Shown one piece after another: positions 1-41,080 of a stretch of 41,080 nt of DNA. The DNA is from a virus. The stretch lies in IMG/VR virus record IMGVR_UViG_3300037264_009889, positions 1-41,080 of that record; one strand, written 5' to 3'. Made by a program: the position numbers and the translations under genes. Position 1 is the first letter of the stretch. Each line of letters opens with the position of its first letter. The notes under the pieces are model-generated. The model saw nothing but the letters and a program-made list of their open reading frames with translations. It did no database searches and was not told the origin of the DNA.

Positions 1-963
1 ATGCCTCAACCTCCAAACAACGACATCTATTATCAGGACGCGGATGTAATCTCTACTATCGTTAGAGATGTTATGCTTCCTGATCTACCCATGTTGAACA
101 GCATTCCCTTTACAATCGTAGATCAAAAAACTATAATTGCAAAGAGACAGACATATACTGTGGACACAGATCCCTCTAAGAAGCTCGCCTCTCAGGGCGG
201 TACTTCTATTGGTGCGTGGCCCACTATCAGCCTAACTTATGGAGATGCCGTAAATCTGAACACCTCCATGAGGAAGACTAGGGCTGAGTTTACCGTAGAT
301 GACATTAATCTTGCTTCTTTCCAGCAAGATGTAATGAAGTGCTACACTTCCGCAGCCTGGACTATTGCTGATCAGGTTAACAGTTCTCTAGTTGCCGCAA
401 TGATTGCGGAACACGGAGCGGCTCATACTATATTCGATGCATCTGTATCTGTATGGTCTGCTAACGCCGAACCGATTACGGACATTAGAAATCTTGCCCG
501 TGATATGAATGCCCGCAGAGGTTATGAACTAGATACTGTTGTGGTTCATAACGAGAACTATGACGAAATGTGGGACCACCTCGAGGTTAACGATGTTGAT
601 ATGGACTATCTGAGATCCCAAATCCCGCAGCGTGGATTCTATGATCGGATTACCTATTTGACCACGCCCAGAGTCTGGGTTATTGGAGTTTCTTCTGATA
701 CTGGACTGTCTCATGGCGGAATTATAGGTATCGGTAAGTTCCAGGGCAACCCCTGTGTTGAGAACCTTGCCTACTACGATCCGAAGTTCGGAAACAAGAA
801 AGTTGTAGAGGGCGACATGCAGGGTATTGGTTCTGCAAACCTGCCTCTTAACGTCAACCCCTACACCATGCCCGACAACAGAACGTCGATGGTCGAAATG
901 TGGATCGACAGCGTTCCCAACATCGGAAATTCCTACGGCGTAGTTTATACTACTGGCATCTGA
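1..963 (+). CDS. Major capsid protein (HK97-fold), probable
   Basis: This 320-residue protein probably forms the icosahedral head shell. Its length is typical of an HK97-fold capsid subunit. It has the usual spine-helix stretch (SFQQDVMKCY...WTIADQVNSSLVAAM, about residues 105-135), and the segment NARRGYELDTVVVHNENY (about 170-187) resembles the conserved A-domain core in which a residue range is defined and a single position is read out. The ATG is base 1 of the window, so no ribosome site can be seen and an N-terminal extension or a processed delta domain cannot be excluded. It is followed by a strong hairpin terminator and by small head-tail joining genes, which is the expected context. 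No sequence search was possible, so the assignment rests on length, pattern and position. Confidence 0.7.
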   Translation: MPQPPNNDIYYQDADVISTIVRDVMLPDLPMLNSIPFTIVDQKTIIAKRQTYTVDTDPSKKLASQGGTSIGAWPTISLTYGDAVNLNTSMRKTRAEFTVDDINLASFQQDVMKCYTSAAWTIADQVNSSLVAAMIAEHGAAHTIFDASVSVWSANAEPITDIRNLARDMNARRGYELDTVVVHNENYDEMWDHLEVNDVDMDYLRSQIPQRGFYDRITYLTTPRVWVIGVSSDTGLSHGGIIGIGKFQGNPCVENLAYYDPKFGNKKVVEGDMQGIGSANLPLNVNPYTMPDNRTSMVEMWIDSVPNIGNSYGVVYTTGI

Positions 964-992
964 GCCAGTAGTATAAACTTCTCTAATTTTTT
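942..992 (+). terminator. Hairpin terminator or attenuator at the end of the capsid gene
   Basis: A perfect 16-bp inverted repeat (942-957 pairing with 964-979) has a 6-nt loop that contains the TGA stop codon (961-963). A run of six T follows at 987-992. It ends the capsid message or lowers read-through into the downstream joining genes, which would fit the high copy number needed for capsid protein. It could also protect the 3' end of the mRNA. Confidence 0.7.
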
Positions 993-1009
993 CGGAGCAG
1001 TGAATTTGT

Positions 1010-1426
1010 ATGGAATACATAAAAAAAGAAAAGCCCGAAACTCCCAAGGTTGAACCTATTAAGCCCGAACCTATTAAATTCCGTGAACCTAAAGTTGGCG
1101 GACTTACTGTTACAAGAATCGAGGGTTTTCTACAGGATGTTAAGAAAGTTATAGACAACCTGCCCGCGGGTGAAGTTCCTGTGGAGTTCACTTATGAGAA
1201 TCAGAACGTTCGTGTAATGGGTAGGGGTATTTTCCTCCTTGTTACTAGAAAAGATCCTGCTTCTAAACTTAAGTGTGTGACTGTTGAAGCTAAGGGTCTT
1301 GAAAATCTCAATAAGGAACTTCATAGTGTAGACTTAACGAAAACTGTTAATATGTTTATAATTCCCGCGCAGATTAACAAGAAAACGCGGATGCAACAGT
1401 ATCTTGCTATATTAGTGGGAGAGTAG
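1010..1426 (+). CDS. Hypothetical protein next to capsid gene
   Basis: The 138-residue product begins with a Lys/Pro/Glu-rich tail (residues 1-30, with two KPEPIK-like repeats), followed by a compact mixed alpha/beta domain. I do not recognise a family. It sits between the capsid gene and a probable joining protein, 47 nt after the capsid stop. A head decoration, capsid-associated or connector role is therefore possible but is only inferred from position. The start ATG follows the sequence GGAGCAGTG, a plausible ribosome site. There are no membrane segments, cysteine clusters or catalytic motifs. Confidence 0.55.
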   Translation: MEYIKKEKPETPKVEPIKPEPIKFREPKVGGLTVTRIEGFLQDVKKVIDNLPAGEVPVEFTYENQNVRVMGRGIFLLVTRKDPASKLKCVTVEAKGLENLNKELHSVDLTKTVNMFIIPAQINKKTRMQQYLAILVGE

Positions 1427-1432
1427 ATTAAA

Positions 1433-1963
1433 GTGGCGGCGGCAACGGTGGCTAATTATTTAGATGTTTATTTTCCTGGCGCAAAAACTCAGTTGGATGT
1501 TATTTCTACATCACTATATACTGAATTAGTAGCCAATGCCGCAGCTTCTCTTGAATTTTTTAATCATGATTTTTTAACCGATTCTCAAATTGTTCAAGCC
1601 CAAGCACTTTTGGTCGCTATCGATTGCGGGGGTATGCCGGGCCTGGCGGGATGGTCGCAAGAGCGTCATTATCAGAAATTAAAGGTGGCCGACCGCACCT
1701 GGTCTAATACAGATACGAAAGATTGGGCTATTGGAGAATTTTGCAGACTTCTTAAGATTACTTTACCTGAGTATACTGCGAAGACTTCTACAGTTAGGGA
1801 AGCGCAGTTTAATGTCTATAAAACGAATTCTCTTTTTATTTCCGAACACCCATTAGATCAGAGGGCTAGGGTGTTTAGGGATTACGAATTGGATGATTCT
1901 AGGACTGAACAAGAAGCAAATCCTAGAATTAAAAATTATTATCCTTTGGATAATAGATACTAA
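1433..1963 (+). CDS. Probable head-tail connector/adaptor protein
   Basis: This 176-residue protein is mostly predicted helical in its first half (a hydrophobic-rich segment around residues 20-70). It contains WSQERHYQKLKVADRTWSNTD (about residues 75-95). Size, helical content and location directly after the capsid region match gp6/gp15-type adaptor proteins that bind the portal ring, but I see no diagnostic motif. The start is GTG, six bases after the previous stop, so the two genes are probably translated from one message. It is the last structural gene before the first homing cassette. Confidence 0.5.
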   Translation: MAAATVANYLDVYFPGAKTQLDVISTSLYTELVANAAASLEFFNHDFLTDSQIVQAQALLVAIDCGGMPGLAGWSQERHYQKLKVADRTWSNTDTKDWAIGEFCRLLKITLPEYTAKTSTVREAQFNVYKTNSLFISEHPLDQRARVFRDYELDDSRTEQEANPRIKNYYPLDNRY

Positions 1964-1990
1964 ACTTTTATATTTTGTCAAAACTTTTTA

Positions 1991-2033
1991 ACCGATAACT
2001 TTATATACTATTAAGTGTACAATATACTCTTAA
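1991..2033 (+). promoter_or_regulatory. Archaeal promoter with candidate RHH operator, cassette 1
   Basis: The BRE-like ACCGATAAC (1991-1999) is followed by the TATA box TTTATATA (2000-2007). Two direct copies of ATATACT-N-TTAA lie at 2003-2014 and 2022-2033, overlapping the TATA box and the expected start of transcription (about 2028). The same arrangement precedes the paralogous cassette at 4375. This suggests binding and autorepression by the RHH protein encoded next. The TATA position also argues for the RHH start at ATG 2045 rather than the in-frame GTG at 2015. Confidence 0.7.
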
Positions 2034-2044
2034 GGTGTTATATA

Positions 2045-2200
2045 ATGAATCCAAAATTACAGAGTGAAATAGTTTCTTTTAGGATGTCGGATATTATTAA
2101 GACCAAGCTGAATAAATTAGCCGGAATTGAAGGTATGAGTTTGGCTGCATATATGAGGCACTGGATTTCGATAGAGTATGACAAAAAGGTTAAAAATTAG
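2045..2200 (+). CDS. Ribbon-helix-helix DNA-binding protein, cassette 1
   Basis: A 51-residue protein of the Arc/MetJ/CopG type: a short basic beta-strand (IVSFRMSD) is followed by two helices (IIKTKLNKLAGIEGMS and LAAYMRHWISIEY). Such proteins bind DNA as dimers and usually repress their own promoter. An AAGGTG ribosome site sits 8 nt before the chosen ATG. The gene is 15 nt upstream of a zinc-ribbon/HNH endonuclease gene and shares its promoter. Its paralogue at 4435 matches at 36 of 50 aligned positions by my count and has the same neighbour, so the pair behaves as a unit. It probably limits endonuclease expression. Confidence 0.75.
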   Translation: MNPKLQSEIVSFRMSDIIKTKLNKLAGIEGMSLAAYMRHWISIEYDKKVKN

Positions 2201-2500
2201 TTTGGTACATTTTATATGACCCAGAATAATATTTGTAAATGTTTTTATTGTGGCGAAGATTTTAAAGTTTCTCCCTCTGTTATGAAAAATGGAGGTAAAA
2301 AATTTTGTTCAATAAAGTGTAGCAGATTATTTAAATCTATTCTGAAATGTTTACAGTGCGGAAAAGAGTTTCGCGCAGAAAGATCAGCTAAAAGAAAATT
2401 TTGTTCTTTAAGTTGCTTTTATGAGTATACAAGAGAACATCCCAACAAAGTTAAACACGAAAATAACCGCAAATGTTTGTGTTGCGAAAAAGAGTTTTAT

Positions 2501-2793
2501 CTCACGGGGTTAAGGGGCCAAGAAGACCCCAGAGCGAAGGTCAAGAGACCTGAGACCCCCTCGCCCTTCAGGGTAGGGATGAATTGGCCCCTTAAAGGAT
2601 TACTTTCTTGCGCCTCCATCTTAAGCGAAAAGTATAAATATCATTAGGTCATATAGATATTGTTTGGTTTGTCTCTAGCAGTTGAAAAGACTCAAGAGAC
2701 GCTCACAAAACCACTCAAATAATTGGCCTGGGGCTACATGCCATCGGTTGAAAGGCCGTAGAAGCCCCATCCTTCAGGGTGGGGAGTAGTCAC
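2501..2793 (+). mobile_element. Solo IS200/IS605-type element (TnpB-less, omega-RNA bearing)
   Basis: A 293-bp insertion lies within the zinc-ribbon HNH gene. Its left flank is TTTTAT. A perfect 12-bp inverted repeat (2510-2521 with 2584-2595) forms a left-end hairpin. It then shares TTAAGCGAAA plus an adjacent TATA box (2621-2640) with the TnpB element (19494-19513). Its right end has the CTGGGGCTAC...CCGTAGAAGCCC scaffold and a terminal hairpin ending in GTAGTCAC, matching the right end of the TnpB element. No tnpA or tnpB is present, so it would need enzymes in trans. Boundaries are set by exact restoration of the host gene frame on excision. There is no target duplication, as is normal for this family. 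Confidence 0.85.
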
Positions 2794-2813
2794 TGTAATC
2801 CTGGCAATATCGA
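2720..2813 (+). ncRNA. Omega-RNA (reRNA) of the solo element, with guide into the HNH gene
   Basis: The scaffold resembles that of the TnpB element: CTGGGGCTAC at 2728-2737, CCGTAGAAGCCCC near 2757-2769, and a terminal hairpin CCCCATCC/GGGTGGGG. The element ends at 2793, so the guide would begin at 2794 (TGTAATCC...) and target the uninterrupted endonuclease gene next to TTAT. The RNA could be used in trans by the TnpB at 19542. Exact 5' and 3' ends are guesses. Confidence 0.6.
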
Positions 2814-3854
2814 AAGAGGCGGCGGAAAGTTCTGTAATAGAGATTGTTATGCTAAATACCAAACAAAAGCTCGAGTTAATAATTATGTTTGTGATTTTTG
2901 TGGTAAAGAAATTTTTATACGATCCTCTCGACTTAAAGTAAACAAGAACAGTTTTTGTTCCGAGAAGTGTGCTCATAAATTTTCTAAAATAGTGGCTAAA
3001 AGAGTGGTTAATAATTGTAAATGCTTATTTTGCGGGGAAGAATTTTATACTCCTCATTCTAGACTTTTATTGGGAGGCGGAAAATATTGTTCTAAGAAAT
3101 GCTCCTCTGATTCTAGATTAGGATTAAAGAAACTTAATTCTAATAATTGCAAGTGTTTAATTTGTGGTAAAGAATTTTATAGAAATCAGGCAAAAATAAA
3201 CCAATCTAAGAATGAATATTGTTCGAGAGAATGTTATGGGAAATCAAGGAGTGTGAAAAATATAGAAAATATGTGTAAGTTTTGTGGCAAGGTTATTAAT
3301 GTAATTCCTTCTAGGGCAAAAGATGGAAATGGGAAATATTGTTCAAATAAGTGTTATCGTGATGATCACAAAGCAATTCAAAGAATTTGTAAAATTTGCG
3401 GGGAAAGGGTTTTATTTAAGACCGTCTATAGTATCTAAAGGGCGAGGAATCTATTGTTCAAAGGTTTGTTATGTAAAAGATAAGACGGGAGCAGGAAATC
3501 CTAATTGGCGAGGAGGTCTTTCTTTTGAGCCTTATTGTCCCGAGTGGAACCCCGGATTAAGACGACGGATTCGAGCCTTTTTTAACTATGAATGTCTTTT
3601 GTGCGGAAAATCAACAGAAAAAAATGGTCAGCAACTCTCTTGTCATCATGTAGAGTACAACAAAATGGCGTGTTGCGACGGAAAGCCAGTTCAATTTGCA
3701 GCATTATGTCGTAGTTGCCACACGAAAACAAATTTTAATCGCGAGAGGTGGAGGACTTTGATTCACGCTATTATTGAAGAAGTTTACAATAATAGGTCGT
3801 ATTTTACAAAAGATGAATGGCGGGTGTTATGTGAAGTCTGAGTGTTCTTTTTAT

Positions 3855-3874
3855 TTAATTCATATTTTTAAAAT
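3855..3874 (+). promoter_or_regulatory. Recurrent intergenic motif, copy 1
   Basis: TTAATTCATATTTTTAAAAT lies 44 bp before the ATG at 3918 and 14 bp after the stop of the broken HNH gene. Near-identical copies lie at 5859, 8557, 20801 and 25546, and a weaker one at 39271, each upstream of a structural gene. It may be a late promoter element, a T-rich archaeal terminator, or both. Confidence 0.6.
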
Positions 3875-3917
3875 CCCGTTTAATACTTATTTAAAGTAAT
3901 ATAATTTGGAGTATTTT

Positions 3918-4340
3918 ATGAGTGGACTAGATATAGATCCATCAACAATCACGCCTGAGAATATTCCGTCCGTACTTGGGGCGATGGTTAATGAACTGCG
4001 AAACATTAACCAGAAAATGGATGGTAGATTTGATGTCTTGACCTCATCTATCGCTAGTCAGGGAGTAATTCTTACAGCCATGAATTTGCAAGTCACTATA
4101 TTAACAAGTATGAATGAGCGGCTTGTGTTAGCTGAGAAACGACTATGCGAAATAGACGACACGCTGGAAAATCATGAACGGATATTCTGGACTCCTCTAA
4201 AGGTAACAGGCAGGGATCTCTTACCTTGGATGTGGCGAAACAAAGGGGCGATGGCAGTAATAATAGCCACGATTGCAGGAATAGATTGGGTTGTGCGGGC
4301 GATTCAGTGGGCGTTAGTTCCTCCGGTCAATTTACCGTGA
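3918..4340 (+). CDS. Coiled-coil protein with a C-terminal membrane segment
   Basis: A 140-residue protein. Residues 20-95 are helical with heptad-like spacing (NELRNINQKMDGRFDVLTSS and onward). About residues 100-125 (MWRNKGAMAVIIATIAGIDW) form a hydrophobic segment consistent with a membrane anchor, followed by a short amphipathic tail. The ATG at 3918 is preferred over an in-frame TTG at 3906 because GGAG lies 6 nt upstream. The shape resembles spanin- or holin-like accessory proteins, or a tail/connector protein with a membrane-active tip; no family is recognised. It stands alone between the two homing cassettes, with its own upstream intergenic motif. Confidence 0.6.
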   Translation: MSGLDIDPSTITPENIPSVLGAMVNELRNINQKMDGRFDVLTSSIASQGVILTAMNLQVTILTSMNERLVLAEKRLCEIDDTLENHERIFWTPLKVTGRDLLPWMWRNKGAMAVIIATIAGIDWVVRAIQWALVPPVNLP

Positions 4341-4356
4341 GTCTAGTAGTTAATTT

Positions 4357-4374
4357 TATATAATTCAGATTTTT
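4357..4374 (+). repeat. Left 18-bp direct repeat flanking homing cassette 2
   Basis: TATATAATTCAGATTTTT at 4357-4374 is repeated exactly at 5859-5876. The two copies bracket the promoter, RHH gene and HNH gene. The left copy runs straight into the cassette promoter (GACCGATAAC) instead of the usual AAAAT, so the intergenic motif appears to have been split and duplicated by the cassette. Confidence 0.75.
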
Positions 4375-4419
4375 GACCGATAACTTTATATACTATTAAC
4401 GACTACAATATACTGTTAA
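4375..4419 (+). promoter_or_regulatory. Archaeal promoter with candidate RHH operator, cassette 2
   Basis: The BRE-like GACCGATAAC (4375-4384) and TATA box TTTATATA (4385-4392) are followed by direct repeats ATATACT-N-TTAA at 4388-4399 and 4408-4419. The arrangement matches that of cassette 1, although the bases between the repeats differ, which argues that the repeats are functional. Confidence 0.7.
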
Positions 4420-4434
4420 GTTGTGGTGTTGAAA

Positions 4435-4587
4435 ATGAATTCTAAGTTGCAGGAAAAAGTAATTTCGGTTCGAATGTCGGAGATTATTAAAAATAAACTC
4501 GATAAATTGGCAGAAATTGAAGGAATGAGTTTAGCTGCATATATGAGACACTGGATTTCGACAGAGTATAATAGAAAGGTTGTTTAG
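4435..4587 (+). CDS. Ribbon-helix-helix DNA-binding protein, cassette 2
   Basis: A short gene encoding 50 residues, with basic strand VISVRMSE, helices IIKNKLDKLAEIEGM and SLAAYMRHWISTEY, and the typical length of an RHH repressor subunit. It is a paralogue of the protein at 2045, with the centre (IEGMSLAAYMRHWIS) identical. It lies 12 nt upstream of the intact zinc-ribbon HNH gene behind one promoter. A GTGGTG ribosome site precedes the ATG. The likely role is autorepression of the homing cassette. It is small enough to be missed by length-filtered gene callers. Confidence 0.75.
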   Translation: MNSKLQEKVISVRMSEIIKNKLDKLAEIEGMSLAAYMRHWISTEYNRKVV

Positions 4588-4599
4588 AGTTGGTTTAGA

Positions 4600-5865
4600 A
4601 TGGCTCTTGAGAATAATTGCGTGTGCTTATATTGCGGGAAGGGGTTTCACGCACCGCCCTCTCATGTGAGTAAAAGAAAATATTGTTCAAAAGGGTGTCA
4701 ATATAATGCACAAAACGAAGAAACAAATTGTGCGTGTAAATGTTGCGGGAAAAGGTTTTATGTTACCCCGCTACACATAAATCCGAATGGGAATTATTGT
4801 TCTAATGAATGTAAATATAAGAGAAATTTTAATTGTAAATGTTTACGATGTGGAAAAGAATTTCGTGTATTTCCGTTGGTTAAAAGTATTGGAAAAGGCA
4901 AGTATTGTTCTAAAGAATGTATGGATAAAAGAGAAAATAATTGTAGATGTTTAAATTGTGGTAAAGAATTCTATAGAAATATCTCACATATGAATAAAGG
5001 ATCGGAAGATTTTTGTTGCTCTGATTGTTATTATGAGTATAGAGCAATATATCCGAAGAAAAAGGTTCATATAAATAATTGTAAATGTTTAAGGTGTGGA
5101 AAAGAATTTTATACTTATCTCTCTGGAATAAAGAGGGGTGGCGGAAAGTATTGTTCTCCAAAATGTAGAGGTAGAGAATCTAAAGTATTTAAATGTTTAA
5201 CGTGTGGTAAAGAATTTCAAAGAGGGCTTTCTTGGTTAAAGCGAGGTACGGTAAAGTATTGTTCTAGAGAATGTCGAAATAAGCGAGAGCGTCGAAATAA
5301 ACGAGAACTAAATTGTAAATGTGTCCAGTGTGGAAGAGAATTTCGCAGATCTCCGCGACAAATTGAGAATGGAGTTGGAAAATATTGCTCAAAAAATTGT
5401 CAAAACGAGGGGCACGAAAAAGTTAAGGGGACTTGTGAATTTTGTGGAAAAAAATTTTATAAATTTCGTTATAAAGAAAAAATAAACAGAGGGAAGTATT
5501 GTTCTAGGTCGTGTGCTAGAAAGGATAAGGTGGGTGAAAAGAGTCCAAGTTGGAGAGGAGGTTTAAGTTTTAAAAAATACTGTAAATTTTTTAATAATAC
5601 TTTTAAAGAGAAAATTAGAGAAAGGTTTGATAGAAATTGTTTTATGTGTAATAAATCTGAGCAAGAAAATGAACAAAGGCTTTCTGTACATCACATAGAT
5701 TATTTCAAAGCCTCTATATGCCGCGGGAGAGATTGGGCTTTTGTGCCATTGTGTAAGTCTTGTCACTCAAGAACGGGACACAATCGTTATGTTTGGTTTA
5801 ATTTATTAATTAATTATTGGGTTTTGAACCCCGAAATTAATTTAAGGTTGACTTTTAATATATAA
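4600..5865 (+). CDS. Zinc-ribbon array HNH homing endonuclease, intact
   Basis: This 421-residue protein should nick or cut DNA at a site that lacks the cassette. Residues 1-300 hold eight zinc-binding units of about 30-35 residues (pattern C-x2-C-GKEF...KYC-S-x2-C). A link (GEKSPSWRGGL) leads to an HNH nuclease domain with C-x2-C (NCFMCNKS), the catalytic His pair in SVHHIDY (about 365-366) and the second zinc pair CKSCHSRTGHNRY. The array probably reads DNA in a modular way, though this is inference. The stop codon TAA lies inside the right flanking direct repeat. Cassette 1 has the same eight-unit plan, so the number is conserved. Strong A-rich codon bias sets it apart from the structural genes. 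Confidence 0.8.
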   Translation: MALENNCVCLYCGKGFHAPPSHVSKRKYCSKGCQYNAQNEETNCACKCCGKRFYVTPLHINPNGNYCSNECKYKRNFNCKCLRCGKEFRVFPLVKSIGKGKYCSKECMDKRENNCRCLNCGKEFYRNISHMNKGSEDFCCSDCYYEYRAIYPKKKVHINNCKCLRCGKEFYTYLSGIKRGGGKYCSPKCRGRESKVFKCLTCGKEFQRGLSWLKRGTVKYCSRECRNKRERRNKRELNCKCVQCGREFRRSPRQIENGVGKYCSKNCQNEGHEKVKGTCEFCGKKFYKFRYKEKINRGKYCSRSCARKDKVGEKSPSWRGGLSFKKYCKFFNNTFKEKIRERFDRNCFMCNKSEQENEQRLSVHHIDYFKASICRGRDWAFVPLCKSCHSRTGHNRYVWFNLLINYWVLNPEINLRLTFNI

Positions 5866-5881
5866 TTCAGATTTTTAAAAT
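5859..5881 (+). promoter_or_regulatory. Recurrent intergenic motif, copy 2, and right 18-bp repeat
   Basis: TATATAATTCAGATTTTTAAAAT lies 34 bp before the ATG at 5915. Its first 18 bases duplicate 4357-4374 across the homing cassette. The endonuclease stop codon (5863-5865) is inside it. This copy keeps the full motif, so it is probably the one still serving the downstream head-tail genes. Confidence 0.65.
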
Positions 5882-5914
5882 GTCCTTTTTAATCTTGATT
5901 TAAGTCTTTATCAA

Positions 5915-6496
5915 ATGATTGGATCGGAACAGTTTACAGTGATACGTCCAAGTACGTTTATTTTCAGTGGAACGGCAGGTACAACTAAAGTTCCTACCAC
6001 GCAGCCTCCCGCTAATGGATGTTATTTACGCTTGGAAGGACTTGTGGCGGGGGTGGCTGGAAATGTTATCATAACTGGTACCGCTACTGATTCTAGCGCT
6101 ACCGAAACTATTTTATCTACGAACTTTGATTCTGATAAAATTGCTATATCGGCGAAGAAGTGGACAAATATTTCTAATATAAACATCGCGGCATCGTGGG
6201 TAAGTATGGTGGTCTATCCAGCTTCTAGTTCTGGTGATAAAATAAATTTTGGAAGTGGAAGTTATACTTCATTTTCGATATTGGCTGACGCATATGATGC
6301 AAATTTGAACCAGTTTCGCGGATATTATCAGCAAGATGCTGGAGAGGTTGCCAAGTCCTTTAAGATGCTAATGTATGATGGAAGATATACACTTCTTGCC
6401 GAGGATCTTATAACTATTTTTGGGAAGCAATATAAGGTTGTAGATGTTAATTCGGAGCACGGTTTATATAGTGCGTTTCTTTCAACTATGAGGTGA
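5915..6496 (+). CDS. Probable head-completion/head-tail joining protein
   Basis: This 193-residue protein is rich in beta-strand and small residues. Its end (DLITIFGKQYKVVDVNSEHGLYSAFLSTM) resembles the C-terminal strand of small phage joining proteins, in which a measured quantity is 'set' and then 'returned' in adjacent strands. It lies first in a run of three closely spaced genes (5915, 6504, 6898) that precede the tape measure, as head-closure, tail-completion and tail-terminator genes do. No membrane segment or catalytic motif is present. The assignment is mainly from context. Confidence 0.5.
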   Translation: MIGSEQFTVIRPSTFIFSGTAGTTKVPTTQPPANGCYLRLEGLVAGVAGNVIITGTATDSSATETILSTNFDSDKIAISAKKWTNISNINIAASWVSMVVYPASSSGDKINFGSGSYTSFSILADAYDANLNQFRGYYQQDAGEVAKSFKMLMYDGRYTLLAEDLITIFGKQYKVVDVNSEHGLYSAFLSTMR

Positions 6497-6503
6497 ATGG
6501 AGA

Positions 6504-6890
6504 ATGGGGAATGCTGCACAAGTAGCTGCGGAGATGGAGATGTATGCTCTAAAAAAATGGGCAACCACTGAGCTATATGTGCGGCAGTTCTCGAATGATA
6601 GTGAGGAGAGATCAAGATCGCTTGCTCCTGGCCCGGACACTGGAACACTTGATGCGAGCATTAAAAGTGAAGAAAAATCTCTCGGAGTTTTCAATTTACA
6701 GGTACAAAATTTCATAGAACCAAATGTTAATCCAGATACTGGGTTTACTGCCGATGTTTACGGTCGGCATCTAAACGACGGTCACTACTCGATTTTTCGC
6801 AGAATGAGCATTCCCCCAATTCTGTATATGGAAACTGGAGCTGAAGAATGCTACGTTGAGTTATTGGGAAAATTAGAAAATTTGTGGTGA
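6504..6890 (+). CDS. Probable neck/tail-completion protein (HK97 gp10-like position)
   Basis: A 128-residue protein with an N-terminal helix (AAQVAAEMEMYALKKWATTELYVRQF) and a C-terminal half rich in aromatic residues. The segment KSEEKSLGVFNLQVQ is followed by YGRHLNDGHYSIFRR. It starts 7 nt after the preceding stop. In many siphoviruses the gene at this place encodes the HK97-gp10-like protein that joins neck and tail tube; I see no decisive motif. Its stop codon overlaps the GGTGAT ribosome site of the next gene, which implies coupled translation. Confidence 0.45.
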   Translation: MGNAAQVAAEMEMYALKKWATTELYVRQFSNDSEERSRSLAPGPDTGTLDASIKSEEKSLGVFNLQVQNFIEPNVNPDTGFTADVYGRHLNDGHYSIFRRMSIPPILYMETGAEECYVELLGKLENLW

Positions 6891-6897
6891 TTTATTT

Positions 6898-7320
6898 ATG
6901 GTTTTTTTAGATCCACTTTCTTCGATTGTAAATAAAATAAAAGCGAGTGCAAGGATTGCGGCATTGCTTCCCGCTTCGCGTGTCCACGCAGGATTCATGC
7001 CCGATGTGCCAGATATAAAAGGCATCTATGTGACACCTTTATCCGGAAATCTTTCACAAATTGTGAGTTCGGCAAATCAAACTAACCAAATATTAACGGG
7101 CAACCTGCGCTTCCAAATAGATTCTCTTTCCAACGAAGGAATGGAGGATGCGGTGTTGTTGGCAAAAACGGCTTGCGAAGTTTGTCTCCCAAGTGTTAAG
7201 ACTGCTGGAATTTTTAATTTAAGTTTTCAACCCAGAACGGTTTCTTATGATAAAGGGTACGGATCATATAGAGCTACCTACCGATTAGAAGCTCCGTGTG
7301 TCGAACACGTAACTGGGTAG
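6898..7320 (+). CDS. Probable tail terminator protein (DUF3168/gpU-like)
   Basis: A 140-residue protein that starts with a helix ending in a pocket-like segment (SIVNKIKASARIAALLPASRV) and continues with IYVTPLSG, a strand-rich middle and a C-terminal strand (YGSYRATYRLEA). This order is common in tail terminator proteins that cap the tail tube. A GGTGAT ribosome site lies 7 nt before the ATG. It is the last head/neck gene; a 50-bp AT-rich stretch and an HNH cassette separate it from the tape measure. Confidence 0.45.
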   Translation: MVFLDPLSSIVNKIKASARIAALLPASRVHAGFMPDVPDIKGIYVTPLSGNLSQIVSSANQTNQILTGNLRFQIDSLSNEGMEDAVLLAKTACEVCLPSVKTAGIFNLSFQPRTVSYDKGYGSYRATYRLEAPCVEHVTG

Positions 7321-7371
7321 TTTATTCTTTATTTTTTAGTTTTAGCTTTTAGTTTTATTTTGAACCGACTA

Positions 7372-7387
7372 ACGATAACTTTATATA
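7372..7387 (+). promoter_or_regulatory. Archaeal promoter of the double-HNH gene
   Basis: ACGATAAC (7372-7379) plus TATA box TTTATATA (7380-7387) matches the promoters of the other homing cassettes. A leader of about 25-30 nt with GGTGAT precedes ATG 7439. No RHH gene is present here, unlike at 2045, 4435 and 35796. Confidence 0.65.
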
Positions 7388-7438
7388 GTATTAGGTATAT
7401 TCAGTGTTTCGGGTTTAAATTAATTTGGTGATTTTAAA

Positions 7439-8560
7439 ATGAGTGATGAAAATTATTCCAATATAATTCTTGAGGAAGCGGAAATTAAAAAACAAAAGAG
7501 GGATAAGATTAATGCTCAGCGAAGAGTTAGGAGGGCAAATCGGACGCAAGAAGAAAAAGAGATACAAAGAGAGAAAGATAGAAGTTATGCTAAAAAAAGA
7601 TTAGAAAAGTATAAAGATGAAATAAATACCAAGAGACGAGAAGATAGAAAGAACTGGACAAAAGAAAAATTGGAGCGCGTAAAAGAACGCGATAGAAAAT
7701 ATTATCAAGACCACAAAGATATAATAAAGTTAAGATCTGTAAATTGGTATAAAAACAATAAATCTAAAGCAAACGAAGGAGCTAAAGCTCGTTATATGGA
7801 AAATAGAGAGATGAGGATTGAATATCAAAAAAAATATTACAAGGATAATTTGGAATATTATACAGAATATAATAGAAACAGGTATTGGAATGATAGAGAT
7901 GGCGATTTAGCTAGAAGTCACGAGTATTATAAGGAAAACAAAGAAAGTATTTTAGAGTATCAAGCAAAATATTATCAAGAAAACAAAGAATATCTTATAG
8001 ATTATCAAAGAAAATATGTAAATGAGCTAAGAAATAAATTATATCAAATTCTCGGACCAAGGTGTGTTGTTTGTGGAATAGACGATTTACAGTTTTTAAC
8101 TGTTGATCATATTAACGATGATGGCGGACGGGACAGAGAGGAAAGAGGAGGTCTTCCGGGGCTGCTGAGATATTTAAGAGGAATAGACTGGAACGAAAAA
8201 TATATTAGGGAAAATCTTCAAATTTTATGCTATAACCATAATTGCGGAAAAGGGAGGAGATTATATCTAGACAAACCCGACAAAGAATTGAATCCAGGAG
8301 AAAGAAAAAATAGAAAACTTTTAACCGAGACGTTTAACTTTTTTGGTCCTTGTGAAGTCTGCGGGGAATCTGATTTACGTTACCTATCTATTGACCATCG
8401 GCATAATGACGGGGCTGAGTGCAGGAGAAATGGAGAGCCTGATGGACGGGATTTATATCAATATTTTCGAAATATAGGTTGGCCCGAAGATTTAAAACAG
8501 AAATATGGTTGTTTATGTTATAACCATAATTGTGGAAAGAACAGAGTAATTTATATTTAA
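7439..8560 (+). CDS. Double HNH endonuclease with charged repeat N-terminus
   Basis: This 373-residue protein has three parts. Residues 1-200 are highly charged, with repeats of the type KYYQENKEYLxDYQ that probably form a long helix for DNA or RNA contact. Residues about 208-275 form HNH unit 1 (CVVCG, the catalytic stretch TVDHINDD, then LCYNHNCGKG). Residues about 303-372 form HNH unit 2 (CEVCG, SIDHRHND, LCYNHNCGKN). Both units keep Cys pairs, DH and N-H-N-C residues. It is a paralogue of the minus-strand protein at 34677. It sits alone behind its own promoter, and its stop codon lies inside the next intergenic motif copy. This is the layout of a free-standing homing endonuclease between neck and tail genes. 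Confidence 0.75.
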   Translation: MSDENYSNIILEEAEIKKQKRDKINAQRRVRRANRTQEEKEIQREKDRSYAKKRLEKYKDEINTKRREDRKNWTKEKLERVKERDRKYYQDHKDIIKLRSVNWYKNNKSKANEGAKARYMENREMRIEYQKKYYKDNLEYYTEYNRNRYWNDRDGDLARSHEYYKENKESILEYQAKYYQENKEYLIDYQRKYVNELRNKLYQILGPRCVVCGIDDLQFLTVDHINDDGGRDREERGGLPGLLRYLRGIDWNEKYIRENLQILCYNHNCGKGRRLYLDKPDKELNPGERKNRKLLTETFNFFGPCEVCGESDLRYLSIDHRHNDGAECRRNGEPDGRDLYQYFRNIGWPEDLKQKYGCLCYNHNCGKNRVIYI

Positions 8561-8576
8561 TTCATATTTTTAAAAT
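8557..8576 (+). promoter_or_regulatory. Recurrent intergenic motif, copy 3
   Basis: TTAATTCATATTTTTAAAAT is identical to the copy at 3855 and lies 42 bp before the tape measure ATG. The preceding HNH gene ends inside it. Confidence 0.6.
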
Positions 8577-8617
8577 CTCTATTTAAACCCGCTCTCTAAA
8601 CTTTATCATGATTTTCT

Positions 8618-11600
8618 ATGAGTGGCTCGAATTATTATACTAAGTTCGTTTTTACTTCTTCGGGTTTAAGCGCCATTTTAAGTGAATTTAAGTCCGCCGC
8701 TGCACAAATAAACGCGCAAAGTGCCGCTCTAGGTAAAGTTAATTTCGCCGGTCTGAACAGCGCCATCCCAATCCTCACGCGCATAGAAGCGGAAATTCGT
8801 GCTGTAGGAGCCTCGTTAAACGCCGTTTCTGCTCAAGGTGCTAAAGCCGGAGCTTCATTAAATCCACTCGCCGCCGGTGCTACCAAAGCCGCCGCGTCAG
8901 TTAAAACTGTCGGCTCTTCAATGAGCCAACTAGCCTCAGTTTCTGGGACTGTTTCTTCAGCCACAAGCAGAGTTACTAGCTCTTTAACCGCAATGGGTGC
9001 TGCGGGCAAATCCGCATTCAGCGGCATAATTTCAGGGTCCGAGCGCGCCATAGCTTCCATGAGCGCACTTTCAGCCGCCACGATGTCCGTTGGAAGATCT
9101 ATGGCTCGGATGGGAACCCTGGCCGCAATCCCAATGGCGGGCATGAGGGGCCTGAGTGGAGCTATTACTGGGTCTCTACTTGCTTCTTCTGCGGCCATGT
9201 TGTTAAACCCACTTAATGCCGCCCCGCTTGCTGCGGGCTATGGTGTTTATACTCACGGAAATGTGGGAAAGGCAGCCGCAGAAGCAGCCGCTAAGTCTTG
9301 GCAACCTGGAATGACCCAGAAGGATATAGATGCTATTAAACAGGCTGTGACGAGTAGTTCCCGCGCTTCCGCTGGACAGTCGGTTTATAGTCCTACTGAT
9401 ATCGCTAAAATGTGGGCTGAGTATGCAGGTATGGGTGGAGATGTCTCTGCTGGGAAGATTACCGACAGTCTTTCTAAAGTCTTTACTAATTATGCACAAG
9501 CTATAAATGCTCCTGATATTGGAACAGCTCTTAATACCCTTGTGTCTCAAAATCTAGTTTGGTCTGGTCAAGATAAGGCGTTTAATGAGGCTACTCTCCG
9601 GAGAACCTCCGACATGATGTCAATGGTGGTTGCACAAACTAAACTAAAGGGAGAAAATCTTAACGATTTATTAAAAGATGTTTCTCCAGTTGCAAAAGCC
9701 TATGGTATGTCTCAAGAAGAGACCTATGCTATGACTGGTGGGCTGGCTCAACTCGGACTTAATCCTCAACAAGCTGGCATGGCTCTTCGTAGGATTTTAT
9801 TGCGTGGCACACCTAACGTTAATGACCTTCAAAAACAAGCCGCTTACAATGAAGGTATAACCAATGAAAAGGGACAGATTATAGATGAGTCCACTGGAAA
9901 AGCTATTTCTCTTTCAAATGTTAATAAGGCACTCGAACAACTTGATGTAACTTGGGAACAAATTAATCCAGAGAAAAATATAAACGGAGTCGTAGGAGTT
10001 TTTCAAGATATTGCTGGAAAAATGAAAAAAATGGGTATGACACCCGAACAGCAACAAGCTTGGATGAAAACCGTTTATGGCTTACAGGGCGTTACTCCTG
10101 CTGCAATGCTTACCCAAAATCCAGAATATCTACTCGATTTGTTTAACAAAATTAAAAAATCTTCGGAAGGAGCGGGCGCATCTAGTTTTATGTCTGGAAT
10201 CATGACCGATAACATGATTGACCGCTTTAAAATGTTGGGTTCTGCTGTTAAAGGTTCTGCGGATGCAATAGGAGAATATCTTGAACCTGGCGTTGTAAAA
10301 CTAACTAATTTTTTAAAAGACACCGCCGTCCCCCAACTCAACGCTCTTGGTTCCGCTGTCGCCGCTGGCGACTGGAAAGGTGTCGCAGATATTGTAGGTG
10401 GTGCCGTTGATTTTATTGGCGAAAAATTCTTTGCGTCCGGCGAAGGTATAACCGAATTTATAAACGGCGCTATCGATGGATTAGACGAGTTCGCGGGCAG
10501 ATTGGCAACCTTCGCTACAGGTGGAGGCGTCGGAGGTCTTTTAGGCGGACTCGGAGATTGGGCTAAAAGCATCTGGGATAATATCGATTGGGGACAGGTT
10601 GACAATATTGTAAGCAACTTATCTACCGCTTTTAATATTGCCTGGGATCAGTCGATGGCGTGGTTGCAAACTAAGATAGATGCCATAAATTGGGATTCGG
10701 TTGGGACCAAGGCGGGTCAAGCACTTGAAAAAGTTGGAGCTTGGATACTAAAGGGCGCACAAGCAATTCCCTGGGCTTCTGTTGCCTCTGCTTGCGCAAA
10801 TGCAATTTTTGGTGCAATTGCAGGTATAAACTGGCAAGCAGCTTTTGCGGGCGCTGTTTCGGCTGCGGGATCGATTGGCGCAGCTATAGCAAGCGGAATA
10901 GCTAACTCTGGAATAGGGACTACTCTTCAAAATGCGGCAATTGGATTCAGAAATTCGATAATGTCTGCGGTTGGAGATATTAGAGCTAGTGCGGTAGATT
11001 TAGCTATGACCGCAGGAATTTCTCCAAATGATATATTGGGTTTTAGTGCGGCGACAGATGCAGAAGGGAATGCTCTTTTAAAAGGGGGCGGATCGCTTCT
11101 TTCGGCTATTACAAATAATGGCTCTTTAGGCGCGTACAATAAACTTAATCCTAACAATCAAGCCGCGGAAGGAACGGCAGATGTGGGGGTTGCCTGGGAT
11201 CGGACTAAAAACACTCTTGGTAATTTATTTATTCCTGGAAAGGTTGCGGATGGCAGTTTACTTGATACAATAGCGGGAGCGGCGAAAAAGACGTGGGATT
11301 ATTTGTTTGGGGAGAGCGTTAAATATCGCCCAAGGGTTGCGGCGGGCGGAGGCGCGGTAAATAGTTTTGGTGGTGGCGGAGTTGGTCCGTTTTCCTATAC
11401 TAACCCCCCTTTTTTTGACCAAGTTAATGAGTTACATCAAAGGGAATTGGGAACTTATAGTAGATTTTTACTAGAAGAAAAACTCCCCGAATGGGAAGCG
11501 GGGGTTTTTGAATGTTTACAGATATATGAAAGGAACAAAAATAACTATGCTAAGTGGCTGCTTAATGACCAAGAAAGGGATAATGATACTTTTTATAAAG

Positions 11601-13888
11601 ATTTAGATTTGGTAAATGCAGTCGATAGTTGGCATTTTTTAACTGGGGTTACTCCCGGCGGAAATGTAGGAGACCCTAGAGATACTTATCTGTTTGATGC
11701 CGAGACTGATTCATATGAGGGTACAATAGCAAATGCCCCAAACTATAAAAGTGAATCTCTTATGCGATTGTCGGAAACTTACAAAAAAGACCCTAATGAC
11801 ATAGAACTTATAAATACAGAAGAGGGGTGGGATTTTGTGCCAAATATTCCCACTCGTGGGACGCGCAGAAATTTTGGAAAACAACAAGGAATTGCTCAAG
11901 GGGCGGGGTTAGGGCAGCGGAGATATATCAATGAATTGATTAAGAAGGCAAGTGGCTTTTTTAATAATTTTAAATCGCCCATAAGTAGTTTGGGGGGCGG
12001 AGGTGGGAGTGCTGGAGAAAATTTAAAAGCTGAATTAAACAACCCTCTTTCACCAACCAATATCCAGGCAGCGAAAGATTATGCCGCTTATACTGGCGGA
12101 GTAGGAGTGGGCGGAACTGTAGATACAACGGGGGCTGGTGTCTATGCCAGTCCAGGTTTTGCTACAGGCGAATCGGAAGGCGACTCTGGCGGCGGGGTTT
12201 TAGACACTCTTCTCATTCCTGAATTTAAAAAAGGTCTTGATGATTTTGCCAATTATTGGAATGATAAATCAAACTACTTTGATCGCGAAGGTACTTGGCT
12301 AGAAACAAAAATAGGCAAAAAATCATCCGCAGAAGAAGTTTTTGGCACAGGGCAAACTCCACCATTAGTAGATGCTACAAATAAAGCGACAGATGCCACA
12401 AACAAAGTAACAGATGCTACAAGCAAATCAAAAGAAGCTACAAGCGAATTAGCATCTGTAACTAGCAACTCGAGTTCAATTTATCAATCTTCATCAGATA
12501 ATGTGGCAAATGCCCTAAATAGTTTTACGCCAAATATTAAAGATCTTTTAAGTCGAGAAGGCCCTCTTGATTATAAAGCTCTTTCGGAGGCGTTTCAAAA
12601 AGAATATGCTACCAGTATGGGAGCTGAAGATTTAAGAAGAGCCGACGCAAGAACTCCTGACAGAGAAGACTTAATTGCAAAAATGGCTCAATATTCTCTT
12701 AGAACTCCTTATATCACCCCCGAAGAGAAGAAAACAGCTGACTCAACTTCTAAAACCGCCAACAACACCTCCAAAGGCGCAACATCCGCTGATATAAAGG
12801 GGCTCGGCGCAGATATTGTGGGCGCTCTTGAAGGAATTAAGGGCAGCGGAGAAAAAACTAATGATGCCGTTCAATCAACTAAAGTTTCTGCCGAAACTCA
12901 AGCAAAAAGAGATCAGGCCTTACAAGAAACTATGATTTCTACTATTTGCGAAATGGAGTTTCTTACTTTAGAAAAATTAGCCCCTCTTGGCACGTTCGTG
13001 GGTACCCCAGGCGGGAAAATGGTTCGTGTCGCAGATTCTTGGATGACCTTTGCTGAGTATGAAGCAATGACCGGAATTTCTCTTGCAGATCAACAAATGA
13101 ATGCGGCGGCTAAGGTGGGAAAGGTTCCGTTTTATGGTACTATTACGGCAGAGGATATTCCCCAAATTCTTGCTGACTATGAAAAAAAGGCTCCATGGGC
13201 GCAAGCGAATGAACGACAGGCGCTTGTAAAATATCAATCTATGATCGAAGATGATTTGGGGCTTCCTGCTTCATGGGGAACCGCCAAAACTCCCTACTCA
13301 ATGGCGCTTGGCGGCGAATCTCGTAAACCAGATATGTCTCCTATTCTATTAGGGTCTTTAGCTAAAGGCGGAGTTATGGAGATTCCTGTGGAGCCCGATG
13401 TTAACCTGGAACCTATAGAAAGCTTAGCAACCACAGCTGCCGCGGGGCTTCCTTATGATGTAAAGGTAACTTCAAACGCAGATTCAGTTGCGGCACAATT
13501 GGCGGGTCTCGGAGGATCAACTAGTTTTACTGTATTTGTCAATACTGTTTATTCGAGCAGTGGTGGAGGCGGGGGTAAAAACTATACGTCTATGAATGAT
13601 ATTCCTGGTGTAAACTATACTCCGGGCGGTACTCCCTATAGGTCCATAAATGACATCCCCCGTTTCGCCGAAGGTGGCTACACCGGCTCTTATGGTGGTC
13701 CCGCCACTGTTCATCCCAATGAGCTTATTCTTAACGCCGCCCAACAAAGAGGACTTTCAGATGCAATAGGAGGAGGAAAAGTATATAATATTAACATAGA
13801 CGCCCGCGGAGCTACAATAACCGATAGCAGTATGGATACTCTTGTTGCTAAGATCAAATCTGCACTACAGGATGAATCCTACCGGTAG
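8618..13888 (+). CDS. Tail tape measure protein
   Basis: This 1756-residue protein sets tail length and is carried inside the tube. The first 200 residues are Ala/Ser-rich helix. About residues 200-520 match the tail-tape-measure core (TP901 type), including TGGLAQLGLNPQQAGMALRR with the downstream WMKTVYGLQGVTPAAML. A hydrophobic Gly/Ala-rich zone (about 690-800) may be membrane-active. Heptads of TNKATDATNK type lie near 1250-1285. The C-terminus has the usual FAEGGYTGSYGGP...ELILNAAQQRGL motif (about 1683-1713). At about 0.15 nm per residue it predicts a tail near 260 nm, if the rule for siphoviruses holds. There is no frameshifted chaperone gene directly upstream; the probable tail tube genes are 14 kb downstream. 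Confidence 0.9.
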   Translation: MSGSNYYTKFVFTSSGLSAILSEFKSAAAQINAQSAALGKVNFAGLNSAIPILTRIEAEIRAVGASLNAVSAQGAKAGASLNPLAAGATKAAASVKTVGSSMSQLASVSGTVSSATSRVTSSLTAMGAAGKSAFSGIISGSERAIASMSALSAATMSVGRSMARMGTLAAIPMAGMRGLSGAITGSLLASSAAMLLNPLNAAPLAAGYGVYTHGNVGKAAAEAAAKSWQPGMTQKDIDAIKQAVTSSSRASAGQSVYSPTDIAKMWAEYAGMGGDVSAGKITDSLSKVFTNYAQAINAPDIGTALNTLVSQNLVWSGQDKAFNEATLRRTSDMMSMVVAQTKLKGENLNDLLKDVSPVAKAYGMSQEETYAMTGGLAQLGLNPQQAGMALRRILLRGTPNVNDLQKQAAYNEGITNEKGQIIDESTGKAISLSNVNKALEQLDVTWEQINPEKNINGVVGVFQDIAGKMKKMGMTPEQQQAWMKTVYGLQGVTPAAMLTQNPEYLLDLFNKIKKSSEGAGASSFMSGIMTDNMIDRFKMLGSAVKGSADAIGEYLEPGVVKLTNFLKDTAVPQLNALGSAVAAGDWKGVADIVGGAVDFIGEKFFASGEGITEFINGAIDGLDEFAGRLATFATGGGVGGLLGGLGDWAKSIWDNIDWGQVDNIVSNLSTAFNIAWDQSMAWLQTKIDAINWDSVGTKAGQALEKVGAWILKGAQAIPWASVASACANAIFGAIAGINWQAAFAGAVSAAGSIGAAIASGIANSGIGTTLQNAAIGFRNSIMSAVGDIRASAVDLAMTAGISPNDILGFSAATDAEGNALLKGGGSLLSAITNNGSLGAYNKLNPNNQAAEGTADVGVAWDRTKNTLGNLFIPGKVADGSLLDTIAGAAKKTWDYLFGESVKYRPRVAAGGGAVNSFGGGGVGPFSYTNPPFFDQVNELHQRELGTYSRFLLEEKLPEWEAGVFECLQIYERNKNNYAKWLLNDQERDNDTFYKDLDLVNAVDSWHFLTGVTPGGNVGDPRDTYLFDAETDSYEGTIANAPNYKSESLMRLSETYKKDPNDIELINTEEGWDFVPNIPTRGTRRNFGKQQGIAQGAGLGQRRYINELIKKASGFFNNFKSPISSLGGGGGSAGENLKAELNNPLSPTNIQAAKDYAAYTGGVGVGGTVDTTGAGVYASPGFATGESEGDSGGGVLDTLLIPEFKKGLDDFANYWNDKSNYFDREGTWLETKIGKKSSAEEVFGTGQTPPLVDATNKATDATNKVTDATSKSKEATSELASVTSNSSSIYQSSSDNVANALNSFTPNIKDLLSREGPLDYKALSEAFQKEYATSMGAEDLRRADARTPDREDLIAKMAQYSLRTPYITPEEKKTADSTSKTANNTSKGATSADIKGLGADIVGALEGIKGSGEKTNDAVQSTKVSAETQAKRDQALQETMISTICEMEFLTLEKLAPLGTFVGTPGGKMVRVADSWMTFAEYEAMTGISLADQQMNAAAKVGKVPFYGTITAEDIPQILADYEKKAPWAQANERQALVKYQSMIEDDLGLPASWGTAKTPYSMALGGESRKPDMSPILLGSLAKGGVMEIPVEPDVNLEPIESLATTAAAGLPYDVKVTSNADSVAAQLAGLGGSTSFTVFVNTVYSSSGGGGGKNYTSMNDIPGVNYTPGGTPYRSINDIPRFAEGGYTGSYGGPATVHPNELILNAAQQRGLSDAIGGGKVYNINIDARGATITDSSMDTLVAKIKSALQDESYR

Positions 13889-13896
13889 GTTCAGTT

Positions 13897-16800
13897 ATGG
13901 TCTCCACTTTTAATAATCAGAAGTTTGATTCCTCTGTATTTAATCGTGGTGCCGGAATTTATGTTACCTCTCATTCTTTTGTAAAATGGAATAATATTTC
14001 TTATTCGGATCTTTTATATGATTTTAAGTGGAATAATCAGAGTTATTCAGATATTTTGTCTATTATTCAATGGAATACCCAGGTTCTAACTTCTGAATTT
14101 TCTTATATTTTCCAGTGGATTAACCGAGAATATTTAGATGGCTCTGATATTGCTAAATGGCGCGAGAGTTCTTATGTTACTCCGCTTACAACTTTTGATT
14201 GGGGTCAGCGTTTCTACTGGCGCGATTTAAGATTTAATCAAGAAAAATATAATAAATCTTCTTTCAATCGCGGAACATTCTATACTGGAATGTTTGGGGA
14301 CATTCTTAAATGGAATAATTTATCATTTACAACTCAAGACTCTATTATTAAATGGAACAACAGAGAATTTATTTCTGAAATTTCGAATATTCTGAAGTGG
14401 AATGAAATTTCATACAATACTATTTCCAGTATTATTAAGTGGAATAATTTCGAGTTTTTGAGTATCTCTGATATTATTAAATGGAATAATCGGGTATTTT
14501 CTAGTGAATATTCTTCTATAATGAAGTGGGGCAACAGAGTATTCACGGACGGGTATTTATCTACAATTTTGTGGAATAATGTTGCTTATGATACTTCTTC
14601 TAGTATTGCAAAGTGGAACAATGTTGCATACAATACGTCTACAGGAATATTAAAATGGAACAACATTTCTTACGATACCTCTTCTAGTATTTTAAAGTGG
14701 AACAACAGAGAGTTTGCGGGTGAATATGTTTCTAATATTAAGTGGCTCAACAGAATGTTTATTTCACAAGATTCTATTGTTAAATGGAATAACTTTGTAT
14801 TTCTTGCCGCAATAACCGATATATTAAAATGGAATAATAAGAGTTATAATACGTCGTCCAGTATCTTTAAATGGATTAATCAAACGTTTTTAACTTCTCT
14901 ATCAACCGCTCGGTGGGGAGAAATAGCTTATAATACTGGACAAAGTATTTTTGTTTGGTTAAATGCTTCGGGCGGACTTGTCCCATTATCAGATTACCTG
15001 AGCGTTAAAACAATTCAAGGGAAATATCTATTCCCGGATATTATTGGTGGCAGCCTTTCGTTTAAAGATGGCTCTATCGGAGAAGCAAGTTTAGAGCTGG
15101 CCCAATTTATCCCCGAAGATTCACGCTGTATTTTCTACCTCAAGGGTGACGCGAGAATGTTCGATGGAATTTCTAGACGTTGTGTTAAAGATGGAGAACG
15201 TGGAACCTATAAAGTTACGATCCAAGAATATAATGAGATTTTAAAACCAGAGAACGGAAAAGGAGGGCACTACTTAGTTAAAAATGATTGGCATGATGTT
15301 GAATTACATAACCTGCTTTCTAGCCTTAAACCATCTTTAAATAATAACGAAGTTGGCCTTCTTTATATGGCCTGTTCTGCTATACCAGATTATTTGTTTG
15401 AAGAACATGATGTTACTAATAATATTTTTAAATTTGAGTATACTGGACTACCCTATTCTATAACAGAAGTTTTTGAGGATGCCACTTTACTTACACAAAG
15501 AACGGGTGCCGCGGCACTTGTAACCGCTTCGGGCTGGTATCATGATACGACCGCTAAGACCCTTTATATAAAATGTACCGATGGAGTTTTCCCGTACTAT
15601 CACGTTATCTCTGTTCCGTACATTTGGGACCTTAAGGTTCCAGTAAGAATGGGGAGTATAAGCAGTAAATCTTCTACGGTTATAGCTTATTGGGAAACAG
15701 CAAATGGGGATATCCCGCTAGATACTATAGAAACTTTGCTTACTGCCCTCGATTTAGAATACGAACCAGTTTATAGAAATGGAGTTTGCCACATAGACGT
15801 ATCTGCAAAGATCGGAAGCGGCACTACCACATCTCCCGCTAATTATTATAATGAACAGGATAATATTATTTCTGTGCAAGAAATTGATATGGCTGATGCC
15901 CGCAACATGGTGAACGGCGTAGGATTCAGGGGATACGGATCGGGAGCTGGCGGAATTATTTCTGGTTGTCATATAAATACAGGCCGTGGCGGGAGATTTA
16001 TTCTCCTCGATGATTCTTCTGTTCATAGCCAGGCTATGGCCGATGGGTTTGTACAAAAATATCTAGATGATCATTATTTACCTGCGCGTAGTATTAAATT
16101 CTCTGCACCGTTGTTCGTAGGTGGAGCAGTAGATCAGCGCAGGCTAGGAGATACTGCTCATATTTCTATACCATCTGAGTACCTTGAACAGGATCTGAGG
16201 GTTAAAGAAGTTGCAATTAAATTAAAGCCATTATCTCAAACGCTTACTTTCGGAGATAAATTAATTTCCTACGATGATCAAATAAAGGCTATGAGGGCTG
16301 CTTCTGAGAAGTATAGAAAACATTTGCAGGGTGAAATTGAGGAGTTTACGTGGAATTGGACGGAAAATTGCGATTCTACAGCAGTTAGGCAGAACACCTT
16401 CGAAATAACCGCTGACGCTTTAAAAGTTCAGAAATTAGAAATGACCTGCACAACTGACTTTCACACTTCTGACGTTCCGGCTGGTACTGGAGATGGTGGA
16501 GGCGGTGGGGGAGGCGGCGGAGGAGATGGAGGCGGCGGAGGAGGAACTCCAGCCGATACCACTCACCACCATACCGTTGCGGGCGTAACTACTGGGCCGA
16601 GTGCCACGGTTGCTGTTGCTGCAAGTAGCCATTATCATGTTTTGAACGCCCTTGTGTCTAGTGCTCCTAGTGCCACGGTTGCTGTTGCGGCAAGTAGCCA
16701 TTATCATGTTTTGAACGCCCTTGTGTCTAGTACCCCTAGCGGAACCGCAACCGTGGCTACCCATAATCATAATCACCAATTTACAGTCACCTCCGTTGGT

Positions 16801-17880
16801 CCTAGCGCCACTGCAACCGTGGCTACCCATAATCATAATCACCAATTTACAGTCACCTCCGTTGGTCCTAGCGCCACTGCAACCGTTGCCTCTTCTACTC
16901 ATACCCATACAGTTTCTGTAAGCGGAACCCCAACTACAGATACTGTTTCTTTAGCGGTTAGCGTTAGTCAGGGAATCGATTCATCTAATTGCTGTACGGC
17001 ACCGAACTGTGGTTCTAGATTTATAACTGCATCTGGCGCGCGTTCAGCCACAGTTCCGACTCATAGCCATACTGTTAATATGACAATCGGAGGAACGACA
17101 GGCGCCCCGAGCGAGACTTCTTCAGTGGCCTCTTCTGCCCACACTCATGTTGTTTCTGGCACTGCGGGCGCGACGACAACAACTACAACTGTTGCCTCTT
17201 CTACTCATACTCATACAACATCAGGTAACACTGACGTTTGTAATGCTCAAACAACCGTTTCTGCTTCCACACACACTCATACGACCTCGGGTAACACTGA
17301 CGTTTGTAATGCTCAAACAACCGTTTCTACTTCCACACACACTCATACGACCTCGGGTAACACTGACGTTTGTAATGCTCAAACAAATGCGGCATCATAT
17401 ACTCACACCCACAATATTAGCTTCGATTCGGGAGATGCACTCGCGGGAACAGCCACTTGGGATGTTTCTGATTATGTTACACAATTTGTTTATAAAGACC
17501 AGGGCGGAGTCCTTACAGATATCGCAACTGGAAGGCCGTATACAACCCCAGAAGATCCCGCTTATCGCTATAAGGGAACCGATGTTTATACTATGTTCCG
17601 GGGCGGAAGTAACCCAGACCTTGATCCAGAAATGTATTTTAAAATACAATTAAGCGGACCTGGAATAACTGGCGATGTGGAAATAAGCGGCTCTCCTTTT
17701 ACAGTACGGATAACAGATGATATAGGAACGGTTTTAATTAATAGTTTGGTTAAAGAAGCGGGTAAATATACTGTAAAGGTGAGTGCCACAAATAAAACTA
17801 ATCCTACAGATAAAGTTTATCTTAGATTTAGTATGCAAATATCTGGTCAAATTTTTGTTGATACCATAGTTAAAGAATAA
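13897..17880 (+). CDS. Large tail hub/fibre protein with W-N-N repeats and His-x-His repeats
   Basis: This 1327-residue protein follows the tape measure by 8 nt, the place of the tail-tip hub. It has three parts. Residues about 30-350 hold some 20 copies of a 14-15 residue repeat, (K)WNNxx(F/Y)xxxxSI(I/L). Residues about 360-860 resemble a baseplate hub region (segments such as CIFYLKGDARMFDGISRR, then the ring-like domain ending near LTFGDKLISYDDQ). A Gly-rich linker (about 866-886) leads to residues about 890-1175, with many HTH, HNHNH and HYH clusters in beta-strand repeats, as in metal-binding needles and fibres of phages. A final beta-domain (about 1190-1327) resembles an immunoglobulin-like fold. 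Probable role: tail tip and host contact. Exact family not recognised. Confidence 0.6.
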   Translation: MVSTFNNQKFDSSVFNRGAGIYVTSHSFVKWNNISYSDLLYDFKWNNQSYSDILSIIQWNTQVLTSEFSYIFQWINREYLDGSDIAKWRESSYVTPLTTFDWGQRFYWRDLRFNQEKYNKSSFNRGTFYTGMFGDILKWNNLSFTTQDSIIKWNNREFISEISNILKWNEISYNTISSIIKWNNFEFLSISDIIKWNNRVFSSEYSSIMKWGNRVFTDGYLSTILWNNVAYDTSSSIAKWNNVAYNTSTGILKWNNISYDTSSSILKWNNREFAGEYVSNIKWLNRMFISQDSIVKWNNFVFLAAITDILKWNNKSYNTSSSIFKWINQTFLTSLSTARWGEIAYNTGQSIFVWLNASGGLVPLSDYLSVKTIQGKYLFPDIIGGSLSFKDGSIGEASLELAQFIPEDSRCIFYLKGDARMFDGISRRCVKDGERGTYKVTIQEYNEILKPENGKGGHYLVKNDWHDVELHNLLSSLKPSLNNNEVGLLYMACSAIPDYLFEEHDVTNNIFKFEYTGLPYSITEVFEDATLLTQRTGAAALVTASGWYHDTTAKTLYIKCTDGVFPYYHVISVPYIWDLKVPVRMGSISSKSSTVIAYWETANGDIPLDTIETLLTALDLEYEPVYRNGVCHIDVSAKIGSGTTTSPANYYNEQDNIISVQEIDMADARNMVNGVGFRGYGSGAGGIISGCHINTGRGGRFILLDDSSVHSQAMADGFVQKYLDDHYLPARSIKFSAPLFVGGAVDQRRLGDTAHISIPSEYLEQDLRVKEVAIKLKPLSQTLTFGDKLISYDDQIKAMRAASEKYRKHLQGEIEEFTWNWTENCDSTAVRQNTFEITADALKVQKLEMTCTTDFHTSDVPAGTGDGGGGGGGGGGDGGGGGGTPADTTHHHTVAGVTTGPSATVAVAASSHYHVLNALVSSAPSATVAVAASSHYHVLNALVSSTPSGTATVATHNHNHQFTVTSVGPSATATVATHNHNHQFTVTSVGPSATATVASSTHTHTVSVSGTPTTDTVSLAVSVSQGIDSSNCCTAPNCGSRFITASGARSATVPTHSHTVNMTIGGTTGAPSETSSVASSAHTHVVSGTAGATTTTTTVASSTHTHTTSGNTDVCNAQTTVSASTHTHTTSGNTDVCNAQTTVSTSTHTHTTSGNTDVCNAQTNAASYTHTHNISFDSGDALAGTATWDVSDYVTQFVYKDQGGVLTDIATGRPYTTPEDPAYRYKGTDVYTMFRGGSNPDLDPEMYFKIQLSGPGITGDVEISGSPFTVRITDDIGTVLINSLVKEAGKYTVKVSATNKTNPTDKVYLRFSMQISGQIFVDTIVKE
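13984..14960 (+). repeat. In-frame 42-48 bp repeats coding W-N-N units
   Basis: About 20 imperfect tandem copies encode KWNNxxFxxxxSII-like units; typical cores are AAATGGAATAAT. Divergence at the DNA level, with conserved Trp and Asn, indicates old duplications under selection for protein structure. Confidence 0.75.
16556..17430 (+). repeat. In-frame repeats coding His-x-His fibre segments
   Basis: Near-identical tandem blocks: 69-bp units starting near 16600 and 16669, 66-bp units near 16747 and 16813, and 66-bp units near 17207, 17269 and 17335. Each carries HTHT, HNHNH or HYH clusters. The high DNA identity within each set shows recent expansion and a potential for length change by recombination. 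Confidence 0.75.
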
Positions 17881-17910
17881 TATAGTTATTTTAATAAAAT
17901 TATGACAGAA

Positions 17911-17921
17911 AGGTTTAAATA
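17911..17921 (+). promoter_or_regulatory. Probable archaeal promoter
   Basis: AGGTTTAAATA, with TATA box TTTAAATA at 17914-17921, lies 30 bp upstream of ATG 17952, so the message would have almost no leader. It gives the 17952-19471 pair its own start site. Confidence 0.5.
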
Positions 17922-17951
17922 GTTGTATGGTAATACACTAAGGATTTACTT

Positions 17952-18329
17952 ATGACAAAGAAAGAAAAGAAATTGGCGGAAGAAAAAACTGAAGAAGTGT
18001 TTGAATTAGAAGATGGAACCATTGTTAAAAAATTTTGTTTAAATCGTTTGTCTGACTCTATTTCTAATACCGAATCTCTTTGGGATATTCTGGATGTTTT
18101 AACTAAGATTACCAAACTAGATATCACTAAAGATAAGAATGGTTTTATAACTGAGGTAAAACTTGTTTTGCCTAGGGTTGACGAAGTTGTTGCTCAACTA
18201 GCTCTGAGAAATTTTACAACCTATCATTCCATAAGATTAAATGACCCCGATCTTTCGGCTGAGAATCTTTTAGAGATGAGAAGGGCTCAGTTACAAAAAG
18301 CAATTGACTCTCGCGGGAGCAAAGCGTGA
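17952..18329 (+). CDS. Hypothetical protein in tail operon
   Basis: A 125-residue acidic/basic mixed protein with a Lys/Glu-rich first 20 residues, a helical middle (SLWDILDVLTKITKLDITKDKNG) and a helical end (SAENLLEMRRAQLQKAIDSRG). No family recognised. Its stop overlaps the GTG start of the Dit-like gene by GTGA, so the two are translationally coupled. A chaperone or assembly role for the next protein is conceivable but not supported by any motif. Confidence 0.55.
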   Translation: MTKKEKKLAEEKTEEVFELEDGTIVKKFCLNRLSDSISNTESLWDILDVLTKITKLDITKDKNGFITEVKLVLPRVDEVVAQLALRNFTTYHSIRLNDPDLSAENLLEMRRAQLQKAIDSRGSKA

Positions 18330-19471
18330 CCAATAATTACCGCATTAACAGCCACGATAATGCTATATCGATCGAGCTTTCCCCATCGTATGGTATCTAC
18401 ATAACTGACGCAGTTTCATTTGATCCCTCTTCGAGTTTTGAAACTCAATCTTATTGGCATGGTACCCGAGTTTCTATTACCGATATTCAACCCAAACCCA
18501 CAAAAGTAGTCTTAAGAGGCCACGCGACCACAGAATCTGCGCTGAGGTCATTGGCTAAATATCATATAACTAATTATAATTGGAACGAAAACCCAGATGA
18601 GTTATATTTGGTAGTAGATCTATCAAAAAGATGGAAAATTCATGCCTTTGATTTTAATTATAGTCACGACCATCCCGGAATGCCATTTCCATTTAGTTTA
18701 ACAATTACTTTAAGTGAGATAGGCTCTGAAGGCTATGTTTTAACTTCTAAATCTGGATCGTCCGCTTCCTCCCCTATCGCCGTAACATCAATTGTAAATG
18801 CTGGAGATCAATTAGCCCTTTTTGATTCTATTTTAATAACAGGAACTTATTCGGGGGCCTCTAATCTTATTTCCCCAATTATTACTCACGCAAGTCTTGA
18901 ATATTTTATAGAAGTTACGGATGTTTTATTAGACACGGCATATTTTGAATTTTATAATGATTATACTGCAAAACACATATATTCCGACGCCTTTGTTAAC
19001 ACCAATGGGTTTACTCGGAATAAAAACACATCTACGAACGTAACCTTTAGTACCGATCACCTTATTATTGCGGCTAGTGGTACACTACAATACAAATTTC
19101 AATTAATTCATCCCCTTTTACAGGACCCGGTTTTGACTTTAACGACTGATACGGTGGTGGGAGTTCCCGCGATAGAAGTTTCCTCAGATGGAACTAATTG
19201 GTGGGAATGTGAAAAGGCTTTAACGTCAGGAAATTTAATTGATTATAATTTAACAAAACTTGCGGGTTCTAGTGATTTCTATTTTAGAATAACTACGGGA
19301 GCGAGCGCATCTCTACGTTTATCTTACATGAAATTGGTTTCCTGGCATAATTATAGTGGCCAAAAACCAATTCCTTATTTAAGAGCGGGCACAACAGAAC
19401 AACTAAATCTCTCGTTTTCGGCTGGAACTTTAGCTTATGTGATAAGCTATAGGGACAAGTGGAGTGCATGA
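18326..19471 (+). CDS. Dit-like distal tail protein, 3' end recoded by TnpB element
   Basis: A 381-residue tail protein. Residues 1-135 have a beta-rich fold of the distal-tail family (...PKPTKVVLRGHATTESALRSLA..., then FPFSLTITLSEIG), a central insert of beta-strands (about 150-345) fits a carbohydrate-binding insertion, and the chain ends LAYVISYRDKWSA. The start is GTG, coupled to the upstream gene. The last 11 codons (19439-19471) are not the native ones: a second set encoding the same ten residues and a stop lies at 20718-20750, after the TnpB element. The gene therefore remains full length despite the insertion. The Dit role is inferred from fold-like pattern and position; confidence in the 3' recoding is high. 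Confidence 0.6.
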   Translation: MTNNYRINSHDNAISIELSPSYGIYITDAVSFDPSSSFETQSYWHGTRVSITDIQPKPTKVVLRGHATTESALRSLAKYHITNYNWNENPDELYLVVDLSKRWKIHAFDFNYSHDHPGMPFPFSLTITLSEIGSEGYVLTSKSGSSASSPIAVTSIVNAGDQLALFDSILITGTYSGASNLISPIITHASLEYFIEVTDVLLDTAYFEFYNDYTAKHIYSDAFVNTNGFTRNKNTSTNVTFSTDHLIIAASGTLQYKFQLIHPLLQDPVLTLTTDTVVGVPAIEVSSDGTNWWECEKALTSGNLIDYNLTKLAGSSDFYFRITTGASASLRLSYMKLVSWHNYSGQKPIPYLRAGTTEQLNLSFSAGTLAYVISYRDKWSA

Positions 19472-19505
19472 GGTTCCCGTTTCAAGGAGCCTTTTAAGCG
19501 AAAGG

Positions 19506-19513
19506 TTTAAATA
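19506..19513 (+). promoter_or_regulatory. TATA box of tnpB
   Basis: GCGAAAGG-TTTAAATA is placed 28 bp before ATG 19542, so the transcript should start close to the start codon. The solo element at 2501 has the same TTAAGCGAAA block and TATA box (2633-2640). Confidence 0.6.
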
Positions 19514-19541
19514 CTATGTGGTATATAATACCAAGAGTCCT

Positions 19542-20684
19542 ATGTTAAAGAAAACTTACAAATTCAGGATTTTTCCTTCTAAGGAACAAATTCGTATCAT
19601 GAACGATATACTTGACCTTTGTAGGTGGACCTATAATCAAACCTTGGCATATAGGAAGAACCTTTGGGAAACTGAGCAGAAAAATACATCTAAGTACGAT
19701 TCTCATTATTTGCTCCCTATTTGGAAACAGGAAAGGCCGGAGCTAAAGAACGTATTTTCTCAGGTACTCCAAAATGTTCAGGAAAGAGTAGATTTGGCTT
19801 TTCAAGCATTCTTCCGTAGAGTAAAGGCCCACGAAAATCCAGGCTATCCTAGGTTCAAAGGAAAGGGCTGGTATGACAGCTTCACCTATCTCCAATCTGG
19901 ATTTGGACTTAAAAATGATAAGATTCTTTGGCTCTCTAAGATCGGAGAAATCAAGATAAATCTTCATAGAAAAATCGAAGGCGTGATAAAAAGACTCACG
20001 GTTAATCGGTCTACACGAGGAAAATGGTATGTGTCTTTTTCTGTGGAACAACAGTCAAATTGCAATTTGACTGAAATCCTTGAACCTCAGATTTCACACA
20101 GCGACTTAGTTACTGGCGTCGATCTTGGCTTGACCAGCTTCGCAACTTTCTCGGACGGTAACAAAATTGAGAACCCCAGGTTCTTTAGAACTGAAGAAAA
20201 AATACTCTCTAAAACCCAATCTAAAAGAGATAAGTTGCCGAAAGGTTCATTGGAGAGGAATAAAGTAACTAAGGTTGTACAAAGAATTCACGAGAGAATT
20301 GCCAATAAAAGATTGAATTTTGCTCATCAACTCAGTCATGATTTGGTGGAAAAATATGGAATTCTTTGCTTTGAAGATTTGGATATAAAAGGTATGGCTC
20401 AGACTGCTCCGCGCAGTCTAGCTAAGAGCATAAGTGACGCTTCTTGGAATATTCTGGTAAGACTAACACAGTACAAGGCTGAAAGTGCCGGTTCTGTAGT
20501 CGTTTTAGTAGACCCAAAGAATACGTCCCAGATGTGCTCAAGGTGTGGCGTGATTGTACCGAAAGATCTTTCTGTTCGAGTTCATAAATGTTCTTGTGGA
20601 TTAGAAATGGACAGAGATCAAAACGCTGCATTAAACATACTGAGACTGGGGCTACAGTCTCTCGGGTCACTAACCGATCCGTAG
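19542..20684 (+). CDS. tnpB: TnpB RNA-guided nuclease
   Basis: A 380-residue RuvC-type nuclease of the TnpB family (ancestor of Cas12), guided by an omega-RNA made from its own 3' region. The N-terminal KTYKFRIFPSKEQ and the helical WED/REC part are followed by RuvC motifs with Asp194 in GVDLGLTSF, Glu278 in LCFEDLDIKG and Asp359 in MDRDQNAALN. Four zinc-ligand cysteines are in MCSRCG...HKCSCG (332-352). All catalytic residues are present, so it is probably active. ATG 19542 is chosen because family members begin M-x-K-x-YKFRI and because the TATA box fits; an in-frame GTG at 19464 would lie upstream of the promoter. No TnpA partner is encoded in the window. Confidence 0.92.
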   Translation: MLKKTYKFRIFPSKEQIRIMNDILDLCRWTYNQTLAYRKNLWETEQKNTSKYDSHYLLPIWKQERPELKNVFSQVLQNVQERVDLAFQAFFRRVKAHENPGYPRFKGKGWYDSFTYLQSGFGLKNDKILWLSKIGEIKINLHRKIEGVIKRLTVNRSTRGKWYVSFSVEQQSNCNLTEILEPQISHSDLVTGVDLGLTSFATFSDGNKIENPRFFRTEEKILSKTQSKRDKLPKGSLERNKVTKVVQRIHERIANKRLNFAHQLSHDLVEKYGILCFEDLDIKGMAQTAPRSLAKSISDASWNILVRLTQYKAESAGSVVVLVDPKNTSQMCSRCGVIVPKDLSVRVHKCSCGLEMDRDQNAALNILRLGLQSLGSLTDP

Positions 20685-20737
20685 AAGCCCACATGCTTTA
20701 GCTGTGGGAGTGGTCACGTGATTAGTTATAGAGATAA
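20640..20737 (+). ncRNA. Omega-RNA (reRNA) with 20-nt guide into the Dit-like gene end
   Basis: The RNA overlaps the tnpB 3' end. CTGGGGCTAC (20650-20659) can pair with GTAGAAGCCC near 20684, and the terminal hairpin CCCACA/TGTGGG is followed by GTGGTCAC ending at 20717. The next bases (20718-20737, starting GTGATTAG) are the guide, copied from the native end of the Dit-like gene. The 5' end is not fixed. Confidence 0.7.
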
Positions 20738-20750
20738 ATGGTCGGCGTAA
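20718..20750 (+). other. Orphaned native 3' end of the Dit-like gene (guide source)
   Basis: Eleven codons in phase encode VISYRDKWSA and stop, identical in protein to the end of the gene at 18326. Codons differ from the recoded copy for Ile (ATT/ATA), Ser (AGT/AGC), Arg (AGA/AGG), Asp (GAT/GAC), Lys (AAA/AAG), Ser (TCG/AGT), Ala (GCG/GCA) and stop (TAA/TGA); Arg, Asp and Lys follow the unchanged Tyr, and Val and Trp are also unchanged. Confidence 0.9.
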
Positions 20751-20805
20751 TTTTCTTGGAACAGAAAATTACTTAAATATATTTTTCTGAAAACGAAAAA
20801 TATAT
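20749..20805 (+). terminator. Two successive hairpins after the native gene end
   Basis: AATTTTCT/AGAAAATT (20749-20756 with 20763-20770, 6-nt loop) is followed by an 11-bp perfect stem (20777-20787 with 20795-20805). The second arm runs into the recurrent intergenic motif. They probably ended the original Dit-like transcript and now end the tnpB/omega-RNA transcript. Confidence 0.55.
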
Positions 20806-20823
20806 AATTCATATTTTTAAAAT
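20801..20823 (+). promoter_or_regulatory. Recurrent intergenic motif, copy 4
   Basis: TATATAATTCATATTTTTAAAAT lies 50 bp upstream of ATG 20874. It differs from copy 2 by a single base. Confidence 0.6.
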
Positions 20824-20873
20824 ATGACATGAATCTTTTATAATCAACTTACACAACGACTTGGTGATTTTTG

Positions 20874-21611
20874 ATGCCCATAATATCTACCGACATAAAA
20901 ATTTATGAATCCAAATCCACGGGTGCAGCGGATGGAGAAGCAAGCGGGAATGGATTAGGAAAGTATAGATCTTCAGACGAAATAATTACGGCTGTTGATG
21001 AGAATTTATTTGATAACGTAACTGCTGCGGAATCTGAGGTTGGAGATACAGAATACCGAGCTTTTTTTATTAAAAATACCCATGCGACTTTATCTTTTGT
21101 AAGTGCCAAAGTTTATATTTCTCCAACTGGTACGCTTCCTATGTCTTTGTTAACTACTCAATTAGAAAATGCTGGTTCAGAGACTACAGTTTATGTTACA
21201 AGCGCCGCGGATTTTCCTGCGTCGGGAGCCTTTTTTTGTGAAGACGAGGAAATAACATATACTGGGAAAACAGGAACTACGTTTACTGGGTGTACTCGCG
21301 GCGCAAACTTTACTTCAAAAGTAGTACACGCAATTACAAAAAGAGTAGAACATAATCAAATAAGATTTTATGTAGAAGAACCTTCTAATAAGTCTACTGG
21401 CTATATTGCAACCATAGCAGATGAAAGCACCGAACCCGCGGGTTCCCCTTCATGGCTTAATCCTTATACCTTTGCTACAGGTGCTTCGATTGGAACTCTG
21501 GCTCCTGGAGAATTTTATGGGGTTTGGGTCCGAAGAAAAATTCCAGTAGGGTGTTTAGCTAAGACAGGAATTTCTTATGTGTTTGCGAGAAAGGGCGAAA
21601 CCGCAGAGTGA
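20874..21611 (+). CDS. Probable baseplate/tail-tip structural protein
   Basis: A 245-residue, beta-rich protein. Part one (1-90) ends in KNTHATLSFVSAKVYISPTG; a small inserted domain (about 100-155: TTVYVTSAADFPASGAFFCEDEEITYTG, TGCTRGANFTSKV) is of the kind found in tail proteins of several phages; the end has LAPGEFYGVWVRRKIPVGC. The ATG is preferred over the TTG three bases earlier because GGTGAT lies at a good distance. It is 6 nt upstream of the DGR-type fibre gene and probably attaches that fibre or forms the tip. No enzymatic motif. Confidence 0.5.
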   Translation: MPIISTDIKIYESKSTGAADGEASGNGLGKYRSSDEIITAVDENLFDNVTAAESEVGDTEYRAFFIKNTHATLSFVSAKVYISPTGTLPMSLLTTQLENAGSETTVYVTSAADFPASGAFFCEDEEITYTGKTGTTFTGCTRGANFTSKVVHAITKRVEHNQIRFYVEEPSNKSTGYIATIADESTEPAGSPSWLNPYTFATGASIGTLAPGEFYGVWVRRKIPVGCLAKTGISYVFARKGETAE

Positions 21612-21617
21612 GAGTGG

Positions 21618-24341
21618 ATGACTAAAAACTGGTCGCGGTTCCCGTTGGCCGAACCAATAGGGGAAGATTTAGCTAATTTTTCTGCTTATAGGTTATACGA
21701 GAGGTCTGCTATTGCGGGCTATGGAGTTTTAAGTGGATGTGTGGTTACAAGAACCAGCGTGAATGAAGTGGCCGCGGCTAGTGGGGTTTTTACAGTTTCA
21801 GGAGTATCAAAAACGTTTGCGGGCGCAAACATAACTAGCATTGCTGCCACAGCAGCTACAAAACATCGTTATGATTTAATTTATATTGATGGCGCGGATT
21901 TAACTTTAAAAACTGAGCTTGGTGTAGAAGAAGTTCCCGATAGTGCCCTTGATTTTCTTGAAAACTATCATCCTCGTCCAGCAGAGCCTACAGATACTGA
22001 TTGGATTATATTAGCTATTGTTAGAGTTACGGATGCTGGAATAACTGATACCGAGTTTGGATCGGTTGTTTATGCTCAGGATAGTATAGCCGATATGCGG
22101 TTAGGCCCCGCTCTTGCAGTAGATGATGTTACACTTCAAGTTATTAGTGGTGTGGCTTCTGTAAAATCTATGGCTGGACATGCATCAACTCACGTATCTG
22201 GTGGCGGGGATTCAATAAAATTGGATGATTTGGCTTCTCCGGAAAATAATACAGATTTAAATGTTTCTGCCGTGGCCCATGGTCTTTGTCCTATATTTCC
22301 CAATAATGCTACAACCTGGCTTCGTGGAGACGGGACTTATACTGCGGTGACGGCATCGAGTCTTTTATTGGGCGCTAATTGTGATGTTGGAAGTTATAAA
22401 ATTACGGCGCTTCAATTTGAGTCTGATATAGCAACTGGCGTTGGCGCTCCGTTTGTTGTGGCAAGCACAGCTAAAGTAACAAATTTAAATTCTGATACAT
22501 TGGATGGACTGCACGACACTTCTTTTATTAAAGCTGCGGGAACTGTGGGTCTTGCGGCGGATTGGGATGTTGGAAGTTATAAAATTACGGCGCTTCAATT
22601 TGAGTCTGATATAGCAACTGGCGTTGGCGCTCCGTTTGTTGTGGCAAGCACAGCTAAAGTAACAAATTTAAATGCAGACTCAGTAGACGGAAACAACATG
22701 GATACCGTCACCACGAAAGGCGATCTCCTCATAGGTTCAGGTGCGGGTGATCTGGACAGACTTGGCGTGGGTGCTAATGGTCTAATACCTATAGCAGCTT
22801 CTGGCGAGACAGTAGGAATAAAATGGGCGGTTGCCTACGCATATGCCCCCGCCCATTACGAAAGATCGAGGATGTGGAAGAACAAGGGTAGCGACAGCGC
22901 CGCCAACCGCAGGACGCTGGTCACGCCGGATTTCCTCACCGTCAATGTCAACAATGTAGGCTATGCGCTTCTCGCGGCCTTGGAGTTAGATCTGGATGCT
23001 GATACCGGGGTCTGGGATACTCTCGTAGGCACTGATTATTCGACCGCAGCCAACCGCGCTGGGAAGGACTTCTACGTCTACGCATGTACTCCTGTATCGG
23101 GCAGCGTGCCGGTGATCCTGGTTTCGGCGGCCACGACTTTTCCATCAGGTTATGCCGCGAACACCTCCCGCAAGATAGGCGGCTTCCATTGCGAATGCTA
23201 TGCAGTCGGCACGATTGCGGGGCACGCCCTGACCGGCTACTTGGCTGGAGACATTCTACCTCGTTCTGTCTGGGACTTGCAGCATCGCTCCGCAGGCCCA
23301 CAGGTAGGGATGGTCTGGGCAGGGAAGACAGATTTCGATTCTGCCTTTTACGGGGCCACTATCTGGGTGGCAATTTACCTGGCGTCGGGCACGGGCGCTT
23401 CGACAACTTCAGTGAACGGCGGCACGATCTCGGATACCAGAAACTGGATGGATTTCGTTGATGATTTCGCGGCTATCGGTTGCAGGATGCTTGAGGATGA
23501 TGAGTTCCAGGCGATAGCGGCAGGGTCAAACGAGGAATGCAATATAGCGACCGGCGCAGATCCAGCAACTACGGGAGGGCATACCGCTTATGAGCTGCTA
23601 ACTCTTGATGTAGCTCCTGGCGGGGGAGGCTGGGCGGCAGGGGATTATATCATAGGGGCCACATCCACATTTTCATGCAAAATAGTGCAAGTTCTGTCTA
23701 CAACGACTTATATCGTGAAAAACAGGACGGGCGCATTTACGCTCGGTGAGGTTTTGAACAACTCGGAACTGCTGACGCTTGATGTAGCTCCCGCAAATCC
23801 GTATTGGTCCGTAGGAAACACTATCACTGGTGCCTCAAGCGGGAAGTCTTGTGTCATCCTGGAAGTGCTTACGAACCTAACCTACGCAGTGAAATTGCGG
23901 AATGGCAACTTCACAGCAGGAGAAATCCTGAGCAACGGGACCACTACAGCAGATCAGGGTGGTGCTCATCCAACAGTTACCACCACCATTGCGGCTGACC
24001 AGGGGGAAACTCGCCCCATTGTTGCGCTCGACTATACTTATGGCGGGCGGATGATATCATACATAGGTTGCGAAGACTGCTGCGGCGCGATGTGGCAGTG
24101 GCTTCGGACCCAGAGTTTCCGGTCCGATGATGTGACTGGATGGGGAGGGTATGATCTACCAGGCGCAAAAGGCTCGCTCTATAACCAGGATGGAGCTGGC
24201 GGAGTGGCAGACATCAAGCTGCTCGCCGGCGGCGTTTGGGGTGACGGTGCGGCTTGCGGGTCGCGGTGTCGGGGTGCGCATAACTATCGCTGGGCTGCGG
24301 CTTCTGTTATCGGCGGTCGTTTCTGTGCCGAACCTTCTTAG
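21618..24341 (+). CDS. Tail fibre with C-type-lectin domain and DGR variable region
   Basis: A 907-residue receptor-binding protein. Residues 1-200 look like a fibre base. Residues about 255-360 contain two copies of a FESDIATGVGAPFVVAST fibre repeat (exact 108-bp DNA duplication). Residues about 415-900 match the C-type-lectin targets of diversity-generating retroelements: SVWDLQHRS, RMISYIGCEDCCGAMWQW and the end GGVWGDGAACGSRCRG...GGRFCAEPS. Two similar inserts (ELLTLDVAP..., near 657-715 and 716-775) sit in a loop. The variable region is followed at once by an 8-bp hairpin, as in known DGRs. Base composition becomes clearly more GC-rich from about 22700, pointing to exchange of the distal part. 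No reverse transcriptase or template repeat is in the window. Confidence 0.8.
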   Translation: MTKNWSRFPLAEPIGEDLANFSAYRLYERSAIAGYGVLSGCVVTRTSVNEVAAASGVFTVSGVSKTFAGANITSIAATAATKHRYDLIYIDGADLTLKTELGVEEVPDSALDFLENYHPRPAEPTDTDWIILAIVRVTDAGITDTEFGSVVYAQDSIADMRLGPALAVDDVTLQVISGVASVKSMAGHASTHVSGGGDSIKLDDLASPENNTDLNVSAVAHGLCPIFPNNATTWLRGDGTYTAVTASSLLLGANCDVGSYKITALQFESDIATGVGAPFVVASTAKVTNLNSDTLDGLHDTSFIKAAGTVGLAADWDVGSYKITALQFESDIATGVGAPFVVASTAKVTNLNADSVDGNNMDTVTTKGDLLIGSGAGDLDRLGVGANGLIPIAASGETVGIKWAVAYAYAPAHYERSRMWKNKGSDSAANRRTLVTPDFLTVNVNNVGYALLAALELDLDADTGVWDTLVGTDYSTAANRAGKDFYVYACTPVSGSVPVILVSAATTFPSGYAANTSRKIGGFHCECYAVGTIAGHALTGYLAGDILPRSVWDLQHRSAGPQVGMVWAGKTDFDSAFYGATIWVAIYLASGTGASTTSVNGGTISDTRNWMDFVDDFAAIGCRMLEDDEFQAIAAGSNEECNIATGADPATTGGHTAYELLTLDVAPGGGGWAAGDYIIGATSTFSCKIVQVLSTTTYIVKNRTGAFTLGEVLNNSELLTLDVAPANPYWSVGNTITGASSGKSCVILEVLTNLTYAVKLRNGNFTAGEILSNGTTTADQGGAHPTVTTTIAADQGETRPIVALDYTYGGRMISYIGCEDCCGAMWQWLRTQSFRSDDVTGWGGYDLPGAKGSLYNQDGAGGVADIKLLAGGVWGDGAACGSRCRGAHNYRWAAASVIGGRFCAEPS
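22383..22490 (+). repeat. 108-bp direct repeat in fibre gene, copy 1
   Basis: Identical to 22566-22673, 183 bp (61 codons) apart and in the same frame. It encodes DVGSYKITALQFESDIA and the rest of a fibre unit. Exact identity implies very recent duplication or gene conversion. Confidence 0.9.
22566..22673 (+). repeat. 108-bp direct repeat in fibre gene, copy 2
   Basis: Identical to 22383-22490. The bases just after the two copies differ (TCTGATAC versus GCAGACTC), and the second copy leads into the GC-rich distal fibre part. Confidence 0.9.
24210..24326 (+). other. Candidate DGR variable region (VR)
   Basis: Encodes the ligand-binding loop of the C-type-lectin domain, from about KLLAGGVWGDGA to GGRFCAEP. 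Residues between the fixed GG-W, CGSR and GGR-EP positions are those normally diversified by adenine-specific mutation from a template repeat. The exact left border cannot be set without the template. Confidence 0.65.
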
Positions 24342-24348
24342 GTTCGGC
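24327..24348 (+). promoter_or_regulatory. DGR-type hairpin after the variable region
   Basis: GCCGAACC (24327-24334) pairs perfectly with GGTTCGGC (24341-24348) across the loop TTCTTA; the stop codon lies at the loop/stem border. Stem length and place match the hairpin that promotes retrohoming in the Bordetella phage BPP-1 DGR. A plain terminator is the alternative, but no T-tract follows. Confidence 0.65.
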
Positions 24349-24367
24349 GGGACGGTTCACCACAGAT

Positions 24368-24380
24368 ACATATATATACA
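24368..24380 (+). promoter_or_regulatory. Probable TATA box of the HNH-AP2 gene
   Basis: ACATATATATACA lies 20 bp before ATG 24401, giving a leaderless or nearly leaderless message. No clear BRE. Confidence 0.45.
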
Positions 24381-24400
24381 ACGAAAGCATATCAGTGGAT

Positions 24401-24973
24401 ATGAAAACCTGCAAAGTTAAGGGATGCGGCGGCAAAGTCCACGCCAGAGGATACTGCCACAAGCATTGGCAACAGTTATACCGATCCGGTAAAGTTCTTG
24501 AAAGAACGAGATACGACAAGGCCGTAATAAAAATAGACGGCGTAGCGGCCCATATCATGATTCACGACAAAAGAGAGAATCCGTATGAAGAGACAATTAT
24601 CGATGTTGAAGATGTGCCGAAGGTTGAAAATTTCAAATGGCATATTCAGAGCAAAGGATATGTCTCTAGTAAGAAAGCCGGACTATTGCACAGGCTCATT
24701 ATCGGGGCAGAACCAGCGCAGCTAGTTGATCACATCAACAGAAACAAGCTTGATAATCGAAAGGCGAATCTGCGAATAGCCTCGCGGTCAGAAAATGTCC
24801 GCAACTCAAAAATCCCTATAACAAATACCACGGGCACCAAAGGAGTTTGCTTCCACAGAGGTACAAGAAAGTGGGAGGCGTTCATAAACAAAGACGGAAA
24901 GTGTATTCGCAAATTGTTTGAGAATATCGAGGATGCTATCAAATTCAGGAAAGAACTGGAGGCAAATTCGTGA
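24401..24973 (+). CDS. HNH-AP2 homing endonuclease
   Basis: A 190-residue protein: an N-terminal zinc-binding stretch (CKVKGCGGKVHARGYCHKHW), a central HNH_3-type nuclease (LLHRLIIGAE..., then VDHINRNKLDNRKANLRIAS with catalytic His and the terminal Asn/Arg) and a C-terminal AP2 DNA-binding domain (TGTKGVCFHRGTRKWEAFIN...DAIKFRKEL). This order is typical of phage and intron homing endonucleases. The ATG is used rather than the GTG six bases upstream because it lies closer to the expected transcript start. It stands 60 bp after the DGR target gene, in GC-rich DNA like the distal fibre, so both may have arrived together. It overlaps the next gene by 4 bp. Confidence 0.85.
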   Translation: MKTCKVKGCGGKVHARGYCHKHWQQLYRSGKVLERTRYDKAVIKIDGVAAHIMIHDKRENPYEETIIDVEDVPKVENFKWHIQSKGYVSSKKAGLLHRLIIGAEPAQLVDHINRNKLDNRKANLRIASRSENVRNSKIPITNTTGTKGVCFHRGTRKWEAFINKDGKCIRKLFENIEDAIKFRKELEANS

Positions 24974-25347
24974 AAGGATATCCTAAAGGGCCATTATCGA
25001 AGGTAGATCTCGAAAATCTACTTTCCATGCCGGAACACGCTGATCAAGCGAAGAAAGATTTGGCGAAACTTGCCGCCATCGATGACCGCAAGATCAGGAT
25101 CTATGAATCTCAAACGACACAAGACGGGAAACCAATTGTCGATGCCAAGGGCAGCCCGGTGGAGGCAAAATATACTGAGATTGATAACCCCAATCCCGCT
25201 TGGAAACGAGCAGGATTCAAGACAAAAACTGAGTTGGCGACTGCTGCAATCGCTGTTGATATCGAGGTCGAGCCGGTTCCAGTTCCGGGCGCAGTGGACA
25301 CCACGAGGCCGAAACCCGGCCAAGCCAGTACAAGAAAATTGCGCTGA
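24970..25347 (+). CDS. Hypothetical protein downstream of HNH-AP2
   Basis: A 125-residue protein with a helical first part (SKVDLENLLSMPEHADQAKK), a middle with KIRIYESQTTQDGKP and a Pro/Val-rich tail. The start GTG overlaps the stop of the HNH gene (GTGA), so it is coupled to it. No family recognised. The first 60 residues could be a small virion or tail accessory domain. Base composition matches the GC-rich island. Confidence 0.5.
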   Translation: MKGYPKGPLSKVDLENLLSMPEHADQAKKDLAKLAAIDDRKIRIYESQTTQDGKPIVDAKGSPVEAKYTEIDNPNPAWKRAGFKTKTELATAAIAVDIEVEPVPVPGAVDTTRPKPGQASTRKLR

Positions 25348-25368
25348 CAGAAAAATACAGGAGATCTC

Positions 25369-25467
25369 GTGGCAGCAAAACCGAAGGCGAAACCGAAGGC
25401 AAGAGGAGCGAAGGTGCGATCCACATCTGTGCCTGTGGAAGAGGGGATCGAAGACAAGAAGATGTAG
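25369..25467 (+). CDS. Small basic peptide, 32 residues
   Basis: GTG start, preceded by AGGAG 6-8 nt upstream. The product is rich in Lys/Ala/Pro at the start (AAKPKAKPKARGAKV) and acidic at the end. It lies 21 nt after the preceding gene in the same direction. It is too short for family assignment; the strong ribosome site is the main support. Confidence 0.35.
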   Translation: MAAKPKAKPKARGAKVRSTSVPVEEGIEDKKM

Positions 25468-25480
25468 TGCCCCTGTCAGG

Positions 25481-25523
25481 ATTAACTAGACAGAAACCCA
25501 CGATCTTTAGCTGGGGGTAGTAC
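25481..25523 (+). mobile_element. Diverged right end of a TnpB-type element
   Basis: AAACCCACGATCTTTAGCTG followed by GGGGTAGTAC resembles the right end of the TnpB element (AGCCCACATGCTTTAGCTGTGGGAG). A CTGTC/GACAG stem lies just upstream (25473-25493 area). It marks the right edge of the GC-rich HNH island. It may be a decayed omega-RNA end or an unrelated hairpin. Confidence 0.4.
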
Positions 25524-25545
25524 CCCCAATTTTCGCGTTAGTATT

Positions 25546-25568
25546 TATATAATTCATATTTTTAAAAT
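25546..25568 (+). promoter_or_regulatory. Recurrent intergenic motif, copy 5
   Basis: TATATAATTCATATTTTTAAAAT, identical to copy 4, lies 55 bp before ATG 25624. A CCGATCGGTGAATTACAT leader with ribosome site CGGTGA follows. Confidence 0.6.
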
Positions 25569-25623
25569 ACCCTTTTAAACTCTTCACCTTCATTTTATAT
25601 TAAAACCGATCGGTGAATTACAT

Positions 25624-26961
25624 ATGAAGAAATTTATTTTGGTTCTAGGCATTATCGTTTCGATGATGCTTGTAAGTATGGCGGGAGCTACATTTACAAC
25701 CTGGAAAGGTGTAGATTACTCTGACCATAGCATTACTATGAATGCAGGAACGACTTTGACTGCTCCGACGCTTGCTGTAACTGCGCTAACGGGCACGAAT
25801 GGGTATTATACCGGAACTCTAAAGGCTGCGGGGGCCACAGCTTTAAATGTTACGAATGTTACAAGAATATCTGCTTCAGGAACAGCTTACTTAAATGCTA
25901 CTAGAGCAACGACCCTTGTTGCTTCTGGAAATACTTATTTGAATTATACGGCCTTGACTGATGTTCGAGCTTCCGATGATGGATATATAACTGATACTCT
26001 AGGTGTTGGCGGAACTTCTGCCTTGAACTATACAACTGTAACGGACTTAAGAGCTTCCGATGACGGATACATAACTGATACTCTAGGTGTTGGCGGAACT
26101 TCTGCTTTGAACTATACAACTGTAACGGACTTAAGAGCTTCCGATGACGGATACATAACTGATACTCTAGGTGTTGGCGGAACTTCTGCCTTGAACTATA
26201 CAACTGTAACAGACCTTAGAGCCTCTGATGATATATATGCTCCTCACCTGTTAGCTCTGCTTTCTAATATGAATGCTACAACCATGACTACTGGATATGT
26301 ATCTAGTGGATTGAACGTTGCTGGAACTTCTGGATTAAACACTACAACCGCAACCGTTCTTACTGTTAGCAATGATATTAAGGTGAATGATGAAATTGGC
26401 GTTGCAGGACATTCCCACTTGAATGTTACAAATGCCACCACACTTTCTACGTCTGGAAAGGGTACTCTTGCTAATTTAGACGTTACTGGAAATACTTTCC
26501 TAAATGGAACAACTGTAGGTTCTGGAGACACCCTAGCAGTTACTGACGCAGATAGGCTTACTGTTAATAGCGTAATTGTTCCACAGGAAATGATTATCAA
26601 TGTTCCTGTAACGAACATGTCTACTAATAACACAATCTTTATTGCGAATAATGCCTGGCAGGTAACAAAGATTGAGAGTTCTTTGACTACTGCGACTACT
26701 GTGTATAACCCGTTCCCGAAATGCACGATTGTCAAGCTTACGGGTGCCGAGGTGCCATCTGGAAATCACACAACCCTGCTAGAGAATTCTACTAGAAGGA
26801 TTGACCTCAAAGGTGGATCTTTAGGGACGCCCGCCACCGCCACGCTAAACTCTACTGTGGGTAGCTTACAATTGGCTGACGGAAATCGTCTAGGTATTAA
26901 GTTTAATAGTACCTTGGAAAGTGTAGTGGCGTTGATTACTATACACATGAAGAGGATTTAA
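25624..26961 (+). CDS. Secreted repeat protein, probably glycosylated, beta-solenoid-like
   Basis: This 445-residue protein begins with a signal peptide (MKKFILVLGIIVSMMLVSMAGA; cleavage likely after AGA near residue 22). Residues about 25-330 are short beta-strand repeats with alternating GT, N-Y/A/V-T and hydrophobic residues. Three 28-residue units starting RASDDGYITDTLGVGGTS are nearly identical. More than ten N-x-S/T sequons suggest N-glycosylation. A C-terminal beta-domain (about 335-445) may anchor or cap it. A Sec signal on a protein within a virion gene block is unusual. It may coat the host surface, mask receptors, or be a fibre exported before assembly. No family recognised. Confidence 0.65.
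   Translation: MKKFILVLGIIVSMMLVSMAGATFTTWKGVDYSDHSITMNAGTTLTAPTLAVTALTGTNGYYTGTLKAAGATALNVTNVTRISASGTAYLNATRATTLVASGNTYLNYTALTDVRASDDGYITDTLGVGGTSALNYTTVTDLRASDDGYITDTLGVGGTSALNYTTVTDLRASDDGYITDTLGVGGTSALNYTTVTDLRASDDIYAPHLLALLSNMNATTMTTGYVSSGLNVAGTSGLNTTTATVLTVSNDIKVNDEIGVAGHSHLNVTNATTLSTSGKGTLANLDVTGNTFLNGTTVGSGDTLAVTDADRLTVNSVIVPQEMIINVPVTNMSTNNTIFIANNAWQVTKIESSLTTATTVYNPFPKCTIVKLTGAEVPSGNHTTLLENSTRRIDLKGGSLGTPATATLNSTVGSLQLADGNRLGIKFNSTLESVVALITIHMKRI
25966..26217 (+). repeat. Three tandem 84-bp repeats in secreted protein gene
   Basis: Units start at 25966, 26050 and 26134, and a partial fourth begins at 26218. Copies two and three differ by one or two bases in their shared part. Confidence 0.9.
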
Positions 26962-26970
26962 AGTCCTCTT
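26950..26970 (+). terminator. Short hairpin after secreted protein gene
   Basis: AAGAGGA/TCCTCTT stem (26950-26956 with 26964-26970) followed by AATTTT. A weak terminator or mRNA end; the next ribosome site begins within 15 nt, so read-through is likely. Confidence 0.4.
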
Positions 26971-26986
26971 AATTTTATGAGGTATT

Positions 26987-27142
26987 ATGCGCTTTAAATG
27001 GATTGGTCCCGAAGGTTGGTTCGTAGGTGACGCTGGCGGCGAAGGTGTAAGAATGAACTGCGCTACTGATGGCTACGAATGCGATGAATTTGGGGGCAAA
27101 GTAAAAGATTGGAAAGCTAAAGGTTGGATTAAGGTGATTTGA
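26987..27142 (+). CDS. Small hypothetical protein, 51 residues
   Basis: A short reading frame rich in Gly and Trp (MRFKWIGPEGWFVGDAGG...) with two Cys and the end WKAKGWIKVI. It starts after a GAGGTATT stretch and ends 1 nt before the next start, whose GGTGAT ribosome site lies inside it. Tight spacing and absence of overlap support a real gene. Function unknown; the W/G-rich pattern resembles small beta-barrel (SH3-like) proteins. Confidence 0.55.
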   Translation: MRFKWIGPEGWFVGDAGGEGVRMNCATDGYECDEFGGKVKDWKAKGWIKVI

Positions 27143-27143
27143 A

Positions 27144-27401
27144 ATGGGAATTATTGAAGATGTTGTTGCGAAGGGATTGACTCAGGCCTGGGCTTTGATG
27201 ACCCCCGATCAGAGAATGGATATTAGATTGGGAACAATTGCGGGAGAAAAAGCCCTTGCGACTTTTAATGATATAACCGAAGATGATAAAGTAGACCCTG
27301 TTGAGCTAGAAGCCGCAATTGTTGAAATTTTGGCCGCAATGGACTCTACATCTGGAAGGGCTATTCAGGCCTTCTTGTGGTCTCTGTTTAAGAGTGGATA
27401 G
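27144..27401 (+). CDS. Hypothetical helical protein, 85 residues
   Basis: Mostly helical and acidic: LTQAWALMTPDQRMDIRLG, then FNDITEDDKVDPVELEAAIVEILAAM. No membrane segment. It stands between a 51-residue protein and a holin-like protein, 5 nt before the latter. This position suggests a lysis- or virion-related accessory role, but no motif supports it. Confidence 0.5.
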   Translation: MGIIEDVVAKGLTQAWALMTPDQRMDIRLGTIAGEKALATFNDITEDDKVDPVELEAAIVEILAAMDSTSGRAIQAFLWSLFKSG

Positions 27402-27406
27402 ATAAT

Positions 27407-27712
27407 ATGGCATTGGTACTCAATGAAGCTGACGGGACAAGATTCAAAATTATTTTTCTGCTTATTGGGGCAGTAGTATATCTTTGTACCGTTGTTTTGA
27501 TCCTGGCCGCGCTCGGAGTACCTGCGCCCGATCTTGTTGCGGCTGCGGCTATAGGTGGTCTGATGACTCAACTGGGCAACTCCGTACCTGCGTTTTTTAA
27601 AGGCCGTGAAGAAATTCAAAATGCAAAAATAGAGAGCGAGAAAGCATGTGCGCCTACAATGGCGGTTTCCGCAACGGCGGTTCCCACGGTAGCACCGGGG
27701 ATTGTAAAATAA
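27407..27712 (+). CDS. Small two-segment membrane protein, holin-like
   Basis: A 101-residue protein with one clear membrane helix (FKIIFLLIGAVVYLCTVVLI, residues 13-32, extending into LAALG) and a second, weaker hydrophobic stretch (LVAAAAIGGLMTQLG, about 43-57). A charged helix (FFKGREEIQNAKIESEK) and a flexible Ala/Val/Pro tail follow. Size and topology resemble phage holins, but archaeal viruses often use other exit routes, so the name is provisional. It shares a message with 27144. Confidence 0.5.
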   Translation: MALVLNEADGTRFKIIFLLIGAVVYLCTVVLILAALGVPAPDLVAAAAIGGLMTQLGNSVPAFFKGREEIQNAKIESEKACAPTMAVSATAVPTVAPGIVK

Positions 27713-27733
27713 ATTGGAAAGGTGATTAACTAA

Positions 27734-29521
27734 ATGACATGGGACAATCAAACAGCTATTGAGGGCCGTCTAGGAATAGCCGTTGAAACCACCGAAGGTA
27801 CGGCTATGACTGAGCCCTCTATTGAGTTATTTGTTAATGCAGGAAGCGCTCCTGAGCTTGACTTAACTCCTGATACGAAAATTAAAAATAAAGCATTTAA
27901 CGAACCCTACAAGAGAAGTGAAGAACGTGGGTATTGGCATACCGAAGGAAATCTCCCAGGTCTGAAGTTTTCGCCAAGCAACGGAATTCCTGAGTTCTTA
28001 GAAGTTGGATTCGGAAATGATTGGTACTCCGGACTTGTTTATACTCTTGCGGTAGTGGATGGAACTGCATTTACACGAGGAAATATTATTTTTGGAGCTA
28101 CTTCTTTGGCTAGAGCGGAAGTCGTTCGCGTTGTAACTAATACTCTTTGGCTTACTGGTGTTCAAGGAACGTTTAGTGCGAGTGAAGATATATATCATGC
28201 TCCGAGCGTAACAGACTATGGCACCAATACTGGCGGAGGAACTCCCCAGACGGTCAGGACGGGCTATTACTGTCATAAGCTAGACGCTGTAAGAAACGGA
28301 AGTAACATCGGCGTAGTGAGGGTACACACGGTCTCAGCGGCAGCCTGCCTAGCAGATCCAATGAGAGATTTCTCAGAGTGGGGCGTATCTACAGGAAAAA
28401 AGAAAGTGTTTGTAACCGTTAAAGATGCGGTCTCTGTTCCCATCTCTGGTTGGATGGGTGCTCCATGCATGAAGGTTGCCTTCAAAACGGGTTCAGCAAC
28501 ATTTGCTGTTGGAGCAAAACTAAAAATTGGCGCAACTGTTATAGGGACAATAACTTCGTTTACAGTGACAAGTGGAGCTTGGACTGGAGATGCAGCAGGA
28601 TACCTGTTTGTAACCCCCGATGCAACCGCAAGAGCAATTGTTGACGGAGAGACTTTAATTGATGATGATGGAAGTCCTGCCGCGGCGGTTGCAGATCAAG
28701 CTACTATCCCCGCATATCTTAATAACGCCGTCATGATTCACAATATCCCTGATGCATCTGGCTCAACGCAGGCTTATAATGGAAATGTGACAACTTTTGC
28801 TGAGGAAGGGGTTTTAACTTATAGCGCAGTTCAAAGAACCTTTGATCAGAAGTCTATGACCGTGTTTTCGAAGAATGCGGGTGATGCTACACAGATAGGC
28901 ACCGGAACCAAGATCAAAGAAATTGCCTTCGATATTACCGCAGATAGCTATGCTTATAATGTGGGAATCCTTGGCAGAAACATATCATATCCCGCAACTG
29001 AGCCTGCATATCCAGGTGGCATAACTGACTCTGCGGCGTTTGGTTCGTCTGCAAGAACTTTTGAAATTGACGGGTTAACTACTGGTCAAGCAGCTCAAGT
29101 TAACAGAGCTAGATTCTCAGCAACCTGGGACTTCGCGGTGGCTAAAGGTCAGGTAATCTCTGAAAATTTCCCCACAACTTTGCAGCCAACGACTTATAAC
29201 ATTATAGGCACCTTAGATCTTCAGTGGAAGAGCAACGCTATGCTGAAAACCTTCTGGAATGCTCCTTCTGGAACAGCGCCAGCCGCCGGAACTCTTGTTA
29301 CCAAAAGAATTGCGTTCCTGTTAGATTCTGGGGAGGTCGTAACCGCAGGTTATAACAAGATGTTGGCTATTGAGGTTCTAGGAACAATTGATTCCGCAAC
29401 CTTGAATCGCGACGCAGATGGTTATATCCAACCCGTGACTATAGAAGCATATATGATGGACGATACTTATCTTTGGGGTCCTGGACGCTTCTATATCTTC
29501 GATGGAACAGCTACGCATTAG
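27734..29521 (+). CDS. Major tail tube protein-like, paralogue 1
   Basis: This 595-residue protein begins TAIEGRLGIAVETTEGTA and has GYWHTEGNLPGLKFSPSNGI, a pattern found in phage tail tube proteins in which an N-terminal hairpin precedes the 'EGNLP' barrel. The rest is beta-rich. The end (GTIDSATLNRDADGYIQPV, TIEAYMMDD) is conserved with the next gene. Short, recurrent GA-TSLARAEVVRVV-type segments in the middle look like small inserted surface domains. No other tail tube candidate exists in the window, which supports the role. The start ATG follows AAAGGTGATTAACTAA. Confidence 0.6.
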   Translation: MTWDNQTAIEGRLGIAVETTEGTAMTEPSIELFVNAGSAPELDLTPDTKIKNKAFNEPYKRSEERGYWHTEGNLPGLKFSPSNGIPEFLEVGFGNDWYSGLVYTLAVVDGTAFTRGNIIFGATSLARAEVVRVVTNTLWLTGVQGTFSASEDIYHAPSVTDYGTNTGGGTPQTVRTGYYCHKLDAVRNGSNIGVVRVHTVSAAACLADPMRDFSEWGVSTGKKKVFVTVKDAVSVPISGWMGAPCMKVAFKTGSATFAVGAKLKIGATVIGTITSFTVTSGAWTGDAAGYLFVTPDATARAIVDGETLIDDDGSPAAAVADQATIPAYLNNAVMIHNIPDASGSTQAYNGNVTTFAEEGVLTYSAVQRTFDQKSMTVFSKNAGDATQIGTGTKIKEIAFDITADSYAYNVGILGRNISYPATEPAYPGGITDSAAFGSSARTFEIDGLTTGQAAQVNRARFSATWDFAVAKGQVISENFPTTLQPTTYNIIGTLDLQWKSNAMLKTFWNAPSGTAPAAGTLVTKRIAFLLDSGEVVTAGYNKMLAIEVLGTIDSATLNRDADGYIQPVTIEAYMMDDTYLWGPGRFYIFDGTATH

Positions 29522-29540
29522 TGTGGATGGTGAATAATTC

Positions 29541-31688
29541 ATGACATGGGAAAATCCAACAGCCATTGAAGGTCGCGTCGGAATAGCAATTGAGACTACA
29601 GAGGGTACGGCAGAAGCCGAACCCTCTATTGAGCTGTTCGTTAATTCAGGAAGTGCCCCCGAACTTGATTTAACACCCGATACTAAAATCAAAAATAAAG
29701 CCTATAACGAACCCTACAAGCGAAGTGAAGAGCGCGGATACTGGCATACTGAGGGCAATCTCCCTGGCATGAAGTTTTCTCCGTCTAACGGAATTCCTGA
29801 GTTCTTGGAAGTTGGGTTCGGAAATGATTGGTATTCTAAACCAATTTATAAGTATATAGTTGCTTCTGGCGGCGGAACTTCATTTACTAGAGGTGATAAA
29901 GTTTTTGGTCGAACTTCTCTAGCTAGAGGAGAAGTAGCTCGCGTTGTAACAGATACTCTGTGGCTTACTGGAGTTCAAGGAACTTTCGCAAATAGTGAAG
30001 ATCTATTAAAAGCTCCAGGCGGCATAGACTACAAGATCAATGCACACGGAACAAGCGGATTCGGAGCTGTTGCGAGTTATTACTGTCATAAGTTAGATGC
30101 GGTTAGAAATTTTTCTCAAACAGACACTCCGGCGACACTTACGACCGCAAAAGCTGGTAACAAAGATTTAACTTTCAAGGCTTTGGTTGATGGAGATGCG
30201 GGTGAAGCTATTTCAATAACTTGTGTTGTTGCTGGAGCAAACACTGCTTTCTCTATAAGCGTCTCGGGTAATGATATTACTATTAACAGCGCGACAGACG
30301 GAGATTCGTTGGCAACAAGCCTTGCATCGGCAATTCTCACTGCGCTTAATGCGGATGCTGCCGCGAACTTATTAATTTATACCGCTCTTGCTGATGGAAG
30401 CTCTGGTGTAGGTATTTTTGGGGCTTTAACTCACACTCACCTAACTCATGCAAGAACTCCCGTTCGAGTCGGGTCTGTGGCAACCAAGGCTTGCTTAGGA
30501 GATCCAATGGTGGATTTCTCTGAGTATGGAGTTACCGCAGCAAGCAAGAAAAAAGTGTTTGTAACCGTTAAAGATGCAACTGCAACTCCTATTCCCATCT
30601 CTGGTTGGATGGGTGCGCCCTGCATGTTAGTCACTTTTGATACTGGTTCTGCGGTATTTACTGTAGGTCAGAAGCTGTCCGCTAAGACTGGGGCAGGAGA
30701 CGCCGTTGTTATTGGAACTATCATAGATTTTATAGTTACTGATAATGCGGGCTGGGGCGGAACTACGGGAGGCTATCTGTTTGTTGAACAGGACGCTACC
30801 GCAAGAACTATTCTAGATAATGACACCCTAACTTCTCCAGTTTCTGGTGCTGCGGCGGCTAATGTCCCAACTATTCCCGCATATCTTAACAACGCGGTTC
30901 AGATCTATGATATTCCAGATGATTCGGGTTATGCTAAATCCTGGAATGGAGATGTTGCGACCTTCGATGAAACCGACTCTTTAACATACGATGCGGTTCA
31001 GAGAACTTTCGACCAGAAGTCTTTGTCTGTGTTTATTAAAGATGCGGGCGATGCTACAAAGGTTGGAAACGGCGTTAAGATCAAAGAGATTGCTTTCGAT
31101 ATTACCGCAGATAGCTATGCTTACAATGTTGGCCTTCTTGGAAGAAACATATCATATCCAACAACCGAACCCGCATATCCAGGCGGTATAACTGACTCTG
31201 CTGCGTTTGGTTCATCTTCTAGAACATTTGAAATCGATGGATCGACTTCTGGTCAAGCTGCGCAGGTGAACAGGGCTAGATTCTCTGCAACCTGGGACTT
31301 TGCGCCTGCCAAAGGAGTTGTAATCTCTGAAAATTATCCAACAACTTTGCAGCCCACTACTTATAACATTATAGGCACCCTAGATCTTCAGTGGAAGAGC
31401 AATGCTATGCTAAAAGCTTTCTGGAATAACCCATCTGGAATTGTACCAGCCGCAGGCGAGCTTATTACAAAAAGGCTTGCGTTCCTGCTAGATTCCGGAG
31501 AGGTTGTAGCAACGGGTTATAACAAGGTTTTATCTATCGAGGTTTTAGGGACAATTGATTCGGCAACTCTGAATCGCGATGCAGATGGGTATATCCAGCC
31601 TGTAACTATCGAGGCGTATATGATGGATGATACTTATATTTTCGGTCCAGCGCGGTTCTATTTATTTGATAACGTGGCTACGCACTAG
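29541..31688 (+). CDS. Major tail tube protein-like, paralogue 2 with inserted domain
   Basis: This 715-residue protein is closely similar along its whole length to the preceding protein. The difference is an insert at residues about 192-308 (TLTTAKAGNKDLTFKALVDG, IYTALADGSSG), a domain type common as an add-on in phage tail and capsid proteins. Tandem duplication followed by domain gain or loss explains the pair. Possible roles are two tube subunits, or a tube and a decorating or tip ring. It starts 19 nt after the first paralogue (GGATGGTGAA ribosome site) and ends at a strong terminator. Confidence 0.6.
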   Translation: MTWENPTAIEGRVGIAIETTEGTAEAEPSIELFVNSGSAPELDLTPDTKIKNKAYNEPYKRSEERGYWHTEGNLPGMKFSPSNGIPEFLEVGFGNDWYSKPIYKYIVASGGGTSFTRGDKVFGRTSLARGEVARVVTDTLWLTGVQGTFANSEDLLKAPGGIDYKINAHGTSGFGAVASYYCHKLDAVRNFSQTDTPATLTTAKAGNKDLTFKALVDGDAGEAISITCVVAGANTAFSISVSGNDITINSATDGDSLATSLASAILTALNADAAANLLIYTALADGSSGVGIFGALTHTHLTHARTPVRVGSVATKACLGDPMVDFSEYGVTAASKKKVFVTVKDATATPIPISGWMGAPCMLVTFDTGSAVFTVGQKLSAKTGAGDAVVIGTIIDFIVTDNAGWGGTTGGYLFVEQDATARTILDNDTLTSPVSGAAAANVPTIPAYLNNAVQIYDIPDDSGYAKSWNGDVATFDETDSLTYDAVQRTFDQKSLSVFIKDAGDATKVGNGVKIKEIAFDITADSYAYNVGLLGRNISYPTTEPAYPGGITDSAAFGSSSRTFEIDGSTSGQAAQVNRARFSATWDFAPAKGVVISENYPTTLQPTTYNIIGTLDLQWKSNAMLKAFWNNPSGIVPAAGELITKRLAFLLDSGEVVATGYNKVLSIEVLGTIDSATLNRDADGYIQPVTIEAYMMDDTYIFGPARFYLFDNVATH

Positions 31689-31747
31689 GTCGAGGGGCTC
31701 GGTTATACGAACCCTCGCTGGCTTAGTGTTAATTCTTTCTTTTTTTA
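31683..31747 (+). terminator. Strong hairpin terminator after tail tube genes
   Basis: CGAGGG (31691-31696) pairs with CCCTCG (31712-31717), and outer CACTA (31683-31687) with TAGTG (31724-31728). The T-rich stretch TTCTTTCTTTTTTT (31734-31747) follows. It ends the long tail transcript before the next promoter. Confidence 0.7.
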
Positions 31748-31750
31748 GTT

Positions 31751-31766
31751 CCGCAACCTTTAAATA
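31751..31766 (+). promoter_or_regulatory. Archaeal promoter for 31798
   Basis: CCGCAACC (31751-31758) plus TATA box TTTAAATA (31759-31766) lies 31 bp before ATG 31798. The same CCGCAACC block occurs in the promoter at 32089. Confidence 0.65.
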
Positions 31767-31797
31767 GTAACAAACTAAGTATACTCTGTGGCGTTAC

Positions 31798-31968
31798 ATG
31801 ACGTTTGAATATGTAATCAAAAAAACATATGAAAATAATGTGCTAGTATCAGAAGAAGCATTTATTCGAAAACACGAAGTTAAAGTTCGTATAGATGATG
31901 ATCCTAATTATATTAGACGCGATATAAAATGTCCGTGCTGCGGAATAACTGTGCGGTCAAAAACATAA
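31798..31968 (+). CDS. Small protein with C-terminal CPCC zinc motif
   Basis: A 56-residue protein: a mixed charged part (MTFEYVIKKTYENNVLVS) followed near the end by IKCPCCGITVRSKT. A single CPCCG knuckle provides three cysteines, so metal binding would need a partner or dimer. It has its own promoter, and only 31 bp separate TATA and ATG. Function unknown; a small regulator is possible. Confidence 0.55.
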   Translation: MTFEYVIKKTYENNVLVSEEAFIRKHEVKVRIDDDPNYIRRDIKCPCCGITVRSKT

Positions 31969-31993
31969 AATTGATAGATGCGTTTTTATTTGG

Positions 31994-32081
31994 CTCCTGA
32001 TGGATCACGCTCATTTGGCTTCTGCGGAACCACGCCCATTCAGCTCCTGATGGACCACGCTCATTTGGCTTCTGCGGAACC
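31994..32081 (+). repeat. Two 38-bp direct repeats between small genes
   Basis: CTCCTGATGGATCACGCTCA... (31994-32031) recurs at 32044-32081 with one base changed, 50 bp apart. Each unit carries TTTGGCTTCTGCGG. The 160-bp region 31969-32130 has no convincing gene. It may be a duplicated untranslated region, a protein binding array or a small RNA. Confidence 0.75.
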
Positions 32082-32088
32082 CAAATGT

Positions 32089-32105
32089 ACCGCAACCTTT
32101 ATATA
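32089..32105 (+). promoter_or_regulatory. Archaeal promoter for 32162
   Basis: ACCGCAACC (32089-32097) and TATA box TTTATATA (32098-32105). Transcription would start near 32130, which argues for the internal start 32162 rather than ATG 32132. Confidence 0.65.
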
Positions 32106-32161
32106 CTTACAGATACTATTTACTATAAAATATGTCTTATTTTGGAAGGTTGATGAATTAC

Positions 32162-32713
32162 ATGAAAGGAACTCCAATGTCATTTTCTCAGAAGTTTGAA
32201 GTGCAGTTAAATAAGGATACTAAGATTATCCTGATGAAGCCCGGACAGGATCTGTTCCTTCGCTTTGCGCCGAAGATGGATAAAGTTATGAAGACTTTGT
32301 TCGGCACAGAAGAAGGAAAAATGTCGTGGGTGGAGGATAAAGAGAAGTATGATTTTGTAACTAGCGTAGTTAAGCCCATTCTCCTGTACTGTGTTCGAGA
32401 TCCTTTTGATTATAAAAAGCGGCTGATTGTAGATAATGATCAGAGGCCTTCGGCAAATCAGGAGTATTATGACGACTTCAATCCTATGTTTGATGCGAAG
32501 ATTTTAAAAGAGCAGGACCTTTATTCTGGGGATGAGAACGAAAAAGTTCTGACGCCTCAACTGACTCTGTTCTTTATAATACTCAGGAAGAGCGGCTGGT
32601 TAAATATTCCGTCCGAGGAGGAAGAGGTGGAGACCTTTCCTGATGAGCAGTCAGGGAACATCGAAAATGCTAATAACGGAGTGGTATCGGGAATATCGCC
32701 AGAGGCCGAGTGA
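32162..32713 (+). CDS. Hypothetical protein upstream of terminase; possible tail assembly chaperone
   Basis: A 183-residue protein with a beta/helical N-terminal part (MSFSQKFEVQLNKDTKIILMKPGQDLFLRF), a helical middle (KEKYDFVTSVVKPILLYCV) and an acidic tail (SEEEEVETFPDE). ATG 32162 is preceded by GGTTGATGAATTAC, like the leaders at 25611 and 29527. It lies just after the tail tube genes and overlaps a second frame by 71 bp, the place and arrangement of tailed-virus G/GT chaperones. No known slippery heptamer is visible. Otherwise unrecognised. Confidence 0.5.
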   Translation: MKGTPMSFSQKFEVQLNKDTKIILMKPGQDLFLRFAPKMDKVMKTLFGTEEGKMSWVEDKEKYDFVTSVVKPILLYCVRDPFDYKKRLIVDNDQRPSANQEYYDDFNPMFDAKILKEQDLYSGDENEKVLTPQLTLFFIILRKSGWLNIPSEEEEVETFPDEQSGNIENANNGVVSGISPEAE

Positions 32714-32966
32714 GGTTATTGACCCCTTCTATGAGTTAAATGATTCTCAAAGGGATTTAATTGACCTTTTGTTTATGAAAAAACACGCCCAGAGAATTAG
32801 AGATATTCTGGCAGGAAAAGTAACGGTTTCAGTCTCCGAGGGACATGAGAAATCCTTACCAGGGCCTACAGATCCTTATCCTAAACCAAGATGCGATTCA
32901 GAGTCATTGATGAAGAAGGGGAGCAACTTCGTGAGGAAGTTGTTTCAGGAAAATCGTTGGAAGTAG
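32643..32966 (+). CDS. Overlapping small protein (frame +1 to its neighbour)
   Basis: A 107-residue frame starting inside the previous gene and ending 76 bp inside the terminase gene. Its first part, MLITEWYREYRQRPSEVIDP followed by FYELNDSQRDLIDLLFMKK, is compact and helical, unlike a chance frame. An internal start at 32667 (MLITEW) is possible. It may be the second half of a frameshifted chaperone, or a small terminase-like protein made independently. The tail beyond about residue 60 overlaps terL and has low complexity, so the true end is uncertain only by frame. Confidence 0.5.
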   Translation: MSSQGTSKMLITEWYREYRQRPSEVIDPFYELNDSQRDLIDLLFMKKHAQRIRDILAGKVTVSVSEGHEKSLPGPTDPYPKPRCDSESLMKKGSNFVRKLFQENRWK

Positions 32967-34675
32967 AGGAGGCTACTTTAGATGATGGACCACAGGTTAC
33001 GGTTATATCTGATGATGAGATCAAGGAGTATGCTTCTAATTTATATGAAGAAACTTATAATTCTTTTCATGCCTTCATGGAGAAGATTTTTAGCCATGCT
33101 GTAATAGCTAAATATGGTCGATGGGTTTCTGGAGAGTACGTTAAAAAAAGCGCGGAATTTTTACAACAAAACAAAAGAACGATGCATGTAGCTCCGCGCG
33201 GGCATCAGAAGAGTTTTTTGAATTATGCATATATCATGTGGAAAATTTGGAAAAATAAAAAAGATAAAAAAAATATTAGAATAGACTACATTTCTTATAA
33301 TCAAGATCTAGCGGGTTCGCACGTTGGAAATATAAAAGAATTAATCAATAAATCATTTTTTTTGTCTGAGGGGTTGTATGATTTTGATTCTACGGCCACT
33401 TTAAAGGCTAAATATGCGTGGCCAGATCCGGATAGTAAAAAAGAACAACTTCCGATTATAGAGATCGGCGCGTACGGAATTATGGGCGGTCTCCGCGGTG
33501 GACATCCTCAAATAGCAATCTTAGATGACCCCTATGCCGACGACCAGAAGCGCGCGTCTGGGGCTATAGAACCAGATATAGTTAAAAAAATCAATAGTAT
33601 TTTTGAAAAAACGATTCTTCCTATGCCTCTTTTTGATGGAGAGTTACACATTGTTGGGACACCACAAAGTTATGCTGATTTGTGGTATACTTCAAAATAT
33701 GAAAAAGTTAAGGAAGAAGATACCCTTAAGTTCGTTATAAAGGTGGAACCGGCCTACAAAAACTATAGCTGGAGGGATAAGAAGTATATGGAAGGTGTCC
33801 CCGAAGAAGCCTTGTGGCCAGAGATGTTTCCATTAAGTGGCCTCCATCAGCAAGAGGAGTTGCAAGGAAGACAACAATTTGCCCAAGAGTACTTGCTTGA
33901 ACCAAGATCTTCCGCAGATGCATTCTTTGAGGTTGATCGAATCGACAAGAGTATCGTTTTTGGCCTTGAAGATAATTTACTTAATTATGAAAGTGGGTTG
34001 GGATTTAAACCATTTAAAAAAGATGATTTTATAGGTATTAAATTTTATGCAGCATTTGATCCTGGTAAAGCAAAACATCCTTCACAGTTTGTGGTTTTTT
34101 CTTATGAAAATGGAGTATTGCGACAAATATTAAGTAAATGGATGGATTCGTGGGACTACTCATATACAGAAGAGGGAAAACCCTCCCAATTTAAATATGT
34201 GGCAGATGCCGTAAATTATTTTGGAATTAGTAAGGTGTTCAGTGATGATACCAATGGTGTGTTAACAGCTGCTATTGAAAGAAATGAAATTCCTAACATG
34301 ATTCCAATGAAGATAAGTCATAGTATGAAAAATCGTATGGCTATCGCACTTCAAAAACATCTGGGAAAACCAACCTTAAGATTACTTCCTGACGACAGAC
34401 AGAAGAGGGCCTTACAGGCCGTTCAAAATGACCGGCTTAGAATTTTAGAGGGCCGCGACAACCACGGCGAGAGTTTTACGACCCTAGGCTTCCTTGTGGC
34501 ATCTATTTTAGAGGCCGGAAAAGGAACAGAGGAAAGAAGAATAACAATTAAGACCGAAAAAAATAATATACCTAAATTATATTCTGGATTTTTCTTTGAA
34601 AGGAGTGGAATACAAAGGAAGGATTTAAGCTTTATTCAAAACGGTGGAGTAAAAGGGTTTAGAAGGTTGAGTTAA
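32891..34675 (+). CDS. terL: Terminase large subunit
   Basis: A 594-residue DNA packaging motor. The ATPase has a Walker A-like APRGHQKS (101-108), a Walker B IAILDD (208-213) and a coupling GTPQS motif (256-260). The C-terminal RuvC-like nuclease has Asp390 in YAAFDPGKAKHPSQ, the SDD at 451-453 and a final acidic/His cluster in DNHGESFTTLGFL (523-535). Length is normal. The first 25 residues overlap the upstream frame. The gene converges with a minus-strand HNH gene, with only 1 nt between stops. The portal gene, often next to terL, is not in the window. Confidence 0.92.
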   Translation: MRFRVIDEEGEQLREEVVSGKSLEVEEATLDDGPQVTVISDDEIKEYASNLYEETYNSFHAFMEKIFSHAVIAKYGRWVSGEYVKKSAEFLQQNKRTMHVAPRGHQKSFLNYAYIMWKIWKNKKDKKNIRIDYISYNQDLAGSHVGNIKELINKSFFLSEGLYDFDSTATLKAKYAWPDPDSKKEQLPIIEIGAYGIMGGLRGGHPQIAILDDPYADDQKRASGAIEPDIVKKINSIFEKTILPMPLFDGELHIVGTPQSYADLWYTSKYEKVKEEDTLKFVIKVEPAYKNYSWRDKKYMEGVPEEALWPEMFPLSGLHQQEELQGRQQFAQEYLLEPRSSADAFFEVDRIDKSIVFGLEDNLLNYESGLGFKPFKKDDFIGIKFYAAFDPGKAKHPSQFVVFSYENGVLRQILSKWMDSWDYSYTEEGKPSQFKYVADAVNYFGISKVFSDDTNGVLTAAIERNEIPNMIPMKISHSMKNRMAIALQKHLGKPTLRLLPDDRQKRALQAVQNDRLRILEGRDNHGESFTTLGFLVASILEAGKGTEERRITIKTEKNNIPKLYSGFFFERSGIQRKDLSFIQNGGVKGFRRLS

Positions 34676-34676
34676 T

Positions 34677-35531
34677 CTATCTATATTGTCTCCCACAATT
34701 GCAACACCAGCACTCCAAACAAAAATCTTCCTTTAAAGATTCGGGCCAACCCATTTTTCGAAATTTAATTAATAAAGCCTGACCCATACTTTCTCCGTTT
34801 CTTCTCCGTTCTGCGCCATCGTTGTGAACGTGAGATATTGTTAAAAATTTAAGGTCAGATATCCCGCAGTCACATGGACCGAAAAATTTAAAGGCCTCTT
34901 TCCAAATCTTAGACCTACCTCGTTGAGATCTGGTTTGTTTTTCAAAAGGTAGGTCTAAATATTCCCTTGTTCGGGAACTGTTGTGGTTCCAGCAAAGAAC
35001 TTGGAGATTCTTTAGTTCTACTTCGGTTAGCTTTTCTCTAATTATCGCTTGATGTAAACGCCCAGAAGATCTTCCGTCTATTTTTCGATAATAACCACCC
35101 TTTCCGTCAACGTGATCTATTGTTAAGTGACTTATATCTTCGTCCCCGCAGATTACACATTTACAACCGCCTATTAACTTGAGGGCTTCGATTTTTAAAC
35201 TTAAATTATACTTCTTTTGATATTCCCTCGCCTCATCTTTATGTAAATCTCTATACTCTTTGTTGCGTGGCGTAATCCAATCTTTGTTTTCTTTATAATA
35301 TTCTTTACCCCACGCAAGTTTTTTCTCTTTTCGATTTAAATAGTGTTGTTTAGATGATTCGTTAACTTTTTCTCTATGCTCGTCTCTCCACCTTTCAACG
35401 AGGTATTTAACTCGCTCTGGATTATTTTTTCTCCATTGTTTTAAATATTCGGCCCTTTTAGCTTTTTGTTCTTCGGTATAAATTCTTTTCTTTTTAACCT
35501 TAATTTCTTGAATTGGTATCTTTTCCTCCAA
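34677..35531 (-). CDS. Double HNH endonuclease, second unit degenerate
   Basis: A 284-residue paralogue of the protein at 7439. It has a charged N-terminal 110 residues (RAEYLKQWRKNNPERVKYLV, KKLAWGKEYYKENKDWI), HNH unit 1 (CKCVICGDEDISHLTIDHVD, then VLCWNHNSSRTREY) and unit 2 (GPCDCGISDLKFLTISHVHND, then LECWCCNCG). Unit 2 has lost one Cys of the first pair, the Asp before the key His (SH instead of DH), and the His of the N-H-N-C stretch, so only unit 1 is likely active. It lies 31 nt downstream of an RHH gene on the same strand and abuts terL, a common place for homing genes. Confidence 0.75.
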   Translation of the reverse strand: MEEKIPIQEIKVKKKRIYTEEQKAKRAEYLKQWRKNNPERVKYLVERWRDEHREKVNESSKQHYLNRKEKKLAWGKEYYKENKDWITPRNKEYRDLHKDEAREYQKKYNLSLKIEALKLIGGCKCVICGDEDISHLTIDHVDGKGGYYRKIDGRSSGRLHQAIIREKLTEVELKNLQVLCWNHNSSRTREYLDLPFEKQTRSQRGRSKIWKEAFKFFGPCDCGISDLKFLTISHVHNDGAERRRNGESMGQALLIKFRKMGWPESLKEDFCLECWCCNCGRQYR

Positions 35532-35562
35532 CTTTATTCCCCCTAAAATCTAAAAAAGTAAA

Positions 35563-35796
35563 TCAAATCTTAAAAACATGTTCTTCAATTTTTGATACTA
35601 AATCGTTTACCACCGCATTATCCATATTTGACCCACTGCCATCTATTCCAAAACTCCTTTCACATTCCTTTGCGTAGTTAGCCATATAAACAATTGCTTG
35701 GCTACGACCGATTGATATGCCATCATTAGATTTAAATTTAGCAATAACACCTTGGATTAACTCCTCGGCTTCCGGACTGATGTATATATTTACCAC
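35563..35796 (-). CDS. Ribbon-helix-helix-type regulator paired with HNH gene
   Basis: A 77-residue protein with a short strand (VNIYISPEAEELI), helix and turn (GISIGRSQAIVYMANYAKE), a Ser/Gly linker and a C-terminal helix. The fold pattern fits CopG/RHH proteins. It starts with GTG directly at the expected transcript start (leaderless). Like 2045 and 4435 it stands just upstream of an HNH gene, but its sequence is not a close relative of theirs, so the pairing arose more than once or diverged long ago. Confidence 0.6.
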   Translation of the reverse strand: MVNIYISPEAEELIQGVIAKFKSNDGISIGRSQAIVYMANYAKECERSFGIDGSGSNMDNAVVNDLVSKIEEHVFKI

Positions 35797-35818
35797 GGTA
35801 TCTTAATATACCTCATGC

Positions 35819-35836
35819 TATATAAACTTTTCGGTA
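35819..35836 (-). promoter_or_regulatory. Archaeal promoter of the minus-strand RHH-HNH pair
   Basis: On the minus strand: TACCGAAAAG (35836-35827) then TATA box TTTATATA (35826-35819). The GTG start at 35796 is 23 bases further. Confidence 0.6.
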
Positions 35837-35867
35837 CCCAACTACCCGGAAATTCCAGACAGCTCAA

Positions 35868-35951
35868 CTAAAAGTTCAATAGCTCAGTCACCAAGCACAA
35901 CACCAAATACAAAAATAAAAGAGAAATTAATAATGCCCGCTCAATCCCCAC
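35868..35951 (-). CDS. Possible 27-residue membrane peptide
   Basis: GTG start 3 nt after the stop of 35955-36404, preceded by GGAGTGA. The product is almost entirely hydrophobic (RALLISLLFLYLVLCLVTELL). It could be the last gene of the operon; the length is so short that chance cannot be excluded. Confidence 0.3.
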   Translation of the reverse strand: MGIERALLISLLFLYLVLCLVTELLNF

Positions 35952-35954
35952 ATC

Positions 35955-36404
35955 TCACTCCATCCCACATTCCGCCGCGGCATCTAATATATCCTGTTCA
36001 CTCTCAGTGAGGGTCTTACCTGTAATAACTTTCTTTACAATCACCTCCTTCTTCTTTTCTACATCTTCGACCGCACTTTTTTCCTTTACAATCATTCCTT
36101 TCACAATTTTATCAAACATACTCTCTGTCGCGTGGCGGTCCTCAATCTTGTTCCTCGTTTGCCTATTTATCGCTCTCACCTTATTTAAATTCGCATATTG
36201 TAACATCATCCGATGTATAGCTTCTTCTCCTAGATCCGAAACTTCCATTTTATAAGAAACGTTTAATACATTCCAGATTATATCCAAATCCAGCAAACTT
36301 TCTATATCCGGATTATCTTTTTCGGTAAATAACCCCAACTTAATCCCGCGCTCTTTATTCTTTCTGACCTTTTCTATTATCAGATTATCAGAAACTGCGA
36401 CCAT
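35955..36404 (-). CDS. Hypothetical helical protein, 149 residues
   Basis: Highly charged helices (NLIIEKVRKNKERGIKLGLF, AIHRMMLQYANLNKVRAINR) and a C-terminal VEKKKEVIVKKVITGKTLTE. No family recognised. ATG 36404 is chosen because it overlaps the TAA of the upstream membrane peptide (TAATG), a classic coupling signal; an in-frame GTG at 36488 would overlap that peptide by 85 bp. It is part of the tightly spaced minus-strand operon 37411 to 35868. Confidence 0.55.
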   Translation of the reverse strand: MVAVSDNLIIEKVRKNKERGIKLGLFTEKDNPDIESLLDLDIIWNVLNVSYKMEVSDLGEEAIHRMMLQYANLNKVRAINRQTRNKIEDRHATESMFDKIVKGMIVKEKSAVEDVEKKKEVIVKKVITGKTLTESEQDILDAAAECGME

Positions 36405-36514
36405 TAAGACGCCTTCCAGACTTTTGCTACGAAGTAAACTATCGGTACAATCCACAAGAAAGGACAAACTATCCCCATCAGGAGACACATGACTACGAAC
36501 ATGAACATTAACAT
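36404..36514 (-). CDS. Single-span membrane peptide, 36 residues
   Basis: A reading frame coding an almost entirely hydrophobic stretch (MLMFMFVVMCLLMGIVCPFL... ending VAKVWKAS), consistent with one membrane helix and a short basic end. It starts 4 nt after the stop of the HExxH gene and ends overlapping the next start (TAATG). The seamless packing is the main support. It may be a lysis or host-membrane effector, or an anchor for its neighbours. Confidence 0.55.
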   Translation of the reverse strand: MLMFMFVVMCLLMGIVCPFLWIVPIVYFVAKVWKAS

Positions 36515-36518
36515 TTTA

Positions 36519-36782
36519 TCAACTCCAATACCAAATATCTTTTATTTTCCCGCCGAGGATTGATTCCCAAAGAAACCAATCCCATGAATCGTGAGGTTCA
36601 TCGGTGCAAGTATGAGTCAATTCGTGTAACAAAATAATTTGATGCCCTAGAATGGAGTTTTCAAACGTTAATGTCGTTCCTAGGGTGGCTACCCACATAT
36701 TTAAACAGTTTACTTGCCATTTATCTCCTAGGATTTCTCCCTCACTATCTCCATTACTAATATCTTCCATTGGTCCGATCAT
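36519..36782 (-). CDS. Mini HExxH metallopeptidase-like protein
   Basis: An 87-residue protein with HELTH (residues 53-57) in IILLHELTHTCTDEP, followed by HDSWDWFLWES that could supply a third zinc ligand. This matches the zincin core, but the chain is far smaller than usual proteases. ATG 36782 is preferred because it overlaps the methyltransferase stop as ATGA; a longer in-frame start at 36800 exists. It could be a small protease against a host factor, or a non-catalytic zinc protein. There is no signal peptide. Confidence 0.6.
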   Translation of the reverse strand: MIGPMEDISNGDSEGEILGDKWQVNCLNMWVATLGTTLTFENSILGHQIILLHELTHTCTDEPHDSWDWFLWESILGGKIKDIWYWS

Positions 36783-37411
36783 AAAATTATTTTGCGACAT
36801 ATTTTATCAACTCTATTATCCCATTGTGTGGCTATCGCACGTGCAATTCCAGGAAATGTTTTACTCCGAATTTTTGCTCGCTCTAACGGAGGTAATTTAT
36901 AAGCATCAGCATACCATTTTGGCATAGATTTTCCGCTTTTATAAGTAACTTTTTCTCCCGCTTCAACTATATTAGTAGGAACAAGATTTGGGAGTCCCTT
37001 TAACCATAGACAAGTTTTTTTACTAAACGAATCTCCAAATTGCCAGGGATGAATAATTTGGTCAGGTTTTCTCCACAGAGTACTCATAATTCCTACAGGA
37101 TTTTCAATAGCAATTTTTGGACATTCGGCGTTGGCAAATTTCATAAAAAAATCTATGCCCTCTTGTTGTCTACCATCTTTTCGTTTTTGCTCAAACCACT
37201 TTGCGCCACTAGTAGCCAAATGTGTGCATGGCGGAAAGGCAATAATCATATCCCACTCTTCGTTAAGTAAAGGAACTACATCTTGATTTTTGTGCCATTC
37301 GGGATGTCCGCCACTACATGGTAAAATATCACAGGAATATGCTTCATGGCCTAAATTTCTAAATTCTTTTGTTACAACTTGACTTTCTTCACATGCTACC
37401 AAAATCTTCAT
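36779..37411 (-). CDS. DNA cytosine methyltransferase-like protein
   Basis: A 210-residue protein of a virus-associated methyltransferase family. The SAM-binding start MKILVACEESQVVTKEFRNL is followed by HEAYSCDILPCSGGHPEWH and DMIIAFPPCTHLATSGAKWF, where PPCT takes the place of the cytosine C5 methylase PCQ motif, and KIAIENPVGIMS corresponds to the ENV motif. It lacks the long target-recognition domain of full C5 methylases, so specificity is unclear. It heads the tight minus-strand operon. It may protect viral DNA from restriction or alter bases for regulation. Confidence 0.75.
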   Translation of the reverse strand: MKILVACEESQVVTKEFRNLGHEAYSCDILPCSGGHPEWHKNQDVVPLLNEEWDMIIAFPPCTHLATSGAKWFEQKRKDGRQQEGIDFFMKFANAECPKIAIENPVGIMSTLWRKPDQIIHPWQFGDSFSKKTCLWLKGLPNLVPTNIVEAGEKVTYKSGKSMPKWYADAYKLPPLERAKIRSKTFPGIARAIATQWDNRVDKICRKIIL

Positions 37412-37455
37412 TAAATTCCTCGGAGATACTTGTTCTTCAACCTATTTATAGTTTC

Positions 37456-37830
37456 TCATTTATTTTTAATCATCTGACTTTTATAAAAATTGATCATTTC
37501 TTTCTTCCGTTCTTTAGAAACCAAAAAGCGTCCCGGAAATTGAATATCGAGCTTTCTAAATATCCCCTCAATATCCCAAAATCGCTCTTCACCATAACTT
37601 CGCGCATATGACTCTGGATAGGCCATCTCATATGTAATCCCAAAAAATTCGGATAATATTTTGTCAATCAGGGCAGATCTTTTGCTTCTTGGGGCGGTCT
37701 CGTTAATTTTCTCTAAAAGAGCATTGTTTATTGTAATTGATCTTGCTTTTTTGCGTTTTGGTTTTTTAGATCCTCCGTGGAGATCCTCAGATTTTTTAGG
37801 GGATAACCAAGGGTTTTTATTCTTGCTCAT
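37456..37830 (-). CDS. Ribbon-helix-helix regulator with FG-TYE-AYP tail
   Basis: A 124-residue protein from ATG 37830: a Lys-rich, disordered start, an RHH core (RSITINNALLEKINETAPRS then KRSALIDKILSEFFG), directly followed by ITYEMAYPESYARSYGEE and a basic C-terminal domain. ATG 37830 overlaps the end of the upstream RHH gene by 14 bp; an in-frame ATG at 37851 would overlap more. The FG(I/V)TYE(M/T)AYP string is shared with the upstream gene product, so the two are duplicates with different tails. Confidence 0.6.
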   Translation of the reverse strand: MSKNKNPWLSPKKSEDLHGGSKKPKRKKARSITINNALLEKINETAPRSKRSALIDKILSEFFGITYEMAYPESYARSYGEERFWDIEGIFRKLDIQFPGRFLVSKERKKEMINFYKSQMIKNK

Positions 37831-37993
37831 TAATTGGCCACTTCCCCTCATTACAGCCTGGATATGCCGTTTCGTAAGTTACCCCAAAATAGTTTGATAA
37901 CACCTCATCAATCCATGCGCTTGAAACTTTTTCAAGCTCTTTGATTAGCAAAGTGTTAAGATGAACTGTAATTTCTGTTTTAAAATTAGTCAT
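37817..37993 (-). CDS. Small RHH-type regulator, 58 residues
   Basis: A reading frame with strand TEITVHLNTLL, helix IKELEKVSSAWIDEVLSN and then YFGVTYETAYPGCNEG. It is a short homologue of the next protein. The TATA box is 23 bp upstream of the ATG, so the message is nearly leaderless. It is probably the first gene of the minus-strand operon and its own regulator. It diverges from the radical SAM gene; the 120-bp interval holds both promoters. Confidence 0.6.
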   Translation of the reverse strand: MTNFKTEITVHLNTLLIKELEKVSSAWIDEVLSNYFGVTYETAYPGCNEGKWPINEQE

Positions 37994-38015
37994 TGAATAT
38001 TATTGTATTTTCAAG

Positions 38016-38032
38016 TATATAAAACTATCGGT
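38016..38032 (-). promoter_or_regulatory. Archaeal promoter of the twin RHH/methyltransferase operon
   Basis: On the minus strand: ACCGATAGT (38032-38024), then TATA box TTTATATA (38023-38016), 23 bp before ATG 37993. Confidence 0.65.
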
Positions 38033-38090
38033 AACTATTTAATTCTGAATTTTAAAAGAGGAGAAATAGGAGCAAAAGTTGGGGCGGAAG

Positions 38091-38100
38091 TTATTTATAC
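38091..38100 (+). promoter_or_regulatory. TATA-like box of the radical SAM gene
   Basis: TTATTTATAC at 38091-38100 lies 21 bp before ATG 38122 and suggests a leaderless message. A purine-rich GGGGCGGAAG lies just upstream in the BRE position. Confidence 0.5.
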
Positions 38101-38121
38101 TTTTAACTCCTTTTAAATACA

Positions 38122-39186
38122 ATGAAAATTGGACTTATTGACGCGGATCTTTTGGGGAGAAAAAACCACAGATTTCCTAATTTGGCTTTAATGAAAATAA
38201 GCTCCTATTATAAGAGGCGGGGTTGTGATACTAATCTTCTTTTAAATTATAATAATTTAGATAAATATGATAAAGTTTTTCTGTCGCGAGCTTTCACAGA
38301 TGCAAAAATTCCTATAGATTTAAATCGAATTCTAAATTTAGAATATGGAGGAACGGGATTCTTTTTAGAAAATGCGCCCGCACTAGATTATGAAATAGAG
38401 CATTCTTTTCCAGACTATAATTTATATAAAGATTGGGTTAGCTTAAAAATAAGCGAAGGAATTTCTCCGAAGAAATTAAAATATTATACAGATTATTCTA
38501 TAGGATTTACGACACGTGGATGTTTTAGAAAGTGTGATTTTTGTGTAAATAAGAACTCAGATCGAGTTGAATTGCATTCACCTATTGATGAATTTTTAAA
38601 CCAAAGTAAGAAAAGCATTTGTCTTCTAGATGATAATTTTTTGGGATATCATAATTATAAAGAAATATTATTAAATTTGATTGAAACAAAGAAAAAGTTT
38701 CAATTTAAACAAGGATTAGATTTGAGAATACTGACCGAAGAGGCGTGTGAATTATTATCTAAATGTAAATATGATGGAGATTTTATATTCGCGTTTGATA
38801 ATATAAAAGATTATGATTTAATCGAAAAGAAATTAAAGTTATGGAGATCTTATACTCACAAAAATACCAAACTATATCTTTTAGTCGCTTATGAGTCTCA
38901 AGACATGGAAGATATAATTAATATGTTCGAACGTATAAAATTATTGATGGAATATAAATGTGTTCCTTACATAATGAGATATGAATCTTTTAAAACTAGT
39001 AAATTTAGGCGCTTATATACTAATGTCTCAAGGTGGTGCAATCAGCCCGCGTTATTTAAAAAGATGTCTTTTGAAGAATTTTGTATTGCACACGGAGAAA
39101 ATCACGGAGTTTATAAAATGTATTTGAAATATAAAAAAGATTATCCTGATTTGGCGCAGGAATATTTTGAAATGAAGTATCATTAA
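38122..39186 (+). CDS. Radical SAM protein of unknown substrate
   Basis: A 354-residue protein. The N-terminal part resembles the cobalamin-binding-like domain of B12-type radical SAM enzymes (MKIGLIDADLLGRKNHRFPN) but lacks an obvious cobalamin His motif. C134, C138 and C141 in GCFRKCDFC bind the 4Fe-4S cluster that cleaves SAM. EYGGTGF (74-80) and KQGLDLRILTEE are features shared with virus-encoded members of this group. The product may modify a tRNA, protein or nucleotide; the substrate is not visible from context. It is more AT-rich than the structural genes. It stands alone between divergent regulators and a fibre gene. Confidence 0.75.
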   Translation: MKIGLIDADLLGRKNHRFPNLALMKISSYYKRRGCDTNLLLNYNNLDKYDKVFLSRAFTDAKIPIDLNRILNLEYGGTGFFLENAPALDYEIEHSFPDYNLYKDWVSLKISEGISPKKLKYYTDYSIGFTTRGCFRKCDFCVNKNSDRVELHSPIDEFLNQSKKSICLLDDNFLGYHNYKEILLNLIETKKKFQFKQGLDLRILTEEACELLSKCKYDGDFIFAFDNIKDYDLIEKKLKLWRSYTHKNTKLYLLVAYESQDMEDIINMFERIKLLMEYKCVPYIMRYESFKTSKFRRLYTNVSRWCNQPALFKKMSFEEFCIAHGENHGVYKMYLKYKKDYPDLAQEYFEMKYH

Positions 39187-39197
39187 TTACTGATAGG

Positions 39198-39214
39198 TAT
39201 ATAAAGGTATCGGT
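39198..39214 (-). promoter_or_regulatory. Orphan minus-strand promoter sequence
   Basis: On the minus strand: CACCGATACC followed by TATA box TTTATATA (39205-39198). It matches the RHH operon promoter closely but points into the 3' end of the radical SAM gene, so it would make an antisense RNA. The plus strand also reads as a TATA box (GGTATATAAAGG). Confidence 0.4.
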
Positions 39215-39270
39215 GATACGTTAAAAAAGTTGGTACTCGCAAACTTCTCGTAATTATATTTTATTCCCTT

Positions 39271-39284
39271 CACATTTTTAAAAT
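39271..39284 (+). promoter_or_regulatory. Recurrent intergenic motif, weak copy 6
   Basis: CACATTTTTAAAAT, preceded by a TTATTCCCTT stretch, lies 46 bp before ATG 39331. It matches only the 3' half of the motif. The 144-bp gap 39187-39330 otherwise holds the orphan promoter and a GGTGAT ribosome site. Confidence 0.45.
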
Positions 39285-39330
39285 GCTTCCAATACCACCG
39301 CGATCTACTTACCAGTTATGGTGATTTTTT

Positions 39331-40482
39331 ATGACTATATCTGAATGGCCAAGTATACACAAGAAGGGAGTGGTTGTTTATGGTAAGGATGGGGCGAACT
39401 TAGTTGGGCTTAAAGTAAACGCCGATGGCGAACTTGTAGTTAATTTAGAAGCAGCGACTGTAAACATAGGAGACGTTGATATTGCTTCAATCACTACAGG
39501 TACAAATATAATCGGTAGAGTTGGAATAGACCAAACCACGGCCAATGCCAACGAAGTCGTCCTGAAATCGGCCTCTAACATAGGAGCAACCACAGACGCC
39601 GTTGCAAGCATCTCAGCAGATGAAGATGGTACAGCTCGGAGCTTAATAAGCATAGCAAAGGCCGCAAAGAATATCCAGATAGATGAAGCGGCAAGTCTGG
39701 TAAGTATCAAGAGCGCGGTGGAAGGGGCAACCCCGGCAGGCACAAATGCAATCGGGAAAGTCATCACTCCGTCATTTTCAACGTCAGACAGCCTGACTAG
39801 GCCCGCTAATGCTACCGTTTATGCCGCCAATAAAAGCATGAACTGCTCGCTGACTGTAACCGCCGTGAGTTATGTAGGTGGCACCAAGACTGTCACCCTA
39901 ACCAGTAATGGTCATCCTCTGGCAGTCAATGATAGGATCACGGTTGTAGGCATCAATGCGGCGGGCACTACTTTCACAAACATTGACGGTAATTGGGTAG
40001 TAAGCGCGAAGGATGCAAACACATTCTCGTTTGTGGTAGCATCCACACCAACCGGAACCACACCACAGACCGGGTTGTCCGTGGCCGCTGCCGTCTCAAA
40101 ATGCCTGAGCCTCGATGTGGGATCAGTCGTGGGCGGTGGAATAATCATCTCTCGGCTATCTATCGCTCTCCCAGGTGTCGCAATGACCGGAGCTGTGCGG
40201 GCGTGGATATATTCAACGCAGCCAACCGTGACAGTAGATCAGACGACATTTACGCTATTGGCTGCCAATGATGCCAATAGGAAAACCTATATCGATCTCT
40301 ATCCCGTCACGGCTGGTAGTGGCTCGGATATGTGCTTCGCAGAATGGAAGGGCTGGGAGCTTATAAAATGTGATCCCGCAGAAACTCGTCTCTACTTGAG
40401 GCTGGAAGCACAGGGCGCGGGCACTCCGGCATCTGCTGGAGTTATCACCGTCCGGGCGGCGGGCGTGCAGCTTCTAGGATGA
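39331..40482 (+). CDS. Virion structural protein / fibre-like, GC-rich C-terminal part
   Basis: A 383-residue protein. Residues 1-60 (KGVVVYGKDGANLVGLKVNADGELVVN) and the IGDVDIASITTG-type repeats resemble base parts of virion fibres. The middle (about 170-250: TVTAVSYVGGTKTVTLTSNGHPLAVNDRITV) is an add-on beta-domain frequent in phage fibres. The C-terminal 130 residues look like a jelly-roll (DAETRLYLRL-like end, VITVRAAGVQLLG). Base composition shifts from AT-rich to GC-rich near 39520, as in the fibre gene at 21618, suggesting exchange of the distal part. It starts with a GGTGAT ribosome site. Confidence 0.5.
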   Translation: MTISEWPSIHKKGVVVYGKDGANLVGLKVNADGELVVNLEAATVNIGDVDIASITTGTNIIGRVGIDQTTANANEVVLKSASNIGATTDAVASISADEDGTARSLISIAKAAKNIQIDEAASLVSIKSAVEGATPAGTNAIGKVITPSFSTSDSLTRPANATVYAANKSMNCSLTVTAVSYVGGTKTVTLTSNGHPLAVNDRITVVGINAAGTTFTNIDGNWVVSAKDANTFSFVVASTPTGTTPQTGLSVAAAVSKCLSLDVGSVVGGGIIISRLSIALPGVAMTGAVRAWIYSTQPTVTVDQTTFTLLAANDANRKTYIDLYPVTAGSGSDMCFAEWKGWELIKCDPAETRLYLRLEAQGAGTPASAGVITVRAAGVQLLG

Positions 40483-40486
40483 TTCC

Positions 40487-41080
40487 ATGTCTCTACCCGC
40501 GATCCTGAGTCCACCGCCTGATCTGCTTTCGTCGTCACCTCTGCGTTTTACTGCAACCACGACAGGCGTTAGTGAAGTCGTGACCCTCGCCAGGCTTACG
40601 GTTAGCAAACCAAGCCGGATAGCATGGGGTGACGGGATCTCTCAGATCCTCCCGGCCAACAGCACCGCCGCGATCACGCATACTTACGCAGTGTCCGGCA
40701 CATATAATGTCACGTTGGAAAATGCAAAAAAGGTGACGCAATTACGATTAGATAACGCGAAAATCGGCAAGCTGAATACCGCAGAACTTCGTTATTCCCC
40801 AATCACGTATTTTTATGTCATTCTGATTACCGGAAGCATGATATCCAGCGCCGACATGACCGCTTGGATGCCAACCTATTGGTATCTATATTCGATGCCC
40901 GCCGGCACATATTCGATCTCCAGCGCCGACATGACCTCCTGGAGGCCAACCGAATGGTATCTATCTTCGATGCCTGCTGGCACATATTTGATATCCAGCG
41001 CTGACATGGTTGCCTGGAGGCCAACCTATTGGTATCTACATTCAATGCCCGCCGGCACATATTCGATCTCCAGCGCCGAC
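40487..41080 (+). CDS. Repeat adhesin/fibre protein, partial at window end
   Basis: An open frame of 198 codons cut by the window edge. Residues 20-80 resemble a PKD-type domain (RIAWGDG...THTYAVSGTYNVTL). From residue 119 there are 25-residue repeats of the type ISSADMTAWMPTYWYL-YSMPAGTYS, like the stacked beta-turn repeats of phage fibres. It starts 4 nt after the preceding stop in the same GC-rich DNA, so the two are probably one receptor-binding module. Function inferred: host attachment. Confidence 0.6.
   Translation, partial: MSLPAILSPPPDLLSSSPLRFTATTTGVSEVVTLARLTVSKPSRIAWGDGISQILPANSTAAITHTYAVSGTYNVTLENAKKVTQLRLDNAKIGKLNTAELRYSPITYFYVILITGSMISSADMTAWMPTYWYLYSMPAGTYSISSADMTSWRPTEWYLSSMPAGTYLISSADMVAWRPTYWYLHSMPAGTYSISSAD
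40841..41080 (+). repeat. Tandem 75-bp in-frame repeats
   Basis: Units start at 40841, 40916, 40991 and 41066 (last one cut). Most differences are in the codons for the surface residues (TYW/TEW, YLY/YLS/YLH), while the ISSADM and MPAGTY parts are kept. Confidence 0.9.

What the first reader, a model, noticed from the sequence alone, without database searches (positions are those of the whole stretch)
19435..20750. TnpB element that recodes the end of the gene it invades: an RNA-guided homing element
Seen: the Dit-like gene ends in 11 codons (19439-19471) that lie inside the element's left boundary. The native 11 codons (20718-20750) lie right after the element's right end, in phase. Ten residues and the stop are identical in both. 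Nine of 11 codons differ, all synonymously, including Ser AGT against TCG, which needs three base changes. Known: in TnpB systems the guide is the flank directly 3' of the right end, and target recognition needs a short motif 5' of the target. Here the guide equals the native gene end, and TTAT would be the adjacent motif. Inference: an empty allele is cut, repair copies the element in, the gene stays intact through the recoded codons, and both junctions are immune (mismatches at guide positions 6, 9, 15, 18 and 21 on the left, loss of TTAT on the right). No tnpA is present. I do not know of a described TnpB element with this gene-end recoding, but could not search.
Basis: partly seen in the sequence, partly recalled or inferred. 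Interest (0 to 1): 0.95.

Follow-up and report, generated by a model that had tools for sequence, protein, structure and literature searches.

The report
Gene-rescuing RNA-guided viral homing element
A small gene-cutting element sits near the end of a virus gene and carries a reworded copy of that gene's last eleven codons, so it can probably spread into its exact target without breaking the gene or cutting itself, much like the rescue-type gene drives that people engineer.

Summary
A TnpB element without tnpA (left junction 19438/19439, right end 20717) interrupts a tail-region gene 33 nt before its stop. The gene ends in VISYRDKWSA-stop on element-side DNA; the same peptide and stop follow the right end. 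Eight (not nine) of 11 codons differ, with 10 nt changes and no residue change. A syntenic virus with an empty site shows that the right copy is native. The conserved omega-RNA 3' end (GAAGCC-hairpin-GGAGTnnTCAC) stops exactly at 20717, so the native gene end is the guide. TTTAT-type insertion motifs recur at three more family insertions, including a tnpB-less element in this window (2501-2793). The left-end hairpin needed by TnpA is gone and the reworded gene end lies between motif and left-end relic. TnpB has its catalytic residues and dN/dS near 0.1 against an 89% relative. About 190 TnpB loci gave one further case (L062: 26-27 codon gene end, about 50% identical in protein). Best reading: an immobilised IS200/IS605-type element living as an RNA-guided homing element with gene rescue. 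Anatomy is shown; cleavage, homing and immunity are inferred. Whether the reworded codons arose by selection or from a divergent allele is undecided.

The parts
18326..19471 (+). tail-region structural gene ('Dit-like' unverified), now ending in the element-borne codons
   Evidence: ORF list; 66% identical intact homologue with an empty site in L002/L003
19435..19438 (+). TTAT, putative target-adjacent motif (TAM) on the left, CTTAT in context
   Evidence: sequence; TTTAT precedes the left end of three other insertions of the family
19439..19471 (+). reworded gene end VISYRDKWSA-stop; 10 silent differences from the native copy
19472..19491 (+). relic of the transposon left tip (GGTTCCCGTTTCAAGGAGCC against CTCCCCATTTCAAGAAGACC in the related virus, about 15 of 20); left-end hairpin absent
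   Evidence: hairpin present in most close relatives
19499..19513 (+). archaeal BRE/TATA-like promoter of tnpB (CGAAAGGTTTAAATA)
   Evidence: sequence; same motif before tnpB in L004; 9 similar + strand motifs in the window against 1.55 in shuffles
19542..20684 (+). tnpB, 380 aa, RuvC residues D, E, D intact (GVDLGL, CFEDL, DRDQNA), zinc-finger cysteines present
   Evidence: Pfam OrfB_IS605 and Cas12f1-like_TNB, alignment, residues, dN 0.056 and dS 0.58 against L004
20600..20717 (+). omega-RNA scaffold region overlapping the end of tnpB; terminal hairpin 20684-20717 ends GTGGTCAC
   Evidence: tip conserved in 66 loci, hairpin covaries (293 of 366 cells paired, shuffle mean 233, maximum 256); fold z -1.87
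20718..20737 (+). omega-RNA guide (GTGATTAGTTATAGAGATAA)
   Evidence: directly follows the conserved right tip
20718..20750 (+). native 3' end of the interrupted gene (VISYRDKWSA-stop)
   Evidence: colinear with the empty site of L002/L003, including the intergenic TATATAATTCATATTTTTAAAATATG
2501..2793 (+). tnpB-less, PATE-like element of the same family (left-end hairpin, promoter, right-end hairpin), inserted after TTTTAT in an HNH gene; independent support for TAM and ends
   Evidence: 92% identical copy at another site in G003 fixes both ends

Best explanation
This is a TnpB element of IS200/IS605 ancestry, in a virus that probably infects methanogenic archaea. It has lost its TnpA-dependent left end and persists as an RNA-guided homing element with a built-in gene rescue. 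TnpB is guided by the omega-RNA that ends at 20717 plus the next roughly 16-20 nt, which are the native end of the gene it sits in. When a co-infecting relative with an empty TTAT-native end is met, TnpB cuts it and recombination over the flanking homology copies the element in. The gene stays whole because the element carries a silent-coded copy of the last 11 codons before its left tip. That copy differs from the guide enough (positions 6, 9, 15, 18, 21) that the occupied allele should not be cut. Shown: anatomy, native/derived polarity, guide junction, TAM recurrence, missing left-end hairpin, missing tnpA, selection on tnpB. Inferred: cutting, homing, immunity, host.
For: Duplicate gene end, in frame, 10 silent differences. 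Empty syntenic relatives carry native-type codons. Conserved and covarying omega-RNA tip ends exactly at 20717. TTTAT motif at a PATE-like element in the window, a PATE-like copy in G003 and a TnpB in G001/G002. Left-end hairpin present in most close relatives, absent here and in the 89% relative L004. Catalytic residues intact; dN/dS about 0.1. No Y1 transposase. Second case L062: a 26-27-codon gene end duplicated, starting at the right tip. Other TnpBs cut matched targets next to a TAM with an approximately 16-nt guide, and an archaeal TnpB loses editing efficiency with single mismatches at weak TAMs (PMC8612924; PMC11043419).
Against: No experiment. No empty allele with a perfect target was found (L002/L003 have ATAT and 5 mismatches in 20), so no homing event is documented. 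Only 2 of roughly 190 TnpB loci show the arrangement, so it is no general strategy of TnpBs. L004, the closest relative, shows no recognisable gene-end duplicate. TnpB tolerates some single mismatches at strong TAMs (PMC11043419), so immunity of the left junction is an expectation. How the reworded codons reached the left end is unexplained.
Confidence: 0.62

Rival explanations
1. Captured divergent allele: the insertion first truncated the gene, then recombination with a distantly related virus restored a working gene end up to its stop codon, joined to the element's left tip. The silent differences are ordinary divergence, not selection against self-cutting. The element may still home, so this rivals the origin more than the function.
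For: Codon identity of the two copies (2 of 9 degenerate codons) is not lower than expected for an allele as distant as L002 (48%, p about 0.11); in L062 the two ends also differ in protein (48-50% identity).
Against: All 10 residues and the stop position are identical, although such a distant allele is about 67% identical (about 2% expected for 10 of 10; L002 itself has 7 of 10). No virus with the reworded end was found by the ISYRDKW pattern in IMG/VR.
Confidence: 0.45
2. Inactive fossil: an old insertion whose gene was repaired once; TnpB no longer acts and the arrangement has no function.
For: Left end degenerate, no tnpA; insertion motif is CTTAT instead of TTTAT.
Against: Intact catalytic residues, dN/dS about 0.1 since the split from L004, promoter and covarying omega-RNA tip kept, guide region unspoiled.
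Confidence: 0.15
3. Regulatory, TldR-like domestication: TnpB is retained by the virus as an RNA-guided repressor or anti-competitor weapon rather than as a spreading element.
For: Phage-encoded TldR proteins exist (PMC13418256, title and abstract seen); a viral homing nuclease can serve interference competition (PMC11620839, abstract).
Against: TldRs lack RuvC residues (own knowledge); here D, E and D are present. Guide equals the local flank, as in mobile TnpBs.
Confidence: 0.1
4. Chance or simple direct repeat, or assembly artefact.
For: Repeats of DNA around TnpB do occur (L024, L119, L152, L176, L279, L282).
Against: Those are near-identical or non-coding repeats; here identity is 70% in DNA and 100% in protein, beginning exactly at the guide junction. 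The null maximum is well below the observed score in the anchored test.
Confidence: 0.03

Closest known systems
IS200/IS605-family TnpB elements (ISDra2 type; OMEGA nucleases)
   Same: TnpB fold and catalytic residues, omega-RNA at the right end with the flank as guide, TAM at the left, no target duplication
   Different: No tnpA, no left-end hairpin; a reworded gene end lies between TAM and left tip
Plasmid gene drive by IS200/605 TnpB (PMC11870625)
   Same: TnpB eliminates empty copies and so favours element-bearing replicons
   Different: No rescue of a target gene there; here the target is a viral structural gene that must stay functional
Engineered home-and-rescue gene drive (HomeR, PMC7968924)
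   Same: Targets the 3' coding end of a gene, carries re-coded codons downstream of the cut site (22 or 27 aa there, 10 aa here; 26-27 in L062), uses the native promoter of the target gene
   Different: Man-made, Cas9-based, in an insect
Gene-end integrating prophages such as e14 in icd (PMC6379469)
   Same: Element supplies the 3' end of the gene it enters and leaves the old end as a displaced duplicate
   Different: Site-specific integrase and att sites; no guide RNA and no integrase here
IStrons (PMC4227781)
   Same: Make IS605/TnpB insertion harmless to the invaded gene
   Different: By self-splicing; no intron found here (Rfam)
PATEs of haloarchaea (PMC3119063)
   Same: The tnpB-less element at 2501-2793 has fused IS605-type ends and no target duplication
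   Different: Separate element in the same window, not the finding itself

Membership tests
TnpB RNA-guided nuclease (IS200/IS605 family accessory) | OrfB_IS605 and C-terminal zinc-finger domains | tested here: met
   Pfam E 1e-19 and 5e-22
TnpB RNA-guided nuclease (IS200/IS605 family accessory) | RuvC catalytic D, E, D | tested here: met
   D194, E278, D359 region conserved
TnpB RNA-guided nuclease (IS200/IS605 family accessory) | omega-RNA right end with the guide directly following | tested here: met
   tip in 66 loci, covariation; expression not testable
Mobile IS200/IS605 transposon | tnpA (Y1 transposase) in cis | tested here: not met
   control rang in 5 of 14 genomes
Mobile IS200/IS605 transposon | subterminal hairpins at both ends | tested here: not met
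   left-end hairpin absent, right end present
Homing element | nuclease specific for its own empty insertion site, occupied allele immune | tested here: inconclusive
   guide equals native flank; left copy has 4 mismatches in 20, right side lacks TTAT; cutting not testable
Homing element | related genomes with and without the element at the same site | tested here: met
   syntenic empty site in L002/L003
Homing element | super-Mendelian transfer in mixed infection | not testable with these tools
   needs co-infection experiment
TldR (nuclease-dead TnpB) | loss of RuvC residues | tested here: not met
   residues present
IStron | group I intron around the TnpB | tested here: not met
   no Rfam match at gathering threshold in the window
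Integrase-type gene-end element | integrase within the element | tested here: not met
   tnpB is the only substantial gene between 19439 and 20717

The most novel reading that the evidence does not exclude
A natural home-and-rescue gene drive: RNA-guided homing elements in viruses that traded transposition for a cargo of target-gene codons, reworded so that neither function nor immunity is lost; seen in at least two separate virus lineages (this window and L062).
Probability: 0.5. Interest if true: 0.88.

Novelty: new variant of a known kind. Interest (0 to 1): 0.76.

Why it matters
TnpB elements without tnpA are very common and what keeps them alive is an open question. An element whose guide is the end of an essential-looking gene, and which carries a silent-coded replacement for that end, gives a direct, testable answer: RNA-guided homing with gene rescue. 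It would mean that viruses evolved the design that synthetic biologists arrived at for home-and-rescue drives, including targeting the 3' end to keep the rescue short. It also gives a simple signature (a gene end duplicated at the omega-RNA tip) for finding more such elements.

Tried and rejected
Surveyed TnpB loci for gene-end duplicates in both orientations. High scorers L024 (tandem TnpB remnant), L119, L152, L144, L176 (DNA repeats) and L279, L282 (multi-copy non-coding phage repeats) were rejected; only the window and L062 remain. N-terminal or opposite-strand versions: none convincing. Free-standing HNH genes in the window show no such duplicate. L004, the 89% relative, was checked closely: its upstream gene is closed by codons lying next to the element's promoter (FKRKV*), but the right flank shows no similar end, so it is not counted. 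Searches for the source of the reworded end and for empty sites of L062 and L004 found nothing useful. More homologues of the structural gene: only L002/L003. Structure prediction of that gene failed. Mis-specified calls: 19, 36, 39, 71, 74, 75, 79, 80. Literature searches found no description of gene-end rewording by TnpB elements; the library holds open-licence papers only.

Full report
What is there. The window is a virus record of 41,080 bases. The gene 18326-19471 is followed by tnpB (19542-20684). The gene's last 33 nt (19439-19471) encode VISYRDKWSA-stop. The same peptide and stop are encoded again at 20718-20750, directly after the element. Only about 6 of 30 sense sites are synonymous, so silent-only change shows that the left copy has been kept as coding sequence.

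Which copy is native. Two IMG/VR contigs (L002, L003; 66% identical protein, syntenic over much of the tail region) have the gene without any insertion. Their end reads GAT ATA AAG TAT AGA GAT AAA TGG TCG GTA TAA, which shares AGA GAT AAA TGG TCG with the right copy and differs from the left copy at four of these five codons. The intergenic sequence TATATAATTCATATTTTTAAAATATG follows the stop in L002 and lies downstream of the right copy in the window. The right copy is native; the left copy is the derived, element-side one.

Where the guide starts. Across 66 loci of the family the right end is GAAGCC, hairpin, GGAGTnnTCAC, followed at once by unrelated flank. The hairpin covaries: 293 of 366 cells paired against a shuffle mean of 233 and maximum of 256. 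In the window this tip ends at 20717, so the guide is the native gene end from 20718. For ISDra2 TnpB the guide is about 16 nt of DNA adjacent to the transposon (PMC8612924).

The insertion motif. The window also holds a tnpB-less relative of the element at 2501-2793. Both ends are fixed by a 92% copy at another site in virus G003. Joining its flanks restores an open HNH-type reading frame..EKEFY|CNPGNIERGGGKFC... It follows AGTTTTAT; the G003 copy follows ATATTTAT; a related TnpB in the empty-site viruses follows ATCTTTAT with an intact left-end hairpin. The main element follows TAGCTTAT. The TAM is therefore likely TTTAT, with CTTAT here.

What happened to the left end. Most close relatives carry a hairpin of the type GCCC..TTTAG..GGGATGAAT upstream of tnpB. 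The window element lacks it. After the reworded stop comes GGTTCCCGTTTCAAGGAGCC, which resembles the left tip CTCCCCATTTCAAGAAGACC of the related virus at about 15 of 20 positions, then an archaeal BRE/TATA-like promoter and tnpB. The reworded gene end thus lies between TAM and left tip. With no Y1 transposase in the record, TnpA-type mobility in cis is lost.

Is TnpB alive? The three RuvC residues and the zinc-finger cysteines are present. Between the window and L004 (91% protein identity over tnpB) dN is 0.056 and dS 0.58, so the protein has been under purifying selection.

Is it unique? A calibrated search of TnpB loci from viral contigs, species genomes and phages (about 190 loci) gave one further case. 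In L062 a 26-27-codon gene end (48-50% identical in protein) lies on both sides of tnpB. By comparison with three relatives the duplicate begins at the right tip (..GAATGTCAAA|GAACTACG..). Left and right differ heavily in the first 20 nt. L062's TnpB is only about 40% identical to the window's, so the arrangement probably arose twice. It is rare.

How it works (inference). TnpB cuts an empty TTAT-native allele of a co-infecting relative; recombination with the element-bearing genome copies the element in; the gene remains whole through the element's own codons. The occupied left junction keeps TTAT but has mismatches at guide positions 6, 9, 15 and 18, and the right junction lacks the TAM. An archaeal TnpB lost most editing efficiency with single mismatches at weak TAMs but tolerated some at its strong TAM (PMC11043419), so immunity is likely but unproven. 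A rescue copy identical to the native end would be a perfect target, so rewording is required if TnpB is active.

Origin of the reworded codons. Two of nine degenerate codons agree between copies. Window and L002 agree at 48% of codons where the residue is the same, so two or fewer of nine has p about 0.11: a distant allele would look like this too. Against that, all ten residues agree, which for an allele at 67% identity is expected about 2% of the time. Selection and capture are not mutually exclusive and cannot be separated here.

Host. Nearest TnpBs outside viruses are in Methanothrix, Methanotrichaceae and other Methanosarcinales or related methanogens, and vir525, a Methanosarcinales virus, carries a 56% relative. 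With the BRE/TATA-like promoters (9 on the + strand against 1.55 in shuffles) an archaeal, methanogen host is likely.

Known or new. The parts are known: TnpB, omega-RNA, TAM, TnpB gene drive in plasmids (PMC11870625), prophages that supply the end of the gene they enter (e14 in icd, PMC6379469) and engineered home-and-rescue drives that re-code 22 or 27 residues at a gene's 3' end (PMC7968924). I found no description of a natural RNA-guided element that combines them; the search covered open-licence papers only.

Noticed in passing
window 2501-2793: tnpB-less PATE-like element with left and right hairpins, inserted after TTTTAT, splitting an HNH-type gene (2216-3441) whose frame is open when the flanks are joined; a 92% copy lies in virus G003, also inside an open frame.
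   Followed up: yes
L289 / L290 (G002, G001), last 250 bases: The empty-site virus carries a related TnpB with intact left end in an intergenic region after CTTTAT; the contigs break off inside tnpB.
   Followed up: partly
L062 1976-3725: Second TnpB with a duplicated, diverged 26-27-codon gene end that starts at the right tip; no empty-site relative found.
   Followed up: partly
L004 4703-5029: Gene upstream of the 89% TnpB relative ends in codons next to the element's promoter (..EEFKRKV*); native end not identified, possible third type of gene closure.
   Followed up: partly
window 21618-24341: Protein with Mtd second domain (possible target of a diversity-generating retroelement), directly followed by an HNH gene; no reverse transcriptase noticed among the ORFs.
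   Followed up: no
window 4600-5865, 7439-8560, 24395-24973, 34677-35531: Many HNH endonuclease genes for one virus; none shows a gene-end duplicate.
   Followed up: partly
window 27734-29521 and 29541-31688: Two neighbouring paralogous structural genes (595 and 715 aa), both matching the same gene of the related virus.
   Followed up: no
L279, L282: Lactobacillus phage TnpBs flanked by long, about 90% identical non-coding repeats that occur several times in these genomes near tRNA genes.
   Followed up: partly
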